From Gilvimarinus sp. DA14 (GTDB taxonomy: Bacteria; Pseudomonadota; Gammaproteobacteria; Pseudomonadales; Cellvibrionaceae), in assembly GCF_024204685.1 (NCBI RefSeq), contig NZ_CP100350.1, forward strand, positions 1,962,501-2,026,500: DNA of 64,000 nucleotides, in the 5' to 3' direction. Shown one piece after another: positions 1-64,000 of this stretch (the first letter of the stretch is position 1; every line of letters begins with the position of its first letter). The notes below the pieces were generated by a model. The model searched no databases. It saw only the letters and a program-made list of their open reading frames with translations, and was not told the DNA's origin. The translations under genes and the position numbers were made by a program.

Positions 1-201
1 CTCCTTACTCCAGCTGACCTTAGAAACCCATGAGGCGTCACTTGGAAGAAAAGATAATCCCGGATGCTTTAAAGCGAAAACGCCCGAGACTAAAATTACG
101 GCTAAAATAAGCCACTGCAATCCAACATGCTTGGAAGACTCAAGCAGTAAGGATGCGCATCCAGCCAGAAACCCGAGAAGTGTAGATTTTAGCTCTCGCA
201 C
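1..201 (-). CDS. Partial cassette ORF, putative membrane protein (runs off left edge)
   Basis: An open frame starts at a GTG at 201 and stays open to the window edge, giving at least 67 residues. Its middle holds a hydrophobic stretch (LQWLILAVILVSGVFAL) that looks like a membrane segment. The start lies only about 10 bases inside the recombination core of the preceding attC (207-216), the spacing expected of an integron gene cassette. I do not recognise the family. The start codon is uncertain because the cassette lacks a strong ribosome-binding site. The 3' end and attC lie outside the window; the cassette-end rule predicts that its R'' core will read ACCTAAC. Confidence 0.5.
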   Translation of the reverse strand, partial: MRELKSTLLGFLAGCASLLLESSKHVGLQWLILAVILVSGVFALKHPGLSFLPSDASWVSKVSWSKE

Positions 202-206
202 TGAAT

Positions 207-293
207 CACCTAATAGCTTATTAAGAAGAGAAGTGGTCAGATACCGACAGACGACCATACTTTAGCGTGTGATTTTGACACACTTTGTTATGC
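207..293 (-). other. Integron attC site 1
   Basis: On the minus strand the R'' core GCATAAC (287-293) begins 2 bases after the stop codon of the cassette gene at 296-787, and the R'-like core ATTAGGT follows about 80 bases later (209-215, with A where G is usual). The right arm TTAATAAGCTATTAGG resembles the right arms before the cores at 802 and 1463. The R'' core is the exact reverse complement of the first bases (GTTATGC, 802-808) at the 5' end of the same cassette, as required if the cassette was once circular. The 87-bp length fits known attC sites. Confidence 0.7.
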
Positions 294-295
294 AC

Positions 296-787
296 TTACC
301 AAAGCCTATTTTTTAAATTGAACCGCCTACTTGATAAGAATTGCTTTAGCTCCAAAAAATCGTTGGTTAGCCTCTGTCCATTATTCATTAATATTATTGA
401 ATTGGAGGACTTTTCTTTAAAGTGTATTTCAAATATTTTTGGAATTCTTCTATAAATTATAAAATCAAACTCACTGTAACTATGGCTAGATGAACTTCCA
501 TCTTTAGATAAAATTGAAATCCCACCATCATCAAATTGAAATGTTTTTATAAAGAGGCATCTATATTTGAACAAATAGTACGCCCCCTTAGTACACAAAA
601 AAATCATTGCTATAGAGATCAGCAGCCACAATGGTGTTTGTACTGGCATTTTCTGCAACATATTCTCAATATCAAACATTGAGAGAGCAAACAAGCCAGA
701 AAATAAAAGTGTAAGCATTGCCATGGATATCCCACCAAGATATTTCATAAAATACCCAAGCCAACCATAAGAGTAGGAAATCCTCAT
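296..787 (-). CDS. Integron cassette gene: two-segment membrane protein of unknown function
   Basis: About 163 residues from the ATG at 787, which has a GGTGGGGGG purine run just upstream. An ATG at 805 is also in frame but lies inside the recombination core. Two N-terminal hydrophobic segments (YLGGISMAMLTLLFSGLFAL and LWLLISIAMIFLCTKGAYYL) are followed by a polar C-terminal half of about 85 residues, probably cytoplasmic, with strand-like character (FQFDDGGISIL, FEIHFKEKSSNSIIL). The layout recalls small membrane proteins with a PH-like tail, but I do not recognise the family. The gene is much more AT-rich than the chromosome to its right and is flanked by matching attC cores, so it is an acquired cassette. 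Confidence 0.7.
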   Translation of the reverse strand: MRISYSYGWLGYFMKYLGGISMAMLTLLFSGLFALSMFDIENMLQKMPVQTPLWLLISIAMIFLCTKGAYYLFKYRCLFIKTFQFDDGGISILSKDGSSSSHSYSEFDFIIYRRIPKIFEIHFKEKSSNSIILMNNGQRLTNDFLELKQFLSSRRFNLKNRLW

Positions 788-801
788 ATACCCCCCACCG
801 T

Positions 802-1117
802 GCATAACAGTTCATTAAAATACGAATTGATAAATTCGTCTGACAACCTAGCTTTTATAAAATTTATTAAACGCTTGAGGAGCTATGGGGTCAAATCTTG
901 ACTTATCCTACTTAAATTACAGGCCACTTCATAGGCACAACCGAGCCACTTAATTTTTCTTAAGTCAAGATTTGACCCCATTCGTTCACTTAAACCAAGA
1001 TTTGACCCCATCTTTCACTGCACAACTACCTTGTAGGTTTAGTGGCGACTGGAGCGAAGCGTAAGCCGTCCCAGCCACAAGTTTTTTGTGCGGCGCATCT
1101 AGAACCGCTTGTTAACT
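802..1117 (-). other. Integron attC site 2, expanded by an inserted palindromic repeat
   Basis: R'' (AGTTAAC, 1111-1117) lies directly after the stop codon of the cassette gene at 1118-1450, and R' (GTTATGC, 802-808) lies before the next gene. The right arm (about 802-860) is similar to the right arm of attC 3 (1463-1510). At 316 bp the site is about twice the normal maximum; the excess is largely the inverted-repeat element at 886-1010. Whether the site still recombines cannot be told from the sequence. Confidence 0.6.
886..1010. repeat. GGGGTCAAATCTTGA palindromic repeat, REP/RAYT-like
   Basis: A 20-bp sequence (886-905, starting TGGGGTCAAATC) recurs as a perfect inverted copy at 961-980, and a third copy (CCAAGATTTGACCCCA) sits at 995-1010. 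The two perfect arms are separated by 55 bases with no ORF. GGGGTCA-type termini of this kind are known from REP-like elements mobilised by Y1 (IS200-like) RAYT transposases. No transposase gene lies nearby, so this would be a non-autonomous copy. It sits inside attC 2. Confidence 0.65.
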
Positions 1118-1450
1118 TTAACGCTGGACCACTTGGAACTCAAAAATATGAACATAGTCCTCCAGCCTTGTCGAGACTGAGAATTTTGCTCTCAGAATTT
1201 CCTTTAGAATCTTATCCTTGTTTAGTGAATCCGGCTTGACAGATATCAGCTTTGCTTTTGTAACCTCACCATTTTCGTTAATGGACAGCAACGCCTCAGC
1301 TTCGCCTTTCCTTACATTGCCCTGTACATCATCTATCATTATGATCGATTTGAATTGCTTCAGAACTGGGCTTTTACCGGGAACCAAATCAGCACACGAG
1401 TATGAAAGCTGAGATAGGGCAATGAGCAATAACATCACAATTATCTTCAT
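1118..1450 (-). CDS. Integron cassette gene: small secreted protein, TonB C-terminal-like
   Basis: 110 residues from an ATG with GGAG five bases upstream. The first 18 residues form a signal peptide ending near SYSCAD; a Cys follows, but the -2 Tyr makes a lipobox weak. The remainder (QGNVRKGEAEALLSINENGEV, AKLISVKPDSLN, LKEILRAKFSVS) has the pattern of the TonB C-terminal/energy-transducer fold, where a short strand (INENGEVTKAKLISV) precedes a helix and a closing strand. That fold assignment is tentative. The stop codon abuts the attC R'' core and the start lies 13 bases inside the 5' core at 1463-1469, so this is a second cassette. Confidence 0.7.
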   Translation of the reverse strand: MKIIVMLLLIALSQLSYSCADLVPGKSPVLKQFKSIIMIDDVQGNVRKGEAEALLSINENGEVTKAKLISVKPDSLNKDKILKEILRAKFSVSTRLEDYVHIFEFQVVQR

Positions 1451-1462
1451 GAGTACTCCAAA

Positions 1463-1570
1463 GTTAACAGCTTATTAATGTGCGAGTTGAAAAATACGCC
1501 TGGCAATGTATCTTCCCTAGAAAATTTTTAAAAAGTGCTTTCAAGCCTTTTTTAAACTCTCATGTTAATG
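1463..1570 (-). other. Probable integron attC site 3
   Basis: The R' core (GTTAACT on minus, 1463-1469) is certain from its match to the R'' of the cassette it opens. The right arm TTAATAAGCTGTTAAC matches that of attC 1. The R'' end (CATTAAC, 1564-1570) is my best guess. CTGGCAATGTATC occurs at 1501-1513 and again at 1622-1634, so further attC-like sequence probably extends to the right. Confidence 0.5.
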
Positions 1571-2049
1571 GCCATTTGGTGCGTTTATTGTAGTTTGTAA
1601 AGAAGCCGTCTTACTTTCACACTGGCAATGTATCACTCGTGCTTGAGAGCCTTTGCTTTACGTTCTAAACAGCTGAATACTATTGCTTGTGTTTCAGTAA
1701 TATCAGCCAAACTGGAAAAACAAAGTGAGCCGGCTCACTTTCTACGGCAACACTGGCTTTGGCAACCAAAAACCAATCGTTCAGAACACGTTATAACGTG
1801 CCTAGAAAATGTATGGGATTTCAAAACAGAAGGGAGAAGTGCTCGCACATCAGTCCCGATGCACTGTTTACCCTACCTTTCCGCTGGCCCAGATGTGAAC
1901 TTAATGCGACTTAAACAAGCCGATCAAGACCACAAAAAACTTGAGGAAAAGAGTGCCATAGGTCGACCCATTTGGCAACGGGTTAACGTGTGACGGCTCA
2001 ACGTAAAAGAATAGCGAAATGCTGAACAAGCGACGAACTCGCATGGGTT
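1571..2049. other. Degenerate end of the integron patch, no convincing gene
   Basis: This stretch has repeats of attC-like words (CTGGCAATGTATC at 1622) and short palindromes (GAGCCGGCTC near 1730, CGTTATAACG near 1790). A 121-codon plus-strand frame exists (1628-1993), but it starts inside attC-like sequence, lacks a ribosome-binding site, has no recognisable domain and has unusual composition. I regard it as more likely cassette debris than a gene, though an unknown cassette protein cannot be excluded. Confidence 0.4.
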
Positions 2050-2262
2050 TCGCCCGATTACATCTGAGCCGAACGGAGGCCTATTTTAGTGGTTGAGCGC
2101 TCTGGATGAGCGCGAAAGGTTTAAGCGCACATGGATGTGCGATTTAAACCGACCGCTAAAATAGGCTGGAGAGAGGGAACCCCGCAGGGGCCAGATGTTG
2201 GGCAGGGTTTTTGGTTACTTTTTACCCCTAAAAAGTAACTCGCAACGCCCGGCGACACGGGC
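2050..2262 (-). repeat. Dispersed structured repeat, copy A
   Basis: A 213-bp element almost colinear with copy B (16025-16235) in the opposite orientation. It contains an outer stem (2080-2089 with 2156-2165) enclosing two hairpins: GCGCTC-TGGAT-GAGCGC at 2097-2113 and GGTTTAA...CGCAC-ATGGAT-GTGCG...TTAAACC at 2118-2150. A separate hairpin GTTACTTTTTA/TAAAAAGTAAC follows near 2214-2240, and a GCCCG/CGGGC hairpin closes the end. Compared with copy B the substitutions in the stems are paired. It lies between the integron patch and the 3' end of serB. Confidence 0.75.
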
Positions 2263-2292
2263 AAACAAACACCCGCGCGCAGCGCGACACTG

Positions 2293-3510
2293 TCACAGAA
2301 TCTGATCCCGCTCCCGAAACCCCAGCAAATACAAAATCGCATCTAATCCTAACGTCGAAATCGCCTGCTCGGCGCTGGCTTTGACCAGTGGCTTGGCGCG
2401 AAACGCGATGCCCAGGCCTGCGGCGGCGAGCATGGGCAGGTCGTTGGCGCCGTCGCCTACAGCGATGGTTTGTTCGGCGGTAATGCCTTCGCGCTCGGCG
2501 AGCATTTTTAACAGCGCGGCTTTGCGCTCGCCGTTAACCACTTCGCCTTTTACCTCACCGGTGACTTTGCCGTCGACAATATCAAGGGTGTTGGCGTAGA
2601 CGTAATCGATGCCGAGTTTCTTTTGCAGGTATTCGCCAAAGTATTGAAAACCGCCGGAGAGAATGGCGGTTTTGTAGCCGAGCTTTTTCAGGCTGCTGAT
2701 CAGCTTGGCGGCGCCTTCGGTAACAGGCAAATTTTCGGCAATCTCGGCCAGCACGCTTTCGTCCAGACCTTTTAACAGTGCCATACGGCGGGCGAAACTT
2801 TCGTTAAAATCCAGCTCGCCGGCCATGGCCAGTTCGGTAATTTCGGCCACCTGCTCGCCCACGCCGGCCGCTTTGGCCAGCTCGTCAATCACTTCGGCTT
2901 CAATCAGGGTGGAGTCCATATCGAAGCACACCAAGCGGCGGTTGCGGCGATAGACGGTGTCGCGCTGAAAGGCAACGTCCGCTTCGTGGCGGGTGGACAG
3001 CTCCATAAAGTCGCGCCGCAAAGCTTCGCGGTCGGCCGGTTCGCCGCGCACCGAAAATTCAACGCAGGCGTTGCTTTTTTCGCTCTCACCCACCAGTGAA
3101 ATACGGCCCGACAGGCGACTGATATTGTCGATGTTCAAACCGTGCTTCACCGTGACCTGGGTCAGGTCGGCAATTTGCCCGGCCGTCACTTCGCGAGCCA
3201 GCAGGGTGACGATGTAGCGCGCCTTGCCCTGCTGTTCAACCCAATGGTGGTAACTGTCGTGGCTGATGGGAGTAAAGCGGATGTCGATGCCTAAATCGAC
3301 GGTAGCGCTTTGCAGCTCGGCCAGTAAGTGTTCTTCTTTCACTTGCTCGGTATCCACCCCCACCATAATGCCTAGGGTCAGGCTGTCGTGGATGACGGCT
3401 TGGCCGATATCGAGCACGGCGGCCTGATAGCGACTGAGCACTTGAGCGATGGCAGAGGTGACGCCGGGTTGGTCGGCGCCGACGGCGTTGATCAGGAGTA
3501 TTTGCTTCAC
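2293..3510 (-). CDS. serB: Phosphoserine phosphatase
   Basis: 405 residues. SerB hydrolyses O-phosphoserine to serine, the last step of serine synthesis, in the cytoplasm. Residues 1-180 form the two ACT-like regulatory regions seen in long SerB proteins (ILLINAVGADQPGVTSAIAQVL; ARYIVTLLAREVTAGQIADL). The HAD core follows with motif I DMDSTLIEAE (nucleophile Asp197, acid/base Asp199), motif II LSGGF and motif III VGDGANDLPML. The length matches Pseudomonas-type SerB. It is divergent from ytjB, the same arrangement as in E. coli and Pseudomonas, which supports both assignments. Confidence 0.96.
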   Translation of the reverse strand: MKQILLINAVGADQPGVTSAIAQVLSRYQAAVLDIGQAVIHDSLTLGIMVGVDTEQVKEEHLLAELQSATVDLGIDIRFTPISHDSYHHWVEQQGKARYIVTLLAREVTAGQIADLTQVTVKHGLNIDNISRLSGRISLVGESEKSNACVEFSVRGEPADREALRRDFMELSTRHEADVAFQRDTVYRRNRRLVCFDMDSTLIEAEVIDELAKAAGVGEQVAEITELAMAGELDFNESFARRMALLKGLDESVLAEIAENLPVTEGAAKLISSLKKLGYKTAILSGGFQYFGEYLQKKLGIDYVYANTLDIVDGKVTGEVKGEVVNGERKAALLKMLAEREGITAEQTIAVGDGANDLPMLAAAGLGIAFRAKPLVKASAEQAISTLGLDAILYLLGFRERDQIL

Positions 3511-3605
3511 AATAACTGACTGCTGTCCGAAAAGGGGGCATTATAACGCGCAGCGTCTATCATTTGCGTTAGAATGCGCAAAAATCTGATTTGCCCGGAC
3601 ACGGA

Positions 3606-4745
3606 ATGAGCCTTTACCAGTACTGCACCCGCCGCCCCCTGCTTTGCCTTTGCTCGCTTGTCTTGCTCGCCCTGGGTTTGCTGGGCACCGGCTTGACGCT
3701 GCACTATGCCAAGCAGCAGCAAAACACCCAGGCTAGCCGCTATGGCCAGGCAATGGCCGAGCGCGCCGCGGCGCAGGCGGTAGAGCCGGCGCTGGCCCAG
3801 GACATGATCAGCCTGCAGGTTATTTTGCAATCGCTCGCCGCGCAACCCGCGGTCCACGGCGCCACCGTGCACGATGTGGAAAATAATCTGCTGGTACAAG
3901 CGGGCGGAGGTAATCTTGCCACTGAGTTGCAGGCCGCGCAGTTTGCCGCTCCCATCACCTTGGATACTCACATAGCCGGTCACCTAACCGTGACCCTGGC
4001 GCTTGCACCCGTGCATCGGCTGTACGCCAATTACTTATGGATTTGGAGCCTTGTGGTGCTCGCTTGCATCGGTGCGCTATGGCTGGGAGATCATTACCTT
4101 GCCGTCTACCAAGCCCGACCGCCCAAAGTCAAAAAGAAACCCAAACCGACTCCGACTGAACACGATGACACCGTCGCAGAGCAAACCTTTGCCATGGACG
4201 GTAGCGAAGACGATGCACTGCCAAGCGAGTTCGAAGACGAAGACGAGTCGACGACACATTACGCGGTGCAGGTGGAGCTGCATTTTCTGAACCTGCCCGC
4301 GCTGCAACAACAGCTAACCAAACAGGGTTACGAGCTGCGCCTGAGCCGCTTCAAGCAGCAGCTGCAGGGCATTCTGGCGCTTTATACCGGTCACCAGGAA
4401 TCCTTCGACGATAAATGCCTTCGCCTTTGCGCCACCGCTGACACCCGTGAAAACGCCATTTTTTACGGCATTTGCATCAGTCAGCTGGCGGTAGGGTTGA
4501 GCGAATCAAGCGATAGCCCGCGCCTGAAACTGGCCGCCAGCATCAGCGAGTCCGGCTGCGAGCAGCCCCCCGCGCTTACGCCCTACCAGATTTGGCTGTC
4601 CGATGCGATTTCGGACAGTGCGCTGTCGGGCTATATCCGTTTGAGCGATACACAATTGGTGGAAGAAATTAAACCGCCCTACAAGGCATTGCTGGAGCGC
4701 CAGCAAACTCAATTGATGGCCCTGCCTGTCACGCGGCGGTCATAA
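3606..4745 (+). CDS. ytjB: AhpA/YtjB (SMP) family membrane protein
   Basis: About 379 residues from the ATG at 3606, preceded by ACGGA; a TTG start 15 bases upstream is less likely. An N-terminal membrane segment (LCLCSLVLLALGLLGTGLTL) and a second one near residues 145-165 (YLWIWSLVVLACIGALWL) bracket a periplasmic domain of about 110 residues. A charged cytoplasmic region follows, with a Lys/Pro-rich and then acidic stretch (KVKKKPKPTPTEHDD; EDEDESTTHY). This is the topology of the protein divergent from serB in many gammaproteobacteria. Its function is not established. Confidence 0.85.
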   Translation: MSLYQYCTRRPLLCLCSLVLLALGLLGTGLTLHYAKQQQNTQASRYGQAMAERAAAQAVEPALAQDMISLQVILQSLAAQPAVHGATVHDVENNLLVQAGGGNLATELQAAQFAAPITLDTHIAGHLTVTLALAPVHRLYANYLWIWSLVVLACIGALWLGDHYLAVYQARPPKVKKKPKPTPTEHDDTVAEQTFAMDGSEDDALPSEFEDEDESTTHYAVQVELHFLNLPALQQQLTKQGYELRLSRFKQQLQGILALYTGHQESFDDKCLRLCATADTRENAIFYGICISQLAVGLSESSDSPRLKLAASISESGCEQPPALTPYQIWLSDAISDSALSGYIRLSDTQLVEEIKPPYKALLERQQTQLMALPVTRRS

Positions 4746-4831
4746 AATCATCACAGTTCTGTCACTGTTTGGCACTAGCGTTACCGACAACACACCCCAC
4801 CAGCCGGGGCTATCACGTCAGGTAAAACGCT

Positions 4832-6550
4832 ATGCTGAATATTGAACAGTCGGTCACCGATAAATTTCCGGGCTTTGCCACTACCAAACCCATTATCCGC
4901 CGTCCCACCCTAAGCCTGCTGCGCAAACTTACCCACGAGCAAAAAATCAATCAGTTTCTGCGCAACAACGAAGGCCTGCGGGGCATTGATTTTATCGATC
5001 AGATTTTCGATTACTTCAATTTCACCTACAGCGCGGGCGCGCGCGATCGCCATAACATTCCCGCCAGCGGCCGGGTGGTGATCATCGCCAACCACCCCAT
5101 TGGCTCGCTGGATGGGTTGGCGCTGCTGCGTATGGTGAGCGAGGTGCGACCCGACGCGCGCATCGTCGCCAACGATATGCTGATGGCCTTTGAGCCACTG
5201 CACAATGTATTTCTACCGCTGGATAACATGACCCGGGGCGCCTACCGCAAAAGCTACCGCGCTATTGTCGATGCACTTAACAGCGAACAGGCGGTGATTG
5301 TATTCCCCGCCGGGGAAGTGTCCCGCGCCAGCCCCAAAGGTATTCGCGATGGCGCCTGGCACGCAGGCTTTTTGCACTTCGCGCGCAAAACCAATTCGCC
5401 GATTTTGCCCATGCACATCGAGGCGAAAAACTCGCTGCTGTTTTACTCAGCCTCCATGCTCTACAAGCCCTTTGGAACCGCGCTGTTAGCGCGGGAAATG
5501 TTCAAAAAGCAATCCGCCGAAATACGCATTCGCGTGGGCGAGATGATTCCCTGCGCTGAGCTGCAAACCGACAAGCTGGCCGACAAGGCCCTGATTAAAC
5601 GGTTAAAAAAGCATATTTATAAATTGCGCAAAAAGCGCAGCACCCAGTTTGTTACTGAGCGCACCATCGCGCACCCGGAAGAGCGCGGCGCGATTCGCGC
5701 TGAATTAGCCAAAGCGCAACTTTTGGGCAACACCTCGGATAACAACAAAATTTATCTGTGTGATTATGAAAGCCACCCCACGGTACTGCGTGAAATTGGC
5801 CGCCTGCGTGAGCACACCTTTCGCCTGGTGGGCGAAGGCACCGGCGCCCGCCGCGACCTGGATAAATACGATCACCACTACCGCCACCTGGTCTTGTGGG
5901 ACGATGTAAATCTGACCCTGGCAGGCGCCTATCGCATTGCCGATTGCGGCCGCATTATGCAGCAGCAAGGTCTGGAAGGTCTGTACACCGCCGAGCTGTT
6001 TCACTACACGCCAGACATGTTCCCCTACCTGGAGCAGGGCGTAGAGCTGGGCCGCAGCTTTGTAAACCCCAAATACTGGGGCAAGGCCAGCCTGGATTAC
6101 TTATGGCAAGGCCTGGGCGCTTACCTGCAGCACAACCCGCAGGTACGCTATGTACTGGGCCCGGTAAGCATGAGCGATGAGTACCCCAAAGCGCTGCGCG
6201 ACCTCACCGTTTATTTTTACGAGCGCTACTATCGCACCCAAAAACCGCTGGCCCAGGCAACCCACCCGCACTTACTGGAGCCCGAAGCCTTCGCTGCCAT
6301 CAATCAGGAATTTGCCGCACTGGATCAAGACGATGCTTTCCGCCTGCTGCAAAAAAAGTTTACCGAGGCCGGACACAAGCTGCCGACACTTTATAAACAA
6401 TACGCAGCTCTTTACGAAGCGGGCGGCTACAGCTTACTGGCGTTTAGCGTTGACTCGGATTTCGGCAACTGCCTGGACGGCTTATTTATGGGCGACTTAA
6501 CGCTAATGAAAGCCAACAAAAAGAAACGGTACTTGGGCGTGGAAGATTGA
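4832..6550 (+). CDS. olsF: Bifunctional ornithine-lipid synthase-like acyltransferase (OlsF type)
   Basis: 572 residues. The N-terminal half (about 60-260) is a PlsC/OlsA-type acyltransferase with NHPIGSLDG (His88, Asp94) and the downstream block VFPAGEVSR. The C-terminal half (about 290-480) is a hemolysin-like N-acyltransferase (OlsB type) with LREHTFRLVGEGTG, DLDKYDHHYRHLVLWD and LGRSFVNPKYWGKASLDYLWQG. Proteins with this order are known as OlsF in Serratia: the C-terminal part N-acylates ornithine with a 3-hydroxy fatty acid and the N-terminal part adds the second acyl chain. The product would be a phosphorus-free membrane lipid useful under phosphate limitation. Substrate is inferred from architecture; related fusions could acylate other amino acids. 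AGG lies about 8 bases before the ATG. Confidence 0.82.
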   Translation: MLNIEQSVTDKFPGFATTKPIIRRPTLSLLRKLTHEQKINQFLRNNEGLRGIDFIDQIFDYFNFTYSAGARDRHNIPASGRVVIIANHPIGSLDGLALLRMVSEVRPDARIVANDMLMAFEPLHNVFLPLDNMTRGAYRKSYRAIVDALNSEQAVIVFPAGEVSRASPKGIRDGAWHAGFLHFARKTNSPILPMHIEAKNSLLFYSASMLYKPFGTALLAREMFKKQSAEIRIRVGEMIPCAELQTDKLADKALIKRLKKHIYKLRKKRSTQFVTERTIAHPEERGAIRAELAKAQLLGNTSDNNKIYLCDYESHPTVLREIGRLREHTFRLVGEGTGARRDLDKYDHHYRHLVLWDDVNLTLAGAYRIADCGRIMQQQGLEGLYTAELFHYTPDMFPYLEQGVELGRSFVNPKYWGKASLDYLWQGLGAYLQHNPQVRYVLGPVSMSDEYPKALRDLTVYFYERYYRTQKPLAQATHPHLLEPEAFAAINQEFAALDQDDAFRLLQKKFTEAGHKLPTLYKQYAALYEAGGYSLLAFSVDSDFGNCLDGLFMGDLTLMKANKKKRYLGVED

Positions 6551-6551
6551 G

Positions 6552-6614
6552 CGCAGAACGCAGAACGCAGAACGCAGAACGCAGAACGCAGAACGCAGAA
6601 CGCAGAACGCAGAG
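6552..6614. repeat. Heptanucleotide tandem array (CGCAGAA)8 plus a variant unit
   Basis: Eight perfect copies of CGCAGAA (6552-6607) and a ninth ending in G (6608-6614), starting one base after the olsF stop codon. The same unit occurs in reverse orientation at 21697-21836. A period of seven is not compatible with in-frame coding repeats, and the array lies outside coding sequence. Confidence 0.95.
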
Positions 6615-6634
6615 TAGTATTACGGTACAGAGAG

Positions 6635-6661
6635 AAAAAACCGGCATTTAGCCGGTTTTTT
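6635..6661. terminator. Rho-independent terminator, bidirectional
   Basis: AAAAAACCGGC-ATTTA-GCCGGTTTTTTT forms an 11-bp stem flanked by A and T tracts. It can end both olsF (plus) and the HdeD-family gene (minus), which converge here. Confidence 0.9.
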
Positions 6662-6680
6662 GTTAGGCGAAAGTCGTGGA

Positions 6681-7244
6681 TTAAGCTGACACCTTAAAGC
6701 TGCGAACCTTAAACGCCAGAATCACCAGCAGCACACCAATCAATACGGCAAAGGCGCCGATTAGCCACAGCAGGGTTAAAATGCCCGCGCCAGGCCAGGC
6801 AAATAGGGCAACACCAAACAAAACACCCAGAGCGCCACTAAGCACCAAGCGCCATTCGCCCTGCAACTCTTGACGCAGGCGAATAGCCGCGGCAATTTGC
6901 AGCACGCCAACAATAATGGACCAGGCCGCAATCAACCATAGCAGCACCACCGCCGTTACCCCCGGGGCGAAAAGTGCGCACAAACCCACCAGTAAACTGC
7001 TGATAGCCCAGAGCAACAACACCCACCAGTGATCGTTTTGCTGGCGCCCGGAAAAAGCCATCCAAATGCCCACCACGCCATCGGCCAGTGAAAAGGCGCC
7101 GAACATGATAATCAGCACCGCCAGGGAAACGCCGGGTAAAAACCACGCACATAAGCCGAAGGCAATGGCGAATAAACCGCGCAACAACAGCATCCACCAA
7201 TTGCTGGCAATGGCCTGGGTAAGCGGTAAATTTTCAATATTCAT
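6681..7244 (-). CDS. HdeD family membrane protein
   Basis: 187 residues with six predicted membrane segments in three repeated pairs (WWMLLLRGLFAIAFGLCAWF; SLAVLIIMFGAFSLADGVVGIW; WVLLLWAISSLLVGLCALF; TAVVLLWLIAAWSIIVGVLQI; WRLVLSGALGVLFGVALF; ILTLLWLIGAFAVLIGVLLVIL). This repeat pattern and length are typical of HdeD/DUF308 proteins, linked to acid resistance in E. coli; in other bacteria the role is unknown. GGAG lies just upstream of the ATG. It appears monocistronic. Confidence 0.88.
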   Translation of the reverse strand: MNIENLPLTQAIASNWWMLLLRGLFAIAFGLCAWFLPGVSLAVLIIMFGAFSLADGVVGIWMAFSGRQQNDHWWVLLLWAISSLLVGLCALFAPGVTAVVLLWLIAAWSIIVGVLQIAAAIRLRQELQGEWRLVLSGALGVLFGVALFAWPGAGILTLLWLIGAFAVLIGVLLVILAFKVRSFKVSA

Positions 7245-7311
7245 AAGTTACTCCTTGTCACTGCTTGGACTGCACTATTAACGTAAAGCGAAAATCAGTT
7301 CGCCACTAACA

Positions 7312-8175
7312 TTACTTAAACCTTTCTACTTTATAACCATCCGCGCGCAGCATTTCCACCACGCTGTCCGGTCCTGCCAAATGCAGAGCGCCCACCATAA
7401 CCAGTTCAGTCTCCGGGCTCGCTAAATACTGATCGATATGCGCCGTCCAGGCCCGATTGCGATCGCGGACAATCGTGTTGTAAAGCTCGGCCGAATATTC
7501 CTGCATGGGCGCGCCGCCCAACTCAAACAGGGCTTTATCGTTACCGCTTTTAAAGGCGTTGACCATATCGTCCATAATCAGCGGCAACTGCTCTAAATCT
7601 TCCAGGCTGTAACGCATAAACTCGTTGGCATCCAGCTCGGTCATGGCGACAATAAACTGCAATTGTTCTTCCGGGGTTTCCAGCCAAGCGAGTGTTTTGC
7701 CCTGCTCGCTCGCCAGGCGTGAATAGCGCACATCGACGCCTTCGGTAAAGCCGAGTTTTTGCATTTCTAAAATGGAATAGGTCAGAGCAACAAAGGCAGG
7801 TTTAAACTGCTGTAGCTGCATCAAAGGCAAGCTGCGTGCACTGGCAAACTGACGCAGCTCGGCGTAAACATCAGAGCTTAATTCGCTCTGCAAGCTGCTG
7901 CCGCTGGGCAGCATCATCAACTGCGTCATTTGCATGGCAAATTCGGGCGACTGCACCGCAGCCATATCCGTTTCAAACACCACAGTTTGCGCTTCAGAAA
8001 AAGCGCGCTGATACTCGGCCGGCAGCGGGTAATCTGAAGCTTTTAGCATATGAATGGTGCCGGCCAGGTAGACTGTGTTGTCGCCGCGGGTCACTTCCCA
8101 CACCATGGCGTCGGCGCTAACGCGACAACTGATAGCCAATACACACAACAAGCCGAAGTGAATGATCCTTTGCAT
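7312..8175 (-). CDS. TraB/GumN family protein
   Basis: 287 residues with a signal peptide (MQRIIHFGLLCVLAISCRVSADA). The mature N-terminus has the family signature WEVTRGDNTVYLAGTIHMLKASDYPLP with the conserved GxxH, a central VVFETDM block, and a C-terminal MVGALHLAGPDSVVEMLRADGY with the second GxxH. TraB/GumN proteins resemble metal-dependent EreA/ChaN/Tiki-type hydrolases; in proteobacteria the substrate is unknown. Location is probably periplasmic. Confidence 0.88.
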   Translation of the reverse strand: MQRIIHFGLLCVLAISCRVSADAMVWEVTRGDNTVYLAGTIHMLKASDYPLPAEYQRAFSEAQTVVFETDMAAVQSPEFAMQMTQLMMLPSGSSLQSELSSDVYAELRQFASARSLPLMQLQQFKPAFVALTYSILEMQKLGFTEGVDVRYSRLASEQGKTLAWLETPEEQLQFIVAMTELDANEFMRYSLEDLEQLPLIMDDMVNAFKSGNDKALFELGGAPMQEYSAELYNTIVRDRNRAWTAHIDQYLASPETELVMVGALHLAGPDSVVEMLRADGYKVERFK

Positions 8176-8207
8176 AAGTGTTCCTTATTTAAAACGCAGA
8201 CTAGAGG

Positions 8208-8645
8208 TTAAGACGAGAGTAAAAAGGTTACCGGCCCATCATTGACCAACGCCACCTGCATATCGGCGGCAAACTGGCCGGTGGCTACCTTGGGGTGGGC
8301 GTCGCGCAGTCGATCAATAAAGTAATCGTAAAGTTCGCGGGCAAGTTCAGGGCTGGCAGCGGAGGAAAAACCGGGGCGCAGCCCCTTACTGGTATCTGCC
8401 GCCAGGGTAAATTGCGACACCGCCAGCACGCCGCCATTTACCTGCGCGACGTTTAAGTTCATTTTGCCATCGGCATCGGAAAACACGCGATAGGCGAGTA
8501 ATTTTTTAAGTAATTTATCGGCGTTAGCGCGGGTATCATCTCGCTCTACCCCGAGCAACAGCAACAACCCCTGATCTATCTGCCCCACGCATTCGCCGGC
8601 AACGCTGACCGAAGCGCTGCTGACACGTTGTATTAAGCCGCGCAT
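8208..8645 (-). CDS. dtd: D-aminoacyl-tRNA deacylase
   Basis: 145 residues, the normal Dtd length. The start [15 protein letters not shown], the block [26 protein letters not shown] (the SQFTL motif forms the active site) and the end [13 protein letters not shown] with the NxGPVT motif define the family. The enzyme removes D-amino acids (and glycine from tRNA-Ala) from mischarged tRNAs. Its ATG overlaps the stop codon of the upstream pip gene (TGATG), so the two are translationally coupled. Confidence 0.96.
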
Positions 8646-9616
8646 CAGGCCAGGTGATCTGAATCGTGGCTGAGCTTGCGCGCCAGATCGTCGGTGGCGC
8701 GTATTAGTGCATCGACAATACCCGCCTCGCGTGAAGCGTGACCGGCGTCGCGGATAATTTGCAGCTCGGCCTCGGGCCAGGCTTTTTGCAGCGCAAAGGC
8801 ATTATCCAGCGGGCACACCATATCGTAGCGCCCGTGCACAATCACACCGGGAATTCCCGCCAGGCGGTGGGCGTTTTCGACAATTTGGTTGTCATCCAAA
8901 AAGGCGCCGTGAACAAAATAATGCGCTTCAATACGGGCCAGTGCCTGTGCTTTGAAGGGGTTGGAAAACGCATCAACCACATCCTGGTTGGGGCGCAAGG
9001 TGGCACAGCGCCCCTCCCACAGTGACCAGGCCTTGGCGGCCGACATTTTTTGCAGCTCGTTATCGCCGGTAAGTTTTTTGTAATAGGCGCGCATTAAATC
9101 GTGGCGCTCGTCGGCTGGAATAGGGGCCAAAAAGTCCTGCCAGTAGTCGGGAAAGATCGCACTGGCACCTTCCTGATAAAACCAACGCAGGTCTTTTTCA
9201 CGGCACAGAAATATGCCGCGCAAAATCAGGCCCAGCACTCGCTCGGGATAAGTTTCGGCGTACACCAAGCTGAGAGTGGAGCCCCAGGAGCCGCCGAACA
9301 ACACCCACTGATCAATTCCCAGCTTGGTGCGGATGGTTTCGATATCCTTTACCAACGCCGGGGTATTGTTACCCTCAAGCTCGGCATGGGGGGTGGAGCG
9401 CCCACAGCCGCGCTGATCGAACAAAATAATGCGATAGCGCTCCGGGTCAAAGAAACGCCGGTCGTATTTACCACAGCCAGCGCCTGGGCCGCCGTGCACA
9501 AACAGCACGGGTATGCCGTCGGGATTGCCGGATTCATCCACATATAATTCGTGAGGAGCATCCACCGGAATTTGGTGGCGGGCGAAAGGTTTAATTTCGG
9601 GGTAGAACATCAACAT
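8645..9616 (-). CDS. pip: Proline iminopeptidase
   Basis: 323 residues of alpha/beta-hydrolase fold. Visible are HGGPGAG (oxyanion region), FDQRGCGRS, the nucleophile elbow GGSWGS with its Ser, GRYDMVCP (Asp region) and DAGHAS (catalytic His). It releases N-terminal proline from peptides in the cytoplasm. The N-terminus could be either Met of [11 protein letters not shown]. It heads a two-gene operon with dtd, with overlapping stop and start, an arrangement common in gammaproteobacteria. Confidence 0.95.
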
Positions 9617-9693
9617 GTAAGACGGCCCTACGACAGTGAAAGTCAGCGATTAATAATCAGTCTGCAACTTAGCACACAAAGCCGTTGGGAGGG

Positions 9694-9718
9694 AGCCCCG
9701 GCGCATGGCGCCGGGGCT
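9694..9718. terminator. Strong GC hairpin downstream of the GH10 gene
   Basis: AGCCCCGGCGC-CAT-GCGCCGGGGCT reads the same on either strand with an 11-bp perfect stem. It lies about 15 bases beyond the xylanase stop codon. No T tract follows, so termination is likely but not typical. Confidence 0.5.
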
Positions 9719-9733
9719 TATAGCAAGGCAAAT

Positions 9734-11038
9734 TTAGTTACAGCCCTGGCCGGTAAACGCATCGGCTACGCCCTGTAAAGCGGGCTTGGCAGACAGATTG
9801 GCGTTAAACAGCAGTGGCCACACGTCGTCGTAATTCGCACCGGCTGCGTTGGCAAATTGGTTCATCAGCCAACTTTCATCATCGGTAAGCCCCCACACGG
9901 TAAAACCGCCGCGCAGATTAGCGGGCACAGTATCTAAGTAGACCTGGGTGATCTCACAAAAACGCTGCTTTTGCTCGTCCGCCAGCTGCTCATCATACTC
10001 GGGCAAAGCCGGAGCTCCACCGCCGCCATAGGGGTTTACCACGGCGACATCTAACTCGGTGATTTTTACCTTCAGCCCCAGATCCACAACTTGCTGGAAG
10101 GCGTTCTCGAAGTGGCTAAGCGAGGGGTAAGTCATATACACGTGCATCTGGAAACCCACGCCGTCGATGGTGCCCTCTTCGTTCAAGGCCTCGGCAATCT
10201 GCAAGGTCTTGTTTAAACGAGTCTCGTTGGCTGTGTTGTCGTAGTCGTTGTAGTACAAATCCACATCCGGGGCGGCATCGCGTGCGGCCTGAAAGGCAAC
10301 TTTGAGGTACTCGGGGATCTCGCCCTCGGACGCTGGTGGCAGCTCGTTGTAAAACACAGAACGACGGAAACCGTCACCGGCCCCCTGGTCTACGGCTTCG
10401 TTCACCACATCCCAGCTGGTCACCACCCCTGGAAACTCAGTCTCGAAATGCTCTACCACGCCGGTCACATGGTCGCTCAGCATGGCGGCAAAGTCGCCGT
10501 CATAGTTGTTCATAAAGTCGGGCACTTGATAGCCAGAGTGCCATACCAGTGCGTGGCCGTGTACGGTCATGCCATTCGTTGCGGCAAAGCCTACCAGCTG
10601 GTCGGCATCGCCAAAGGTAAAGGTGTCTTCCTGCGGGTGCAGGTAGCTCATTTTCATAATATTGCCGGCTGTCAGCTGACTGAAGTGCCGGCTAATAACA
10701 CTCTGGCGCTCGGCGGCGTCACTGTGGTTGAAAATACTGTAGTTTTCGTTGGCTGCAGATACCGCCACACCCACAGGAAAATCTGATGGAGTAATGGCAT
10801 AAAGATCAAAATCCGGCTCAATCGCAATCGGTCCATCCGAGCTGACCGACGAACTAGTACTTGAAGAGGACGAACTACTCTCAACCGAGCTGCTGGAAGA
10901 GCTAGATGACGACTCAACCGATGAAGAGCTCGATGATGAGGCCGGTGGAGTCGTAGTGCCGCCACCCGAGCCACCTCCACAGGCGGTTAGGGCTGCCGCC
11001 AAGACAAGTAAAGTTATGGGCTTTAAATTCGTTTTCAT
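9734..11038 (-). CDS. GH10 endo-1,4-beta-xylanase, lipoprotein with poly-serine linker
   Basis: 434 residues. A lipoprotein signal ends LTAC (Cys20), followed by a Gly/Ser stretch and a serine linker at about 34-67, then a complete GH10 barrel. Signatures are HGHALVWHSGYQVP, WDVVNEAVDQG (acid/base Glu214) and VKITELDVAVV (nucleophile Glu329), with MHVYMTYPS and TVWGLTDDESWL nearby. It should cleave beta-1,4-xylan at the cell surface, anchored in the outer membrane. No carbohydrate-binding module is present. Poly-Ser linkers are typical of Cellvibrio/Saccharophagus enzymes. It is divergent from the sugar dehydrogenase gene and could share control with it. Confidence 0.95.
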   Translation of the reverse strand: MKTNLKPITLLVLAAALTACGGGSGGGTTTPPASSSSSSSVESSSSSSSSSVESSSSSSSTSSSVSSDGPIAIEPDFDLYAITPSDFPVGVAVSAANENYSIFNHSDAAERQSVISRHFSQLTAGNIMKMSYLHPQEDTFTFGDADQLVGFAATNGMTVHGHALVWHSGYQVPDFMNNYDGDFAAMLSDHVTGVVEHFETEFPGVVTSWDVVNEAVDQGAGDGFRRSVFYNELPPASEGEIPEYLKVAFQAARDAAPDVDLYYNDYDNTANETRLNKTLQIAEALNEEGTIDGVGFQMHVYMTYPSLSHFENAFQQVVDLGLKVKITELDVAVVNPYGGGGAPALPEYDEQLADEQKQRFCEITQVYLDTVPANLRGGFTVWGLTDDESWLMNQFANAAGANYDDVWPLLFNANLSAKPALQGVADAFTGQGCN

Positions 11039-11160
11039 AGCAGACCTTCGTTATTATGGTTTTGATTCAAATGGATTGACTTATCAAATAGTCAATAAGA
11101 CCATATTAACGTGCCCATTGCTGATTCTCAAGCGCTAAATCACTCGTTATAGGAGCTATC

Positions 11161-12288
11161 ATGAAGTTACGTCATTTAGTTTGCGCCTGCGCCCTGGCCT
11201 CCATAAGTCTTGCTCCGGCTCTCAATGCCAAAACCATCGACACCGAACGCGCCGAAATCGAGCTTGAAACTGTCGCCGAAGGCTTGAAAAACCCTTGGGG
11301 ATTGGCCTTTTTACCCGACGGCTCCATGTTGGTCACCGAACGGGTGGGCACCATGCGCAAAGTTTCCGCCGATGGCCAAGTAGGTGAGCCCATTACCGGG
11401 CTGCCGGAAATCTTCAGCCGCGGTCAGGGCGGCCTGCTGGATATCGCCCTGGACCCGGACTACGCCAACAATGGTTGGATTTATTTCAGCTACTCTGAGC
11501 CAGGCGAAGGTGGCAACAGCACCGCCCTGGCGCGGGCAAAACTAAACGGTAACGCTCTGGCAGAGTTTGAACGCATCTTTAGTCAGCAACCTAAGGTCAG
11601 CAGCAACAACCACTTTGGCTCGCGCATTGTGTTTAAAGGCGATGGCACTTTGTTTCTGACTCTGGGGGAGCGCTACAGTCGCAAAGATGATGCGCAAACC
11701 CTGGACAACCACCACGGTAAGGTGATTCGCATTAAAACCGACGGCAGCGTTCCTGCCGACAATCCCTTTGTAAACACCGAGGGCGCCCTGCCGGAAATCT
11801 GGTCTTACGGCCATCGCAATATGCAGGGAGCCACCATTCACCCAGAAACCGGAGAACTGTGGAGCGGGGAACACGGCGCCCAGGGCGGCGACGAACTCAA
11901 TATCGACCGTGCGGGTCTGAACTACGGCTGGCCGGTGGTGACCTACGGTGAAGATTACGGCGGCGGGAAAATCGGCGAGGGCTTTAAAAAAGAGGGGATG
12001 GAAACCCCCGTTTACTACTGGCTACCCTCTCTGGCCACCGCCGGCCTGACCTTCTATACCGGCGATAAATTTCCCGCCTGGAAGGGCGATATCTTTGTCG
12101 CCAGCCTGCGCGCCGAAACACTGTCGCGCTTGGATATAGAAGGTGAGCGGGTTCTGCATGAAGAGCGCATGCTCACCGACGAGCTAGGCGAGCGCTTGCG
12201 TCATGTGGTGCAGGGGCCAGACGGCTATCTGTATCTGCTAACAGATGCCTCTGACGGACAAATTATTCGCATTACCCCGGCTGACTAG
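11161..12288 (+). CDS. PQQ-dependent sugar dehydrogenase family protein (soluble aldose type)
   Basis: 375 residues with a signal peptide (cleavage near ALNAKT). The beta-propeller shows the family blocks GLKNPWGLAFLPDGSMLVTER, GQGGLLDIALDPDYANNGWIYFSYS, NNHFGSRIVF, EIWSYGHRNMQG, WSGEHGAQGGDELN and a terminal GPDGYLYLLTDA. This is the glucose/sorbosone dehydrogenase (Asd/YliI) type, which oxidises aldoses in the periplasm using PQQ. No PQQ synthesis genes are in the window, so cofactor supply is open. The neighbouring xylanase suggests xylan-derived sugars as substrates (inference). Confidence 0.9.
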   Translation: MKLRHLVCACALASISLAPALNAKTIDTERAEIELETVAEGLKNPWGLAFLPDGSMLVTERVGTMRKVSADGQVGEPITGLPEIFSRGQGGLLDIALDPDYANNGWIYFSYSEPGEGGNSTALARAKLNGNALAEFERIFSQQPKVSSNNHFGSRIVFKGDGTLFLTLGERYSRKDDAQTLDNHHGKVIRIKTDGSVPADNPFVNTEGALPEIWSYGHRNMQGATIHPETGELWSGEHGAQGGDELNIDRAGLNYGWPVVTYGEDYGGGKIGEGFKKEGMETPVYYWLPSLATAGLTFYTGDKFPAWKGDIFVASLRAETLSRLDIEGERVLHEERMLTDELGERLRHVVQGPDGYLYLLTDASDGQIIRITPAD

Positions 12289-12295
12289 AGGTATG

Positions 12296-12322
12296 GCCCC
12301 GCTCAGTGACCGTGAGCGGGGC
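12296..12322. terminator. Hairpin between convergent genes
   Basis: GCCCCGCTCA and TGAGCGGGGC form a 10-bp perfect stem with a 7-base loop just after the dehydrogenase stop codon. It has no T tract and could act on both converging units. Confidence 0.55.
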
Positions 12323-12362
12323 AGTAGATACGATTCTCCGATCAAGTCCACTGTAGACTTGG

Positions 12363-12638
12363 TCAGAGGATCCGTATCCTCATTTCATCCACAACCGGGC
12401 CTTCATTGCCGATCATTTCATCATAAGGACTCTGCATTACCAGCCATGCCTCGCGCTTACCCTGCCCGGCCCACCAGCATTTGGCTGCCATAAGGCTGGG
12501 GAAGCGTTTGGGTTGACCTGCCTGCCCCTGTATCACTCGCCAGTCTGGCATCTCGCCCTGGGCTTCGTGCCCCCAGGCGGCAAGGTAATGGGAGCAATCG
12601 GTCAACGACAAGATCAGGGGACGCGGTTTAGTGCTCAT
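12363..12638 (-). CDS. Small DUF6482-like protein
   Basis: 91 residues, cytoplasmic. The C-terminal block AWLVMQSPYDEMIGNE resembles the LVQxxAYDEM(C/I)G motif of DUF6482 proteins, which are about 100 residues long and common in Pseudomonas and relatives; the function of that family is unknown. The assignment rests on this one block. The start overlaps the end of the upstream DCC-family gene by 11 bases, so the two are cotranscribed. Confidence 0.65.
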   Translation of the reverse strand: MSTKPRPLILSLTDCSHYLAAWGHEAQGEMPDWRVIQGQAGQPKRFPSLMAAKCWWAGQGKREAWLVMQSPYDEMIGNEGPVVDEMRIRIL

Positions 12639-12999
12639 CAGAAGTCCTCGCTTCTATCCATTTATCCTTAATCCAACCACAGCGATTGGCGCGCCGCTCG
12701 GCCCAGCGACGATACGCACTCTCGGCCAAGGAGCGAATGCCCGGCCACAACAGCGGCCGCCATAGAAAACCAATGGGGGTATAGCTCCAGGCCGCCACAT
12801 TGGCCTCGACACCAATAGCCCAACTGTCGTCGGCAAATTGCACATGTAAGCTGTAGAGCATCTGCTGACGCTGGTACTCGCTCAGCGTCGCCTCGTGAAC
12901 ATCAACCAGTTGCAGCTCACTGGATTTGAGTCGGCGTAACCAGCGCATCTCGCGGCTGCACAGTTGGCAGTATCCGTCGTAGTAAAGGGTGGCTTTCAT
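12628..12999 (-). CDS. DCC-family thiol-disulfide oxidoreductase-like protein (DUF393)
   Basis: 123 residues. The N-terminus YYDGYCQLCSREMRWL carries the DxxCxxC motif of the family, and the later block WAIGVEANVAAW and WPGIRSLAESAYRRWAERR fit its usual ends. DCC proteins have a thioredoxin-like fold and are thought to act as redox proteins; substrates are unknown. It starts a two-gene unit with the DUF6482-like gene and is divergent from hemH. Confidence 0.88.
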   Translation of the reverse strand: MKATLYYDGYCQLCSREMRWLRRLKSSELQLVDVHEATLSEYQRQQMLYSLHVQFADDSWAIGVEANVAAWSYTPIGFLWRPLLWPGIRSLAESAYRRWAERRANRCGWIKDKWIEARTSDEH

Positions 13000-13125
13000 A
13001 GCTTGGCCAATTCTTACCGATGAGTGATTTATATTTTTTATACGGCGTATAAAAAGGCGAAGATCAATTCATTGCGATCTAACTGATAGAATTAGTTATA
13101 GCAAAAGAAACATTGGACGCAACTT

Positions 13126-14148
13126 ATGCCAGCAAAATATCGGGCGCTTACCGACAATGCCCACGAGACCGTTAAAAACCAACCGCAAGTGGGTGTTTTA
13201 CTCACCAACCTAGGCACGCCCGATGCGCCCGATGCCCCGGCGCTGCGCAAATATCTGGCGGAGTTTTTATCCGACCCGCGCATTGTGGAAATTCCGCGCA
13301 TTATCTGGAAGGCGATCTTACACGGCATTGTGCTGCGCACCCGACCGAAACAATCGGCCGAGCTTTATCAAAGCGTTTGGACAAACGAAGGCTCGCCGCT
13401 GTTAGTCATCAGCCAAAAACAGCGCGATAAAATCGCCGCCCGTATTGGCACTAAAGCGCACGTCGTATTGGGCATGCGCTACGGCAATCCGTCCATCGCC
13501 AGCGCCCTGCAGCAACTGCAGGCCGCTGGGGTAAAAAAGATTATTGTTCTGCCGCTGTATCCTCAATATGCCGCCTCCACCGTGGGCTCTACCTTCGATG
13601 CCGTGAGCCGCGAGCTACAGCGATGGCGCTGGGTGCCCGAGTTGCACTTCGTCAGCGGCTACTGCGAAAGTGAAAGTTATACGGACGCCTTGGCGAACAG
13701 TCTGAAAGAGCACGCCAACACGCACGGCGCGCCGCAAAAGTGGGTGTTCTCATACCACGGCACCCCCAAGTTTTGTCTGCAAAAGGGCGACCCCTATTAC
13801 TGTTTCTGTATGAAGACCACGCGTCTGGCGGCCGAAAAGGCAGGCCTGAACCCGGATGACTGTCTAACCACCTTTCAATCTCGCTTCGGCAAGGCCGAGT
13901 GGCTTAAGCCTTACACAGACAAAACTCTGGAGTCGCTACCGGCGCAGGGTATTAAACATATTGCGATTTTAAGCCCGGCGTTTAGCGCCGATTGTTTAGA
14001 AACACTGGAAGAGCTGGAAGTGGAAAATCGCGAAGTGTTTTCCGAGGCAGGGGGTGAGACTTACCACTATATTCCCGCGCTGAATGATCGCGAGGATCAC
14101 ATTAACGCCTTGGTGGAGACATTAGAAAACGCGGGGCTCACACCTTAA
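13126..14148 (+). CDS. hemH: Ferrochelatase
   Basis: 340 residues. It inserts Fe2+ into protoporphyrin IX, the final haem step, at the inner membrane face. Blocks seen are VLLTNLGTPDAP, YLAEFLSDPRIVE, LGMRYGNPSI, LPLYPQYAASTVGSTFDAV, WVFSYHGTPK (catalytic His), GDPYYCFCMKTTRLAAEKAGL, TTFQSRFGKAEWLKPYTD and LSPAFSADCLETLEELEVEN (conserved Glu). Length is normal. A possible promoter (TTGCGA, 18 bases, TTATAG) lies at about 13073-13102. Its stop overlaps that of the convergent TauE/SafE gene. Confidence 0.97.
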   Translation: MPAKYRALTDNAHETVKNQPQVGVLLTNLGTPDAPDAPALRKYLAEFLSDPRIVEIPRIIWKAILHGIVLRTRPKQSAELYQSVWTNEGSPLLVISQKQRDKIAARIGTKAHVVLGMRYGNPSIASALQQLQAAGVKKIIVLPLYPQYAASTVGSTFDAVSRELQRWRWVPELHFVSGYCESESYTDALANSLKEHANTHGAPQKWVFSYHGTPKFCLQKGDPYYCFCMKTTRLAAEKAGLNPDDCLTTFQSRFGKAEWLKPYTDKTLESLPAQGIKHIAILSPAFSADCLETLEELEVENREVFSEAGGETYHYIPALNDREDHINALVETLENAGLTP

Positions 14149-14948
14149 CCGCCCCACACGTCAAACAGTACCTTAATGGCCAGCGACACCATCATGATGG
14201 CAAACACCTGTTTGAGGCGCGCCACCGGAATTCGGTGCGCCACCTTCACCCCTAAAGGGGCGGTAAGCAAACTCATACAGGCCATGGCTACCACGGCGGG
14301 CCAAATCACATACCCCAATGCCAGGGGGCTGTCACTCGCGCCCCAACCGTTAATGATATAGCCGATACTACCGGCCAGGGCTATGGGTAAACCCACTGCC
14401 GCCGAGGTGCCAATCGCTTTGGCCGGATGCTGATTACACCAGATTAAAAACGGCACGGTAATTGAGCCACCACCGATGGCCACCAGCGCCGAAACACCGC
14501 CAATGCCACTGCCTACACCAAACATGGCCGGCGCCGAGGGCAACTGTCGGTCGGCGGCGGGCGCGCGGCCAAATACCATGTACCAGGAAATAAACACCAT
14601 AAAGGCAGCAAAAAAAGTCGCTAAAAACACGGTGGGCAAATGCGAGGCAATGAAGGTGGTGGCGAAAGTGCCCAACAACACCCCGGGAGTGAGCTGCTTA
14701 ACCGCCAGCCAGTTGACCGAACCGCGTCGGTGATGGGCGCGCGCAGAAATAATCGCCGTTGGCACAATGGCCGACATAGAGGTACCCAGAGCAAAATGCA
14801 CAATATGCTCCGGGGCAACCCCCTGGTGTGCAAACAGCATGGCGAGAATCGGCACCATAATACCGCCACCGCCAATACCCAACAGCCCAGCAAAAAATCC
14901 CGTTACCCCGCCGAGCGCGAGATAAGCCAACAGCCACCACCATTCCAT
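14145..14948 (-). CDS. Sulfite exporter TauE/SafE family membrane protein
   Basis: 267 residues with about eight membrane segments and the duplicated family motifs: GGVTGFFAGLLGIGGGGIMVPILAML in the first half and GSGIGGVSALVAIGGGSITVPFLIW in the second. Members move sulfur-containing anions (sulfite, sulfoacetate, thiosulfate) or other organic anions across the inner membrane; the substrate here is unknown. It is convergent with hemH, with a 4-base overlap. Confidence 0.92.
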   Translation of the reverse strand: MEWWWLLAYLALGGVTGFFAGLLGIGGGGIMVPILAMLFAHQGVAPEHIVHFALGTSMSAIVPTAIISARAHHRRGSVNWLAVKQLTPGVLLGTFATTFIASHLPTVFLATFFAAFMVFISWYMVFGRAPAADRQLPSAPAMFGVGSGIGGVSALVAIGGGSITVPFLIWCNQHPAKAIGTSAAVGLPIALAGSIGYIINGWGASDSPLALGYVIWPAVVAMACMSLLTAPLGVKVAHRIPVARLKQVFAIMMVSLAIKVLFDVWGG

Positions 14949-14969
14949 GTCGCGTCCTTGGTTATCCTG

Positions 14970-15191
14970 TTAATCGTCGTCTTTGCGTTTTTTCCCCGGC
15001 CCTTCGCGCTCCATGCGCGCAAGCTCCGCTTTGTACTTTTCCAGATCCTCCCAATCGTAGGGCGAGCCGACATTTAAACCGTTCTCCAAATGCGCCGCCC
15101 GCTCGCGGGCATTGTGCTCTAACGAGTGATCTTCAGCTTCTTTATCCTGCTGCTCTTGCTCATACTTTTTCAGAAACTCGGATGCTTTCAT
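14970..15191 (-). CDS. Small charged helical protein of unknown function
   Basis: 73 residues from the ATG at 15191, chosen because GGAGG lies 5 bases upstream; a longer frame to 15257 would overlap trmH. The sequence is almost entirely polar and helical (KASEFLKKYEQEQQDKEAEDHSLE, DLEKYKAELARMEREG) with a basic C-terminus (KKRKDDD), so a short coiled coil is likely. I do not recognise a family. It is divergent from trmH, with about 65 bases between starts. Confidence 0.75.
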   Translation of the reverse strand: MKASEFLKKYEQEQQDKEAEDHSLEHNARERAAHLENGLNVGSPYDWEDLEKYKAELARMEREGPGKKRKDDD

Positions 15192-15255
15192 ACAACCTCC
15201 TGCGATTTGCTCAACGGCCCCGCTATAATGACGCCTTTTTTGCCCGGATAACACC

Positions 15256-15936
15256 ATGAGCCGCGAGCGCTTCGAAACCTTTAAAAAAGCTTTGCGCCAG
15301 CGTCAGCCGGATATGACCGTACTGACCGACAAAGTCCACAAAGCACAAAATATTTCTGCCATTTTACGCACTGCCGAGGCCGCGGGCATCGGCCATATTC
15401 ACATGGTACGCCCCGAGCGCGGCCATTTGGTGTATCACAATACCGCCGGCGGTATCGGCCGCTTTACCAGCCAAACGGTACACGACACCATTGAAGATGG
15501 CTGCAGCGCCCTGCGCCAGCAGGGCTTTACCCTCTACGCCGCGCATTGGTCCGAGCGCGCCATCGACTACCGCGAGGCAGACTTTACCCGACCATTTGCG
15601 CTAATTATGGGCGCCGAAAAACGCGGCCTGTCGGACTACGCCGCCCGCGAGGCCGATGCCCACCTCACTATCCCCAACATGGGCCTGGTAGAGAGCTACA
15701 ACGTCAGCGTCGCCGCCGCCATTATTCTACAAACCGCCATGGAACAACGGGTTAAAGCTGGATTATACGAACGCCCCCTAGAAGAAGATGATAACTACTG
15801 GACCACCCTGTTCGAATGGATGCACCCGAAAATGGTGAAATACTGCCGCAAACATAACCTCCCCTACCCCGAGATGGACGAAGACGGCGATATCATCCCA
15901 CCCGAAGATGAAAGATACCGACGGCCGTTTGATTGA
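15256..15936 (+). CDS. trmH: tRNA (guanosine(18)-2'-O)-methyltransferase
   Basis: 226 residues. It methylates the 2'-OH of G18 in the tRNA D-loop using SAM. SPOUT-fold motifs are visible: KAQNISAILRTAEAAGIGHIHMV (motif 1 region with the NxxxxxR arginine), LIMGAEKRGLSD (motif 2) and LTIPNMGLVESYNVSVAAAIILQTA (motif 3, knot). The C-terminal extension (ERPLEEDDNYWTTLFEWMHPKMVKYCRKHNLPYP) is typical of TrmH rather than of RlmB. Confidence 0.95.
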   Translation: MSRERFETFKKALRQRQPDMTVLTDKVHKAQNISAILRTAEAAGIGHIHMVRPERGHLVYHNTAGGIGRFTSQTVHDTIEDGCSALRQQGFTLYAAHWSERAIDYREADFTRPFALIMGAEKRGLSDYAAREADAHLTIPNMGLVESYNVSVAAAIILQTAMEQRVKAGLYERPLEEDDNYWTTLFEWMHPKMVKYCRKHNLPYPEMDEDGDIIPPEDERYRRPFD

Positions 15937-16024
15937 TGTTTTTATTAACTGTCGCCAACAGGTCATTAGTCTTCAGCCCATTACTTTACGATACAAGGTG
16001 AAATACCCAGATCTCTTTTGATAA

Positions 16025-16235
16025 GCCCGTGTCGCCGGGCGTTGCGAGTTACTTTTTGCGGCAAAAAGTAACCAAAAACCTCGCCCAACAACTGGCCCCT
16101 GCGGGGTGCCCTCCCTCCAGCCAATTTTAGCGGTCGGTCTAAATCGCACGTCCATGTGCGCTTAGACCTTTCGCGCTCGTCCAGAGCGCTCACCCCCTAA
16201 AATCGGCCTCCACTCGGCTCAGTCGTAATCGGGCA
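16025..16235 (+). repeat. Dispersed structured repeat, copy B
   Basis: A 211-bp element in the gap between trmH and the binding-protein gene. Structure read by eye: hairpin GCCCG/CGGGC at the left end; GTTACTTTTTGC/GCAAAAAGTAAC (16048-16072); CCCC-TGC-GGGG near 16097-16107; outer stem 16121-16130 with 16197-16206 (one mismatch); inner hairpin 16136-16168 with loop GTCCAT; inner hairpin 16173-16189 with loop GTCCA. On the opposite strand both loops show GGA. It is about 85-90% identical by eye to copy A and shares only structure and end motifs with copy C. Short frames through it are spurious. Confidence 0.8.
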
Positions 16236-16411
16236 ACCCCCCTATAAATTCCACACCTTTAGTTCAATTAAATAGAGATCGCCCGTCAAAACGATGCTCA
16301 CTTCGACCAGAAGTAACAGAGGCACACCAAACCACCGCCAAGGTGGTATTCCCCCCACACGTGTAATAGTATCGACCTCGGATTTTTACTGAATAACTAA
16401 CGGAGTAACTC

Positions 16412-17209
16412 ATGACATCTGTGGCAAAGATTTTTGCGGGCGCCTGTCTGCTGATCGCCGGACTCTTCACCGTGCAGGCTCAGGCCGACACCTTGGACAA
16501 GGTGCTGGAAAAAAACACCCTTCGCGTGGGTGTAGCACTGTTCACGCCTTGGACCATTCAAAACGAGAAAGGCGACACCAGTGGTTTTGATGTGGACATC
16601 GCCAAAAAACTTGCCGCCGACATGGGGGTTAACCCCGACATTAAAGTCTACGAGTGGGAAGACATTATGCCCGCGCTGGACAAAGGCGAAATTGACGTGA
16701 TTGCCGCCGGCCTTGCCGTTACCCCAAAGCGCGCCCTGCGCCTGGAGTTTTCTAACCCCTACTCAGAGTCCGGCGTTGGCCTTGCCACCAACACCGAAAA
16801 AACCAAACACATTAACTCGCTGGCCGAGCTAAACAGCGACAAAATAACCATTGCCGTGGTAAACGATAGCATTGGCGCCAGTCTGGCACCGTCGGTGTTC
16901 AAAAAAGCCAAGATCCAAACCTTTGATACCTCTAAAGAAGCCGAGGCGGCAGTATTAAAAGGTGATGCTCACGGTTATGTGGCCAGCCAGGCCGTAGTGC
17001 GCTTTTTCGCTCTGGATAACAGCGACACCATCGACGTTCCATTACCCGAACCCTTGCTGAGCTACAAAGTGTCTTTCGGCGTACGCAAAGGCGATCAGGC
17101 GCTGCTAAACTTCTTGAATGCATGGGTGACGGCACGCACCGCTGACCGCTGGCTGCCAGCCACCCAGGATTACTGGTTCGATAGCCTGGAGTGGCGGGAG
17201 GCGCAATAA
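16412..17209 (+). CDS. Periplasmic amino-acid-type solute-binding protein
   Basis: 265 residues with a signal peptide (cleavage after VQAQA). The SBP_bac_3 fold is evident: LEKNTLRVGVALFTPWTIQNEKGDTSGFDVDIAKKLAADMGV, DKGEIDVIAAGLAVTPKRALRLEFSNPYSESG, ITIAVVNDSIGAS and LLSYKVSFGVRKGDQALLNFLNAWV. Such proteins deliver polar amino acids or similar ligands to ABC importers, but no permease or ATPase gene is adjacent. The gene is followed after one base by a small secreted-protein gene, so it may serve another system. Confidence 0.88.
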   Translation: MTSVAKIFAGACLLIAGLFTVQAQADTLDKVLEKNTLRVGVALFTPWTIQNEKGDTSGFDVDIAKKLAADMGVNPDIKVYEWEDIMPALDKGEIDVIAAGLAVTPKRALRLEFSNPYSESGVGLATNTEKTKHINSLAELNSDKITIAVVNDSIGASLAPSVFKKAKIQTFDTSKEAEAAVLKGDAHGYVASQAVVRFFALDNSDTIDVPLPEPLLSYKVSFGVRKGDQALLNFLNAWVTARTADRWLPATQDYWFDSLEWREAQ

Positions 17210-17210
17210 C

Positions 17211-17552
17211 ATGGCGCTTAAAGATACTTTGCTGTTAAGCGTTGCCGCAGGCAGCTTTGCCCTGGTGGCCACCGCACAGGACGGTGGCGGGGCAACCGCT
17301 TACGACGACCGCGTGGTAGAAGAGGTAGTCGTACAGGCGCGCGGCTGGCGCCAAAAGGCGCCGGAGCTGGAAATCCCCGACACCACCCCGCGCTGGGAAA
17401 TTAGCGACGAAACCCGCGAAAAAATGCAGAGCCGGATGCAGTTTGGCTACGACCCGGTATTGGAGGAGATCCGCAATACCGACAACCGCATCAAGGTGCG
17501 TGGCAATATGGCCGAACCCGAACCTGCAACGGTCTTTCGAATCAGTTTTTAA
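17211..17552 (+). CDS. Small secreted protein with TonB-box-like N-terminus, unknown
   Basis: 113 residues with a signal peptide (cleavage near ATAQD). The mature N-terminus reads YDDRVVEEVVVQARGWR, which resembles the TonB box and plug start (EEVVVTGxR) of TonB-dependent receptors, yet no barrel or plug follows. The remainder is polar (PDTTPRWEISDETREKMQSRMQFGYDPVLEEIR). The ATG is one base after the stop of the binding-protein gene, so the two are translationally coupled. I do not recognise the family. A TonB-interacting accessory protein is a guess only. Confidence 0.72.
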   Translation: MALKDTLLLSVAAGSFALVATAQDGGGATAYDDRVVEEVVVQARGWRQKAPELEIPDTTPRWEISDETREKMQSRMQFGYDPVLEEIRNTDNRIKVRGNMAEPEPATVFRISF

Positions 17553-17561
17553 ATCTTTACT

Positions 17562-18374
17562 TCAGGGCGCCAACCGGCGCCCTTTGTTTATTTCGCACTC
17601 CCCTTCGCAGCGGCTAATTTCCTCTACCCACGGCATTCCCAAACTGCCTATCGCCAAACTGACACGATAGCGCGGCGCCTCATTAGGCCGGTTGTAGCGA
17701 ACCACCGTGGGGGCAAGGTCCAGCCCATCTGTTTGCGCGCGGCTTAAGTGAAAATGGGTAGCGCTGTTAATACTGACTGTGACCCGGGTGGTTTCACAGT
17801 CATCAAGGGGCTGTATTCGAGCCGGCAAAATCAAGCTGGGAGCGTCATAACTCGTCGCCCGCGCACTCAATTCGTCCCGGTTACGCGCAACATCCACGGC
17901 GATCAGGCGCGAAGCACTAAGCTGTTGATTGGCAAGCAACTGCTTGGCCCTTTCCAGTTTTTGAATGTCCTCTTCTCTCCCGCCCAGCGCCCGGGTTTGC
18001 GCCTCTGCCAGGTTCTGGCGATAGCGAGCCAGCAGGGTTTGATAGGGCTCGCCCTGATAGATAAACAGAGCAAAACCATCGCGACTAGCCTGTCGCGCCC
18101 GGCAGGCTTCGGGCGAAAACTGGAGCGCCCGAAAAGCATCGCCACCCAGCTCAAGTGTTCTGGAACTGTAATAACCAAATTCGGGCGAGTTGCCCCGCCA
18201 GCGCAAATACACCGAGCGGCTGGCATCGTGGGAATGCCGACCGGCCATAGCCAGTTCGCGTTCGGTAAATTCGAAACGCTGGGTATCACCCCAATAGCGA
18301 TTAATCGCTACCTGGGAAAGCATCCAGATATTAACGCCCAGCACCAACAGGGCGGCATAGCGCAGCAGTTTCAT
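17562..18374 (-). CDS. DUF4824 family protein
   Basis: 270 residues with one N-terminal membrane segment (LLRYAALLVLGVNIWMLSQVAI), then a periplasmic domain. Motifs seen are FEFTERELAMAGR, VYLRWRGNSPEFGYYSS, LVAMVLL-frame-free GFALFIYQGEPY and SLAIGSLGMPWVEEISR at the C-terminus. The neighbouring DUF2157-like membrane protein is the usual partner of this family. Function is unknown. Its start overlaps the stop of the upstream gene by four bases, so they form an operon. Its last codons overlap the terminator of the convergent unit. Confidence 0.82.
   Translation of the reverse strand: MKLLRYAALLVLGVNIWMLSQVAINRYWGDTQRFEFTERELAMAGRHSHDASRSVYLRWRGNSPEFGYYSSRTLELGGDAFRALQFSPEACRARQASRDGFALFIYQGEPYQTLLARYRQNLAEAQTRALGGREEDIQKLERAKQLLANQQLSASRLIAVDVARNRDELSARATSYDAPSLILPARIQPLDDCETTRVTVSINSATHFHLSRAQTDGLDLAPTVVRYNRPNEAPRYRVSLAIGSLGMPWVEEISRCEGECEINKGRRLAP
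17564..17590 (+). terminator. Rho-independent terminator
   Basis: AGGGCGCC-AACC-GGCGCCCT followed by TTGTTTATTT. It ends the binding-protein/small-protein unit and lies within the last codons of the opposing DUF4824 gene. Confidence 0.85.
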
Positions 18375-19435
18375 AGCGCACCCCCAGCGGTTACTTTACG
18401 CAGGCGCGCAAACACCACCAAAGCCAACAGGGCGGTTAAACCCAACAGCAAAAAGAACAGCGATTTAGGCAGCCAGTCCCACCACCAGTCAAAAAACTTG
18501 GTGTACAAAAACAAAAAGAAAAACACATTGCCGGTGGCCACTACCGCCGCCCAACCGAGCCTGACGCCAAGCCAGATTGCGCCGCCGCTGACCGCAAAGC
18601 CCAGCAACTGGTAAAGCCCCTCAATCGTATTGTCTGACCAGGGCAGATAGCTGGCCCGACCCCAGTTGGCCAAGACTAGAATCACCACACACAGTGCGCA
18701 AAGCGACAGTACCCGGTAAATGCTGGCAAAACCGTCATAGCGGACCTGGGAGATTAGCGAGGGTAAGAAAAACAGCACCAGAGTGGGCAACAGAAAATGC
18801 TCGGGCCGCTCGCCTACCGACAGCCAGTAAGTACCGCTGTAGGTGGCACTTTGCGCGCCGATAAACGCAAACAACGCCAAGATTGCTACCGCCAGCAACA
18901 GTTTTACCCGCAGCGCATAAGCGAGCAACCCCGCATAAACTGCATACACCGCCAGCGCGCCCGGCGAGGGGGTGAAATTAAACAGTTGCCCCAACAAAGC
19001 GATGTTAATAACAAAGCAGGCGAAGCTGATCATGGCGGCAATTTTGGCAAAATAGCGGGCCGGACCGTCGCGCCCGGCAATAGCCACTGCCAGCGCCAAA
19101 CTGAGCAGGGGCGCCGCCAGTAACACTAAAACCTGCCAGACAGTATCGAGTAGCCCCCAGTACTGCTGAAAAAAGAAAAATACACTGGCCGCCAGGGCCC
19201 AGGCACCGATAAAACTCACCACCTGCATGCCCAGGCTCAGGCGTTTGGCGCCTTCGGCCAAGTCGACATCGTGAGTTTGCTGCAACTGCTGTAATTGGTC
19301 GTGGTGATACTGTGCAATGGCGTCGCGCTGCGCCTGGCTGAGCTCGACAATCGGCGCAAGCCGGTTCAGCTCACGACGAAAGGCGTGGATATCGTCGGCG
19401 CGGGCCTGCGCCTCGGCGCGATTAATCTTTTCCAT
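18371..19435 (-). CDS. DUF2157-like polytopic membrane protein
   Basis: 354 residues. The first 75 residues are polar and helical (RAEAQARADDIHAFRRELNRL; LSQAQRDAIAQYHHDQLQQLQ), followed by about ten membrane segments starting QVVSFIGAWALAASVFFFFQQYW and ending SLFFLLLGLTALLALVVFARL. This soluble head plus multi-pass body is the DUF2157 pattern. Role unknown. It is the first gene of a two-gene operon with the DUF4824 protein; GGAG lies just before the ATG. Confidence 0.82.
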   Translation of the reverse strand: MEKINRAEAQARADDIHAFRRELNRLAPIVELSQAQRDAIAQYHHDQLQQLQQTHDVDLAEGAKRLSLGMQVVSFIGAWALAASVFFFFQQYWGLLDTVWQVLVLLAAPLLSLALAVAIAGRDGPARYFAKIAAMISFACFVINIALLGQLFNFTPSPGALAVYAVYAGLLAYALRVKLLLAVAILALFAFIGAQSATYSGTYWLSVGERPEHFLLPTLVLFFLPSLISQVRYDGFASIYRVLSLCALCVVILVLANWGRASYLPWSDNTIEGLYQLLGFAVSGGAIWLGVRLGWAAVVATGNVFFFLFLYTKFFDWWWDWLPKSLFFLLLGLTALLALVVFARLRKVTAGGAL

Positions 19436-19572
19436 AGGCTTTTCTCCTTATTCAGCGCCAATATGCCTGCCCCCAAGGCGCTAAACAAGGATTAACGTTC
19501 TTTACTTGTCTAGAGCTTACGGCCAAGGCAATATGTCCGTCCGCAATCGGTTACACAATAAAAAGGCACGTT

Positions 19573-21540
19573 ATGAAACTAACCTGGCAAGCCGCAACTG
19601 GCGCATTGTTTTTCGGCACCCTACTCGCCCCCCTGACACAAGCCGACACTTTCGAACTAACCTCTCCCGACGGTGACCTGGCTCTGAGTATCAATACCGA
19701 CTCGGCGCTACAGTGGTCCGCCACGCTAAACGGCAAGCCTGCCATCACCCCCAGCACCATTGGCCTGGTGTTAGAGGGCGAGGGGAATATAGCGAGCGAG
19801 ATTGAAGTCAGCTCTGCCGAGACCAGTGAAGTGCACAACACGCTAACCCCCGTGGTGACACATAAAAATGCACAGGTAACAGAGCATTACCGCGAACTGC
19901 GGCTACGCTTTAGCAACGGCTATGGGGTGGACTTTCGCGCCTACGACGACGGCGCCGCCTATCGCTTTGTGGGCGAAAAAGACACCGCGATTGTGGTGCA
20001 AGAAGAGATCATGTCGCTCAATTTTCCCGAGCTGACTGAAACGCTCTTCCCCGAAGAAGAAACTCTTATTTCTCACTACGAGCGCCTTTACGTGCCAGAA
20101 ATTTTGGCCGACATTGAGGCGCCACGCTTTGCCTCATTGCCGGTTTATTTTGATGCCGACGGTATCAATATCTTGTTTACCGAGAGCGACCTGCGCGACT
20201 ACCCCGGCCTGTTCGTAGAGGGCACCGGCACCAACGGCGTAACAGCCAAGCACCCGGGCGTGGTAACCAAAGCCACGCCTATGCCGGGCACCGAAGATCG
20301 CAATCAGGACATCACCATGGCAAGCCACATTGCCGAAACCACCGGCAAGCGCAGCTTTCCCTGGCGCCTGGCGGTAATTACCGATAGCGACGCCGAGCTG
20401 GTACAGAGCGAGTTAGTTTGGCTGCTGGCCGAAGATAACCAGCTGAGCGACACCAGTTGGATTAAACCAGGTCGCATCGCCTGGGATTGGTACAACGCCA
20501 ATAATTTATTCGGTGTGGATTTTAAAGCGGGCATCAACACCCAGACCTACAAGTACTACATCGACTTCGCCGCCCGGCACGGCCTTGAGTATGTGATTTT
20601 GGACGAGGGCTGGACCAAAACCACCACCAATATTGTCGAGTCCAACCCGGACATGAACATCCCCGAACTGATTCGCTACGGCAAAGAAAAAGGCGTGGGT
20701 ATTATTCTCTGGGCGCTGTGGGGGCCGTTGGATAAAGACTACGAAAATATCCTTAAAACCTACGGCGAGTGGGGCGCAGCGGGTATTAAAATCGACTTTA
20801 TGCAGCGCTCGGATCAGTACATGGTCAACTACTACGAGAAAATTGCCAAAGAGGCCGCCAAGCACCAATTGCTGGTGGATTACCACGGCGGCTTTAAACC
20901 CGCCGGCCTGCGCCGCACCTATCCCAATGTGCTCACCTATGAAGGGGTTAAAGGCAACGAAAACAACAAGTGGAGCCAGGACATCACCCCCGAGCACAAT
21001 GTGACCCTGCCGTTTACTCGCATGGTGGCGGGACCTATGGACTACACCCCAGGCGCGCTACGCAACGCGCATTTGCCGCAGCATCATGTGAGTCATTTCC
21101 GTCCGGTCAGCATCGGTACCCGGGCACACCAGGTAGCCATGTACGCCGTGTACGAAAGCGCGCTGCAAATGCTGTGCGAATCACCGTCTACCTATTTACG
21201 CGAACCCGAGGTCACAGAATTTATCGCCGCCTTTCCCTCGGTGTGGGATGAAACCCGTGTGCTGGACGCCTCGGTGGGCGACTATATTCTGGTGGCCCGC
21301 CGCAGCGGCGACACTTGGTATCTGGGCGCCATGACCGACGATACCGCCCGCACCCTAAAAGTGGACTTTAGCTTCCTCGGCGACGGCGAATTCCAGCTAG
21401 ACCTGCTGCGCGACGGCCTGAACACTGAGCACTACGCCGAAGACTACAAGCGCGAGCAGCGCGACATCAGCGCCGGTGAAATACTGGAAATTAACCTTGC
21501 CAGCGGCGGTGGCTGGGCGGGGATTGTGCGCAAGCGCTAG
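19573..21540 (+). CDS. GH97 glycosidase (alpha-glucosidase/alpha-galactosidase)
   Basis: 655 residues with a signal peptide (cleavage after TQADT). The N-terminal beta-sandwich (about 25-280), the catalytic barrel (WIKPGRIAWDWYNANNLFGVDF, EYVILDEGWT, GIILWALWGPLD, GIKIDFMQRSDQ, LTYEGVKGNENNKW, RMVAGPMDYTPGAL) and the C-terminal sandwich (FLGDGEFQLDLLRDG) match GH97 over the full length. Family members act on alpha-linked glucosides or galactosides with Ca2+. Asp408 in IKIDFM sits where retaining members keep their nucleophile, whereas inverting SusB-type enzymes use Glu residues; so I lean to the retaining, alpha-galactosidase-like branch. Periplasmic. Confidence 0.93.
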   Translation: MKLTWQAATGALFFGTLLAPLTQADTFELTSPDGDLALSINTDSALQWSATLNGKPAITPSTIGLVLEGEGNIASEIEVSSAETSEVHNTLTPVVTHKNAQVTEHYRELRLRFSNGYGVDFRAYDDGAAYRFVGEKDTAIVVQEEIMSLNFPELTETLFPEEETLISHYERLYVPEILADIEAPRFASLPVYFDADGINILFTESDLRDYPGLFVEGTGTNGVTAKHPGVVTKATPMPGTEDRNQDITMASHIAETTGKRSFPWRLAVITDSDAELVQSELVWLLAEDNQLSDTSWIKPGRIAWDWYNANNLFGVDFKAGINTQTYKYYIDFAARHGLEYVILDEGWTKTTTNIVESNPDMNIPELIRYGKEKGVGIILWALWGPLDKDYENILKTYGEWGAAGIKIDFMQRSDQYMVNYYEKIAKEAAKHQLLVDYHGGFKPAGLRRTYPNVLTYEGVKGNENNKWSQDITPEHNVTLPFTRMVAGPMDYTPGALRNAHLPQHHVSHFRPVSIGTRAHQVAMYAVYESALQMLCESPSTYLREPEVTEFIAAFPSVWDETRVLDASVGDYILVARRSGDTWYLGAMTDDTARTLKVDFSFLGDGEFQLDLLRDGLNTEHYAEDYKREQRDISAGEILEINLASGGGWAGIVRKR

Positions 21541-21553
21541 AGCGCTGCGCGCC

Positions 21554-21616
21554 TGTCTGATGTCTGATGTCTGATGTCTGATGTCTGATGTCTGATGTCT
21601 GATGTCTGATGTCTGA
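21554..21616. repeat. Heptanucleotide tandem array (TGTCTGA)9
   Basis: Nine perfect copies of TGTCTGA (21554-21616). A short inverted echo (CAGACATCAGAC) occurs at 21664-21675. It lies between the GH97 stop codon and the CGCAGAA/TTCTGCG array. Confidence 0.95.
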
Positions 21617-21696
21617 TGATCAGTATCTGCGACAGCCGAAGCCAATAAAACAAGCTTTGGCGTCAGACATCAGACGTCCGTCATCCGACTCATTCT

Positions 21697-21836
21697 TTCT
21701 GCGTGCTGCGTGCTGCGTGCTGCGTGCTGCGTGCTGCGTTCTGCGTTCTGCGTTCTGCGTTCTGCGTTCTGCGTTCTGCGTTCTGCGTTCTGCGTTCTGC
21801 GTTCTGCGTTCTGCGTTCTGCGTTCTGCGTTCTGCG
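21697..21836. repeat. Heptanucleotide tandem array (TTCTGCG/TGCTGCG)20
   Basis: Twenty contiguous heptamers: one TTCTGCG, five TGCTGCG (21704-21738) and fourteen TTCTGCG (21739-21836). TTCTGCG is the reverse complement of the CGCAGAA unit at 6552. Because the unit contains no stop codon in several frames, long spurious frames cross it in both directions. It ends about 25 bases past the stop of the minus-strand CbiM-like gene. Confidence 0.95.
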
Positions 21837-21861
21837 TTCAACAGCATCCGGCCTCAGCCTA

Positions 21862-22569
21862 TCAATCCCCCAAATACCACTCATCCCGATAGGTTTTCAC
21901 CATATCGGGCCAGAGAATGGTAAACACGGTAGCTAGGGCCCCATTGCAGAAGCCTTCGGGGAACATCATCAGTACAAACAGCAGGCCGTGTTCATTCAGC
22001 ACGGCCAGAGGCGCTTCGCTGCCGGTAAGATAAAACAGGGTAAAAGCGGCGGCCCCCATCCACAGGCAGCTGAGCATGGCGCCGAAAAAGCCAACTCCCA
22101 AAAAGAAAGTAAACGGATTTTTAAAGCTCCAGCGATCCACCAGATACAGCACCAGCAAGGTCCAGCTGGCCGGCACCACAACACTCAGCACAAAATCCAC
22201 CGGCAGGGCCGCTGGATTAAGCCCCTGCCACGCCTCAAGCCAACCATCCAAGCTGCCCCACAGCGCCAGCCGATATACCTGCAAGGCTACCAGGGCTAAA
22301 GCGCCAATAATCAGCGCCAAGTGCCAGCCGAAAATCATGGTCACCACCGCCATTAACATGGGGTGAAATCCCAAGCTGTCACGCACTTCTACCTGCAGCA
22401 GCCAGAATAATCCCAACGCCAGAATCGCCGCAAAAAAGGCGTGCTGGCGCTGCTGTGTCGCCGCCAGCTGACGCCAGGGCGCACCGCGTAACGCCACACC
22501 CAACGCGGGCAAGGCCAGCGCCAGGCTCGCCAGCAATAGCGTAAAAGATGGAGGCAGAAGTAAATTCAT
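21862..22569 (-). CDS. CbiM-like energy-coupling factor permease (S/T component-type)
   Basis: 235 residues from the ATG at 22569 (MNLLLPPSFTLLLASLAL). The frame is open far upstream, but that extension is antisense to the DUF2058 gene. About seven membrane segments are seen; LGFHPMLMAVVTMIFGWHLALI and the terminal FVLMMFPEGFCNGALATVFTILWPDMVKTYRD match the compact CbiM-like proteins of Pseudomonas and relatives, linked to Co/Ni or other metal or vitamin uptake. No ECF ATPase is nearby, so its transport partner is unknown. Confidence 0.75.
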   Translation of the reverse strand: MNLLLPPSFTLLLASLALALPALGVALRGAPWRQLAATQQRQHAFFAAILALGLFWLLQVEVRDSLGFHPMLMAVVTMIFGWHLALIIGALALVALQVYRLALWGSLDGWLEAWQGLNPAALPVDFVLSVVVPASWTLLVLYLVDRWSFKNPFTFFLGVGFFGAMLSCLWMGAAAFTLFYLTGSEAPLAVLNEHGLLFVLMMFPEGFCNGALATVFTILWPDMVKTYRDEWYLGD

Positions 22570-22692
22570 AAGGTTATTGTAACCTTTGCGCCAATGCTTG
22601 TTGCCACGCGCGAAGGTGGCTATTCTGCCAAGCTTTATTCGCCCCTTGCACTGGGCACAAGTTATAGTAATATTGACCAAAAGAGGTAAGCC

Positions 22693-23241
22693 ATGGCTTC
22701 GCTGCAAGATCAGTTGAAAAATGCCGGCCTGATAGACGCCAAAAAAGCCAAGCAGATTCAAAAAGAGAAAAGCAAACAACACAAGCAGGCGGTTAAATCC
22801 GGCCAGACAACCGAGAACGAAAGCAAGGCCGAAGCGCAAGCCGCCCGCCTGGCCAAAGCCGAACGCGATCGCGAGCTGAACCGCCAGCGCCAAGCCGAGG
22901 CCGAGAAAAAAGCCATCGCCGCACAGATTAAGCAGCTGATTGAAACCAACCGTCAGCCCAAACACGAAGGGCGCGAAAACGAGCTGGAATACAACTTTAC
23001 CGATGGCAAGAAAATTAAAAAGATATTGCTGGGCGAGCAAGCTCACGGCCGAGTCACTCGCGGACAGCTGAACATTGTCAAGCTCGGTGACGGCTACGAG
23101 CTGGTACCCAAGAAGATTGCCGACAAAATCGCCGAGCGCGATCCGGCCTATGTACTGGTTGCCAATACCGTCAGCAGCGACGCCCAGGACGAGGATGACC
23201 CCTACAAAGATTTCGTCATCCCCGACGACCTTATGTGGTAA
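22693..23241 (+). CDS. DUF2058 (YaiL-like) protein
   Basis: 182 residues. The start MASLQDQLKNAGLIDAKKAKQIQKEKSKQ, the long Lys/Arg/Glu-rich coiled region (about 20-100), the block ELEYNFTDGKKIKKILLG and the end YVLVANTVSSDAQDEDDPYKDFVIPDDLMW are characteristic. The family is described as a nucleoprotein or polynucleotide-associated protein; its biological role is unclear. GAGG lies upstream of the ATG. It is divergent from the CbiM-like gene. Confidence 0.9.
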   Translation: MASLQDQLKNAGLIDAKKAKQIQKEKSKQHKQAVKSGQTTENESKAEAQAARLAKAERDRELNRQRQAEAEKKAIAAQIKQLIETNRQPKHEGRENELEYNFTDGKKIKKILLGEQAHGRVTRGQLNIVKLGDGYELVPKKIADKIAERDPAYVLVANTVSSDAQDEDDPYKDFVIPDDLMW

Positions 23242-23349
23242 CGACGACCTGTTTTACAAGCACAACGGTCTGTCGGTATTACAGCGCTCGCGGTCGCTAA
23301 CAAAGCCAACTGCGAGCATTATGAACAATAACTCAAACAGGCCCAAACT

Positions 23350-24489
23350 ATGACTATTAACCGCCGAACCCTACTCACCCGCACCGCCCTTGGCGCCGCT
23401 GCTCTGGCGCTGACTAAACAAAACGCCATCGCTAAGGCGCTTGCCGAAACCGGCCTGAAAGATCTCTATAAAGAAGACTTTTACATCGGCACCGCCATTG
23501 GCAACGCCCGCCTGACCAATCCTCCCGCCGGCTTTAATGCGTTGGTGGCTCGCGAATTTAACGCCCTAACCATGGAAAACGACATGAAGTGGGAGCGCAT
23601 TCACCCAGAGCCCGAAAAGTGGGTGTGGGACTACGCCGACCAGTTTATGCAGTTTGGCGAACAGCACGGCATGTTTATGGTGGGCCATGTGTTGGTGTGG
23701 CACTCACAAACCCCAAGCTGGGTATTCAACGATGACAGCGGCAAGCCGCTATCACGCGCGGCTTTGCTGGCACGCATGAAAAACCACATCGATACCCTGG
23801 CGGGCCGCTACCGTGGTCGTATTCACGCCTGGGATGTGGTGAACGAAGCCATCGACGAAGACAAAGGCTGGCGTAAAAGCCCCTGGTTTAATCAGATTGG
23901 TGCGGACTTTCTCGATCACGCTTTCCGTTTCGCCCGCGAAGCGGCCCCCGAAGCCCACCTGATGTACAACGACTACAACATGCACAATCCGGGCAAGCGC
24001 CAGTTTGTGGTAGATATGCTTAAGCGCTTTAAACAAGAGGGCGTGCCCATTGATGGCGTTGGCATGCAGGGCCACGTGGGGCTCGAGTACCCCGAGATTA
24101 CCGAGTTTGAAAAAAGCATTGAAGCCTATGCCGCGCAAGGCGTTGCCGTGCATATTACCGAGCTAGACCTGGATGCGCTGCCCGTTGCCTGGGACCACAT
24201 AGGCGCGGAAATTTCAGACAGCTTTGAATATTCGGACGAGCTTAACCCCTACCCCAACGGCCTGCCCGCCGACATAGAGGACAAACTTGCCGAGCGCTAC
24301 GTCGAATGGTTTAAGCTGTTTTTAAAGCATCGCGATAAAATCGCCCGGGTCACATTCTGGGGCACAGGTGATGCCGAGTCCTGGAAGAACGACTTTCCGG
24401 TACGAGGGCGCACCAACTACCCGCTGCTGTTTGACCGTCAATACCAACGCAAACCGGCCTATCAGGCCGTCGCCGCGCTGAAAAAATAA
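23350..24489 (+). CDS. GH10 endo-1,4-beta-xylanase, Tat-type signal
   Basis: 379 residues, a single GH10 domain. The N-terminus MTINRRTLLTRTALGAAALAL has a twin-arginine motif followed by a weakly hydrophobic segment, suggesting Tat export. GH10 signatures are TMENDMKWERIHPEPEKWVW, VGHVLVWHSQTPSWVF, WDVVNEAIDE (acid/base Glu166), MYNDYNMHNPGK and VHITELDLDAL (nucleophile Glu271), with VTFWGTGDAESW at the C-terminus. No linker or binding module is present. A periplasmic location would fit trimming of imported xylo-oligosaccharides, complementing the surface lipoprotein xylanase at 9734. Confidence 0.95.
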   Translation: MTINRRTLLTRTALGAAALALTKQNAIAKALAETGLKDLYKEDFYIGTAIGNARLTNPPAGFNALVAREFNALTMENDMKWERIHPEPEKWVWDYADQFMQFGEQHGMFMVGHVLVWHSQTPSWVFNDDSGKPLSRAALLARMKNHIDTLAGRYRGRIHAWDVVNEAIDEDKGWRKSPWFNQIGADFLDHAFRFAREAAPEAHLMYNDYNMHNPGKRQFVVDMLKRFKQEGVPIDGVGMQGHVGLEYPEITEFEKSIEAYAAQGVAVHITELDLDALPVAWDHIGAEISDSFEYSDELNPYPNGLPADIEDKLAERYVEWFKLFLKHRDKIARVTFWGTGDAESWKNDFPVRGRTNYPLLFDRQYQRKPAYQAVAALKK

Positions 24490-24518
24490 ACCTACTACAC
24501 CTCCTGCCCCTTATCGCC

Positions 24519-24547
24519 GGGCCGCAATATTTGCTATATTGCGGCCC
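24519..24547. terminator. Perfect inverted repeat after the xylanase gene
   Basis: GGGCCGCAATAT-TTGCT-ATATTGCGGCCC, a 12-bp perfect stem with a 5-base loop, 30 bases past the xylanase stop. No T tract follows. It may terminate the xylanase transcript or protect its 3' end; the symmetric arms could also be an operator ahead of minC. Confidence 0.6.
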
Positions 24548-24655
24548 ACTTGGCAAAACCGCGTGCGAAGCCTTTTGCGGCCCAGACTGTAACGCTAACC
24601 TGCCCACATTGAACAAGCGGCCCTTCGGCCGTGCCAAAAACATCAGGATGACCCG

Positions 24656-25372
24656 ATGGCAGACCCCTGCTTTCAAATCAAAGGCACCAGTGTCACCAGC
24701 ATGGTGCTGGATTTATACCATTACCAAAGCGAAGAATTTGCCCGCACCCTGCACGAAAAAGTGCAGACCGCGCCATTGTTTTTTACCGGCTCGCCACTGT
24801 TTATAAACCTCGCCTCTTTTAGCGGAGAGTTGAACAAAACCGAGCTGCAAGAGATTATCAAACATTGTCAGGCGCTGGGTTTTCAACTGTTCGGCTGCAA
24901 GGGCGGCAGCGAGCCCCAGGCCAAAATGGCCAAAGACTTAGGGTTGGTGCACATTCCCTCCAGCCGCCCGCGTCCGGAAAAAGCTGAGCAGGCGCCGGAG
25001 CCAGAGCCCGTTGCAGTGCAAAGTCCGGCCCCCGATACGGCCAGTCGCCCTACTCGTATTATTGAGCGCCCGGTGCGCTCGGGGCAGCAAATTTACGCCG
25101 AGGGCTCAGATTTAATACTGCTGGCTCAGGTGAGTGAAGGCGCCGAAGTCATTGCCGACGGCAACATTCACGCCTATGGCCCGCTGCGTGGGCGCGCGCT
25201 GGCCGGGGTGCGCGACAATCCCAACGCGCGTATATTCTGTCAGCATCTGGAGGCCGAACTGGTTTCAATTAACGGGCACTTTGTGCTCAACGACACCCTG
25301 CGGGAAAGTTGCTGGAAGCAACCGGCACAGGTTTTTTTACAAGACGATTCCATTGAAATTGCCGCACTGTAA
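24656..25372 (+). CDS. minC: Septum site-determining protein MinC
   Basis: 238 residues. An N-terminal FtsZ-inhibiting domain (CFQIKGTSVTSMVLDLYHYQ to about 105), a Pro/Glu-rich linker (PRPEKAEQAPEPEPVAVQ) and a C-terminal beta-helix (VRSGQQIYAEGSDLILLAQVSEGAEVIADGNIHAYGPLRGRALAGV) that binds MinD. MinC blocks Z-ring assembly near the poles. First gene of minCDE; AGGATG precedes the ATG. Confidence 0.97.
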   Translation: MADPCFQIKGTSVTSMVLDLYHYQSEEFARTLHEKVQTAPLFFTGSPLFINLASFSGELNKTELQEIIKHCQALGFQLFGCKGGSEPQAKMAKDLGLVHIPSSRPRPEKAEQAPEPEPVAVQSPAPDTASRPTRIIERPVRSGQQIYAEGSDLILLAQVSEGAEVIADGNIHAYGPLRGRALAGVRDNPNARIFCQHLEAELVSINGHFVLNDTLRESCWKQPAQVFLQDDSIEIAAL

Positions 25373-25400
25373 AAAGTGCCAAACACATTGAGGAAACACC

Positions 25401-26210
25401 GTGGCTAAAATTATTGTTGTGACTTCGGGTAAAGGCGGCGTAGGCAAAACAACCTCCAGTGCCGCTATTTCAACGGGCCTGGCATTGCGCGGCCACAAAA
25501 CCGTGGTAATTGATTTTGACGTGGGCCTGCGCAACCTGGATTTGATTATGGGCTGCGAGCGCCGCGTGGTATACGACTTTGTTAACGTAATTAACAAAGA
25601 AGCGTCGCTAAAGCAGGCGCTGATTAAAGACAAGCGCACTGAGGGTTTGTTTATTCTGCCCGCCTCGCAAACCCGCGATAAAGACGCCCTGACCCACGAG
25701 GGCGTTGAAGCCGTGTTAGACGAGCTGGCGAAAGATTTCGACTATATTATTTGCGACTCCCCCGCCGGTATTGAGCAGGGCGCGCAAATGGCGTTGTACT
25801 TTGCCGAAGAAGCCATAGTGGTAACCAACCCCGAGGTTTCCTCAGTGCGCGACTCCGACCGTATTCTGGGCATTTTGCAAAGCAAATCGCGCATGGCCGA
25901 ACAGGGTAAGTCAGTTAAAGAACACCTGCTGCTGACCCGCTACAATCCCGCCCGAGTTGCCAGCTCTGAAATGCTGAGCGTGGCAGACGTAGAAGAAATT
26001 CTTGCCATTCCGCTGCTGGGCGTGATTCCCGAGTCCGAAGCGGTACTCAAGGCTTCTAACCAAGGTGCACCGGTTATTCTTGACGAAGATTCAGAGGCCG
26101 GCCAGGCGTACTCTGACGCCGTATCGCGCCTGCTGGGCGAAGACGTAGAACACCGTTTCTTGGAACAACAGAAAAAAGGATTTTTACAGCGTCTGCTGGG
26201 AGGCAAGTAA
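25401..26210 (+). CDS. minD: Septum site-determining ATPase MinD
   Basis: 269 residues. The deviant Walker [14 protein letters not shown] (about residues 11-23), switch I/II regions ([34 protein letters not shown]) and the C-terminal amphipathic membrane-targeting helix ([12 protein letters not shown]) are all present. It recruits MinC to the membrane and oscillates with MinE. Its stop codon overlaps the minE start (TAATG). Confidence 0.98.
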
Positions 26211-26470
26211 TGGGCATTCTTGATTATCTGTTAAAAAAGAACAAACCCTCATCGTCGGCCTCGGTCGCCAAAGAGCGCCTGCAAATTATCGTCGCACACG
26301 AACGCAGCACCCGCGGCCAACCTGACTACCTGCCGCTGATGCAGCAGGAAATTCTGGAGGTGATCCGCAAGTATGTGGACATTGATCAGGATCAGGTGTC
26401 CGTGCAACTGGATAACGAAGACGACTGCTCGGTGCTGGAGCTAAACATTACCCTGCCCGACGCCAAGTAA
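26210..26470 (+). CDS. minE: Cell division topological specificity factor MinE
   Basis: 86 residues, normal length. The N-terminal MinD-interacting helix ([13 protein letters not shown]) and the C-terminal dimerisation domain ([29 protein letters not shown]) are clear. It stimulates MinD ATPase and confines MinCD to the poles. Translationally coupled to minD. Confidence 0.97.
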
Positions 26471-26475
26471 ACCTG

Positions 26476-26503
26476 TGCGGCCGGCATTTATCTGTCGGCC
26501 GCA
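26476..26503 (+). terminator. Hairpin after minE
   Basis: TGCGGCCG (26476-26483) pairs with CGGCCGCA (26496-26503) across a 12-base loop, 6 bases after the minE stop. The T tract is poor. Confidence 0.5.
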
Positions 26504-26672
26504 TACGTATTCAATACCAGCAGCCCGGGTTTAACACCCCCTTAACACTCAATGCTGCGCACTTAGCGTACAATAGCGCCCTTTCCATAATTCCAATCAC
26601 AACCCCAACTATCATTTATAACCGGACATGCCTGCATGTGCCGGGTACAGCTCGTTAATACGCGAAGGATAT

Positions 26673-27848
26673 ATGCACACAGAACAACCCAAACTCAGTA
26701 AAGGCACTATGTGGCTTATCGAAATCGCCCTCGCACTAGGCGGCTTTGGCATTGGCACAGGTGAATTCGCCGCTATGGGGCTGATGCCCGCCATCGCCAC
26801 AGACATGGGCGTGAGTGAACCACAAGTGGGGCTGATTATCAGCGCCTATGCGTTTGGCGTGGTGGTAGGCGCGCCGGTACTGGCCGTGTTTGGAGCCAAA
26901 CTTTATCACCGCCACCTGTTGCTGGTGCTGATGGGCTTTTACGCCCTCGCCAATATCGCCAGCGCCTTTGCCCCTAATTACGAATCACTGTTAGCGCTGC
27001 GGTTTATCGCAGGCCTGCCCCACGGTACCTACTTTGGTGTTGCCGCCTTGGTGGTGGCGAGCCTGGTGCCGCCCAACCAGCGCGGCAAAGCCGTCAGCCG
27101 GGTAATGGTGGGGTTAACGCTCGCCATCTTAATTGGCAACCCGCTCGCCACCTGGCTGGGGCAATCGATTAGCTGGCGCTACGCCTTCGCCCTGGTAGGT
27201 ATTATTTCGGTGATAACGGTCGCCATGATTATTGCCTTTGTACCGCTCAACCGACAGCAGCTGCGCAACAAACCACTGGCTGAGCTGAAAGCGTTTAACA
27301 ACCCGCGGGTGTGGCTGGCGCTTATGATTGGCGCCACCGGCTTTGCCGGGGTTTTCTGCGTATTCAGCTATCTGGCTCCCACCATCTTGCAGGTAACCGG
27401 CGTAGGCGAGAATTGGATTCCCATCGCCATGGGCGTGTTTGGCTTTGGCGGCTTCTGCGCCAACTTTTTGGGCGGCTGGCTGTTCGACAAATACCAGTTT
27501 AAAGCGGTGGGCTGGCTGTTAGTCTGGAGCATTGTTGTTCTGCTCATTTACCCGTTTACCACCGGCCACCTCTGGAGTTTATTAATCGCCATATTCACCG
27601 TGGGTACAGTCGCGGCCATTTCGCCACCACTGCAAACGCACTTAATGGATGTCGCCACCGGCGCTCGAACCCTGGCCGCCGCCTCGCATCACGCGGCCTT
27701 TAACACCGCCAATGCTATTGGCCCATTGCTGGGCGGCTTTGCTATTTCGGCCGGTTTTGGTTGGAGTTCGACTGGGTTTGTGGGGGCGATTACGGCGGTG
27801 ATTGGGTTGGTGTTTTTTGGGTTGGCGTGGCGGTTGGAGAAACGGTGA
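26673..27848 (+). CDS. MFS efflux transporter (AraJ/arabinose-efflux-permease type)
   Basis: About 391 residues from the ATG at 26673, with GAAGGATAT upstream; an upstream in-frame start at 26628 gives a non-homologous tail. Twelve membrane segments. The start LIEIALALGGFGIGTGEFAAMGLMPAIATDMGVSEPQVG and the block LIAGLPHGTYFGVAALVVASLVPPNQRGKAVSRVM with the MFS motif GxxGxxxxG region match DHA1 exporters such as AraJ, YdhP or NepI. The substrate cannot be inferred. Its last 48 bases have a diverged copy at 30516-30563. Confidence 0.9.
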   Translation: MHTEQPKLSKGTMWLIEIALALGGFGIGTGEFAAMGLMPAIATDMGVSEPQVGLIISAYAFGVVVGAPVLAVFGAKLYHRHLLLVLMGFYALANIASAFAPNYESLLALRFIAGLPHGTYFGVAALVVASLVPPNQRGKAVSRVMVGLTLAILIGNPLATWLGQSISWRYAFALVGIISVITVAMIIAFVPLNRQQLRNKPLAELKAFNNPRVWLALMIGATGFAGVFCVFSYLAPTILQVTGVGENWIPIAMGVFGFGGFCANFLGGWLFDKYQFKAVGWLLVWSIVVLLIYPFTTGHLWSLLIAIFTVGTVAAISPPLQTHLMDVATGARTLAAASHHAAFNTANAIGPLLGGFAISAGFGWSSTGFVGAITAVIGLVFFGLAWRLEKR

Positions 27849-28056
27849 ACTAAAGTTCACATAATTTGAGATCTATAACCATTATAGCGTCGTAGCCCGT
27901 CTCGATTCATATATCGGTTTTTCGTTACTCCAGTGGCCGAATACCGGCACTGCAATGCACCAAGCATGTCATATTAATCAACCGACTACCCCTGGCTCAA
28001 TTGTGTAAGATACCAAACAACGTTAGCGCCTTTAATGTGTAAAGAGAGGAACCACT

Positions 28057-30399
28057 ATGAGACGGATATTCCAAGTAACAGCCTGTGCCGTGCTTTGCCT
28101 GGCAGGGGCTGCGGCCAGCGCAGCATCCAAGGGAATCGACCGAACCACACTGCCCATTGAGCCTGCCAAATTCAACGGCAAAATTAGCGAAACTTTCGAA
28201 GATTCCAAGCAAGATTATCCGCAACCCATTACTCCTCCCGACGGCGCACCCAACGTCGTTGTCGTGCTCATTGATGATTTTGGGTTCGGCCACCCCGGCA
28301 CCTTTGGTGGGCCAGTACCCACACCATCATTGGATAACCTAGCCAACCAAGGCTTGCGCTACAACACCTTCCATACCACCGCCATTTGCTCCCCTACACG
28401 GGCGGCACTGCTCACCGGGCGCAATCATCATCAGGTCGCCTTCGGCACAATTTCTGAACTATCAACCGGTTACCCGGGTTACCACTCGGTATGGCCCAAA
28501 GAAACCGCGAGCATTGCTGAGATCCTCAAAGGTAACGGTTATAGCACAGCCGCTTTCGGCAAGTGGCATAACACACCGGACTGGGAAACCAGCCCTGTCG
28601 GCCCGTTCGACCACTGGCCAACCGGCCTTGGTTTTGAATATTTCTATGGTTTTCAAGGGGGCGAGACCAGCCAGTGGGAGCCCCAGCTGTTTCGCAATAC
28701 AACCCCTGTTGAACCCGAGAAAAAGCCAGAGGAAGGCTACCACCTAACAGAGGATTTGGTTGACGATGCCATTGTATGGATGAACCAACAACAGTCCATT
28801 GCGCCCGACAAACCATTCTTTGTTTACTTCGCCACGGGCGCAACCCATGCACCACTGCACGCCCCCGAAGAATGGATTAACAAATTCGACGGCCAGTTTG
28901 ACCAAGGCTGGGATAAAGTCCGTGAAGAAACCCTGGCTCGACAAAAGCAGCTGGGCGTTGTTCCAGAAAATACACTGCTCACCCCAAGGCCCAAGGAAAT
29001 CTCCGCCTGGGACTCTCTGTCCGACGATGCCAAAACCCTGTACGCCCGTCACCAGGAAGCATTCGCAGGTTTTGCTGCACACACTGACTACCATGTCGGT
29101 CGCTTACTTGCCGCCATCGAAGCCATGCCGGACAGTGATAACACTTTGGTTATCTATATCGCCGGCGACAATGGCCCCAGTGCAGAGGGAAGCCTGTCGG
29201 GCACACTCAACAATATGATGACCCAAAACGGTATTCCAGACTCGGTCGAGGCTCAGTTACCCAAAATGGATGAAATTGGTGGCCCGCTGCATGAAAACCA
29301 CTTCCCGGTAGGTTGGGCTTGGGCAGGCTCGGCACCATTTCAATGGATGAAGCGCGTACCCTCGCACTTTGGCGGCACTCGCAACGGCATGGTGATTTCC
29401 TGGCCAGAAAAAATTAAAGACAAAGGCGGCTTGCGTAGCCAGTTCCATCACGTCATCGATGTTGCACCAACCATTCTCGAAGCCGCCGGCTTGCCAGAAC
29501 CCAGCAAAGTGAACGGCGCCAAGCAAACGCCAATGGCTGGCACCAGCATGCTGTATAGTTTTGCCGAGGCCAAGGCCCCAAGCCAACGCACAACACAATA
29601 CTTTGAAACTGGCGGGCACCGAGCCATTTACCACGACGGCTGGGTGGCGGCATCATTCCACGGCGTACCCTGGGCCCTATCCGGCTCAGCCGGCTTTGCC
29701 AACGACACGTGGGAGCTCTACAACATCGAGGAAGACTTCTCGCAAGCGGTAGATCTGGCAAAGCAACACCCAGACAAACTCAAGAAGTTAAAGAAAATCT
29801 TTGATAAGGAAGCGAAAAAATACAACGTTTACCCTCTCGATGATCGCTTTGTTGAACGCGCTAGCAACCCAGAACGCCCGAGCGTCACTCGGGGTAAAAC
29901 TCACTTTGAGTATGTACAGGGTGTGAAAAGAATTCCCGAAGGCAGCGCGCCTCCGGCTTATGCACGCAGCCACGTTATTAATGTGAGCCTCGACTCATCA
30001 GGCGTTGATGATAACGGTGTATTGGTTGCAAACGGCGGCTCAAGTGCGGGTTACACCCTGTACGTGATGGACGGAAAACCTGTGTACGAAGTCAACTTCT
30101 TCGGCAAAGAAAGGTATAAAGTCATCGCTGACAGTATCCTGCCTAAAGGCAAGGTGACCTTAACCATGCAGTACACCCAAGAAGGCGAAGCCCCCAACGG
30201 CGGCAGCGCTAAACTTTTGGTGAACGGCAAAGAAGTCGGCAGTGGAAGGATTGATATGGTACCTCCTGTACGATATTCCGCTACAGAGACACTCGATATA
30301 GGTATGGACCTGGGTGCCACCGTTTCCACTGCATACAGTCATATGGGACCGTTTGAATTTAACGGAACCATTGAAAAGGTCACGTTCGACTTACAGTAG
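28057..30399 (+). CDS. Arylsulfatase (type I, formylglycine-dependent)
   Basis: 780 residues with a signal peptide (cleavage after ASAASK). Metal ligands Asp73-Asp74 lie in NVVVVLIDDFGFG, and the sulfatase signature TTAICSPTRAALLTGR gives Cys111 in CxPxR as the residue converted to formylglycine. FGKWHNTPDW and IAGDNGPSAEGS supply the Lys/His and Asp/Asn sites. About 170 C-terminal residues (from VKRIPEGSAPPAYARSHVI) form an extra beta-rich domain seen in long arylsulfatases of the AtsA type. It cleaves sulfate esters in the periplasm; natural substrate unknown. No maturase gene is in the window. Confidence 0.94.
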   Translation: MRRIFQVTACAVLCLAGAAASAASKGIDRTTLPIEPAKFNGKISETFEDSKQDYPQPITPPDGAPNVVVVLIDDFGFGHPGTFGGPVPTPSLDNLANQGLRYNTFHTTAICSPTRAALLTGRNHHQVAFGTISELSTGYPGYHSVWPKETASIAEILKGNGYSTAAFGKWHNTPDWETSPVGPFDHWPTGLGFEYFYGFQGGETSQWEPQLFRNTTPVEPEKKPEEGYHLTEDLVDDAIVWMNQQQSIAPDKPFFVYFATGATHAPLHAPEEWINKFDGQFDQGWDKVREETLARQKQLGVVPENTLLTPRPKEISAWDSLSDDAKTLYARHQEAFAGFAAHTDYHVGRLLAAIEAMPDSDNTLVIYIAGDNGPSAEGSLSGTLNNMMTQNGIPDSVEAQLPKMDEIGGPLHENHFPVGWAWAGSAPFQWMKRVPSHFGGTRNGMVISWPEKIKDKGGLRSQFHHVIDVAPTILEAAGLPEPSKVNGAKQTPMAGTSMLYSFAEAKAPSQRTTQYFETGGHRAIYHDGWVAASFHGVPWALSGSAGFANDTWELYNIEEDFSQAVDLAKQHPDKLKKLKKIFDKEAKKYNVYPLDDRFVERASNPERPSVTRGKTHFEYVQGVKRIPEGSAPPAYARSHVINVSLDSSGVDDNGVLVANGGSSAGYTLYVMDGKPVYEVNFFGKERYKVIADSILPKGKVTLTMQYTQEGEAPNGGSAKLLVNGKEVGSGRIDMVPPVRYSATETLDIGMDLGATVSTAYSHMGPFEFNGTIEKVTFDLQ

Positions 30400-30415
30400 C
30401 ACCTTCCTCTCGTGC

Positions 30416-30454
30416 ACTCCGGGTCAAATCGCAAAGTTGGATTTTTCCCGGAGT
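30416..30454 (+). terminator. Hairpin after the arylsulfatase gene
   Basis: ACTCCGGG (30416-30423) and CCCGGAGT (30447-30454) form an 8-bp stem with a 23-base loop, followed by TTT. Confidence 0.55.
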
Positions 30455-30515
30455 TTCTGCGGCTAACCCTTTTATCAGCTATTTATCGCGTATATAGCCT
30501 AGTGGCAAAGTTTTC

Positions 30516-30563
30516 GCGATTGGTGGCGTGTTTTTTGGTTTGGCGTGGAGGTTGGAGAAGCGG
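30516..30563 (+). pseudogene. Fragment of an MFS transporter 3' end
   Basis: Read in one frame this segment encodes GVFFGLAWRLEKRE; the MFS gene at 26673 ends VFFGLAWRLEKR. The two 48-bp segments (30516-30563 and 27798-27845) agree at about 40 positions. Only the tail is present here and it has no start. It is either the remnant of a paralogous transporter or a by-product of a duplication around the arylsulfatase gene. Confidence 0.6.
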
Positions 30564-30621
30564 GAGGGTTTGCGGGCTGACGCCTGAGATGAATGAAGCC
30601 GCCCTCGCGGGCTTTTTGTTT

Positions 30622-30848
30622 GCCCGAGTCGCCGGGCGTGGCGAGTTACTTTTCTGTTGTTTGGGCAACAGAAACCTAACGAAAAGAAAAGCCCACCCCG
30701 GCGAATAGCCCTAAAGGGTGCCCTTACTACGGTCAATTTTTGAGGGCCGTATCGACGCGCCTTCCCTGGCGCGGCGATACTTGCGTGAGCGTCCTGCTCA
30801 CTTACCCACAAAAATAGACCTTCGTTCGGCTCATTCGCAGGGGCCCAA
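30622..30848 (+). repeat. Dispersed structured repeat, copy C (diverged)
   Basis: Same orientation as copy B. The left end (GCCCGAGTCGCCGGGCG, GCGAGTTACTTTT) and the right end (ACCTTCGTTCGGCTCA; compare CCTCCACTCGGCTCA) are recognisable, while the middle differs in sequence but keeps the plan: TTTCTGTTG/CAACAGAAA (30651-30674), outer stem 30731-30742 with 30809-30820, inner hairpin 30749-30780 with loop TTCCCT, inner hairpin 30785-30801 with loop GTCCT. The stem bases are replaced by compensating pairs. Confidence 0.7.
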
Positions 30849-31293
30849 TAGGTATAAGGCCGCGCTAGCGCGCTACTTTTTCTGTTCTGTCATTCCGTGC
30901 CGCGACACGGAATCCAACTAAAAAGCGTGATTTGTCGCCACCTTACGCCTGCCAAACCAACCCTCTACATCTACCAAGTGAATGGCCCAGAACACTAAGC
31001 CATCAGGCCGATTTACCCTTTTTCAGCAGAAAGCCCTTGTTCAAGAGCATATGCCAGACCGCCAGCACAATATTTCACCATGACGATCAATCAGTTACAG
31101 CAACCTTGCCGCGAGAGGTAAAAAGCCTTACATTGGTGTAAAAACAAGACAGAGTCTTTCTTTCCCTTGCCATGGAGCGGTACCAAAGTGCGCTTTTATT
31201 CTTTACTTTAAACCACTTCCACCCAGTTGATAAGCCGCATTCTAGCGACGTTATATTGCGGCGGGGAATTTTACTTTGTCTTTTGAATTAGCT
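30849..31293. other. Intergenic stretch leading to the HNH cassette
   Basis: No gene with a convincing start or domain. A small hairpin (CCGTGCCGCGACACGG, about 30896-30911) is visible. The last 80 bases become AT-rich and end in an attC right arm (TTTGAATTAGCTGTTAGCC, 31282-31300) like those in the 1-1.5 kb array. I could not place the R'' end of that attC. Confidence 0.5.
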
Positions 31294-31315
31294 GTTAGCC
31301 GCTTCTGAGAGAGGG

Positions 31316-31330
31316 ATGAAAACTCAGTGA
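31316..31330 (+). CDS. Four-codon leader ORF overlapping the HNH start
   Basis: GAGAGAGGG precedes an ATG at 31316 that encodes MKTQ and stops at TGA 31328-31330. The stop overlaps the GTG start of the HNH gene (31327). This looks like a coupling device that gives a cassette gene with a weak start a ribosome supply, comparable to ORF-11 of attI1. Inference only. Confidence 0.45.
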   Translation: MKTQ

Positions 31331-32268
31331 ATTTCAAAGAATCTATAGATCATCTAATTGAAAACTATATCGTAGAAAAAACGAAAGATTTCACAGGTAA
31401 TGCTTTAGCGAATCATTTAAGAAATGTAATTCCTGATAATGTAAGGAAGGCGTTAGGAGAAAACGACCGATATTACGTCAAAGGGAGTGCTGGACAAAGT
31501 GGCTGGGCCAACGTTCCTTGGATTTCAGTTTTAGATAGAACAGTTACCACGAGTCCTCAAAATGGTTTTTATCTTGTTTACTTACTTAGAGAAGATGGTG
31601 CAGGTGTTTATTTAAGCCTCAATCAAGGTGTCACAAACCTAAAAGAAAAATACGGCAAGTCTGTAAGTGACGTACTCCGAGTAAGAGCAGCAGATTTTAA
31701 TGCTCAGATTAAATTTCAACATAAAGGATCTATTGAGGGGCCAATTGACTTAGCTTCATCTAAAAAAGGCTCTTTGGGAGACTTATATCAACATGGGGCT
31801 ATCTACTCGATTTACTATGAAAAAGGTAAGATTCCTGAAGATTCTGAGCTTGAGCATGACCTAATAGCCTTTGTTGACCTTTATCTTAAAATGGTTGTAA
31901 ATCAAAGTGTCTCAGATGGTTCAAATGTAGAAGAAGATGAAGCTGGCTTAGATGTAGAAGACGGCACTAAGCTACGTGAGCATAAAAGAATTGAGCGGAA
32001 TCAAAAGCTAGCAAAGAAAGTCAAAGAACTTCAAGGTTACAAGTGTTCTGCATGTGGTTTCGATTTCGAAAAGAAATATGGTGAAATTGGTAAAGGCTTT
32101 ATTGAAGCGCACCATTTGACTCCTGTTTATAATATTAAGGGTAAAAAGGTAGGCTTGGATCCAGTAAAGGACTTTTCTGTACTGTGTTCAAATTGCCACC
32201 GGATGATACACAAAACACAGCTTGCTGATAGAGTCGAAGAGTTTAAAGCTCAGTATGTCACCGGCTAA
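31327..32268 (+). CDS. HNH endonuclease with McrB-N-like (DUF3578) domain
   Basis: 313 residues from GTG. Residues 1-190 resemble the DUF3578/MrcB N-terminal DNA-reading domain (ENDRYYVKGSAGQSGWANVPWISVLDRTVTTSPQNGFYLVYLLRED, LGDLYQHGAIYSIYY). The acidic linker 200-215 leads to an HNH nuclease: YKCSACGFDF, GFIEAHHLTPV (His262-His263) and VLCSNCHRMIHK, with zinc Cys240, Cys243, Cys287 and Cys290. This pairing is typical of type IV-like restriction enzymes that cut modified DNA. It is the only gene of its integron cassette; its stop codon lies within the attC R'' core. A role in phage defence is inferred. Confidence 0.88.
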   Translation: MNFKESIDHLIENYIVEKTKDFTGNALANHLRNVIPDNVRKALGENDRYYVKGSAGQSGWANVPWISVLDRTVTTSPQNGFYLVYLLREDGAGVYLSLNQGVTNLKEKYGKSVSDVLRVRAADFNAQIKFQHKGSIEGPIDLASSKKGSLGDLYQHGAIYSIYYEKGKIPEDSELEHDLIAFVDLYLKMVVNQSVSDGSNVEEDEAGLDVEDGTKLREHKRIERNQKLAKKVKELQGYKCSACGFDFEKKYGEIGKGFIEAHHLTPVYNIKGKKVGLDPVKDFSVLCSNCHRMIHKTQLADRVEEFKAQYVTG

Positions 32269-32369
32269 CAAGTGGCTGCAACCGACCGAAAAAACTGTCA
32301 CTTGTTTTGCCAAAAAGCCGGCAAAACAACCGCCATTTTTTTTGCGGCGACTGATCCAGGCGTTCAGAT
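32263..32369 (+). other. attC site of the HNH cassette
   Basis: R'' GGCTAACAAGTGG (32263-) and the right arm CTGATCCAGGCGTTCAGA (ending at 32368) pair as an imperfect hairpin with the AAC/GTT cores and TGG/CCA blocks expected of attC. The internal hairpin TTTTGCC-AAAAAGCC-GGCAAAA lies near 32312-32333. Total 107 bp. The R' core GTTCAGA deviates from GTTRRRY by one base. Confidence 0.7.
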
Positions 32370-32390
32370 AAAATCAAGGAATATAGAAAA

Positions 32391-32732
32391 ATGAGAAAAA
32401 TAATTGGATTTTGTGCCCTGGCATTCGCCGCCTATTCGGTATGCGCGGAGGAGTCGTTTATGGTTTACTCGAAGGTATACGATGAAGGTGCTTTAATCGG
32501 CTCGCCTGGGCTGGCGGTCGCACCTGAGACTGAGGCCTCAGTATCGCAAGATAACTATACGCTGAACCTTGCGTTAAGCGATATTAAGGACAAAACCGCG
32601 AAAGTAACGGCGAGTGTGATAATCGATGGTGAAGAGTTCTCGCCTTCGTTTCTGGTGGAGTTTGGCAAAGAAGCCACTGTCACGTCGGAGGGCGCTTCGC
32701 TGTCGGTAACCGTGCAGCGACTCGGTAGCTGA
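32391..32732 (+). CDS. Small secreted beta-rich protein, unknown
   Basis: 113 residues with a signal peptide (cleavage after YSVCAEE). The mature part is about 95 residues of alternating strands (AVAPETEASVSQDNYTLNLALSDI, AKVTASVIIDGEEFSPSFLVEFGKEATVTS, ASLSVTVQRL). The phrases ending in 'gkeAtV' recall the short strand pairs of secretin or peptidase-M56-associated domains, but no family is certain. It starts 22 bases after the attC of the HNH cassette. No reciprocal attC follows, so it may be chromosomal. Confidence 0.68.
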   Translation: MRKIIGFCALAFAAYSVCAEESFMVYSKVYDEGALIGSPGLAVAPETEASVSQDNYTLNLALSDIKDKTAKVTASVIIDGEEFSPSFLVEFGKEATVTSEGASLSVTVQRLGS

Positions 32733-32744
32733 TAGCGTCGTGGG

Positions 32745-32773
32745 CCCGGAGTTCAGCATGGTTACACTCCGGG
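32745..32773 (+). terminator. Hairpin after the small secreted-protein gene
   Basis: CCCGGAGT (32745-32752) and ACTCCGGG (32766-32773) form an 8-bp stem with a 13-base loop, followed by TTAATCT. The same stem word appears after the arylsulfatase gene (30416-30454). Confidence 0.55.
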
Positions 32774-32820
32774 TTAATCTAAGCTGCCCCGCACTCCCCT
32801 AGCCTATTAATGGAGACTCC

Positions 32821-33288
32821 GTGCCGATAATAAGAAACGCTACTCCGGCAGACTTGGCGTATATGCATGAAGCGCTGTTTCGCTTGAACGAGCTACATCA
32901 TCAGGCAGAGCCGGATTATTTTATGTCTGCCGCTGACATTTCTGACCACAAGAACCTCGTCGCTTACATAGATAAAAACGATGCCTTCGCTTTTATTGCG
33001 GAACACGATGCAATGCCCATTGGGTTTGCGGTCGGAGAAATCAGGGAGCTTAAATCATCCATTTCTAAAACGATAAAGATGGGCTCAATTGAAGAGATTT
33101 ATGTCGAAGAGCACTACAGAGATACTGGAGTGGGTAAAACCCTTTACGCGGCCATAGAGGAGCATTGCCGGGACCGGGGTGCAACCGACTTATTTACGGA
33201 GGTGTGGGGGTTTAATGAATCGGCGCTCTCGTTCTACGCCGCTCGCGGCTTAACCACGCACGTTCATTGGCTTAGAAAAAGGTTATAA
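32821..33288 (+). CDS. GNAT family N-acetyltransferase
   Basis: 155 residues from a GTG start with GGAGA 8 bases upstream. The fold is evident: IRNATPADLAYMHEALFRL at the start, MGSIEEIYVEEHYRDTGVGKTLYAAIEEHCRDRGA (acetyl-CoA pyrophosphate loop RDTGVGK) and NESALSFYAARGL at the end. The substrate is unknown; the pattern is that of small-molecule or protein N-acetyltransferases. Confidence 0.9.
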   Translation: MPIIRNATPADLAYMHEALFRLNELHHQAEPDYFMSAADISDHKNLVAYIDKNDAFAFIAEHDAMPIGFAVGEIRELKSSISKTIKMGSIEEIYVEEHYRDTGVGKTLYAAIEEHCRDRGATDLFTEVWGFNESALSFYAARGLTTHVHWLRKRL

Positions 33289-33349
33289 TTCCCGCACCCT
33301 CTAAGAGCTCTCTGGTCGATATGAATCGGGAAAACGAAACCTACTTTTT

Positions 33350-34069
33350 ATGAATGAAATTTTGAGCGTTGCGCTTTTATCTCTACTGGCTGGGGCCGCC
33401 ATGCCGATTGGCGCGTTGGTAGCCAGGTATGATTTACTGCACCCAAAGCTGTTAACCCCGAATATACGAAAGTTTATCGTCGCGTTTGGTGGCGGCGCGC
33501 TGGTATCGGCGGTGGCGCTGGTTCTGGTCCCGGACGGTGCGAGCAAGTTAACCCCGGTACCGGCAAGCTTATGCTTTGCAGCGGGGGGTATTTTCTTTTA
33601 CTGGCTGGACCGCTATTTAAGCCAACTAAAAAGCTCAGCGGGCCAATTGGTGGCGATGCTGTCTGACTTTATACCCGAAGCGATAGCCCTGGGCGCCGCG
33701 TTTGCCGTGGGTGAAGGTACAGGGTTAATTTTAGTGCTACTGATGATTCTGCAAAACTTCCCCGAAGGCTTTAACGCTTTTGAGGAGCTTGCTCAATCAT
33801 CCTCTTATCGTCCTGCAAAACTGCTGGCAGCTTTCTTTCTGCTAGCGGTTGTGGGGCCTGCGTGTGCGCTAACGGGGTATCTGCTTCTGGCTCAGGCCAG
33901 TGACCTGGTGGCGGGAATAATGCTATTCGCCAGCGCCGGTATTCTTTACCTGGTCTTTCAAGATGTCGCGCCCGAATCCAAAGCCAAGGACGGCGGCCTG
34001 CCAGCCTTAGGTGCGGTCGCCGGGTTTATGCTGGGCTTAATCGGTCATATGCTGATTATTGCTCATTAG
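33350..34069 (+). CDS. ZIP family metal transporter
   Basis: 239 residues with about eight membrane segments. The paired metal motifs of the family are present in adjacent helices: SDFIPEAIALGAAFAVGEG and LQNFPEGFNAFEEL (the ExxxxxA and NFPEG positions), with a final QDVAPES. ZIP proteins move divalent metals such as zinc into the cytoplasm. No regulator is adjacent. Confidence 0.88.
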   Translation: MNEILSVALLSLLAGAAMPIGALVARYDLLHPKLLTPNIRKFIVAFGGGALVSAVALVLVPDGASKLTPVPASLCFAAGGIFFYWLDRYLSQLKSSAGQLVAMLSDFIPEAIALGAAFAVGEGTGLILVLLMILQNFPEGFNAFEELAQSSSYRPAKLLAAFFLLAVVGPACALTGYLLLAQASDLVAGIMLFASAGILYLVFQDVAPESKAKDGGLPALGAVAGFMLGLIGHMLIIAH

Positions 34070-34100
34070 GCGCTACCGATATTATCACGGCAATGCCGGC

Positions 34101-34394
34101 CTACCCCGAATGATCGTCATTGTGGGGGCGGGTGCTAGATATTACCGTCCAGAGCTTCCTGAATCGGCGCTCCAGTAACTTTTCCACGCGATGCACAGTG
34201 CGATTAATTTTATGCCAGCGCGAGCGCGTGGCTTTGAGTAAATGACGGGAGCGCGCGTTAACACACAGCAGCGCAGCCAGGCTGGCGGTAATGACCACCA
34301 GCCCGACCGGGATGGGCGACATCAGCAATACGACCCCTAACATCAGCCCAACTATTGAGATAAGTGTAACCAGCCAGTCACGGACTATTTTCAT
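34101..34394 (-). CDS. Small two-segment membrane protein
   Basis: 97 residues from MKIVRDWLV (34394). The segment LVTLISIVGLMLGVVLLMSPIPVGLVVITASLAALLCV forms a membrane hairpin, with a turn at SPIPVG that resembles the PGPGW type; a basic amphipathic C-terminus follows (KATRSRWHKINRTVHRVEKLLERRFRKLW). Function unknown; likely an inner-membrane protein with a cytoplasmic tail. Confidence 0.72.
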   Translation of the reverse strand: MKIVRDWLVTLISIVGLMLGVVLLMSPIPVGLVVITASLAALLCVNARSRHLLKATRSRWHKINRTVHRVEKLLERRFRKLWTVISSTRPHNDDHSG

Positions 34395-34596
34395 GACAGC
34401 AAGCCTTGGCACACGAGCATCACTTTACCTTTGTATGGATTCTGGTTTTACACCTGCGACAAAGGTGGACAACGACGCTGGAGCCTAACAGGCGTTTGTT
34501 TCAATCCGTTAACAATAGCAACTTGCTGCAACCTGTCGACCTGACATCAAATTCGCCAACGCGTATGATGCGGCTACTCACTTTTAAGGAATCATC

Positions 34597-35310
34597 ATGC
34601 CGCTATTCCAAGAGCTCGATACCCAGGACTCCCCCATCGGGGAAATCTCACTGCGTCGCCGTCGTATACCGGTGTTGGGCGAGCGGGACATTTACGAAGT
34701 TAAACTGGGCGACGAGTTTTTAATGTCTAGCATGTTTGTGGCGGCCGAAGAAGCGCTATCGTCGCTGGGGCTAGCAGCTGCCCAGGGCGACAAACTGGAT
34801 GTGGTTGTAGGTGGCTTGGGGCTGGGTTATACCGCGGTTGAAGCCCTAAAAGACCAGCGGGTAAACGAACTTTTGGTCGTGGACTTTCTACAAGCCGTGA
34901 TTGGCTGGCACCAAAATGAACTAGTACCGCTGGGCAAAGTGTTAAATGCCGACCCGCGCAACCGCTATATCCACGGCAGCTTCTTCGACCTGGCCGTTGA
35001 CCCGGCAAGCGGCTTTGATCCGGACCAAAAAGCACGCCGCTTTGACGCCATATTGCTGGACATTGACCACTCCCCCACCGAGTTTTTACACGAGGGCAAC
35101 GCCGAGTTTTACACCACCGAAAACTTGACCCTGATGGCGCAGCAACTTAAAGCGAATGGCGTGTTTGCCATGTGGTCGCAAAACCCACCAGAGCCCGCCT
35201 TTGAAGAGCTCCTGGAGTCGGCATTTGCTAAGGTAGACTCGCATTTAGTGAGCTTCTACAACCCTTTTCAAAATAATGAAGCCACTAACACCGTATACGT
35301 CTGCCAATAG
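34597..35310 (+). CDS. Spermidine synthase-like methyltransferase-fold protein
   Basis: 237 residues. VVVGGLGLGYTAVEAL is the GGGxG nucleotide-binding loop, LLVVDFLQAVIGWH the acidic residue that follows it, and FDAILLDIDHSP the DxxxxD catalytic region of the SpeE fold. Length and the missing N-terminal beta domain distinguish it from true spermidine synthases; such short proteins in gammaproteobacteria are annotated as spermidine synthase-like, with unknown activity. AAGGA lies upstream of the ATG. Confidence 0.8.
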   Translation: MPLFQELDTQDSPIGEISLRRRRIPVLGERDIYEVKLGDEFLMSSMFVAAEEALSSLGLAAAQGDKLDVVVGGLGLGYTAVEALKDQRVNELLVVDFLQAVIGWHQNELVPLGKVLNADPRNRYIHGSFFDLAVDPASGFDPDQKARRFDAILLDIDHSPTEFLHEGNAEFYTTENLTLMAQQLKANGVFAMWSQNPPEPAFEELLESAFAKVDSHLVSFYNPFQNNEATNTVYVCQ

Positions 35311-35420
35311 TTAACTAGCGTCTGGATCACGACGAAACCGCTCATTCATAGCTTGCGCAGCTCTCGGGAGTGTTACACGATAACCCTCTCGCTTCCCTCT
35401 CAATAAGAAAAGGATAACTT

Positions 35421-35741
35421 ATGCTTAAGACCACCACGTCTAACATAGACGGAAAAACCATCGAACAGTATCTTGACGTTGTCGTCGGCGAGGCGATATT
35501 GGGAGCCAATCTGTTTAAAGACATTTTTGGCGCCGTTCGCGATATTGTTGGCGGTCGCTCCGGCGCCTATGAAAAAGAAATGGGCAAGGCGCGCGAAATC
35601 GCCTTTGCCGAAATGGAGGCCAAGGCACGTTCTCTGGGCGCCAATGGCATTGTCGGTATTGATATAGATTATGAGGTGGTTGGTCAACAAGGCGGCATGA
35701 TGATGGTAAGCGTTAGCGGAACGGCGGTTAAATACCGTTAA
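35421..35741 (+). CDS. YbjQ/UPF0145 family protein
   Basis: 106 residues, the family length. The features are [43 protein letters not shown] and [23 protein letters not shown]. Members form pentamers and are called heavy-metal-binding by some; biological function is unclear. Confidence 0.93.
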
Positions 35742-35870
35742 CACGCGCATTGCCAAGATGGCGCTTTTTAGCCGACCACTAAAGGCTTAACCTCAAAACA
35801 CCAGCACAACTAATTGCCTTTCAACGGCGAGAAAGCCTTCTCCAACTCTCACCACACAGTGGCGCGGCCC

Positions 35871-36578
35871 TCAGGGTGCGCCTCGCTGCTTTAATGTTTC
35901 AATATCATCGTGCAAGTCGCTCACTAGCCGCTGAAACGAGCGTTTCCAGGCCAGGTTACGCCCCACCCTGTCATCCACCGAATACGAGCTGGATTTGATT
36001 TCCATGGCATCTTCTATTACGGCGACCAACCTGCCGGTTTGTGACTCCACCAATACCGCCTGAAATGTCAGCACGCCAACGCCCATATTGTTTGTCGACT
36101 GGCCAACCGTATCCAGAGCATCCTCGCGGCGCATTGATGTAGGCATAAAGTCTTTCATGCGAAACTCAATGGCCAAGACATCGGGCCCACCGGTTCGGGT
36201 AGATTCAAGCACATCCGAACGAGCAAATTTTTTCTCGATATAGTCATCAAAAAACTGACAGATTTTATCCATCTCTTCAAACGACGACTTATTCCAGGAT
36301 GCACGGAAGTCTTCATCGGTATGATTGGAAAGCTGCATACGGTCAAAGGTCATGGGAAAAAATATCGCCTTTTCGTAACGGGAGAAATCTACCCGCCTAT
36401 CATAGAAAAACGTGCTGAAATGCGAATCTTGCCAAAGGGAAAATTTCTCCACCTCGGTTGTGGGCATTTCTGTTGCGACCTTTGATTTAGGGGCAGGGTC
36501 AGCCCCATCGAAGACCTGGGAGTGCACCAGAGCAGAACCACAAAGAAACGGAATAACAGCTAAGAATGGTAAGCGCAT
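35871..36578 (-). CDS. DUF3313-like exported protein
   Basis: 235 residues with an N-terminal hydrophobic signal (LPFLAVIPFLCGSALVHSQ). The body (FSRYEKAIFFPMTFDRMQL, VLAIEFRMKDFMPTSM, FQAVLVESQTGRLVAVIEDAMEI, WKRSFQRLVSDLHDDIETL) matches the pattern of DUF3313 lipoproteins, where a YtkvivepV strand and a 'sGelvAa' strand recur; here there is no lipobox. The assignment is moderate. Function unknown. Confidence 0.7.
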   Translation of the reverse strand: MRLPFLAVIPFLCGSALVHSQVFDGADPAPKSKVATEMPTTEVEKFSLWQDSHFSTFFYDRRVDFSRYEKAIFFPMTFDRMQLSNHTDEDFRASWNKSSFEEMDKICQFFDDYIEKKFARSDVLESTRTGGPDVLAIEFRMKDFMPTSMRREDALDTVGQSTNNMGVGVLTFQAVLVESQTGRLVAVIEDAMEIKSSSYSVDDRVGRNLAWKRSFQRLVSDLHDDIETLKQRGAP

Positions 36579-36678
36579 GGCATTTCTCGGTTTATCGTTA
36601 TTCGAATTAACTTATACCGACAGAGGGTATGCGCGATAATATAGCGGGTTATGATAAATAATGCATGGAAAGAAAGTC

Positions 36679-36701
36679 GCCGCTGCATCAAGAGCAGCGG
36701 C
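36679..36701 (-). terminator. Rho-independent terminator of the DUF4168 gene
   Basis: GCCGCTGC-loop of 7-GCAGCGGC, followed on the minus strand by GACTTTCTTTCC. It lies 12 bases past the DUF4168 stop codon. Confidence 0.8.
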
Positions 36702-36712
36702 GCGGGATGCGA

Positions 36713-37144
36713 TTAACTTCCAGCTTCGGTGTCTTGACCTTGGCCGGTTATTTCAGATATGGCCGCGGCAATACGGTTGCGCAACTCTTCGCTCTGGTTC
36801 GCAGCTTGTGCAATTTGGCGATACTCAACCAGCTCCAGGCCAGAATCGGTAATCGCTGATTTCATTTTACCCTGGGCTTCTTGTTGTAACTGCTGAGTTT
36901 GCTCTGGATCCTGCGCAGCGCCCTGCAGTTTAGTACGATACTCCTGGCTTAGGCCCTGTACCGCCACATAGGCATCGGCAAACTCTGATACTTGCTCATC
37001 GCTTACTTCGATTTGCGGTGCAGCCTGCTGAGGCATCGCTGGCGCGGCGGGCGCCTGGTTGTTCTGCGCCTGGGCATAAACGTTACCAGCTGCAAGGCCA
37101 GAAACCATTGCAAGGGTGATCAGCGAAGTTTTTACAAATTTCAT
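36713..37144 (-). CDS. DUF4168 family secreted protein
   Basis: 143 residues from the ATG at 37144 (MKFVKTSLITLAMVSGLAAGNVYAQ), with GGAGA about 5 bases upstream; a longer frame adds 13 unlikely residues. After a Pro/Ala/Gln-rich stretch (QAPAAPAMPQQAAPQ) come helices with the family pattern: EVSDEQVSEFADAYVAVQGLSQEY and AITDSGLELVEYRQIAQAANQSEELRNRI. DUF4168 proteins are periplasmic with unknown role. Confidence 0.85.
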   Translation of the reverse strand: MKFVKTSLITLAMVSGLAAGNVYAQAQNNQAPAAPAMPQQAAPQIEVSDEQVSEFADAYVAVQGLSQEYRTKLQGAAQDPEQTQQLQQEAQGKMKSAITDSGLELVEYRQIAQAANQSEELRNRIAAAISEITGQGQDTEAGS

Positions 37145-37345
37145 AATGTTCTCCAGTTTCCAAGAATGATCTTCAATGCTCACTATTTGTGTCGCACTTG
37201 TTAACGACTAACGCAGCATTTGTGCCGATATTTTAAGTGCCTGATTTCCAAGAAAAAGGTTTTCATTCTTCAGAGAAACCATAAAGCTCTGTGTAACTTT
37301 CACCGCCTTTTGCATAAAATCTACAAAAAACTCAGGCACACAGCT

Positions 37346-38095
37346 ATGGCGCCGACCGTAACATACGCAGACGAACTAACCAAATCACTCAGATCTGTCG
37401 CGAGCACAGAGCATGCTGTCTCTATGCAGCGGTTTTTTCCTCATAACATCGCTCTGCTTGGCGTTGCGGCACCCCAGCTGCGACAGGTGGTCAGGGACTT
37501 TTACTCCAGCCACTCCCATCTCAATGCTGAAGATGTGCTACAGATCACAGAGCTGCTTTTGCAAAACGCCAAATACAACGAAGAGAAATTGCTGGCCTTT
37601 AGCCTGCTGAATAAGTGGACAAAAAAATTTTACAGTGACGAGCTTCTGACTAAATTTAGATTCTGGTTAGAAAACTACGCGAACAATTGGTCATTAGTGG
37701 ATGATTTATGCCTGAAAACCATTTATCCATTCTTGCTTGGCAGACCCTATTTGATTGAGACGATCCAACCCTGGTCACACTCTAAAGTGCCTTGGTGCCG
37801 CCGCGCGAGCAACGTAGCCTGGGTGAAATTTATCGACAGAAAAATTGGCAGAACCCACTACCAGCTTAGGCCTGAGCTGGTATTTGAAAATTGCGATACG
37901 CTTTTATACGACCCTCACGAATATGTGCAAAAGAGTATTGGCTGGCTGCTGAAAGTAACCGCGCAACACCACCGGCGATTGACTACAGATTACCTGCGTC
38001 GCCAGGGACCGAAAATGCCGCGCAGCACCTTGCGCTACGCACTGGAAAAACTGCCGGATAGAAAAAAGCTGCTGACTGAGATTGTCGCGCGCTAG
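37346..38095 (+). CDS. DNA alkylation repair protein (AlkD-like HEAT repeat)
   Basis: 249 residues from the ATG at 37346. AlkD-type proteins remove bulky or charged alkylpurines from DNA without base flipping. Visible are FFPHNIALLGVAAPQLRQVVRDF, NEEKLLAFSLLNKW, WLENYANNWSLVDDLCLKTIYPFL (the conserved Trp-Asp region), KVPWCRRASNVAWV (Arg and Trp) and YVQKSIGWLLKVTAQ. Length is typical. It converges with the glutamine amidotransferase gene, with a 4-base overlap of stops. Confidence 0.9.
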   Translation: MAPTVTYADELTKSLRSVASTEHAVSMQRFFPHNIALLGVAAPQLRQVVRDFYSSHSHLNAEDVLQITELLLQNAKYNEEKLLAFSLLNKWTKKFYSDELLTKFRFWLENYANNWSLVDDLCLKTIYPFLLGRPYLIETIQPWSHSKVPWCRRASNVAWVKFIDRKIGRTHYQLRPELVFENCDTLLYDPHEYVQKSIGWLLKVTAQHHRRLTTDYLRRQGPKMPRSTLRYALEKLPDRKKLLTEIVAR

Positions 38096-38796
38096 CTCGA
38101 CAAGACCTGCAGCATCCAGCGCAGGGCTCGTTTATCATCCAAAGGCTCAGCAAGGGACGCCACACCCTTTTGATACACCTGCTCGCCAATGTTTGTTCGA
38201 CGTTTATTCATCAGCGCCAAGGCATATTCACGAGTAAACTCCGGGTGCCCTTGCAGCGTTAAAATATTCGTGCCTATACGGCTAATAGCAACCGGACAAA
38301 ACCGGGTACTGGCCAGCACCTCGGCGCCATGCGCGGCTTGCACCACCTGATCCTGATGACTGGAAAGCAGTCTCAGTGTTGCATTTTTATCACCCACACC
38401 AGGCACAGACACGTGCAAGCGGTTTTGATGCACTCCGACACACCAACCGCCCTGCGCCTTTCGCACTTGCCCGCCCAGTGCCTGATGAATAATCTGATGA
38501 CCAAAACATATCCCCACTAACGGCACCGCCGCTTCAACCATGCTGCGAATACTTTGTTGCAGCACACTAATCCAGCCATCCGTATCATAAGCTGCACTTT
38601 GACTGCCTGTAATTAAAACACCGGCAAAGCCATCTAAAGAGTTAGGGTACTCCCCCCGATTAACATCAAAACGAACGAATTCGCGCTCGGGCTCTAATGC
38701 CGACAGACTACGTATAAACATATCCGGGTATTGACCGTGAATACTGGCAAGCTCAGCGGCAATAGTATCGGTATTAAAAATGGCGATGGGCTTCAC
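38092..38796 (-). CDS. Class I glutamine amidotransferase-like protein
   Basis: 234 residues from a GTG at 38796, chosen for AGGAGCC seven bases upstream. VLITGSQSAAYD, VPLVGICFGHQIIHQALGG (nucleophile Cys) and LTLQGHPEFTREYAL (His and Glu) form the catalytic triad blocks. This group of stand-alone GATase1 proteins (YfeJ/GMP-synthase-like) has uncertain substrates; glutamine or gamma-glutamyl amide hydrolysis is likely. Confidence 0.9.
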   Translation of the reverse strand: MKPIAIFNTDTIAAELASIHGQYPDMFIRSLSALEPEREFVRFDVNRGEYPNSLDGFAGVLITGSQSAAYDTDGWISVLQQSIRSMVEAAVPLVGICFGHQIIHQALGGQVRKAQGGWCVGVHQNRLHVSVPGVGDKNATLRLLSSHQDQVVQAAHGAEVLASTRFCPVAISRIGTNILTLQGHPEFTREYALALMNKRRTNIGEQVYQKGVASLAEPLDDKRALRWMLQVLSS

Positions 38797-38885
38797 GGCA
38801 GGCTCCTGAATCGTAAATACAAGCTTTGCGGTATTGCATACGCTCATTTATTCTACCCGGCAACAACAAGCAAACGGATTACCAC

Positions 38886-39665
38886 ATGAGCCCACTATTA
38901 AAAAAATTTTCCTCTCTGACCTTTAGCCTAAGCTTGTCATTTACCGCTGCCGCCGAGTCCTGGCAAGGCAAAGATGCCGCGGTAGCCCTTACTTACGATG
39001 ACTCACTGCACGTGCACCTGGACACTGTTATTCCCGCCCTGGATAAACGCGACCTCAAAGGTACCTTCTACATTACCGTTGACACCGAGGGCTTTAGCCA
39101 ACGCTTACCAGAGTGGCGCGCGGCGGCGGCAAACGGCCACGAACTGGGCAACCACACATTATTTCACCCCTGTAACGGTGAAGGCCCGGGTCGCGAGTGG
39201 GTTGCGGCCGAGCGCGACCTTTCCACTTGGACCGTGGAGCGCCTGCTGGGCAACCTGAGAGCTGCCAATACAGTTTTGCAGGCACTGGATGGCAAAAGCA
39301 GTCGCACCTATGCCTACCCCTGTGGCGACGCCGAAGCGGGCGGCGAATCCTATGTGGCCGCGATTAAGCCAATGTTTGCAGGCGCACGCGGTGTAGTCCC
39401 AGGCTTTCCCTCACCGAGCAAAACCGAGCGTTACAACATCGCCGCCCACGTGGTGAACGGGCAAAGTCTTGATGAACTAAAAACTCTGGTTGACAACGCC
39501 ATCGCCCAACAGGGCCTGCTGGTGTTTTTGTTTCACGGCGTTGGCGGCGAGCACTCGCTGAACTTAGACGCCTCCACCCACGGACAACTGCTGGATTATT
39601 TACAACAAAAACAAAGCCAACTGTGGATTGCCCCCATGGTGGATATTGCAAAGAGTCTGCCCTAG
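38886..39665 (+). CDS. Polysaccharide deacetylase (CE4)
   Basis: 259 residues from the ATG at 38886, with a signal peptide (cleavage after TAAAE). NodB-fold motifs are VALTYDDSLHVHLD (metal Asp and catalytic Asp), LKGTFYIT, NGHELGNHTLFHPC (HxxxH metal ligands), YAYPCGDAE, and LLVFLFHGVGGEHSL (final His). Family members remove N- or O-acetyl groups from chitin, peptidoglycan or xylan; with two xylanases in the region, acetylxylan is a possible substrate (inference). Periplasmic. Confidence 0.92.
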   Translation: MSPLLKKFSSLTFSLSLSFTAAAESWQGKDAAVALTYDDSLHVHLDTVIPALDKRDLKGTFYITVDTEGFSQRLPEWRAAAANGHELGNHTLFHPCNGEGPGREWVAAERDLSTWTVERLLGNLRAANTVLQALDGKSSRTYAYPCGDAEAGGESYVAAIKPMFAGARGVVPGFPSPSKTERYNIAAHVVNGQSLDELKTLVDNAIAQQGLLVFLFHGVGGEHSLNLDASTHGQLLDYLQQKQSQLWIAPMVDIAKSLP

Positions 39666-40903
39666 CGAGCGAACAGCACTTGGTCGTTAACCAGTACATC
39701 CAACAAGAGAATATGTGTGTCCGACAGCGCCAGTGCGTAGGTTTTGCACATATCGCCGCTGCGAATATCGCGGTAAATGTCGGACACCACCATCTGTTCC
39801 ACGGGTAAATCGCGAATACCGATTAGACGGGAAAAGTAGGGTCTGTGACTCCAGTTACTACCTAGATAGTTGTCCTCGGCAATAACACCCTCGGCTGCCA
39901 GTTCATAATTGGGCGAGGTTTGCGTACCTTCGTAGTTGCACCAATAAAACCTGAGTACACCCAGGCTGTGCAGCGAGCGCGACGACAAAGTGTGATGAAT
40001 ATTTGTGGCATGGTCTGCGGCATTCAGCCAATCTTTTAAGTTGCGCGCCTCTTGCTCTACGGCCATTTGATGACGGAATGCACGCCTATGGCTGTCGGAC
40101 TTACGCTGCAAATAGCGTGACTTTAACTGCCCCACCTGAGCGCAGTAAGCATCGCGCGGCGCCTGCTCGCTAAGGGCGGGCGCGAATATCCAGCCCTGCA
40201 CCATATCCGCACCGCACTCCACCGCAAAATCAAACTCATCGGGAGATTCTACCCCTTCACACACAATTTGGCAGCCCGCGCGCATCGCCATAGCGGTGGT
40301 GGCCAGAGCGATATCCGCCGCAGCACCACCAGCGGTGGCCGCCTTAAACAGAGTCATATCCAGTTTTATCAGATCGGGCTCCAGCGCAATTATGCGATCG
40401 ACCTGCGACGCCCCCGAGCCAAAGTCGTCCACCGCCACGCGAATGCCATAACGCTGGTACTCACGGGTTAAACGCCGCAAGTTCTCAAGGTTACCGCTGC
40501 GCTCGGTTACCTCAATCACCACCCGCCGCGGGTCCACTTGCAGCGACTCAATCATCTGCAGGGTGGGAATCACGTGGGTATTGGGCAGCCGATCAACCCA
40601 CTCGGGGGAGATATTTAAGGCCAGAAAGCCTGGCTGCGTCTGCTTCGCGAATTGCGCGAGTGCCTTTTGCCGAATTGCGCGATCTATCTCCAGCACCCAC
40701 TGCTGCGGCTGCGACTCGTCAAAAAAGAGCGCAGCGGCCGAAACGATATTTCCCCGCTCATCCAGGCATCTAGCGAGGGCTTCATTGCCAGCCACGCCAC
40801 CTGTCTCCAGCTCGATAATGGGCTGAAAACAGGGAAAATACCGTGCCTGCGCCTGTGAGGCCGAACAAGGCGCCGATCCGGCCAAGACAAGCTTATCTTT
40901 CAT
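39662..40903 (-). CDS. EAL-domain c-di-GMP phosphodiesterase with C-terminal sensor-like domain
   Basis: 413 residues from the ATG at 40903; an in-frame GTG at 40927 is possible. The EAL domain (about 20-250) keeps the catalytic residues: NEALAR (EAL at 41-43), LALNISPEW, VVIEVTER, VAVDDFGSG, LIKLDM and IVCEGVES, so activity is expected. Residues 290-413 form a second domain (TLSSRSLHSLGVLRFYWCNYEG, YFSRLIGIRDLPVEQMVVSDIYRDIRSGDMCKTYALAL) that resembles a Cache-like sensor but has no flanking membrane segment. Putting the sensor after EAL is unusual. Confidence 0.9.
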   Translation of the reverse strand: MKDKLVLAGSAPCSASQAQARYFPCFQPIIELETGGVAGNEALARCLDERGNIVSAAALFFDESQPQQWVLEIDRAIRQKALAQFAKQTQPGFLALNISPEWVDRLPNTHVIPTLQMIESLQVDPRRVVIEVTERSGNLENLRRLTREYQRYGIRVAVDDFGSGASQVDRIIALEPDLIKLDMTLFKAATAGGAAADIALATTAMAMRAGCQIVCEGVESPDEFDFAVECGADMVQGWIFAPALSEQAPRDAYCAQVGQLKSRYLQRKSDSHRRAFRHQMAVEQEARNLKDWLNAADHATNIHHTLSSRSLHSLGVLRFYWCNYEGTQTSPNYELAAEGVIAEDNYLGSNWSHRPYFSRLIGIRDLPVEQMVVSDIYRDIRSGDMCKTYALALSDTHILLLDVLVNDQVLFAR

Positions 40904-41195
40904 AAACACAACGTCGGACACGCCCACTCTACTGTCAAAATGACAACGATGTCAGCAGGAAGCGTACCAAGTGCGGCAAACGCGGCCACGGCCTTAGGGG
41001 TCACAGCAACCAGTTTGATGCACCGGTTTGGATTGGCGCCGTAAAATATTGCACTAAAGCTGCACCAATTTAGCGCCAAGCTCTTTTCGCCCTATTAAAG
41101 AGTGGTAGACGATACCCCTGCACTATCGATTTTCAGGGCCGACATAAGAATTTCAGCAAAATAGCAAAAAGCTGGACTTCCAAGGCCATTTGGTA

Positions 41196-41226
41196 TTGGC
41201 AATTAGTACCTCCCTCGCTGTACAAT
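41196..41226 (+). promoter_or_regulatory. Possible sigma-70 promoter of fusA
   Basis: TTGGCA at 41196-41201 and TACAAT at 41221-41226, separated by 19 bases, 38 bases before the fusA ATG. The spacer is two bases longer than ideal. The rest of the 360-base gap before fusA (from 40904) shows no gene. Confidence 0.35.
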
Positions 41227-41263
41227 GCCGTCCAATTTTTGGCCTAGATCAACGAGTATCGAA

Positions 41264-43354
41264 ATGACAGACCTTAGTTTATATAGAAACATCGGTATCT
41301 TTGCCCACGTAGACGCGGGTAAAACCACCACCACCGAGCGTATCCTGAAGCTCACCGGTAAAATCCATAAGCTGGGTGAAGTGCACGAGGGTGAATCCAC
41401 CACCGACTTCATGGAGCAGGAAGCCGAGCGCGGTATCACCATTCAGTCCGCCGCCGTTACTTGTGAATGGAAGGGCCACCGCCTGAACGTGATCGACACC
41501 CCCGGACACGTTGACTTCACCGTTGAAGTGTATCGTTCTTTGAAGGTACTGGACGGCGGTATTGGCGTTTTCTGTGGCTCTGGCGGTGTTGAGCCTCAGT
41601 CAGAGACCAACTGGCGCTATGCTAACGACTCTGAAGTAGCCCGTATCATCTTCGTGAACAAGCTGGACCGTATCGGTGCCGACTTCCTCAACGTGGTTGA
41701 TCAAATCAAAAACGTACTGGGCGCCAAGCCACTGGTTATGACTCTGCCAATCGGCCGTGAAGACACCTTTAAAGGTGTGGTTGACCTGCTGAGCCAAAAA
41801 GCCTACGTATGGGACGATTCTGGCCAACCAGAAAACTACAGCGTTGAAGATATCCCAGAAGATATGCTGGACGACGTAGAAGCTTACCGCGAAGAGCTGA
41901 TCGAAACCGCTCTGGAAGCCGACGACGACCTGCTGATGGCTTACATGGATGGCGAAATGCCTTCCGAAGAAGACCTGAAGCGTTGCATCCGTAAAGGCAC
42001 CCGCGATCTGACTTTCTTCCCCACCTTCTGTGGTTCTGCCTTTAAGAACAAAGGTATGCAGCTGGTACTGGACGCCGTAGTTGACTACCTGCCAGCTCCT
42101 ACCGAAGTTGATCCGCAGGATTTGACCGACGAAGAAGGTAACCCCACCGGCGAGAAAGCGATTGTAAGTGCCGACGAGCCCCTGCGCGCTCTGGCGTTTA
42201 AAATTATGGACGACCGTTTCGGCGCCCTGACCTTCGTACGTATTTACTCCGGTAAACTGAACAAAGGCGACACCATCCTCAACTCGTTCACCGGTAAAAC
42301 CGAGCGTGTGGGCCGTATGGTGGAAATGCAGGCGGATGAGCGTAACGAACTGAGTCACGCCCAGGCCGGTGACATTATCGCCATCGTAGGTATGAAGAAC
42401 GTACAGACTGGTCACACCCTGTGTGATCCGAAAAACCCCTGTACTCTGGAAGCCATGGTGTTCCCGGATCCCGTTATCTCAATTGCCGTTGCACCGAAAG
42501 ACAAAGGCTCAACCGAGAAGATGGGTATCGCCATTGGTAAAATGGTGGCCGAAGATCCATCCTTCCAGGTTGAAACTGACCAGGACTCTGGCGAAACCAT
42601 TCTGAAAGGTATGGGCGAGCTGCACCTGGACATTAAAGTAGACATTCTGAAGCGCACCTACGGCGTGGAAATGGAAGTGGGCCAGCCTCAGGTGGCTTAC
42701 CGCGAAACCATTACCCAGGAAATCGAAGACTCTTACACCCACAAGAAGCAGTCTGGTGGTTCGGGTCAGTTTGGTAAAATCGACTACCGCATCAAGCCCG
42801 GTGAGCCAAACTCTGACTTCACCTTCCGCTCTAGCGTTGTGGGCGGTAACGTGCCGAAAGAATTCTTCCCGGCCATTGAGAAAGGCTTTAAGAGCATGAT
42901 GGAAAAAGGCCCGCTGGCTGGCTTCCCTGTGCTGGACGTAGACATCGAGCTGTTCGACGGTGCCTACCACGCGGTTGACTCCTCGGCGGTAGCCTTCGAA
43001 ATCGCCGCTAAAGGCGCTTTCCGTCAGTCTATGCCCAAAGCTGGTCCTCAGCTGCTGGAGCCTCTGATGAAAGTGGACGTGTTCACCCCGGAAGATCACG
43101 TAGGTGACGTGATCGGTGACCTGAACCGTCGTCGCGGTATGATCAGCGGTCAAGAGCCTAACGCCACTGGCGTGCGCATTAAGGCAGAAGTACCTCTGTC
43201 GGAAATGTTCGGCTACATTGGCCATCTGCGTACCATGACTTCTGGTCGCGGTCAGTTCTCGATGGAGTTCTCTAAGTATGCTCCATGCCCTGCGAACGTG
43301 ACCGAAGAAGTGATTGCCAAGGTCAAAGAGCGCGAAGCTGCCGAGAAGAAGTAA
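41264..43354 (+). CDS. fusA: Elongation factor G (stand-alone copy)
   Basis: 696 residues from the ATG at 41264. GTPase motifs are [16 protein letters not shown] (G1), DTPGHVDF (G3) and [11 protein letters not shown] (G4), followed by domains II-V up to [22 protein letters not shown] drives tRNA-mRNA translocation or ribosome recycling. It stands alone: no rpsL, rpsG or tuf gene adjoins, which fits the second fusA copy of many marine gammaproteobacteria. Codon use is strongly biased (CTG, GGT, CGT, AAA) compared with its neighbours, indicating high expression. Its own promoter and terminator flank it. Confidence 0.96.
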
Positions 43355-43373
43355 GCGGCAACCCGCGTTTAAG

Positions 43374-43404
43374 AAAAAGCCCCGCCAGTGTGCGGGGCTT
43401 TTTT
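43374..43404 (+). terminator. Rho-independent terminator of fusA
   Basis: AAAAAGCCCCGC-CAGTGT-GCGGGGCTTTTTT, an 11-bp stem with T tract, 20 bases past the stop codon. Confidence 0.95.
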
Positions 43405-43480
43405 GTTTTGGGGTGTGGCAAAAGCCGTTTTTTGCTATAAAACATACTCGGTACTGGACTCGGCTTTTAGCAGGATCGCT

Positions 43481-44491
43481 ATGATTAATAAGACTCGCTC
43501 TCTTACGTCCGCACTTATAGCAAGCAACCTGCTCTTTAGCAGTTGCTTCGCCGCCGAATCTCTTGATGATTTAGGCTTGGGACACATTGCCGGAGAAATA
43601 GTCGCGCAAAACAGTGCCCGCTCAATTGTCCTATCGGATGCGAATTTAATCACCCTGGGAGTTGTAGATTTTGACCCCAACGAATTTGTCGATTTTGAAA
43701 ATATTAATGTCGGCGACGAATCCACTCTGGAGCAACGCAGCCAGCTGACCACTTACTCCCTGCCCTGGAACTTTACCCCCCGCACACACGGTGAGCGCTG
43801 GCGCTCACAAACGCAACTGCGGCTTTCTTATATCGCCACCGAGCAAGAACTGGTATTCGAAGATCAGGCGCTGGGTAACCCCCTGGATGAAACCACGTTT
43901 CTGCTGTACGCCGAAAATAACTGGCGCTACGAGCTAAACCAAGCCTGGGCGTTCAAGATGGGAGTAGGTAGCGAGATATTGTTTTACGAAAATGATTTTG
44001 ACTACCGCGACCCTGTGCTGGAAATTCTTGCCCCCTACTTTGATAGGAGCCTGTTTAACACCTCCTACAAGGTATGGACCCTGGACCCGAACTTAGGGGC
44101 ACACTATCGCGGCGAATTTATGGGACACACCTGGGAGTATCAATTAACTTACCGCTACGCCATCGGTCATTCATTCGATACCGACACCCACTTACAAGAG
44201 ACCACCATCGAGGCGGGACGCCTGAGCAACAGTTTGATATTTCATTACGACACCCCGGATGTCTGGAATCGTCGCAGTCAGATACGCTTATTGGCCCGCC
44301 GTATCGATTTAAGTGCCGATGCCGTGCCGGCGATGGGTACCCACCATTACTATGAGCTGGGCGCAGGCTGGCTGGTGGATACCAGCAACGACATCCGGTT
44401 CCTGGACAACATCGGTATTGGTCTGTCGCTCAATATCGACAGTGAGCTGAGCGGTGGCAGTGTGGTCATACTGTTTAACGAAGCCATGTAA
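43481..44491 (+). CDS. Solitary outer-membrane beta-barrel protein
   Basis: 336 residues from the ATG at 43481, with a signal peptide (cleavage after SCFAAE). The mature part alternates amphipathic strands with aromatic ends (WRSQTQLRLSYIATEQEL, WRYELNQAWAFKMGVGSEILFYENDF, HTWEYQLTYRYAIGHSF, LIFHYDTPDVWNRRSQIRLLARRIDL, HHYYELGAGWLVDT), ending in FNEAM. It resembles the solitary autotransporter-barrel family of Vibrio and Shewanella, with no passenger domain. Function unknown. Confidence 0.78.
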   Translation: MINKTRSLTSALIASNLLFSSCFAAESLDDLGLGHIAGEIVAQNSARSIVLSDANLITLGVVDFDPNEFVDFENINVGDESTLEQRSQLTTYSLPWNFTPRTHGERWRSQTQLRLSYIATEQELVFEDQALGNPLDETTFLLYAENNWRYELNQAWAFKMGVGSEILFYENDFDYRDPVLEILAPYFDRSLFNTSYKVWTLDPNLGAHYRGEFMGHTWEYQLTYRYAIGHSFDTDTHLQETTIEAGRLSNSLIFHYDTPDVWNRRSQIRLLARRIDLSADAVPAMGTHHYYELGAGWLVDTSNDIRFLDNIGIGLSLNIDSELSGGSVVILFNEAM

Positions 44492-44500
44492 CCCACGCCA

Positions 44501-44528
44501 ACCGCCAGACACTAGGGCGCCTGGCGGT
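44501..44528. terminator. Hairpin between converging genes
   Basis: ACCGCCAG (44501-44508) and CTGGCGGT (44521-44528) form an 8-bp perfect stem with a 12-base loop; it overlaps the 3' end of the minus-strand lipoprotein gene. Confidence 0.5.
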
Positions 44529-45383
44529 CGAATAGGTTTAACTGGTTTCTATAAAGGTAGTGCACGCCGTATGCTAAGCCTCCACCTGCGGCGTCGGTGT
44601 CCGGGTCGCCCGGTACCCGGGCCACTATATAATCCTCAGCTTCCAGCAAAATTTCGCAATCCTTTACTTTGAACACTTCGGCCCCCACCAGGCCACCTAT
44701 TTTACCGCTGACAAAATATAGACTGCCTAAGGTTGCCGCAGGCCCGTGTTCAGGTATCTCACCGCTCACCCGCTTTTCGATGGTATCAATCAGGATCGCG
44801 GCCCCCTCTTCTAGCTGTTGCGCCAACTGAGCCAATTGCGCCTCAGGAATCGACTGAATGTCGTCCGCCGCTATCGACATTGGCAAATGATAGAAGTAGC
44901 GGCTCATCCAGTCGCCGGACTCTATTTGATACACCAGCGATAACAGGTAGCGCTCATCAGAGGTCTCACTCAACACCACCACAGGGTAAAGGGTGTAGTC
45001 GCCGCCGCTCGCGCGAAAAGCGGGGTGGTTTTGCATCTGCCGCACGGGAATAGTGTAGGGATCGCTATTGGCGTATTGATCCTTATGTGCATTATCAACA
45101 GACTCTTTGTAGCTAGAAATCGCCATATCAGTAACAAATGGAATGGGCACTGCCATGGAAACCAGCATCTCTGAGCCATGATCGGCATGGACATAGACGT
45201 ACTGAGTTTCCTCAAGCCGGACAATGCCCGAGGGCAGCTTCTCGGGCAGCCCCCGCACCGGAGTCACACTGCGCCCCTCGCCCCACTGCAAAGGGGTGGA
45301 CTGCTCGATTGACACACACCCCGTCAACCCTGCCAAGCACGCCACTGCTACCCATAAGAAAGCTATTTTTTTATTTGCTTCAT
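44512..45383 (-). CDS. Putative lipoprotein, start separated by an A7 tract frameshift
   Basis: The intact frame runs from about 45345 to 44512 (277 residues) and begins ACLAGLTGC, a good lipobox but with almost no signal sequence before it. Upstream, an ATG at 45383 overlaps the stop of the preceding gene (ATGA) and reads MKQIKK, then stops at TAG. One extra A in the A7 tract (45366-45372) would join the two as MKQIKKIAFLWVAVACLAGLTGC, a perfect lipoprotein signal. Either the tract is phase variable, slippage occurs, or the assembly lacks one base. The body (LYPVVVLSETSDERYLLSLVYQIESGDWMSRYFYHLP) is not recognised. Confidence 0.72.
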
Positions 45384-46087
45384 TTTTCCAGCGCCTCTAT
45401 TGGCCAACAATGCAGCGGTGTATCTGCCTCCACGCCGCTGATAATAAACTCATCGCCCTGCGCGCGCAGCTCAGTATCCGCGCCGCGATACAACGGTGGT
45501 GAGGTTGATTCACGATACATAAGCGATGCGTTCTCCCGCCAAAGCACTGTCGCAACCGCGGGCTGAGAGGAATAAAAACGAAGCGTCAACGCGAGATCGG
45601 GCACCTGCTCACAAACCGCCGTGACATGACGTGCTTGTTCTATCTGCACGGCGGTTTGCTGCAGGGCGTCCAGTCGCTCAGCATACTCGCTAGCCACACA
45701 CTCATTTATCGGTGGGGATTTCCAGCACTCATCGCGGCCTTTAATCCAGCCGCGCTGCACCGCTCTTAGGTGAGATGTAAAAGCGTCATCATCAAGCCTC
45801 CGCAGCAGCGTCTGAAAGCTGTCGTGCAAGGCTAGATCTAAGCGCGCCAAATCGGGGGTTTCACATATCGCTTGTTCTGCAGAGCTCAAGCGCTCGCCAG
45901 CACAGGAAAATGAGGGGCTCGGGGGATCACTTACCGGGCGAGGCTTGGTGTAGTCGATCGTGTGATCACAACTGCCATTGTTTTCGCAATCGTTGACCCC
46001 GTCGCCATTGACATCCCAGCTCGGGTGCATGGCTAACGCGGGTAAAGTCATTATCCAGATACCGAATAACCAGCCTCTTTGCCGCAC
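45380..46087 (-). CDS. LprI-like (DUF1311) plus MliC-like lysozyme-inhibitor fusion
   Basis: 235 residues with a short N-terminal signal (LFGIWIMTLPALA). A Ca2+-loop-like DVNGDGVNDCENNG follows, then SFSCAGERLSSAEQAICETPDLARLDLALHDSFQTLLRRL, the LprI N-terminal pattern with paired Cys. The C-terminal 70 residues (LRFYSSQPAVATVLWRENASLMYRESTSPPLYRGADTELRAQGDEFIIS) match the MliC barrel that inhibits c-type lysozyme. Both domains occur in lysozyme inhibitors, so a periplasmic defence against lysozyme is likely. It shares an operon with the lipoprotein downstream (ATGA overlap). Confidence 0.82.
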   Translation of the reverse strand: MRQRGWLFGIWIMTLPALAMHPSWDVNGDGVNDCENNGSCDHTIDYTKPRPVSDPPSPSFSCAGERLSSAEQAICETPDLARLDLALHDSFQTLLRRLDDDAFTSHLRAVQRGWIKGRDECWKSPPINECVASEYAERLDALQQTAVQIEQARHVTAVCEQVPDLALTLRFYSSQPAVATVLWRENASLMYRESTSPPLYRGADTELRAQGDEFIISGVEADTPLHCWPIEALEK

Positions 46088-46156
46088 AGCCTGTCTCCTT
46101 AGCGTTTTGTATCCATTCTATAACAACCCAGTCAGTTCATCGCGCGCAAAAACCGC

Positions 46157-47074
46157 CTAAGGTTCGCGACGCTGCAACTCAAAAAGATGTTGGTGCTTAT
46201 CAATCAGCGCTAAAAACTCCGCCAGCTTGGCCGGTTTATTTACCCCAAAGCGGTACACGGCCGAAATACTCATTCCACTGCTAACCCAACCGGCTAGTAC
46301 CTCGACCAAATGCCCGCTTTTTATCTCATCGCGCACCACCAGCCAGGGCAACTGCGCCACGCCAGCACCGGCCAGGAGCATGCTTTTGAGCGCTTCCATA
46401 TCACTGCACTGGAACACCGCCGGCACCGTCACCACATGGCTGGCACCGGCGCGGGTCAGGGTCCAGTCGATATACGGGCGATCAAACACCTGCAGGCAGC
46501 GATGCGCCGGCAGCTGCTGTGGCTGAGTAATGGCGCCGTAGCGCTTAAGGTAAGCGGGCGATGCGACCACCACCCGATTGGCGTACCCCAGCTTTTTCTC
46601 AATCAGGTTGTCATCGCGAGGGCCGCCCATGCGAAAGGCCAGATCCAGCCCCTCGCGAAACAAATCTTCGTAGTCGTAGGATAGCTTCAAAGAGACATTA
46701 ACTTCGGGCCAATCGGTCAAAAAACGCGGCAGCAACTCGCGCGAAATATAACGGCCCAAAGCGGGCGGAGCCGCCAGACGCAACTGACCGCTTACCCGGC
46801 GGTGGCTGCTCTGAACATCCGCAAACATCAACGAGGCCTCCTCCAATAAGGAGCGGGCGCGGTTAAGTAAAATGGTGCCCGGCTCGGTCAGGCGCACCAC
46901 CCGCGAGGAGCGCTCGAACAAGCGCACGCCCAGCTCTGACTCCAGCCGCTGCACCGCTTTACTCACCGCCGACTTGGGCACCCCCAACTCCTCCGAGGCG
47001 CGGGTAAAACTCAGCTGCTGCGCCGTCGCCACAAAAACACGCAGTACCTTTAAGTCTATCGTTTCTAAATTCAT
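46157..47074 (-). CDS. LysR family transcriptional regulator
   Basis: 305 residues from the ATG at 47074. The N-terminal winged helix LKVLRVFVATAQQLSFTRASEELGVPKSAVSKAVQRLESELGVRLFERSSRVVRLTEPG and the effector domain (VSGQLRLAAPPALGRYISRELLPRFL; LDLAFRMGGPRDDNLIEKKLG) are clear. It is divergent from the alcohol dehydrogenase gene with 126 bases between the starts, the usual LysR-target layout. Confidence 0.95.
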   Translation of the reverse strand: MNLETIDLKVLRVFVATAQQLSFTRASEELGVPKSAVSKAVQRLESELGVRLFERSSRVVRLTEPGTILLNRARSLLEEASLMFADVQSSHRRVSGQLRLAAPPALGRYISRELLPRFLTDWPEVNVSLKLSYDYEDLFREGLDLAFRMGGPRDDNLIEKKLGYANRVVVASPAYLKRYGAITQPQQLPAHRCLQVFDRPYIDWTLTRAGASHVVTVPAVFQCSDMEALKSMLLAGAGVAQLPWLVVRDEIKSGHLVEVLAGWVSSGMSISAVYRFGVNKPAKLAEFLALIDKHQHLFELQRREP

Positions 47075-47200
47075 AACAGTGGGTTTCTTTTCGTCGCATT
47101 GTTTCACCAGCTTCAAGATACCATAATCTAAGCTTTACCCATCACCGATCGCAGTGCTAACACTACCCGGCGCTGCTCAACCTTTATCCAGGAGGGACAG

Positions 47201-48205
47201 ATGATCAAAGCATACGCCGCCCAACAAGCCGGGCAAGAGTTAACCCCCTACGAATACGACCCGGGCCCACTGGGCGCCGACGAAGTCGAAATTGCCGTGG
47301 AATCCTGCGGCCTGTGCCACAGTGACCTAAGCATGCTGGATAACGAGTGGGGCTTTACCCAGTACCCATTTGTGCCGGGCCACGAAGTCATCGGTAAAGT
47401 GGCCGCGACTGGCGACAATGTCAGTCATTTAAAAGCAGGCCAAACCGTAGGCCTGGGCTGGCACAGCGCCTACTGCAACGAGTGCAGCACCTGCAACGAT
47501 GGCGATCAAAACTTATGCGCTAGCGCTCAGCCCACCATCGCCGGACGCCACGGCGGGTTTGCTGACAAGGTACGCGCCCAGGCTAAAGCCGTTGTCGCCC
47601 TTCCCGACGGGGTAAACCCGGACACCGCTGGCCCACTGTTTTGCGGCGGTATTACGGTGTTTAATCCGCTGGTACAGTTTGATGTGCCGCCAACGGCAAA
47701 AGTAGGCGTTATCGGTATTGGCGGTCTGGGTCATATGGCGGTTAAGTTTTTAAGCGCCTGGGGCTGTGAGGTAACCGCTTTTACCAGCAGTGAAAACAAA
47801 AAGGCCGAAGCCCTGGAAATGGGCGCCCACAAAACGCTCAATTCCAAGAGCGCTGAGGCACTGGAGGAAGCCGCCGGTTACTTCGACCTGATTCTGTCTA
47901 CCGTTAATGTAAAACTGGACTGGAACGCCTACCTCAACACCCTCGGCCCCAAGGGTCGGCTGCACTTTGTGGGCGCCACCCTAGAGCCTATTGAGCTGGG
48001 CGTATTTGGCTTGATTGGCGCGCAGCGCTCGGTTTCCGGCTCGCCGGTGGGTAGCCCCGCTACCATCCAAAAGATGCTGGACTTTGCGGCGCTACATAAC
48101 ATTGAGCCCACCACCCAGACTTATCCCATGAGTAAAATTAACGATGCGATTCAGGCGCTGCGCGACGGCAAGGCGCATTATCGTATCGTGCTTAAAAACG
48201 ACTAG
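47201..48205 (+). CDS. Zinc-dependent NAD(P) alcohol dehydrogenase (CAD/YahK-like)
   Basis: 334 residues. Catalytic zinc site CGLCHSDLS and GHEVIG, structural zinc loop YCNECSTCNDGDQNLC, and the Rossmann GIGGLGHMAVKF identify the medium-chain dehydrogenase family. The overall pattern is that of cinnamyl-alcohol/aldehyde reductases (YahK, AdhC), which reduce a wide range of aldehydes. GGAGGGA precedes the ATG. Probably controlled by the divergent LysR protein. Confidence 0.94.
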   Translation: MIKAYAAQQAGQELTPYEYDPGPLGADEVEIAVESCGLCHSDLSMLDNEWGFTQYPFVPGHEVIGKVAATGDNVSHLKAGQTVGLGWHSAYCNECSTCNDGDQNLCASAQPTIAGRHGGFADKVRAQAKAVVALPDGVNPDTAGPLFCGGITVFNPLVQFDVPPTAKVGVIGIGGLGHMAVKFLSAWGCEVTAFTSSENKKAEALEMGAHKTLNSKSAEALEEAAGYFDLILSTVNVKLDWNAYLNTLGPKGRLHFVGATLEPIELGVFGLIGAQRSVSGSPVGSPATIQKMLDFAALHNIEPTTQTYPMSKINDAIQALRDGKAHYRIVLKND

Positions 48206-48237
48206 GGTGAGAAGCGCCGCAGCGCTGTAAGCACTGA

Positions 48238-48306
48238 GAAGCCTCTGGAAAACATCGTCAGCGTAATCAGGCGCAACGCCTAGCGCAGTAGTTTTTCAGA
48301 GGCTTC
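48238..48306. repeat. Long imperfect inverted repeat after the dehydrogenase gene
   Basis: GAAGCCTCTGGAAAA (about 48238-48252) and TTTTTCAGAGGCTTC (48292-48306) pair with one mismatch, enclosing a 39-base loop that itself contains AGGCG-CAA-CGCCT. It may terminate the dehydrogenase transcript. The nested form and the conserved arms also suit a small repeat element. Confidence 0.6.
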
Positions 48307-48348
48307 CTAGGGCACAATGGCCTGATCATTCACAGCTAGCGGTTTAAC

Positions 48349-49296
48349 ATGTCAAGGCAGACCACGTTTACTCTTTTTTTACTCATCGGCGCAACACTAG
48401 TTTCTACCGCACCGTCCTACGCAGGCGTTATGACCGAATGGGCCGAAAAATTTGCCCAGAGTGACATTCGTTTTAGCCGCTCCGACTCCAATGTGCCTTT
48501 CCTTCCTTTGGCTTTCGCCAGCGCCAAACACTATCAGGACAGCGAAGTCATTTTAGACGATGGACGCTCGCTCAACTTTTCCCAGGACACCATCAGCCAA
48601 GGTGCAGTGGTACCCATTTTAATGAGCAATCGCGACGCCTTGCTCTTGGGCGAATGGGTTAGCTGGTCAAAACTCTCTCCTGAATCAGACCCCCAGCAAG
48701 ACTTACAGGTGCTGTCCGTTGGTGTTCCCGTGGGCTGGTTTCATCAGCGCAGTGAAAACTGGCAAACCGGAGGCTTTTTAATGCCTTTGGGCCACAAAGC
48801 CGACAGCGCGAACTCCGAGTGGAGCTGGGAGCTAATGGGTGGAGGTTTTGCCCGCTACACCCAGACCGATAATCTCTGGTGGGCCTATGGTTTGTATTTC
48901 GACGTCAGTGATCACTCCTCACTGGTGCTTCCCTACCTTGGCGCCTCCTATCAGTTCAATGAACGCTGGACATTGAGCGCAATTATGCCCTGGCCTGCAA
49001 TCATGTACGCCCCCGCCGATGATCTATTGTTTCGCTTTGGCCTGGCGCCTGCGGGAAACTCCTGGCAACTGGATACCGACGGCGATCAATTTAATTATGT
49101 AATGGACAACTGGGATTTAGGTTTGTCGGTAGAAAAGCGCGTGCACAGCCACTTTTGGTTGGAGCTGGAAGTCGGGGTAGGTGGTTTGAAAGGTTTAAGT
49201 GTGGATGTCGACAATGGCGATTGGGAGGCACCGGACTTTGCCATGAGCAGTAGCACTTACATTAATATCGGTTTTAATTTTCGCCCATCTCTATAG
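48349..49296 (+). CDS. DUF6268-like outer-membrane beta-barrel protein
   Basis: 315 residues with a signal peptide (cleavage after SYAGV). The strands end in aromatic residues (LQVLSVGVPVGWFHQRSENWQTGGFLMPLGHKA, WWAYGLYFDVSDHSSLVLPYLGASYQFNERWTLSAIMPWPAIMYAP, YINIGFNF) and close with a terminal aromatic-rich strand. The pattern matches the DUF6268 barrel family (plesiomonas/Xanthomonas type). Function unknown. Confidence 0.75.
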   Translation: MSRQTTFTLFLLIGATLVSTAPSYAGVMTEWAEKFAQSDIRFSRSDSNVPFLPLAFASAKHYQDSEVILDDGRSLNFSQDTISQGAVVPILMSNRDALLLGEWVSWSKLSPESDPQQDLQVLSVGVPVGWFHQRSENWQTGGFLMPLGHKADSANSEWSWELMGGGFARYTQTDNLWWAYGLYFDVSDHSSLVLPYLGASYQFNERWTLSAIMPWPAIMYAPADDLLFRFGLAPAGNSWQLDTDGDQFNYVMDNWDLGLSVEKRVHSHFWLELEVGVGGLKGLSVDVDNGDWEAPDFAMSSSTYINIGFNFRPSL

Positions 49297-49419
49297 GGGG
49301 TAATCATAACCTTAGCAGGTCGCTTTTTCGCTGAATTTTCCTCTTATTTTTAAGTTTATGACTTTGGCGTTTGCCGCCGCCCCGCACGCAACCGGTAGCG
49401 TGCGGAGCGCGAAAATGTA

Positions 49420-50502
49420 TTATCGTGGTAAGGCTTTGGGCACCATCACAGGGCGATCCACCCAACGATCAAAACGCGGCTTAATCCGGTCTAAATTTTC
49501 CGACCACCATACCGAATCCAGCTCCAGCGCATTTTTTAAATGCGCCTCTGAGGTTGGCAAACGCTCGCGCACTTTTTTATCCAGCATAGCGACGGCCGAA
49601 TGGCGCATGGGACCATAGGAAATATAGTTAACCTGCTCGGCCAAACTTTCGGTCTTGCTGGCATAACGAATAAAATCCAGCGCCAGCTCGGGGTTGCGAC
49701 CATTTTTCACAATCGCCCAGACGTCGTAATACCAGACGTGGTTATCCCATAAAATGTCCAGCGACTCGCCCCTATCAATGGCGGCCCCTACCCGGCCGTT
49801 GTAGGCCGAAGACATTAGTACCTGTTCGGTTGCCAGTAAACGAATGGCCTCTTGCCCGGTTTCCCACCAGAGCAAATTAGGTTTCATACGATCCAGCACA
49901 GCGAAGGCGCGATTGAGCCCTTTTTCCGTACCCAGCACCTTGTATACGTCATCGGCCGCAACGCCATCGGCGATAAGCGCCCACTCCAAATTTCCCTGGG
50001 GCGTTTTGCGCAGCGCGCGCTTGCCCGGGTAGGTATCCAGATCGAAAAAGTCCTTCACGCTGCCGGGGGGATTATCAAAGCGTTCGGGGTCAAAGCTGAT
50101 AACCGTGGCACTGGCAACATTGGGAACACCGCACGGGGTCACCTGGCCATTGATAAAGTCATCCTCAGCCGGAGTGCCATCAGGAGCCGCGGGCATATCA
50201 GCAAGGTCAATGGTTTCCAGTAGCCCTTCTTTACAGGCTCGAATGGCGTCGTAGAGTTCTAAATCTACAACCTCCCAAGACACATTCCAGGCACGCGCCT
50301 GACTCCTGATTTCATCAATTCCGCCAGTGTAGTGAAGTACATTTACCCGGTTGCCACTCGCCTCTTCATAGGGGCGGATATACCCTAAGATCTGACTTTT
50401 CACATAGGCGCCGTCCCACGAAACCACGTTTAAGGTTTCCGCGGAGGCCATCGCACTGGTCGCTGATAGCAGTAATCCTGCCCATAAGCCTTGCATACGC
50501 AT
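49420..50502 (-). CDS. PotD-like periplasmic solute-binding protein
   Basis: 360 residues with a signal peptide (cleavage after ASAE). TLNVVSWDGAYVKSQILGYIRPYEEASGNRVNVLHYTGG, VVDLELYDAIRACKEGLLE, FDLDTYPGKRALRKTPQGNLEWAL and WYYDVWAIVKNGRNPELALDFIRYAS are the SBP_bac_8/PotD blocks seen in spermidine/putrescine and related binding proteins. No ABC permease follows. It is the last gene of an operon after a porin gene (6-base gap) and a BCCT transporter, so it may serve the same ligand as betaine-type compounds. Confidence 0.9.
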   Translation of the reverse strand: MRMQGLWAGLLLSATSAMASAETLNVVSWDGAYVKSQILGYIRPYEEASGNRVNVLHYTGGIDEIRSQARAWNVSWEVVDLELYDAIRACKEGLLETIDLADMPAAPDGTPAEDDFINGQVTPCGVPNVASATVISFDPERFDNPPGSVKDFFDLDTYPGKRALRKTPQGNLEWALIADGVAADDVYKVLGTEKGLNRAFAVLDRMKPNLLWWETGQEAIRLLATEQVLMSSAYNGRVGAAIDRGESLDILWDNHVWYYDVWAIVKNGRNPELALDFIRYASKTESLAEQVNYISYGPMRHSAVAMLDKKVRERLPTSEAHLKNALELDSVWWSENLDRIKPRFDRWVDRPVMVPKALPR

Positions 50503-50508
50503 AAATCG

Positions 50509-51768
50509 TTACCAATAGTATCCGATGTTAATGTTAAACCGCCCCTGCCAATCGTCCTCGCCGCCTCCGGCCAACGAACCGGCACCAAAGTACGGCATAT
50601 TTTTCGCCATAATGTAATCCACATAGGTGAACAGAGGGCCACTGCCAATTGCACAACCGGTGGTGTTGATTTCGGAGTTCACTGCGCCATGGATGGATTT
50701 ATCCAACAAAGAGTAATCGTTATAACAGGTCAAACTGTCGATTAAGCGCCAGGGCGATGGCAAGTTGTAGGCGATATTGGCGACTAAGACATCGGCATCG
50801 CTGTCGATGTCGTAGCTGCCGGCAAACGCGCCCACCCGCACCACGGACGGGTCCACACCCGCGGGATCTTTAGCATCGTATTCGTAGGAGGTGCCCTGCA
50901 ACTGAAAATTCCAGCGCCCGCAGCGGCTGTCTAAATGGGCAGCGCCCGCATAGCGATCGCCATTACTATCGGTGCTGGCATTGTACATTTGCCCCACTTC
51001 AACCGAGGCACCCACTTCAGTTTCACAACCAGAGTCCAAGCCAAAGGTATAGGCAAGTCGTCCATTGAAAGTGTTGGTTTCTTCGTTTTGTTGTTCGCCT
51101 ACCCGCACCAGATCAAAAGCGTAACGATCGAGATTAGTAGCGTCGTTCAGCTCTTCGTTTTTGTAAAACGCAAGCTGCGAACTCCAGGGGCCGTCGCTAC
51201 GCACATACTTGACACCCATGTCATAGTCATCCGCCAGCCCCACATAGTAAGGCACGCCATACCAGGCATTGTGTGAGGCATAGGGTAAAATACCAAACGG
51301 AACCTGACTGATGCCTACCTGCAACTGGCTATCGTCATCAAACTCGTAACCCACCCAGCCGTGGTGAATGACGTTCATGTAGGCGTAAAACCGATACTCC
51401 GCGGAAATCAAAAAATCATTTAATTTTCCGTCCACATTCAGGCGAAACACATCCAGCCCACTCTCGCCTTTTTTACCTACCGAAGCGTCCACATCATCGC
51501 GATAAATTACGTTGAAACGCAGTGCCCCACCAATGTGAATCGGCGGCTCATCCGCCTCTTTGGCTTCAGAGGCATCTTCACGTTCAGCAGCTAGCTCCAC
51601 CGCGCCCAGGTTTTGCTCGGCAACACTGTTTTGCTGACGCTCCAGTGCTTCTATGCGCTGCTGTAAAATTTCAATCTGCTCCTGCAACTGCTCGTTGGTC
51701 TGTTCCGCACTCGCGCTCATCGCTAAAACAGAAGCAGAGCTGATTACAAAATAACGTATAGCGTTCAC
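50509..51768 (-). CDS. Outer-membrane porin with N-terminal coiled coil
   Basis: 419 residues with a signal peptide (cleavage after MSASAEQ). The mature N-terminus is a coiled coil (TNEQLQEQIEILQQRIEALERQQNSVAEQN), as in OprP/OprO-type porins that trimerise, followed by a long barrel (IHIGGALRFNVIYRDDVD, LNDFLISAEYRFYAYMNVIHHGWVGYEF, FQLQGTSYEYDAK) ending in INIGYYW. Four Cys residues are unusual for a porin. It lies between betT and a binding-protein gene. Confidence 0.88.
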   Translation of the reverse strand: MNAIRYFVISSASVLAMSASAEQTNEQLQEQIEILQQRIEALERQQNSVAEQNLGAVELAAEREDASEAKEADEPPIHIGGALRFNVIYRDDVDASVGKKGESGLDVFRLNVDGKLNDFLISAEYRFYAYMNVIHHGWVGYEFDDDSQLQVGISQVPFGILPYASHNAWYGVPYYVGLADDYDMGVKYVRSDGPWSSQLAFYKNEELNDATNLDRYAFDLVRVGEQQNEETNTFNGRLAYTFGLDSGCETEVGASVEVGQMYNASTDSNGDRYAGAAHLDSRCGRWNFQLQGTSYEYDAKDPAGVDPSVVRVGAFAGSYDIDSDADVLVANIAYNLPSPWRLIDSLTCYNDYSLLDKSIHGAVNSEINTTGCAIGSGPLFTYVDYIMAKNMPYFGAGSLAGGGEDDWQGRFNINIGYYW

Positions 51769-51777
51769 GCTGGCCTC

Positions 51778-53889
51778 CTAGCTCGCTGATGGTGTGTGCG
51801 GCTTATTCTCCGATCCACCTTTTTTAACTCCCGGCTCATCCTCTGGCGGCTCGGGCGGAGTCGCCAACATGTCGTCGTGCTCTTCCATACGCCAGGGCAA
51901 GCTGGCGGTAGAGATGTGCAAAAAGTGCAGATGCTTTTCAAACTGATCGAGAATATCGGTAATAATATCCTGCTGATCAAAGCCGAACACATCGTAAGAC
52001 TGCCCACCGCGGCGCAGGAAAACCTCAGCGCGATAGTAGTTTTCTTGCTCTTCATCAGAGCGTAAACCCTGTTCATACGCATAATCTGGCAGCGGATGCT
52101 CGAGGCGACGGATCTCGTAAATAAAATCTACGTGTTCGTCTTTAATCACTTCCAGATAGATGCGGTTATTATCCCGATCCTCGCGCACCGCGGCCTGCCA
52201 GCCCTCTTTAACCAGCTCGCGTTCTACCCGATGCATCGCTTTACTGACGGTGGTGTCCATAAACTGCTGAACTTCCTCAAGGTTGGGAAAGTTCACCAGG
52301 CCGTGCAACCGCTGGCGCCATAGGCCTCGCCCGTTGGTGCCAGAGAAGCGCTGATGCACATCGGTTTTCAAACTGCTTTGGTGGTGTCCTTCAATGACCA
52401 GGGCGCGCCACATACCCACGGCCGAAATAATCATAATAATGCTAAACGGCAAAGCACTGGCAATGGTCATGGTTTGCAGTGCGCCCAGCCCGCCGGCGAG
52501 CAACAAGGTGCCAGCCACAACGCCCTCGGCAGAGGCCCAGAACACGCGCTGCCAGGCAGGCGTGTGTAATGCACCGCCCGAGGCCAGGGAATCGATCACC
52601 AGCGAGCCCGAGTCCGAAGAAGTAACGAAGAACGTAATAATCAGCAACACAGTAATGAACGATACAACAGAGGTCCAAGGCAGGACTTCGTACAGTTTAA
52701 ACAAGGCGATGGCCTGGTTGTTCTGCACCTCACCAATCAGCGAGGTGTAGCCCTCGTTCATAATTTCATTGAGCGCGGTATCGCCGAAAACCGAAAACCA
52801 CAAAAAGGTAAACAGTGAAGGCACCAACATTACCCCCACCACAAACTCGCGAATGGTGCGGCCGCGACTAATCTTGGCAATAAACAGCCCCACAAATGGA
52901 GCCCAGGCGATAGTCCAGCCAAAAATAAACAGCGTCCAATTTCCAATCCAGTCGCTGCGCGAATAAGCTTCCAAGTTAAATGTGCGCTCGACAATGAAGT
53001 TGAGATAGCTACCGGTGTTTTGTAAGAAGGTTTCCAGAATGTGTACCGACGGGCCGACAATAAAGACAAAAATCATCAGCGATACGGCCAGCACCATATT
53101 CAAAATAGACAGTCGCTTTACGCCTTTATCCATGCCCGCAACTACCGAAAAAATTGCCAAACCGGTAATGCAGGCGATGGTAATCAGCTGCACAGTGGTA
53201 CTGACGGGAATGGACGGCCAAAGATAATTAATCCCGGCATTAATTTGCGTGACGGACAGCCCCAGGGTGGTGGCAATACCAAACATAGTGCCGAGAATGG
53301 CAAAAACATCCACCGCGTGACCGATGGGCCCGTAAATGCGATCGCCCACCAACGGATAGAGCGCCGAGCGAATAGAAAGTGGCAAGCCGTGGCGGAAGGC
53401 AAAGTACGCCAGTACCAACCCAACCAGGCCGTAAATGGCCCAGATGTGAAAACCCCAGTGAAAAAAAGCGATTTGCATTGCCTGTTTCGCAGAGCCGACT
53501 GTTTCTGCCGCTCCCGCTGGCGGCGAGGCGTAGTGAAGCACCGGCTCCGCCACACCAAAAAACAGCAGTGCAATACCGTAGCCGGCTGAGAACAACATGG
53601 CGAACCACTCGGGAAAGCTGTACTGCGCATCGGCATGATCCGGGCCGAGCTTGATACTACCCCACTTTGTCATGGCCACACTGACGATAAACACCAAAAA
53701 GAAAGCCACCGACAGCATATAAAACCAGCCGAAGGTTTCGGTGATGTAAGAAAGGGTTGATTCAAACAGATTACCCGCTAAATCTGGATTGCTGATGGTG
53801 CCAACCACCAGTAAAAAGATAACCACCACAGCGGGGATAAATACTGGAATGAGAACCGTAGAACTGCTCTTGGTTTTTTCTTCCGTCAT
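51778..53889 (-). CDS. betT: BCCT family choline/betaine transporter
   Basis: 703 residues from MTEEKTK (53889), with AGGATGG upstream. Twelve membrane segments; the family blocks are WGFHIWAIYGLVGLVLAYFAFRHGLPLSIRSALYPLVG, GIATTLGLSVTQINAGINYLW, WTLFIFGWTIAWAPFVGLFIAKISRGRTIREFVVGV and FVTSSDSGSLVIDSLASGG. A long C-terminal cytoplasmic domain of about 190 residues marks the BetT subfamily, where it senses osmolarity. It should import choline or a related quaternary amine by secondary transport. First gene of an operon with a porin and a PotD-like binding protein. Confidence 0.93.
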   Translation of the reverse strand: MTEEKTKSSSTVLIPVFIPAVVVIFLLVVGTISNPDLAGNLFESTLSYITETFGWFYMLSVAFFLVFIVSVAMTKWGSIKLGPDHADAQYSFPEWFAMLFSAGYGIALLFFGVAEPVLHYASPPAGAAETVGSAKQAMQIAFFHWGFHIWAIYGLVGLVLAYFAFRHGLPLSIRSALYPLVGDRIYGPIGHAVDVFAILGTMFGIATTLGLSVTQINAGINYLWPSIPVSTTVQLITIACITGLAIFSVVAGMDKGVKRLSILNMVLAVSLMIFVFIVGPSVHILETFLQNTGSYLNFIVERTFNLEAYSRSDWIGNWTLFIFGWTIAWAPFVGLFIAKISRGRTIREFVVGVMLVPSLFTFLWFSVFGDTALNEIMNEGYTSLIGEVQNNQAIALFKLYEVLPWTSVVSFITVLLIITFFVTSSDSGSLVIDSLASGGALHTPAWQRVFWASAEGVVAGTLLLAGGLGALQTMTIASALPFSIIMIISAVGMWRALVIEGHHQSSLKTDVHQRFSGTNGRGLWRQRLHGLVNFPNLEEVQQFMDTTVSKAMHRVERELVKEGWQAAVREDRDNNRIYLEVIKDEHVDFIYEIRRLEHPLPDYAYEQGLRSDEEQENYYRAEVFLRRGGQSYDVFGFDQQDIITDILDQFEKHLHFLHISTASLPWRMEEHDDMLATPPEPPEDEPGVKKGGSENKPHTPSAS

Positions 53890-54190
53890 AAGTCCATCCT
53901 GGGATTGCAAAAAACTTTCTTAGACTAGTGCCTGATAACACTATTTAAGTACAGCCTATCAGTTGACTGCGCGCATTTCATCTTGCAAGCCCTGCACGGC
54001 AACTAACAGCCAGTAATTTGAAGTTCGCGCCCGCGTTGGGCGGAATAGTCAATGAAGCGCCAGGTTGAGACATTTCACACTGCAGACAAAACCTGGCAGA
54101 AGAGGCTGAGCGCTGCACACTCATTTGCCTATCTTCACTGCAACACACATAAGCACATCTTCGGGCGGTTCAGCGTCCGCCCTGATCTTG
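53890..54190. other. Intergenic gap, nothing supported
   Basis: About 300 bases with no ORF that has a plausible start or domain. It holds the promoter region of betT (near 53890-53960) by position; no clear -35/-10 pair or terminator stands out. Confidence 0.5.
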
Positions 54191-55198
54191 TTAAGGGTAA
54201 ATTTGGCTCCAATCTTCTTTCATATCGACGACCAACCAACCGCGCTGGGAGGCTTCATCCAAGGCGGCATCAAGCTTGCCGATATGCGACTTGCGGTCAT
54301 AGGCGTATTCGCGCTCGGCATCCGTGTGGTGAATAATGACGCCCAAACGCGGGGTAGTGTCGGTTTCGTTGCGAGCAATAGTCGTGTACTGCAGCATCTG
54401 TAAATCACCATCTGAATTGCCTATCGCAATTAATGGTCGACGCCCAATATGGCGAGAAATACCAACGGGCTTACCCTCTTTATCGTCGATTAAACTAAGA
54501 GCCGGCTGGCGTATTACGGCGGGCACGCCATCATTCATTACATATTTAGCCTCAATGGTAGAACCCACAACCTGCTCAGGCGGCACACCGTAAACATCCT
54601 CTGCAAAAACGCGTAAAAAACCAATACCGCCACCAGAGACAATAAACACTTTAAAATCATTGGCTCGCAAGTAATCCATCAGCTCAAGCATCGGTTGATA
54701 CACCATATCGGTATAGGTTTTTCCCGTGCCCGGGTGCTTGGCATTAGCCAGCCAATCGGCGGCAATTTGTGCGAACTCCTGCTCCGACATTCCGGTATGA
54801 GTTTCCGCGATAATTTTCATTAAAGCGTCCATTCCACCGGCGGACAGTTTCTTCATATCTCCATTTAAAACACTTTTGTAAGGCTCAATCTCTTTCCACT
54901 GCGGATTATCTTTGGACAGAGCCTTGATGCGATCCAGCGCGAACAGCAGCTGAAAATAAACAGGCTGTTCGGACCAGAGTGTGCCGTCATTATCGGTGGT
55001 TACAATGCGTTCAGCCGCAGGTACAAAATCAGCGGAGCCAGGAGTTGTGACTTTTTTGACGTATTCAATAATGGTCTGTTTGGTGGGGCCATCTTTCCAG
55101 GACGGTAAGGGCTCGTCAGCTTGCACGTTTACCGCAAGCGCGAAAAGCAGCCACACTGAGATAAAAGATGCCAGCCTAGCGTGAACAGATGTGTTCAT
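54191..55198 (-). CDS. Periplasmic HAD-superfamily phosphatase
   Basis: 335 residues from the ATG at 55198, with a signal peptide (cleavage after VNVQA). HAD motifs are IVTTDNDGTLWSEQP (motif I DNDGT, in place of the common DxDGT), FKVFIVSGGGIGFL (motif II) and PLIAIGNSDGDLQML (motif III/IV). The substrate is not known. Exported HAD enzymes of this kind are common in marine and soil bacteria and may scavenge phosphate esters. It is unlike the cytoplasmic SerB. Confidence 0.85.
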   Translation of the reverse strand: MNTSVHARLASFISVWLLFALAVNVQADEPLPSWKDGPTKQTIIEYVKKVTTPGSADFVPAAERIVTTDNDGTLWSEQPVYFQLLFALDRIKALSKDNPQWKEIEPYKSVLNGDMKKLSAGGMDALMKIIAETHTGMSEQEFAQIAADWLANAKHPGTGKTYTDMVYQPMLELMDYLRANDFKVFIVSGGGIGFLRVFAEDVYGVPPEQVVGSTIEAKYVMNDGVPAVIRQPALSLIDDKEGKPVGISRHIGRRPLIAIGNSDGDLQMLQYTTIARNETDTTPRLGVIIHHTDAEREYAYDRKSHIGKLDAALDEASQRGWLVVDMKEDWSQIYP

Positions 55199-55512
55199 AA
55201 CCAATATCCTTTTGCATCGATACGGCGAGCGCGAGCCCGCACTAAAAATAGTTGTTGAGCGGTAGCTGCGAGGTATTCGCAAAATTGAACTGTTGTTCGA
55301 TTGCACGCATAGATCAACCACACCTCTGTGGTGTTCTGTGTGGCCGCGCACTCAACACAGGCGTAATAGTATAGCCACTTTTATGACAGCTGATAACCGC
55401 AGCCACGCCAGCTAGTCACATTGCTTCCTCGCGCTGGCGGACAATATGCAGCAGTTAGAGCCTCGTTTGCTATTCGCACACACAAACACGTTTGTTCACA
55501 GCGGGGATCAGA
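55199..55512. other. Intergenic gap, nothing supported
   Basis: 314 bases between the HAD gene and the TspO gene. No ORF with a convincing start; ACAACC-rich stretch with CACCTCTGTGGTG (55320-55332) as a small palindrome. Confidence 0.45.
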
Positions 55513-56007
55513 CTACAAGTTCTGAGGATTAAGCTGCCAAACCACCAGATTCAGTGCAACAGCAAAGGTTACCCACCCCCAACAGGGCAACATCAGTGCC
55601 GCCGCCCAGCGGCTGACAAAGGCAAAGTGGTACACAGTGCAAGAGAGTAGCGCCCACAGAATCAGGACATCGAGAAACGCCAGGCCACCCATTTTCCAGG
55701 CAAAAAATAGCCAGCACCACAGGGCATTAGCCACTAACTGTAAAACAAAAAATATCAGGCCTTTACGTGCGTGCGGCTTAGCTCGCTGCAGCCACACGAG
55801 CCATGCAGCTACCGCCATCATAACGTACAGCGCCGTCCACACCGGGCCAAACGCTTTACCTGGCGGTGCCCAGGACGGCTGCTGCAGTAGACTATAAAAC
55901 TCCTGCGCATCTGCAGCCGCGAGACCGCCAACACCGGCAGCGGCAAAACTTAAAGCCAACCAAGCTAATAACGCCAGCCATGAGCTCCGTGTTGCAAACA
56001 ACTTCAT
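55513..56007 (-). CDS. tspO: TspO/MBR family tryptophan-rich sensory protein
   Basis: 164 residues with five membrane segments. WAPPGKAFGPVWTALYVMMAVAAWLVW and ALWCWLFFAWKMGGLAFLDVLILWALLSCTVYHF are family blocks (PxxxFGPVWTxLYxxM and the ALWxxxFF region). The protein binds porphyrins and affects their breakdown or transport. The mature first residues ARSSWLALLAWLAL belong to segment 1. Confidence 0.93.
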   Translation of the reverse strand: MKLFATRSSWLALLAWLALSFAAAGVGGLAAADAQEFYSLLQQPSWAPPGKAFGPVWTALYVMMAVAAWLVWLQRAKPHARKGLIFFVLQLVANALWCWLFFAWKMGGLAFLDVLILWALLSCTVYHFAFVSRWAAALMLPCWGWVTFAVALNLVVWQLNPQNL

Positions 56008-56137
56008 TATTGCGTCCTTATTGGTTGAACAATCCTCGTTGCACTACGCACCGAGGACTATTTTGGCTCACTGACATACCAAGCCCGAACTGACTCTTTA
56101 CTGCACTGTGACGTCGCAGCGCACTTGATCCTACGGC

Positions 56138-57886
56138 TTAGGAATCTTCCACCACCGGCTTCACTCGCGGATCGGAATCGATCACCGCGTCCAAGGCTTC
56201 TGCCAAGGTGGGGTAGACAACAAAATTCCCGTTTTCTGGCTTTATTTGCGCCTTCACCATCGCCTTTAACGGCTGAAACTGTATATCAGACAGTACCAGC
56301 TCTACTTTACGTTTTTTACAGCGCTTTAAGAAAGTAGCAAAACCGTCAAGTCCACCAGCATCCAGTAAAGGCACGCCATCCATATGAATCACTAAACCGC
56401 GCTGGTCCTTTGCCAATCGATCCAACTCGGCAAATATCTTATCCGCCGCGGCAAAAAACAGCGGCCCAGAAATTTTAACCACCCGCCACCCCTCTGGCAG
56501 CGGCTTGGGCACATGTTTGAGCTTTTTGGTGATATCACTGACCTTTGTCATGGCGGCGATATCGCGCATAAACAACAGGGCAGCAATCACCACCGCGCTG
56601 CCAATCGCCACTACCATATCCACCATTAGTGTGAGCAGTAAGCAGACCGTAAACACCAGTACATCCGCAGGCGGTGCGGTGCGCACAGTGGCGATAATCT
56701 GGCGGCCGTAACACATCCGCCAGGCGACAATAATCACCAGCGTGGCCATAGAGGCCATGGGCAAGTGCTTGAGGTAGGGAGCAATCCACAGCAAACTCAC
56801 TGCAATCACTAGTGCATGCACCACCGAGGCCATAGGTGTTGCCGCCCCGGCGCGAAGGTTAGTGGTGGAGCGCGCCAGCTCGGGGGCGGCACTGAACCCA
56901 CCAAAAAATGCCGCCGCCGTATTACCCACCCCCAGGCCAAACACCTCGGCATTCGCGTGATAGCGCTTGCCAGTCATGCGCTCCAGCATTACCGCGCACA
57001 GCAAGGCCTCAATAGCTCCCAGCAAGGCGATAGTGAGCGCCTGGGGCAAGAGCGAACTCATCATCTCCAGCGACCAGGGCTCCCCCTGGCTCTGCTGCCA
57101 GGGGAGAACTAACTCCGGCAGAAAGTTGGGAATGCCCGCCACGGTATGCCCGGCTGGAGCCTGATACTCAAAGCTGGTGGCAATGGTCGCCACCGGGTAA
57201 CCCCAGTGCGCCAGTAAAAAGGCCAAGAGCGTACCGGCAACAATGGTCAGCAAATGAGCGGGAATGGGAATGCGCAACAGTGGCCAGGCGTACATCACCG
57301 CAAAAGAGACAAAGCTCACCAACAAAGTGGGCCAGTGCACCGTAGCCAGATGCCGCAGGATCATCCACAACTTGGCAAAGTAAAAATCCGGCATGGGCTC
57401 TGTCAGCACCAGGCCGAGCAAGTCAGGCAACTGAATAGTAGCCAAAATAAGGGCGATACCCAGGGTGAAACCAAAAGTCACGGTATTGGGAATATAGGTG
57501 ACCACCCGGCCGAATCTGGCCACTGCCATCAGCATCATAAACACGCCGGACATCAAGGTCGTAAGCAGTAAACCCGACAAGCCAAACTGCTGCACTACCG
57601 GCTGTAAAATAACGACGAAAGCAGCGGTGGGGCCGGACACCGAAAAACGCGAGCCGCCCAACAAGGCCATCAACAAGCCCGCCACCAGCGAGGTGTACAA
57701 ACCGTGTTCGGGCGGCACGCCGATCGCGATGGCCAGAGCCATAGATAGGGGGATGGCCGAAATGCCCACAGTGATGCCAGCCAGCAAATCGCCGCGCAGC
57801 TTGGCGACGTTATAGCCCTCATCAAAGCAGCTTTCGCGCACAGCGCTCGCTACCTTCAACCCCAGTAAATTGCGTCTTGCCGACAT
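56138..57886 (-). CDS. SulP family anion transporter with STAS domain
   Basis: 582 residues. The SulP membrane domain shows LRGDLLAGITVGISAIPLSMALAIAIGVPPEHGLYTSLVAGLLMALLGGSRFSVSGPTAAFVVIL, GNTAAAFFGGFSAAPELARSTTNLRAGA and the GATG-like SGPTA. The STAS domain (RGLVIHMDGVPLLDAGGLDGFATFLKRCKKRKVELVLSDIQ) occupies the last 100 residues. Members carry sulfate, bicarbonate or dicarboxylates; the substrate here is unknown. Confidence 0.92.
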   Translation of the reverse strand: MSARRNLLGLKVASAVRESCFDEGYNVAKLRGDLLAGITVGISAIPLSMALAIAIGVPPEHGLYTSLVAGLLMALLGGSRFSVSGPTAAFVVILQPVVQQFGLSGLLLTTLMSGVFMMLMAVARFGRVVTYIPNTVTFGFTLGIALILATIQLPDLLGLVLTEPMPDFYFAKLWMILRHLATVHWPTLLVSFVSFAVMYAWPLLRIPIPAHLLTIVAGTLLAFLLAHWGYPVATIATSFEYQAPAGHTVAGIPNFLPELVLPWQQSQGEPWSLEMMSSLLPQALTIALLGAIEALLCAVMLERMTGKRYHANAEVFGLGVGNTAAAFFGGFSAAPELARSTTNLRAGAATPMASVVHALVIAVSLLWIAPYLKHLPMASMATLVIIVAWRMCYGRQIIATVRTAPPADVLVFTVCLLLTLMVDMVVAIGSAVVIAALLFMRDIAAMTKVSDITKKLKHVPKPLPEGWRVVKISGPLFFAAADKIFAELDRLAKDQRGLVIHMDGVPLLDAGGLDGFATFLKRCKKRKVELVLSDIQFQPLKAMVKAQIKPENGNFVVYPTLAEALDAVIDSDPRVKPVVEDS

Positions 57887-58032
57887 AGCGCGCCCGTTTC
57901 CAGCTCCTTGAACTCAACTGTAAAGTATACACCTGCCCCCTTGCCAAGCCCCGGGCAAAGGGATATAACACTTGTCACAATAATGACACAATATACGCCA
58001 CGACACTGATCGTAGGCTCACTGGGCGGATGT

Positions 58033-58941
58033 ATGCAGTGCACCAGATTAGCGAAGTATGTAGCCTTCTTTGCGGCTCTCATTAGCATTATCCTTTGCTT
58101 GAGCCCGAGCGCTTTGGCGCAGCCCAAAGTATCGCCGAGCGCCCCTATGAAAGTAACACTTTGGGGCGGTAAAAACGGCCGCACCGCCTACGAAGCCGAC
58201 CTTCTGCAGGCCATTCTCCAGGCCACCGACGATGAGTATCCGGCGTATCAGTTTAGTATCAACAATGACCTTCTAGGCTCCGAGCGCGGCCGTCAGGCTG
58301 TAGCACAAGGGGACATCGTTAACGTCTATGTCTCGGGCCTGCAACGCGATAACTACACCGAAAGTGGCCAGCTTTTACCCATTGAACTCCCTACCATGAA
58401 TGGCTTGCTGGGCTATCGCGCAGCAATAGTGCGCACCACCGAGCTACCCCAAATACAAAATTCCGCAGCGCAAAATCAACTGCGTAATTTAGTGATAGGC
58501 CAGGGCAAAGGTTGGCTCGATACCGACATTCTGCGCTTTAACGACTACACGGTAGATGACAGCGGCCGCTATGAGAACTTATTGAATATGCTTGCCTACG
58601 GGCGCTTTGACGCTGTACTGCTGGGCCTTGCCGAAGCGCAAAGCGAGTTGCGAGCCAGCGCGGCGGCCAGTCAGCTCAGCATCCTCCCCGAGCTGATTCT
58701 TTACTACCCGCACGCCATGGTTTTTTACGTCAGCGGCAGTCAGCCTGAGCTTGCCCAGCGAATCCACCAAGGGCTGGTTAAAGTTACCGACAACGGCACT
58801 CTTAACCAGTTAATGCAGCGCCACTTTGGCTCAGCACTGGAGGCCATTCGCCAGCGCGAGACGCAAATGCTCGTACTGGATCACCCCAACCCGACCCTGT
58901 TCCCCGATTTAAAAACCCCATTATTGGCCCAGCATCCGTGA
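58033..58941 (+). CDS. Periplasmic binding-protein-like (SBP_bac_3) protein
   Basis: 302 residues with a signal peptide (cleavage after SALAQP). The fold is that of SBP_bac_3 (MKVTLWGGKNGRTAYEADLLQAILQAT, LVIGQGKGWLDTDILRFNDYTVDDSGRYENLLNMLAYGRFDAVLLGLAEA, LILYYPHAMVFYVSGSQPELAQRIHQGLVKVTDNG). No transport genes lie nearby. Such orphan binding proteins sometimes work as sensor inputs or enzyme-like domains; none is evident here. It sits next to the sortase pair, convergent with it. Confidence 0.8.
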   Translation: MQCTRLAKYVAFFAALISIILCLSPSALAQPKVSPSAPMKVTLWGGKNGRTAYEADLLQAILQATDDEYPAYQFSINNDLLGSERGRQAVAQGDIVNVYVSGLQRDNYTESGQLLPIELPTMNGLLGYRAAIVRTTELPQIQNSAAQNQLRNLVIGQGKGWLDTDILRFNDYTVDDSGRYENLLNMLAYGRFDAVLLGLAEAQSELRASAAASQLSILPELILYYPHAMVFYVSGSQPELAQRIHQGLVKVTDNGTLNQLMQRHFGSALEAIRQRETQMLVLDHPNPTLFPDLKTPLLAQHP

Positions 58942-58942
58942 T

Positions 58943-59587
58943 TTACAGACGCGCCTGATAGCGACCCAGCGGCGCCTGGTGTTGCCAACTGCGATCGGCA
59001 CGCACCACGTAGCGCAACGCACCGCGGGGCACCAGCGCATCGAAGGGATAGCAGGTTACCAGCCACAGGGTGTCGGCCGAAGGTTCTATCCACAATTGCT
59101 CGCGGCTGGCATCGGCAATGGAATACTGGCTGATGGTGTAGCTGCGCCATACACCGTCTTCGCCTTGCCAGCGCAGGGTGTCGCCGCGCTTGAGTTCACG
59201 CAAAAAGCCAAAGTGAGTATCCCGGTGCCCGCCAATGACCCGGGCACCCGAGGCAACCGAACCGTCCAGCAATCCCGGCCCAAAGGCCAGCGCCTCACCG
59301 TGCCCGCCGGCAAGTACAAACAAATCGCGCTGCACTCGCCCGGCGCTGTCAACCCACTGTAACCGGGCCACTGGCTGAGTATCGGCCCAGGGCCAGGGCG
59401 CGACGCGCAGATTAGGCGCCGCCAGCTTTTGCTGCCAGGCGCGTTCAATCAGCAATTGCGCGAGGCTTGCCTTTACCTCAATACCCAGGGCACTGCCCCA
59501 CTGCCAGCACAACACCATCACAAGGATGGCACTGACCAATAACCGGCCGCGGTTTTTCCTCACAAAGTGCGTCGCATTAATGCCCAT
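58943..59587 (-). CDS. Class GN sortase
   Basis: 214 residues from the ATG at 59587. One N-terminal membrane segment (RLLVSAILVMVLCWQWGSAL) precedes the sortase fold with VIGGHRDTHFGFL (His121), WLVTCYPFDAL (Cys179) and VPRGALRYVV (Arg188). This is the proteobacterial class GN sortase, which works with a dedicated target protein. Its start overlaps the end of the target gene by 11 bases, so the two form an operon. Confidence 0.93.
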   Translation of the reverse strand: MGINATHFVRKNRGRLLVSAILVMVLCWQWGSALGIEVKASLAQLLIERAWQQKLAAPNLRVAPWPWADTQPVARLQWVDSAGRVQRDLFVLAGGHGEALAFGPGLLDGSVASGARVIGGHRDTHFGFLRELKRGDTLRWQGEDGVWRSYTISQYSIADASREQLWIEPSADTLWLVTCYPFDALVPRGALRYVVRADRSWQHQAPLGRYQARL

Positions 59588-61616
59588 AGCGCACCCCCCG
59601 CCCCTGCAATACCAACAGCGCCAGCAGCGCCAAAGCTCCGAGCAGCCAATGCCAAGCAACACCTGTCGCGGTTTGCGGGTAACCGACTGCGCGCATGCTG
59701 GCGCCGGCAGGCATGGCATTGGCCAGAGCCTGCTCGCGGGCCGTCTCTGCAGCGGGTTTGCTGGGGGTCTTGTCCACCGCCACTAAGCTCGTAAAGCGCG
59801 ACATTAATTGGTACTTAAGCGCTACCGGGAGTATTTTTCCAGAAGCGCTGTCTCCCTCACCTGCGCGGTAGGCCTCGTCCTCTAAAAAAGCGATTTTCTC
59901 GCGGCCAAAGCGCTGCGCCAACAAAGGCACAAATTCTTCTTCACCGCCTACCGCACCATCGCCTAACACTAACTCGCGCAGCCAGGGCTTACCGGCGGAC
60001 TCCCCACGCACCACCACCCGTGCATCCGAGCGCGATGGCCAGGGCGGTAGCTTGGCGATAACCTGCACCGGCTCGCCCCAGTACAAATCCGGCACCTGGC
60101 GGGGAAAAGCCTCTACTGGCTGCGGCCAGTCGATACTGACATTGGTCACCACCGGCTTTTGCAATTTACTCAACAGCTGCTGCATACGCTCCTGCACCTG
60201 ATTGGCATTGGCAATTTCGGTGAAGCTGCCGCGTCCAAACTCCGCCGCGCGACGCATAAAAAACCGGTTGGGAGCACTGCCGATTGCTACGGTAAACAGG
60301 CGCGCGTTGCCTAACCGGCGGTGAATAAGCGTTAACAACTGTGACTCATTACCCACACTGCCATCGGTAACAAACACAATTTGCTGCAGGTGTGATTGCT
60401 CGCCTTTGTGATCAAAGGCGCGAGACAAAGCAGCATGCATTTCAGTGCCGCCATCAGCGCGCATAGCAAGGATTTCTCGCCTTGCTTCTAGTTTATTGTG
60501 TTCACTGGCCAGCACCGCCTGAGAAAATACGGCGCGGGTTTGACTGGCAAAAAACACCACATTAAAACGGTCGCCAGCGCTCAGCTGGTCCAGCGCCATC
60601 AGTGCACTTTGGCGCGCCTGCTCTATGGACTGCCCGGCCATGGACCCCGAAGTATCCACCACCAGAATCAACTCGCGAGGCAAGACTTGTCGTGAATCGA
60701 TTTGCTGCGGGGGCATCAACAGTATTTGTGCGTAGCGCTCACCGCGCCACTGACTGACAAACTGCGCAGCTACCGGCGCGGCATCCGGCTGGGCCCGCCA
60801 GCGCAGTTCAAAATCGCGATCCATCTCGGCTGTGTTCTTTTGCAGCCTAATGCGACGCTCTGTCTGAGCCGCAATCTCGACGCTGATGGCATGGGTATCA
60901 CTCACAACACTCTGCAATGGCATACCCGCCTGCAAATGCACATCGAGCGTCATGGGGTTTAACAGTTTTGCCGGGCGACTGTGCAGCTGAGGCGGAGTCA
61001 TTAAGTGGGCATCGGCCACCTGATCAGTAGGCAGTGCCCAGCCGCTAACACCGGTGGCGATACTCGCCTCGGGCAGTAAGTCAGAGCGGGTGACGCCCGG
61101 AATATAGCGCGGTGTTAAGGTGGTGGGGATGCGCAGACGAAACTCTCCCGAGTCATAGATCACCTGCTGGCTGTAGCCCAAAGTCACCTCCACGGTTTCC
61201 CCCGGGCCCACGTTGGCCAATTGCTGGCGAAACAGATTGGGCCGCTGCTGCTCTACCAGGCTCGCCTTTTGCCCCGCAGCCTTCGCGGCGGCGAAGGTTT
61301 CTCTCGCCTTTTGCTTCTCCTGTATTTCACCTTCAATAATCCGCTCACCGACTTTCATCGTCAGTCGGCTAACGGCGCTGTCCTCCGGCAGCGGAAACAC
61401 ATAAGTGGCATTCACCCAAGTATCGGCGGTGTTTTTAAACTTCTGGGTCAGCTCTACCCGCGCCTCCAGCCCTTGAATAGTAAGCGTGTAGTGGCTGGCG
61501 AGGTGCAATGCCTGCCCGCCCCCATCCAGCTCAAGCTGCCCAGTTTGTTCACTCGATTGCGCCGCGGCACTAAAACAGACCGCAAGCAGCAACCAGAACC
61601 CCATAGTTTTACCCAT
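59577..61616 (-). CDS. Sortase target protein with VIT and VWA domains
   Basis: 679 residues from MGKTMGF (61616), with a signal peptide (cleavage near SAAAQ). A VIT domain (about 30-160: HYTLTIQGLEARVELTQKF, YVFPLPEDSAVSRLTMKVG) is followed by a VWA domain with MIDAS motif VVDTSGSMAGQS near residue 320. Near the C-terminus, YPQTATG, a hydrophobic segment (LLGALALLALLVL) and a basic tail (GRGVRYGH) form the LPxTG-like sorting signal. This is the usual substrate of class GN sortase; both genes are found together in marine proteobacteria, with unknown function. Confidence 0.92.
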   Translation of the reverse strand: MGKTMGFWLLLAVCFSAAAQSSEQTGQLELDGGGQALHLASHYTLTIQGLEARVELTQKFKNTADTWVNATYVFPLPEDSAVSRLTMKVGERIIEGEIQEKQKARETFAAAKAAGQKASLVEQQRPNLFRQQLANVGPGETVEVTLGYSQQVIYDSGEFRLRIPTTLTPRYIPGVTRSDLLPEASIATGVSGWALPTDQVADAHLMTPPQLHSRPAKLLNPMTLDVHLQAGMPLQSVVSDTHAISVEIAAQTERRIRLQKNTAEMDRDFELRWRAQPDAAPVAAQFVSQWRGERYAQILLMPPQQIDSRQVLPRELILVVDTSGSMAGQSIEQARQSALMALDQLSAGDRFNVVFFASQTRAVFSQAVLASEHNKLEARREILAMRADGGTEMHAALSRAFDHKGEQSHLQQIVFVTDGSVGNESQLLTLIHRRLGNARLFTVAIGSAPNRFFMRRAAEFGRGSFTEIANANQVQERMQQLLSKLQKPVVTNVSIDWPQPVEAFPRQVPDLYWGEPVQVIAKLPPWPSRSDARVVVRGESAGKPWLRELVLGDGAVGGEEEFVPLLAQRFGREKIAFLEDEAYRAGEGDSASGKILPVALKYQLMSRFTSLVAVDKTPSKPAAETAREQALANAMPAGASMRAVGYPQTATGVAWHWLLGALALLALLVLQGRGVRYGH

Positions 61617-61731
61617 CTCACTTCTCCGTTGATAGCGATAGAGCCAGTAAAACAAAGCAATAGGGAGGCGCCGGGGCCGAAAAAGGCAAAGCGCTGATCA
61701 ATTGTGATTAAATATGGCAGGAGGAAAAATC

Positions 61732-62304
61732 ATGCAGCCGATTACCGTTGACGCGCAGGTCAGCCTGCAACCGGTTATGGTGGCCGACGCCGCGGAAATA
61801 TTTGCCCTAGTGGACAGCAATCGTCTGCACCTGCGCCAGTGGTTGCCCTGGGTAGACGCAACCACCACATTAACGGATATGCAAAAGTTTCTTGCCGATG
61901 CCTCGCAAGACAACAAGCAAGGCCGCGACGCCACGTTCTGCGTGGTTCACGCCGCCAGTAAAGTAGGAATTTGCTCGCTCAATGCGATCAATAAATCGCC
62001 GGGGCAAGCGCGCATTGGCTACTGGCTAGCGGAAGATTATTGCGGCCAGGGCATAATGAGCCGCAGTGTGAACAGCCTGTGCCAGTTCGGCTTTGCGGTG
62101 CTCAAGCTGCATACATTGATACTCTGCGCCGCCGAACACAACGAAAAAAGCCGTGCAATTGCCGAGCGACTGGGTTTTAGCAATACCCGAAAAATCATGG
62201 CGGCAGAAGATTTATACGGCGAAGAGGTTAATCATATCCGCTATGCATTAACGCTCTCGCAGTTCGAGAAAAACGATTATGACCCCAGCAATTATTCTGC
62301 TTGA
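61732..62304 (+). CDS. RimJ/RimL-type GNAT N-acetyltransferase
   Basis: 190 residues from the ATG at 61732, chosen because GGAGGAAAA lies 8 bases upstream. LQPVMVADAAEIFALVDSNRLHLRQWLPWVD, RIGYWLAEDYCGQGIMSRSVNSLCQFGF (acetyl-CoA loop GQGIM) and HTLILCAAEHNEKSRAIAERLGFSN match proteins that acetylate ribosomal L7/L12 or related substrates. It overlaps ybaK by 26 bases. Confidence 0.9.
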   Translation: MQPITVDAQVSLQPVMVADAAEIFALVDSNRLHLRQWLPWVDATTTLTDMQKFLADASQDNKQGRDATFCVVHAASKVGICSLNAINKSPGQARIGYWLAEDYCGQGIMSRSVNSLCQFGFAVLKLHTLILCAAEHNEKSRAIAERLGFSNTRKIMAAEDLYGEEVNHIRYALTLSQFEKNDYDPSNYSA

Positions 62305-62749
62305 TAAGAGCAACACCCAGTATCGTTTACACGAATATACTCACGCCGCAAATTGCACCGCTTATGGCGAAGAGGCGGCCCAGGCGCTGAACGTCGCGGC
62401 GGCGCGTATATTCAAAACTCTGGTGGCGGAGTTGGCCGACGGCGAATTGGTTGTCGCCTTGGTAAGCGTTGATTCAACCTTGCAGCTCAAAGCGCTCGCA
62501 AAAGCCGCTGGCGCGAAGAAGGCTAGCATGGCAGCGGCGGCAAAAGTTGAGCGCACCACAGGTTTCGTGCTGGGCGGCGTCAGCCCACTGGGACAAAAGA
62601 AAACCTTGCGCACATTTATCGATGCCGCCGCGCAAAACTTCTCCACTATATACATCAGCGCGGGTAAGCGCGGCCTGGAGATCGAGCTAACCGCGCAGGA
62701 TTTAGCGGCCTTAACTCGCGCCCGCTTCTGCAATATTGCCACCCCATGA
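62279..62749 (+). CDS. ybaK: Cys-tRNA(Pro)/Cys-tRNA(Cys) deacylase
   Basis: 156 residues of the YbaK/EbsC family. EYTHAANCTAYGEEAAQALNV, RIFKTLVAEL (Lys of the active site), VALVSVDSTLQLKALAKAAGAKKASMA and GFVLGGVSPLGQKKTLRTFID (GGxSPxG) are diagnostic. It edits mischarged Cys-tRNA(Pro). Starts inside the end of the GNAT gene. Confidence 0.95.
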   Translation: MTPAIILLDKSNTQYRLHEYTHAANCTAYGEEAAQALNVAAARIFKTLVAELADGELVVALVSVDSTLQLKALAKAAGAKKASMAAAAKVERTTGFVLGGVSPLGQKKTLRTFIDAAAQNFSTIYISAGKRGLEIELTAQDLAALTRARFCNIATP

Positions 62750-62826
62750 TATAGGCTATAGTTTATTGCCCGCTAAACGATTGCATAAAAGTGTACGGTT
62801 TAGGACATTGCAGCAGAGGAAAGCTT

Positions 62827-64000
62827 ATGCCCGCTCCCATTATTCTCGGCGGCGCCGAGGGTGCCAACATCACCCTGGAACCATCACTGGCCAATCGCCA
62901 CGGCTTGATTTCCGGTGCCACCGGGACCGGCAAAACAGTCAGCATGCAGGTATTGGCCGAGTCATTTTCGCGCCTAGGGGTGCCGGTATTTTTACCCGAC
63001 ATAAAAGGTGATCTATCGGGCATAAGCCGGGCGGGTAAAGCCCACAAAAACATAGACGCACGCCTCGCCGCGATGCAGATACCGGACTTTGCCTTTGCCG
63101 GTAACCCGGTGCGATTATGGGATTTAACCGGCGCCAAGGGCATTCCGGTACGTCTGTCCATTTCCGATTTAGGCCCGCAGCTGTTGGCGCGCCTGTTGGA
63201 TTTGAACACCATCCAGGAATCTATTCTCAGCATTATTTTTGACTATGCCGACGATCAGGGTTTACTGCTTCTGGATTTAAACGATTTGACCACCAGCCTT
63301 AACTTTGTGCAGCAAAATGCCAAAGAGCTGCAGGCGGAATACGGCCGGGTCTCGGCAGCCTCGGTGGCCGCTATAAAAAGGCGCTTATTACTTTTGCAGC
63401 AGGAAAACCTGAGCAACTTTTTCGGCGAGCCGGCGCTGGACTTTGGCGATTTAATCGCCCAGCAAAATGGCGCTGGCGTTATCAATATTCTCGATGCCAG
63501 CACCTTGATGCAGAGCCCTAAAACCTACGCGGTCTTTTTGCTGTGGTTAATGTCTGAGTTATACGAACATTTACCCGAGGTAGGCGACCCAGAGAAGCCA
63601 GTCATGGTTCTGTTTTTCGATGAAGCGCACCTGCTTTTTAACAACACCCCCAAGGTGTTTGTAGAAAAAATCGAACAGATTGTGCGACTGATCCGTTCCA
63701 AGGGTGTGGGTATCTATTTTGTCAGCCAGAGCCCTGGCGATATTCCCGACAATATTCTCGGCCAGTTGAGCAATCGCATTCAGCACGCACTGCGAGCCTA
63801 TACCCCCAAAGAGCGCAAAGCCGTGCGCGTAGCTGCGCAATCGTTTCGCCCCAATCCAGCACTAGACACCGAACAGGTTATTGCCGAGTTGGGCGTGGGT
63901 GAGGCGCTGGTATCAACACTTGAAACCGGCGGCATACCCGCCGTGGTGCAGCGAACCTTAATGGCACCACCGCGCTCTAAAATTGGCCCCATCAGCCAAA
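62827..64000 (+). CDS. HerA-like helicase (DUF853/YjgR family), truncated by right edge
   Basis: 391 residues are visible from the ATG at 62827 (GAGGAAAG upstream); the frame is open to the edge. ANRHGLISGATGTGKTVSMQVLAESFSR contains Walker A GATGTGKT, VFLPDIKGDLSGIS follows, and VMVLFFDEAHLLF is Walker B. The middle block LRLSISDLGPQLLARLLDLNTIQ and the later LIRSKGVGIYFVSQSPGDIPDNILGQLSNRIQHALRAYTPK are family-specific. Members resemble HerA DNA-translocating ATPases; the function of this branch is unknown. Confidence 0.92.
   Translation, partial: MPAPIILGGAEGANITLEPSLANRHGLISGATGTGKTVSMQVLAESFSRLGVPVFLPDIKGDLSGISRAGKAHKNIDARLAAMQIPDFAFAGNPVRLWDLTGAKGIPVRLSISDLGPQLLARLLDLNTIQESILSIIFDYADDQGLLLLDLNDLTTSLNFVQQNAKELQAEYGRVSAASVAAIKRRLLLLQQENLSNFFGEPALDFGDLIAQQNGAGVINILDASTLMQSPKTYAVFLLWLMSELYEHLPEVGDPEKPVMVLFFDEAHLLFNNTPKVFVEKIEQIVRLIRSKGVGIYFVSQSPGDIPDNILGQLSNRIQHALRAYTPKERKAVRVAAQSFRPNPALDTEQVIAELGVGEALVSTLETGGIPAVVQRTLMAPPRSKIGPISQ

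Follow-up and report, generated by a model that had tools for sequence, protein, structure and literature searches.

A dispersed, high-copy repeat of Gilvimarinus with a TwoAYGGAY core and paired GGA hairpins that resemble CsrA/RsmA sites

We found that a single structured element of ∼215 nt recurs at least 41 times in the genome of Gilvimarinus sp., with three of the copies (A, B and C) lying in the 64,000-nucleotide stretch of DNA analysed here (the window). The core of the element is a catalogued RNA of unexplained function, TwoAYGGAY, and the element is present or absent between sister species at two sites. On balance, we lean towards the reading that it is a mobile repeat, a high-copy form of TwoAYGGAY, encoding an RNA with two binding sites for CsrA/RsmA, with the copies acting as binding sites or decoys; CsrA binding, transcription, an effect on gene expression and a mobilising enzyme are the parts of this reading that we infer.

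The initial annotation had claimed three intergenic copies in the window. Copies A, B and C indeed sit at the positions given there, with the same stems and loop sizes, whereas the actual copy number proved to be 41–42. This comes from the profile search with a covariance model that had been recommended: the model (R1), for which 29 core copies were aligned (alignment A1) and two insert-bearing copies set aside, gave 42 matches in the whole genome (a single contig of 3.96 Mb) and 41 in 388 kb made up of the window and 19 further stretches. DNA searches of the genome returned 51 partial or full matches with A as the query and 44 with C. A pattern scan gave 53 stretches, non-Gilvimarinus contigs among them, some of which are probably chance matches. 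The description as intergenic held for all 41 copies in the 388 kb, none of which overlapped a gene as predicted by a crude codon-usage caller.

Table 1. Positions of the features of copies A, B and C in the window, and of stretches bearing the loop insert in other loci
Feature	Position	Strand	Comment
Copy A, whole element	2051..2262	+	GGA strand; ends inferred from P0 and terminal hairpin
Copy A, R1 core match	2063-2182	+	130.2 bits
serB, gene on 3′ side of copy A	2293-3510	-	
Copy A, P0 5′ arm	2051..2070	+	Pairs with about 2189-2203; duplex-energy permutation test
Copy A, stem P1	2078..2166, arms 2078-2094 and 2151-2166	+	Encloses both GGA hairpins
Copy A, hairpin P2	2097..2113	+	Loop TGGAT
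Copy A, hairpin P3	2118..2150, upper part 2127-2140	+	Loop ATGGAT, closing C-G
Copy A, T-rich 3′ hairpin	2213..2239	+	The separate hairpin of the initial annotation; beyond the stretch of the RF01731 match in copy C
Copy A, terminal hairpin GCCCG/CGGGC	2247..2262	+	3′ end of element
Copy B, whole element	16025..16235	-	R1 core match 16104-16223 (-), 124.1 bits
Copy B, hairpin P2	16173..16189	-	Loop TGGAC
Copy B, hairpin P3	16136..16168	-	Loop ATGGAC
Copy B, T-rich 3′ hairpin	16048..16073	-	
Copy C, whole element	30622..30848	-	R1 core match 30716-30835 (-), 130.2 bits
Copy C, RF01731 match	30724-30827	-	45.7 bits, gathering 43
Copy C, hairpin P2	30785..30801	-	Loop AGGAC
Copy C, hairpin P3	30749..30780	-	Loop AGGGAA
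Copy C, 3′ hairpin TTTCTGTTG/CAACAGAAA	30651..30674	-	
Insert-bearing stretches	L136:5694-5899, L136:9113-9275, L140:12334-12493, L143:8185-8382		
Insert-bearing stretches	L144:17013-17175, L146:7796-7952, L146:9309-9465, L149:8555-8713, L253:1298		

The fold had been described as an outer stem around two hairpins. This arrangement was found (stem P1 around hairpins P2 and P3), except that P1 is not outermost, since a further stem (P0) lies outside it. The paired changes noted between A and B are real (GGTTTAA/TTAAACC versus GGTCTAA/TTAGACC), and the stems of copy C differ from those of A and B, with the stem layout and the loop sizes common to all three. Alignment A2 draws on Gilvimarinus and further genera, with 119 matches across 90 loci giving 117 distinct copies; it was fitted to the model, and hence leans towards structure. 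Its 29 core pairs were 97.0% paired, 27 of them had changed in both partners, and a covariation score of 0.646 was obtained, compared with 0.198 (sd 0.007) after shuffling and at most 0.105 in slid controls. In A1, an independent MAFFT alignment of 29 copies, pairing was 98.6%, there were 15 double-changed pairs (equalled by one of 500 shuffles), and the score was 0.459 against 0.163 for shuffles; further pair types in A1 showed no excess, the same number being reached by 168 of 500 shuffles. The selection on a folded structure that had been proposed is strongly supported.

We also compared 51 pairs of near neighbours (≥85% identity, Gilvimarinus only). Single changes within base pairs kept pairing in 41 cases and broke or restored it in 28, and double changes kept pairing in 35 cases and did not in five. 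From these counts, pairing seems to have been upheld during recent divergence. In stem P0, the 5′ flank pairs with a stretch just before a T-rich 3′ hairpin. With five of the 41 copies set aside for an insert in the 3′ arm, the mean duplex energy over the other 36 was −26.1 with cognate arms and −20.7 with non-cognate arms, and none of 2000 permutations was as stable. A hairpin of at least nine perfect pairs within 150 nt after the core was seen in 34 of the 41 own copies (33 T-rich with stems of at least nine pairs, and one terminator-like), in 13 of 21 hand-listed copies from other genera of the family and in 10 of 18 from other gammaproteobacteria, where one of the 10 was not T-rich; shuffled sequences gave none.

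The strand first assigned to the element (minus for A, plus for B and C) is the CC strand, and the selected one is the opposite, GGA strand (plus for A, minus for B and C). On the GGA strand, A2 contained 199 G·U cells versus 19 A·C cells. One U·G pair is frequent, being invariant in A1 and seen in 85 of the 109 A2 copies; with it removed, the numbers became 114 versus 10. The minimum free energy was lower on the GGA strand in 106 of 109 copies (8 of the 117 were left out by length), and the P0 arms gave −23.5 on the CC strand versus −26.1 on the GGA strand. Because G·U cells far outnumber A·C cells and the fold is better in 106 of 109 copies, a single strand seems to be under selection and not a two-strand cruciform, which narrows the ‘RNA or cruciform’ structure originally suggested. 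Judged from the alignments, the selected molecule is most likely a single strand, either RNA or single-stranded DNA (ssDNA).

A GGA was present in the P2 loop of 113 and the P3 loop of 117 of the 117 R1-matched copies, counts that are partly circular as R1 was trained on GGA-bearing copies. A count of perfect intergenic hairpins made independently of the loops in the model placed GGA/TCC in 56 of the 112 loops within element zones; beyond them it was in 11 of 115, several of these belonging to other twin GGA hairpins. Where both letters of the closing pair are present, it is C-G in 108 of 115 (P2) and 112 of 114 (P3) copies, and these closing pairs had entropies of 0.41 (P2) and 0.13 (P3), compared with 0.96–1.97 for the other P2 and P3 pairs. 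The strict form CA(N)GGANG was seen in 90 (P2) and 103 (P3) of 117 copies; both loops of copy C fit it, and the P2 loop of copies A and B, TGGAY, lies outside it. The distance from GGA to GGA was 29 nt in 86 of the 113 copies having both.

The optimal RsmE/CsrA site is given as A/UCANGGANG U/A in the available text of two papers (PMC6849547, PMC5864733), and the part available of a third describes an A(N)GGA motif and a CsrA dimer that bridges sites 10–63 nt apart (PMC4066749). The usual distance of 29 nt in the element falls within this range, and, by sequence, loops of the CANGGANG form match the published CsrA/RsmA site at a spacing that one dimer could bridge. Docking of CsrA/RsmA would be the most specific explanation of the loops. 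On the selected strand, the P0/P1 scaffold would present two C-A(N)GGAN-G hairpins, usually 29 nt apart, followed by the conserved T-rich 3′ hairpin; where the GGA strand is transcribed, one CsrA/RsmA dimer could bridge the two loops, and the dispersed copies would thereby serve as binding sites or decoys for the host CsrA. The host genome has two csrA genes, the main one of which looks canonical. All 36 element-bearing genomes tested have csrA, but this co-occurrence hardly discriminates, because 17 of 20 element-negative genomes have it too.

Comparison with Rfam, likewise recommended at the outset, identified copy C as RF01731 (TwoAYGGAY), with other own copies reaching 54.3 bits; copies A and B gave no match to RF01731 at E 1 or better. 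An already named family had been put forward as what would refute the initial annotation: such a family exists for C and many sister copies, and A and B gave no such match. In alignment, a single structure with two AYGGAY-type hairpins within a common stem accommodates A, B and the C-type copies, and it is only via this probable homology that A and B would belong with RF01731. A 2010 table gave TwoAYGGAY as a probable RNA and rated cis-regulation unlikely, and binding of CsrA was put forward in 2014 as a hypothesis from motif matches (PMC4333381), according to the available portions of these sources. Rfam types RF01731 as cis-regulatory and places it in clan CL00106 together with E. coli CsrB. 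Among the matches listed in literature searches, none for TwoAYGGAY described a spreading repeat, none for CsrA with intergenic repeats or REPs or for Gilvimarinus/Cellvibrio repeats described the element, and those containing its repeat strings looked unrelated.

The element shares with RF01731 the two AYGGAY-like hairpin loops on a common stem but is a high-copy dispersed repeat, and it extends beyond the stretch of the model match with P0, the T-rich 3′ hairpin and a terminal hairpin. The CsrA-sponge sRNAs CsrB, RsmY and RsmZ (CL00106) also carry paired GGA motifs in hairpin loops; unlike them, the element occurs in dozens of copies with two loop sites each and without an upstream promoter-like excess. 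The E. coli sRNAs rrA, rrB and rrF, which lie between rRNA-operon terminators, likewise comprise several near-identical copies, with CsrA interaction reported in vitro, but there are three copies tied to rRNA operons whereas the element is dispersed (PMC8144298, from the text available). New here are P0, the 3′ hairpin domain, the empty sites of A and B, a bias towards gene 3′ ends and an insert of 39–43 nt after GGA.

Core inserts of 39 or 43 nt were present in 8 of the 41 own copies, ten inserts in all. All ten lie in the apical loops of P2 or P3, directly after GGA plus C or G; inserts elsewhere score lower and could be missed, and longer ones are found beyond the 3′ end of the core. Apart from the inserts, the core measures 106–110 nt in all 41 copies. 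A regular-expression scan of 259 loci and the window, with sampling biased to element surroundings, gave 21 distinct strings, of which 18 were the insert, all 18 following GGA in a hairpin, and three were without the rest of the motif. The insert consists of AAGGTGAAT, a hairpin, AGAGA and a second hairpin, with stems that vary yet pair (GCTAC/GTAGC, GTTGC/GCAAC, GCC/GGC; CAGC/GCTG, CGGC/GCCG). The orthologue of copy A in genome G007 has an insert in P3, where the window genome has a plain loop. Some insert hosts, judged by eye, are other GGA-hairpin repeats (L194, L213). An Rfam search with a 401-base stretch containing two inserts returned nothing but a chance match (E 9.4).

At site B, the element is present in the window genome, G007 and G003, where the gap between the flanking genes is 475, 475 and 563 nt; in the sister species G001, G002 and G004 the site is empty and the gap is 115, 98 and 94 nt. 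Genomes G005 and G006 were uninformative, the upstream gene alone being matched. At site A, serB is found in all eight Gilvimarinus genomes, and an R1 element lies beside it only in the window genome and G007, with N runs in two of the six negatives (G002 and G006) limiting these. The flanks of the empty sites have diverged, and the two sites do not define the insertion junctions or target duplications.

REP/REPIN, MITE and other intergenic repeat families are dispersed and hairpin-rich, with some inverted pairs, and are present or absent between species. The element resembles them in all these respects and is itself intergenic, but it is ∼215 nt long with an elaborate strand-specific fold and was not found beside the Y1 genes of the genome. 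The genome holds two Y1-family genes, one apparently split over two frames, and six strings of the repeats were absent within 1.5 kb of either; a REP element linked to Y1/RAYT was rejected on this ground. At L169:1426-2300, a Y1-type transposase gene seemingly split over two frames adjoins pilin-like genes. Among 15 close pairs of copies, hand-picked rather than systematic, 11 were head-to-head and four tail-to-tail. The head-to-head pairs, with cores 100–193 nt apart, are at L011, L005, L025 (own), L076, L081, L101, L109, L112, L123, L129 and L131. Each of the three in the own genome joins one A/B-type and one C-type copy, and the spacers show no obvious conservation.

In 30 of 41 own copies (p 0.004), the neighbouring gene on the 3′ side of the element points towards it; for copies of other species the figure is 27 of 35 (p 0.002), six of the 41 matches there having been set aside, mostly for weakness or closeness to a locus end. 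As clustered copies have genes in common, the tests lack full independence. Where the element lies between two same-strand genes, the GGA strand was antisense in 22 cases versus 9 (p 0.03) and in 13 versus 5 (p 0.10). The element shows a bias towards gene 3′ ends. Relative to the gene on the 3′ side, the GGA strand therefore mostly runs antisense, and its transcription would need its own or an upstream promoter. In a crude consensus scan of the 110 nt upstream of 41 copies, the mean promoter-like score was 1.83 on the GGA strand, below the shuffled value of 3.67 (sd 0.53), and 3.95 on the other strand; these scores gave no sign of an sRNA with its own promoter.

The strongest alternative to an RNA is a transposition hairpin of ssDNA. 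The GGA-loop hairpins would then be recognition sites of a mobilising enzyme (e.g. an HUH/Y1 transposase) and the element purely selfish. This is the main rival, though we consider it unlikely. The copies are dispersed, with sites empty in sister species, the head-to-head pairs recall composite repeat units, the insert was seen nowhere but immediately behind the GGA of a loop, two Y1-family genes are present in the genome, and G·T mismatches may be tolerated in ssDNA hairpins too. Yet the repeat strings are missing from the surroundings of the Y1 genes, one of them apparently split, and nothing in the element varies less than the CsrA site together with its closing pair; moreover, twin GGA hairpins recur in other repeats with different linkers.

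The orientation of the neighbouring genes would also fit a 3′ UTR of the facing gene, in which the opposite (CC) strand acts as a terminator or mRNA stabiliser, and both the excess of facing genes and that of antisense placement between same-strand genes are as expected. We regard this as improbable, as on the CC strand the 199 G·U cells become A·C mismatches and the fold is less stable in 106 of 109 copies, and some facing genes, by eye, already have a terminator before the element. The bias in gene orientation is where the RNA reading is weakest, since read-through from the facing 3′-side gene (57 of 76 copies) would make the CC strand; insertions that place GGA loops in mRNAs may have been selected against. 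Stems kept through paired changes are what any inverted repeat under selection would show, and a role in double-stranded DNA, as a cruciform or as protein-binding palindromes, would account for them, but the excess of G·U over A·C, the asymmetry of the loop motif and the greater strength of the long-range P0 on the GGA strand make this highly improbable.

The orphan Rfam entry TwoAYGGAY becomes a testable system, with tens of copies in a genome, strand and fold resolved, and alleles that are present in one sister species and absent from another. Should the copies bind CsrA, mobile repeats would partly set the free concentration of a global regulator, a path of regulatory evolution that is seldom taken into account. 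Without such binding, the CANGGANG loops call for an unknown mobility enzyme. More speculatively, and rather doubtfully, GGA-hairpin repeats could act across gammaproteobacterial genomes as a mobile layer that buffers CsrA and is built of exchangeable RNA modules. Several families whose linkers differ would converge on paired CANGGANG loops, and a multi-hairpin module of 39–43 nt, plugged into these loops directly after GGA, would switch a protein-binding loop to another folded state.

R1 matched all eight Gilvimarinus genomes, with 13–42 matches each, and 41 of 144 genomes of the family, in 11 of 32 genera; with laxer filters on 20 chosen genomes, up to 39 copies were found in one non-Gilvimarinus genome. 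RF01731 was found in 14 of 38 genomes of relatives, the own genome included, and in 24 of 369 gammaproteobacterial genomes (22 of 272 genera). At least four copies were present in 11 of these 24, the host among them, the copy numbers being lower bounds with up to seven candidates scored per genome. The relatives found with RF01731 mostly have CANGGANG-type loops, read by eye in 23 printed loci of which five, near contig ends, were unreadable, and four distant relatives (L223, L226-L228) have CGA for GGA in one loop.

Seven Desulfuromonadales stretches (L176, L182, L195, L204, L207, L212 and L222) and one of Chitiniphilus (L181) have the right-hand framework, GGAGNGAGGGAACCCGNAGGGC and a T-rich hairpin, with another inner part, often like CTGTTTGAGCGNAGCGAGTTTT. 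This shared framework with a swapped inner part suggests modular evolution of a wider repeat superfamily. Among the framework-sharing stretches inspected, R1 scored 46.6 bits on L183, 30.5 bits on L181 and only 17.8 bits on L204, and gave no match (E up to 0.05) on the other six Desulfuromonadales stretches.

Further repeats of the host genome, with other linkers, also showed twin GGA hairpins by eye. A second such repeat, like GTGAAGGGAATCAC-TAATGCCGTG-GGCGCATGGATGCGC, is nested just before the T-rich 3′ hairpin in own copies 9113, 2229757, 3308127, 3570883, 2382796 and 2384309 (3′ part). At L137:14893-14960, there is a twin hairpin with loops CGGGA and AGGGAG and a different linker, CACGACGGAGTCGCCCGGAGGGTG. 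Another twin GGA-hairpin repeat occurs as two tandem copies at L141:1090-1165 and about 1270-1350, and its flanks resemble, by eye, a tRNA 3′ half on the other strand.
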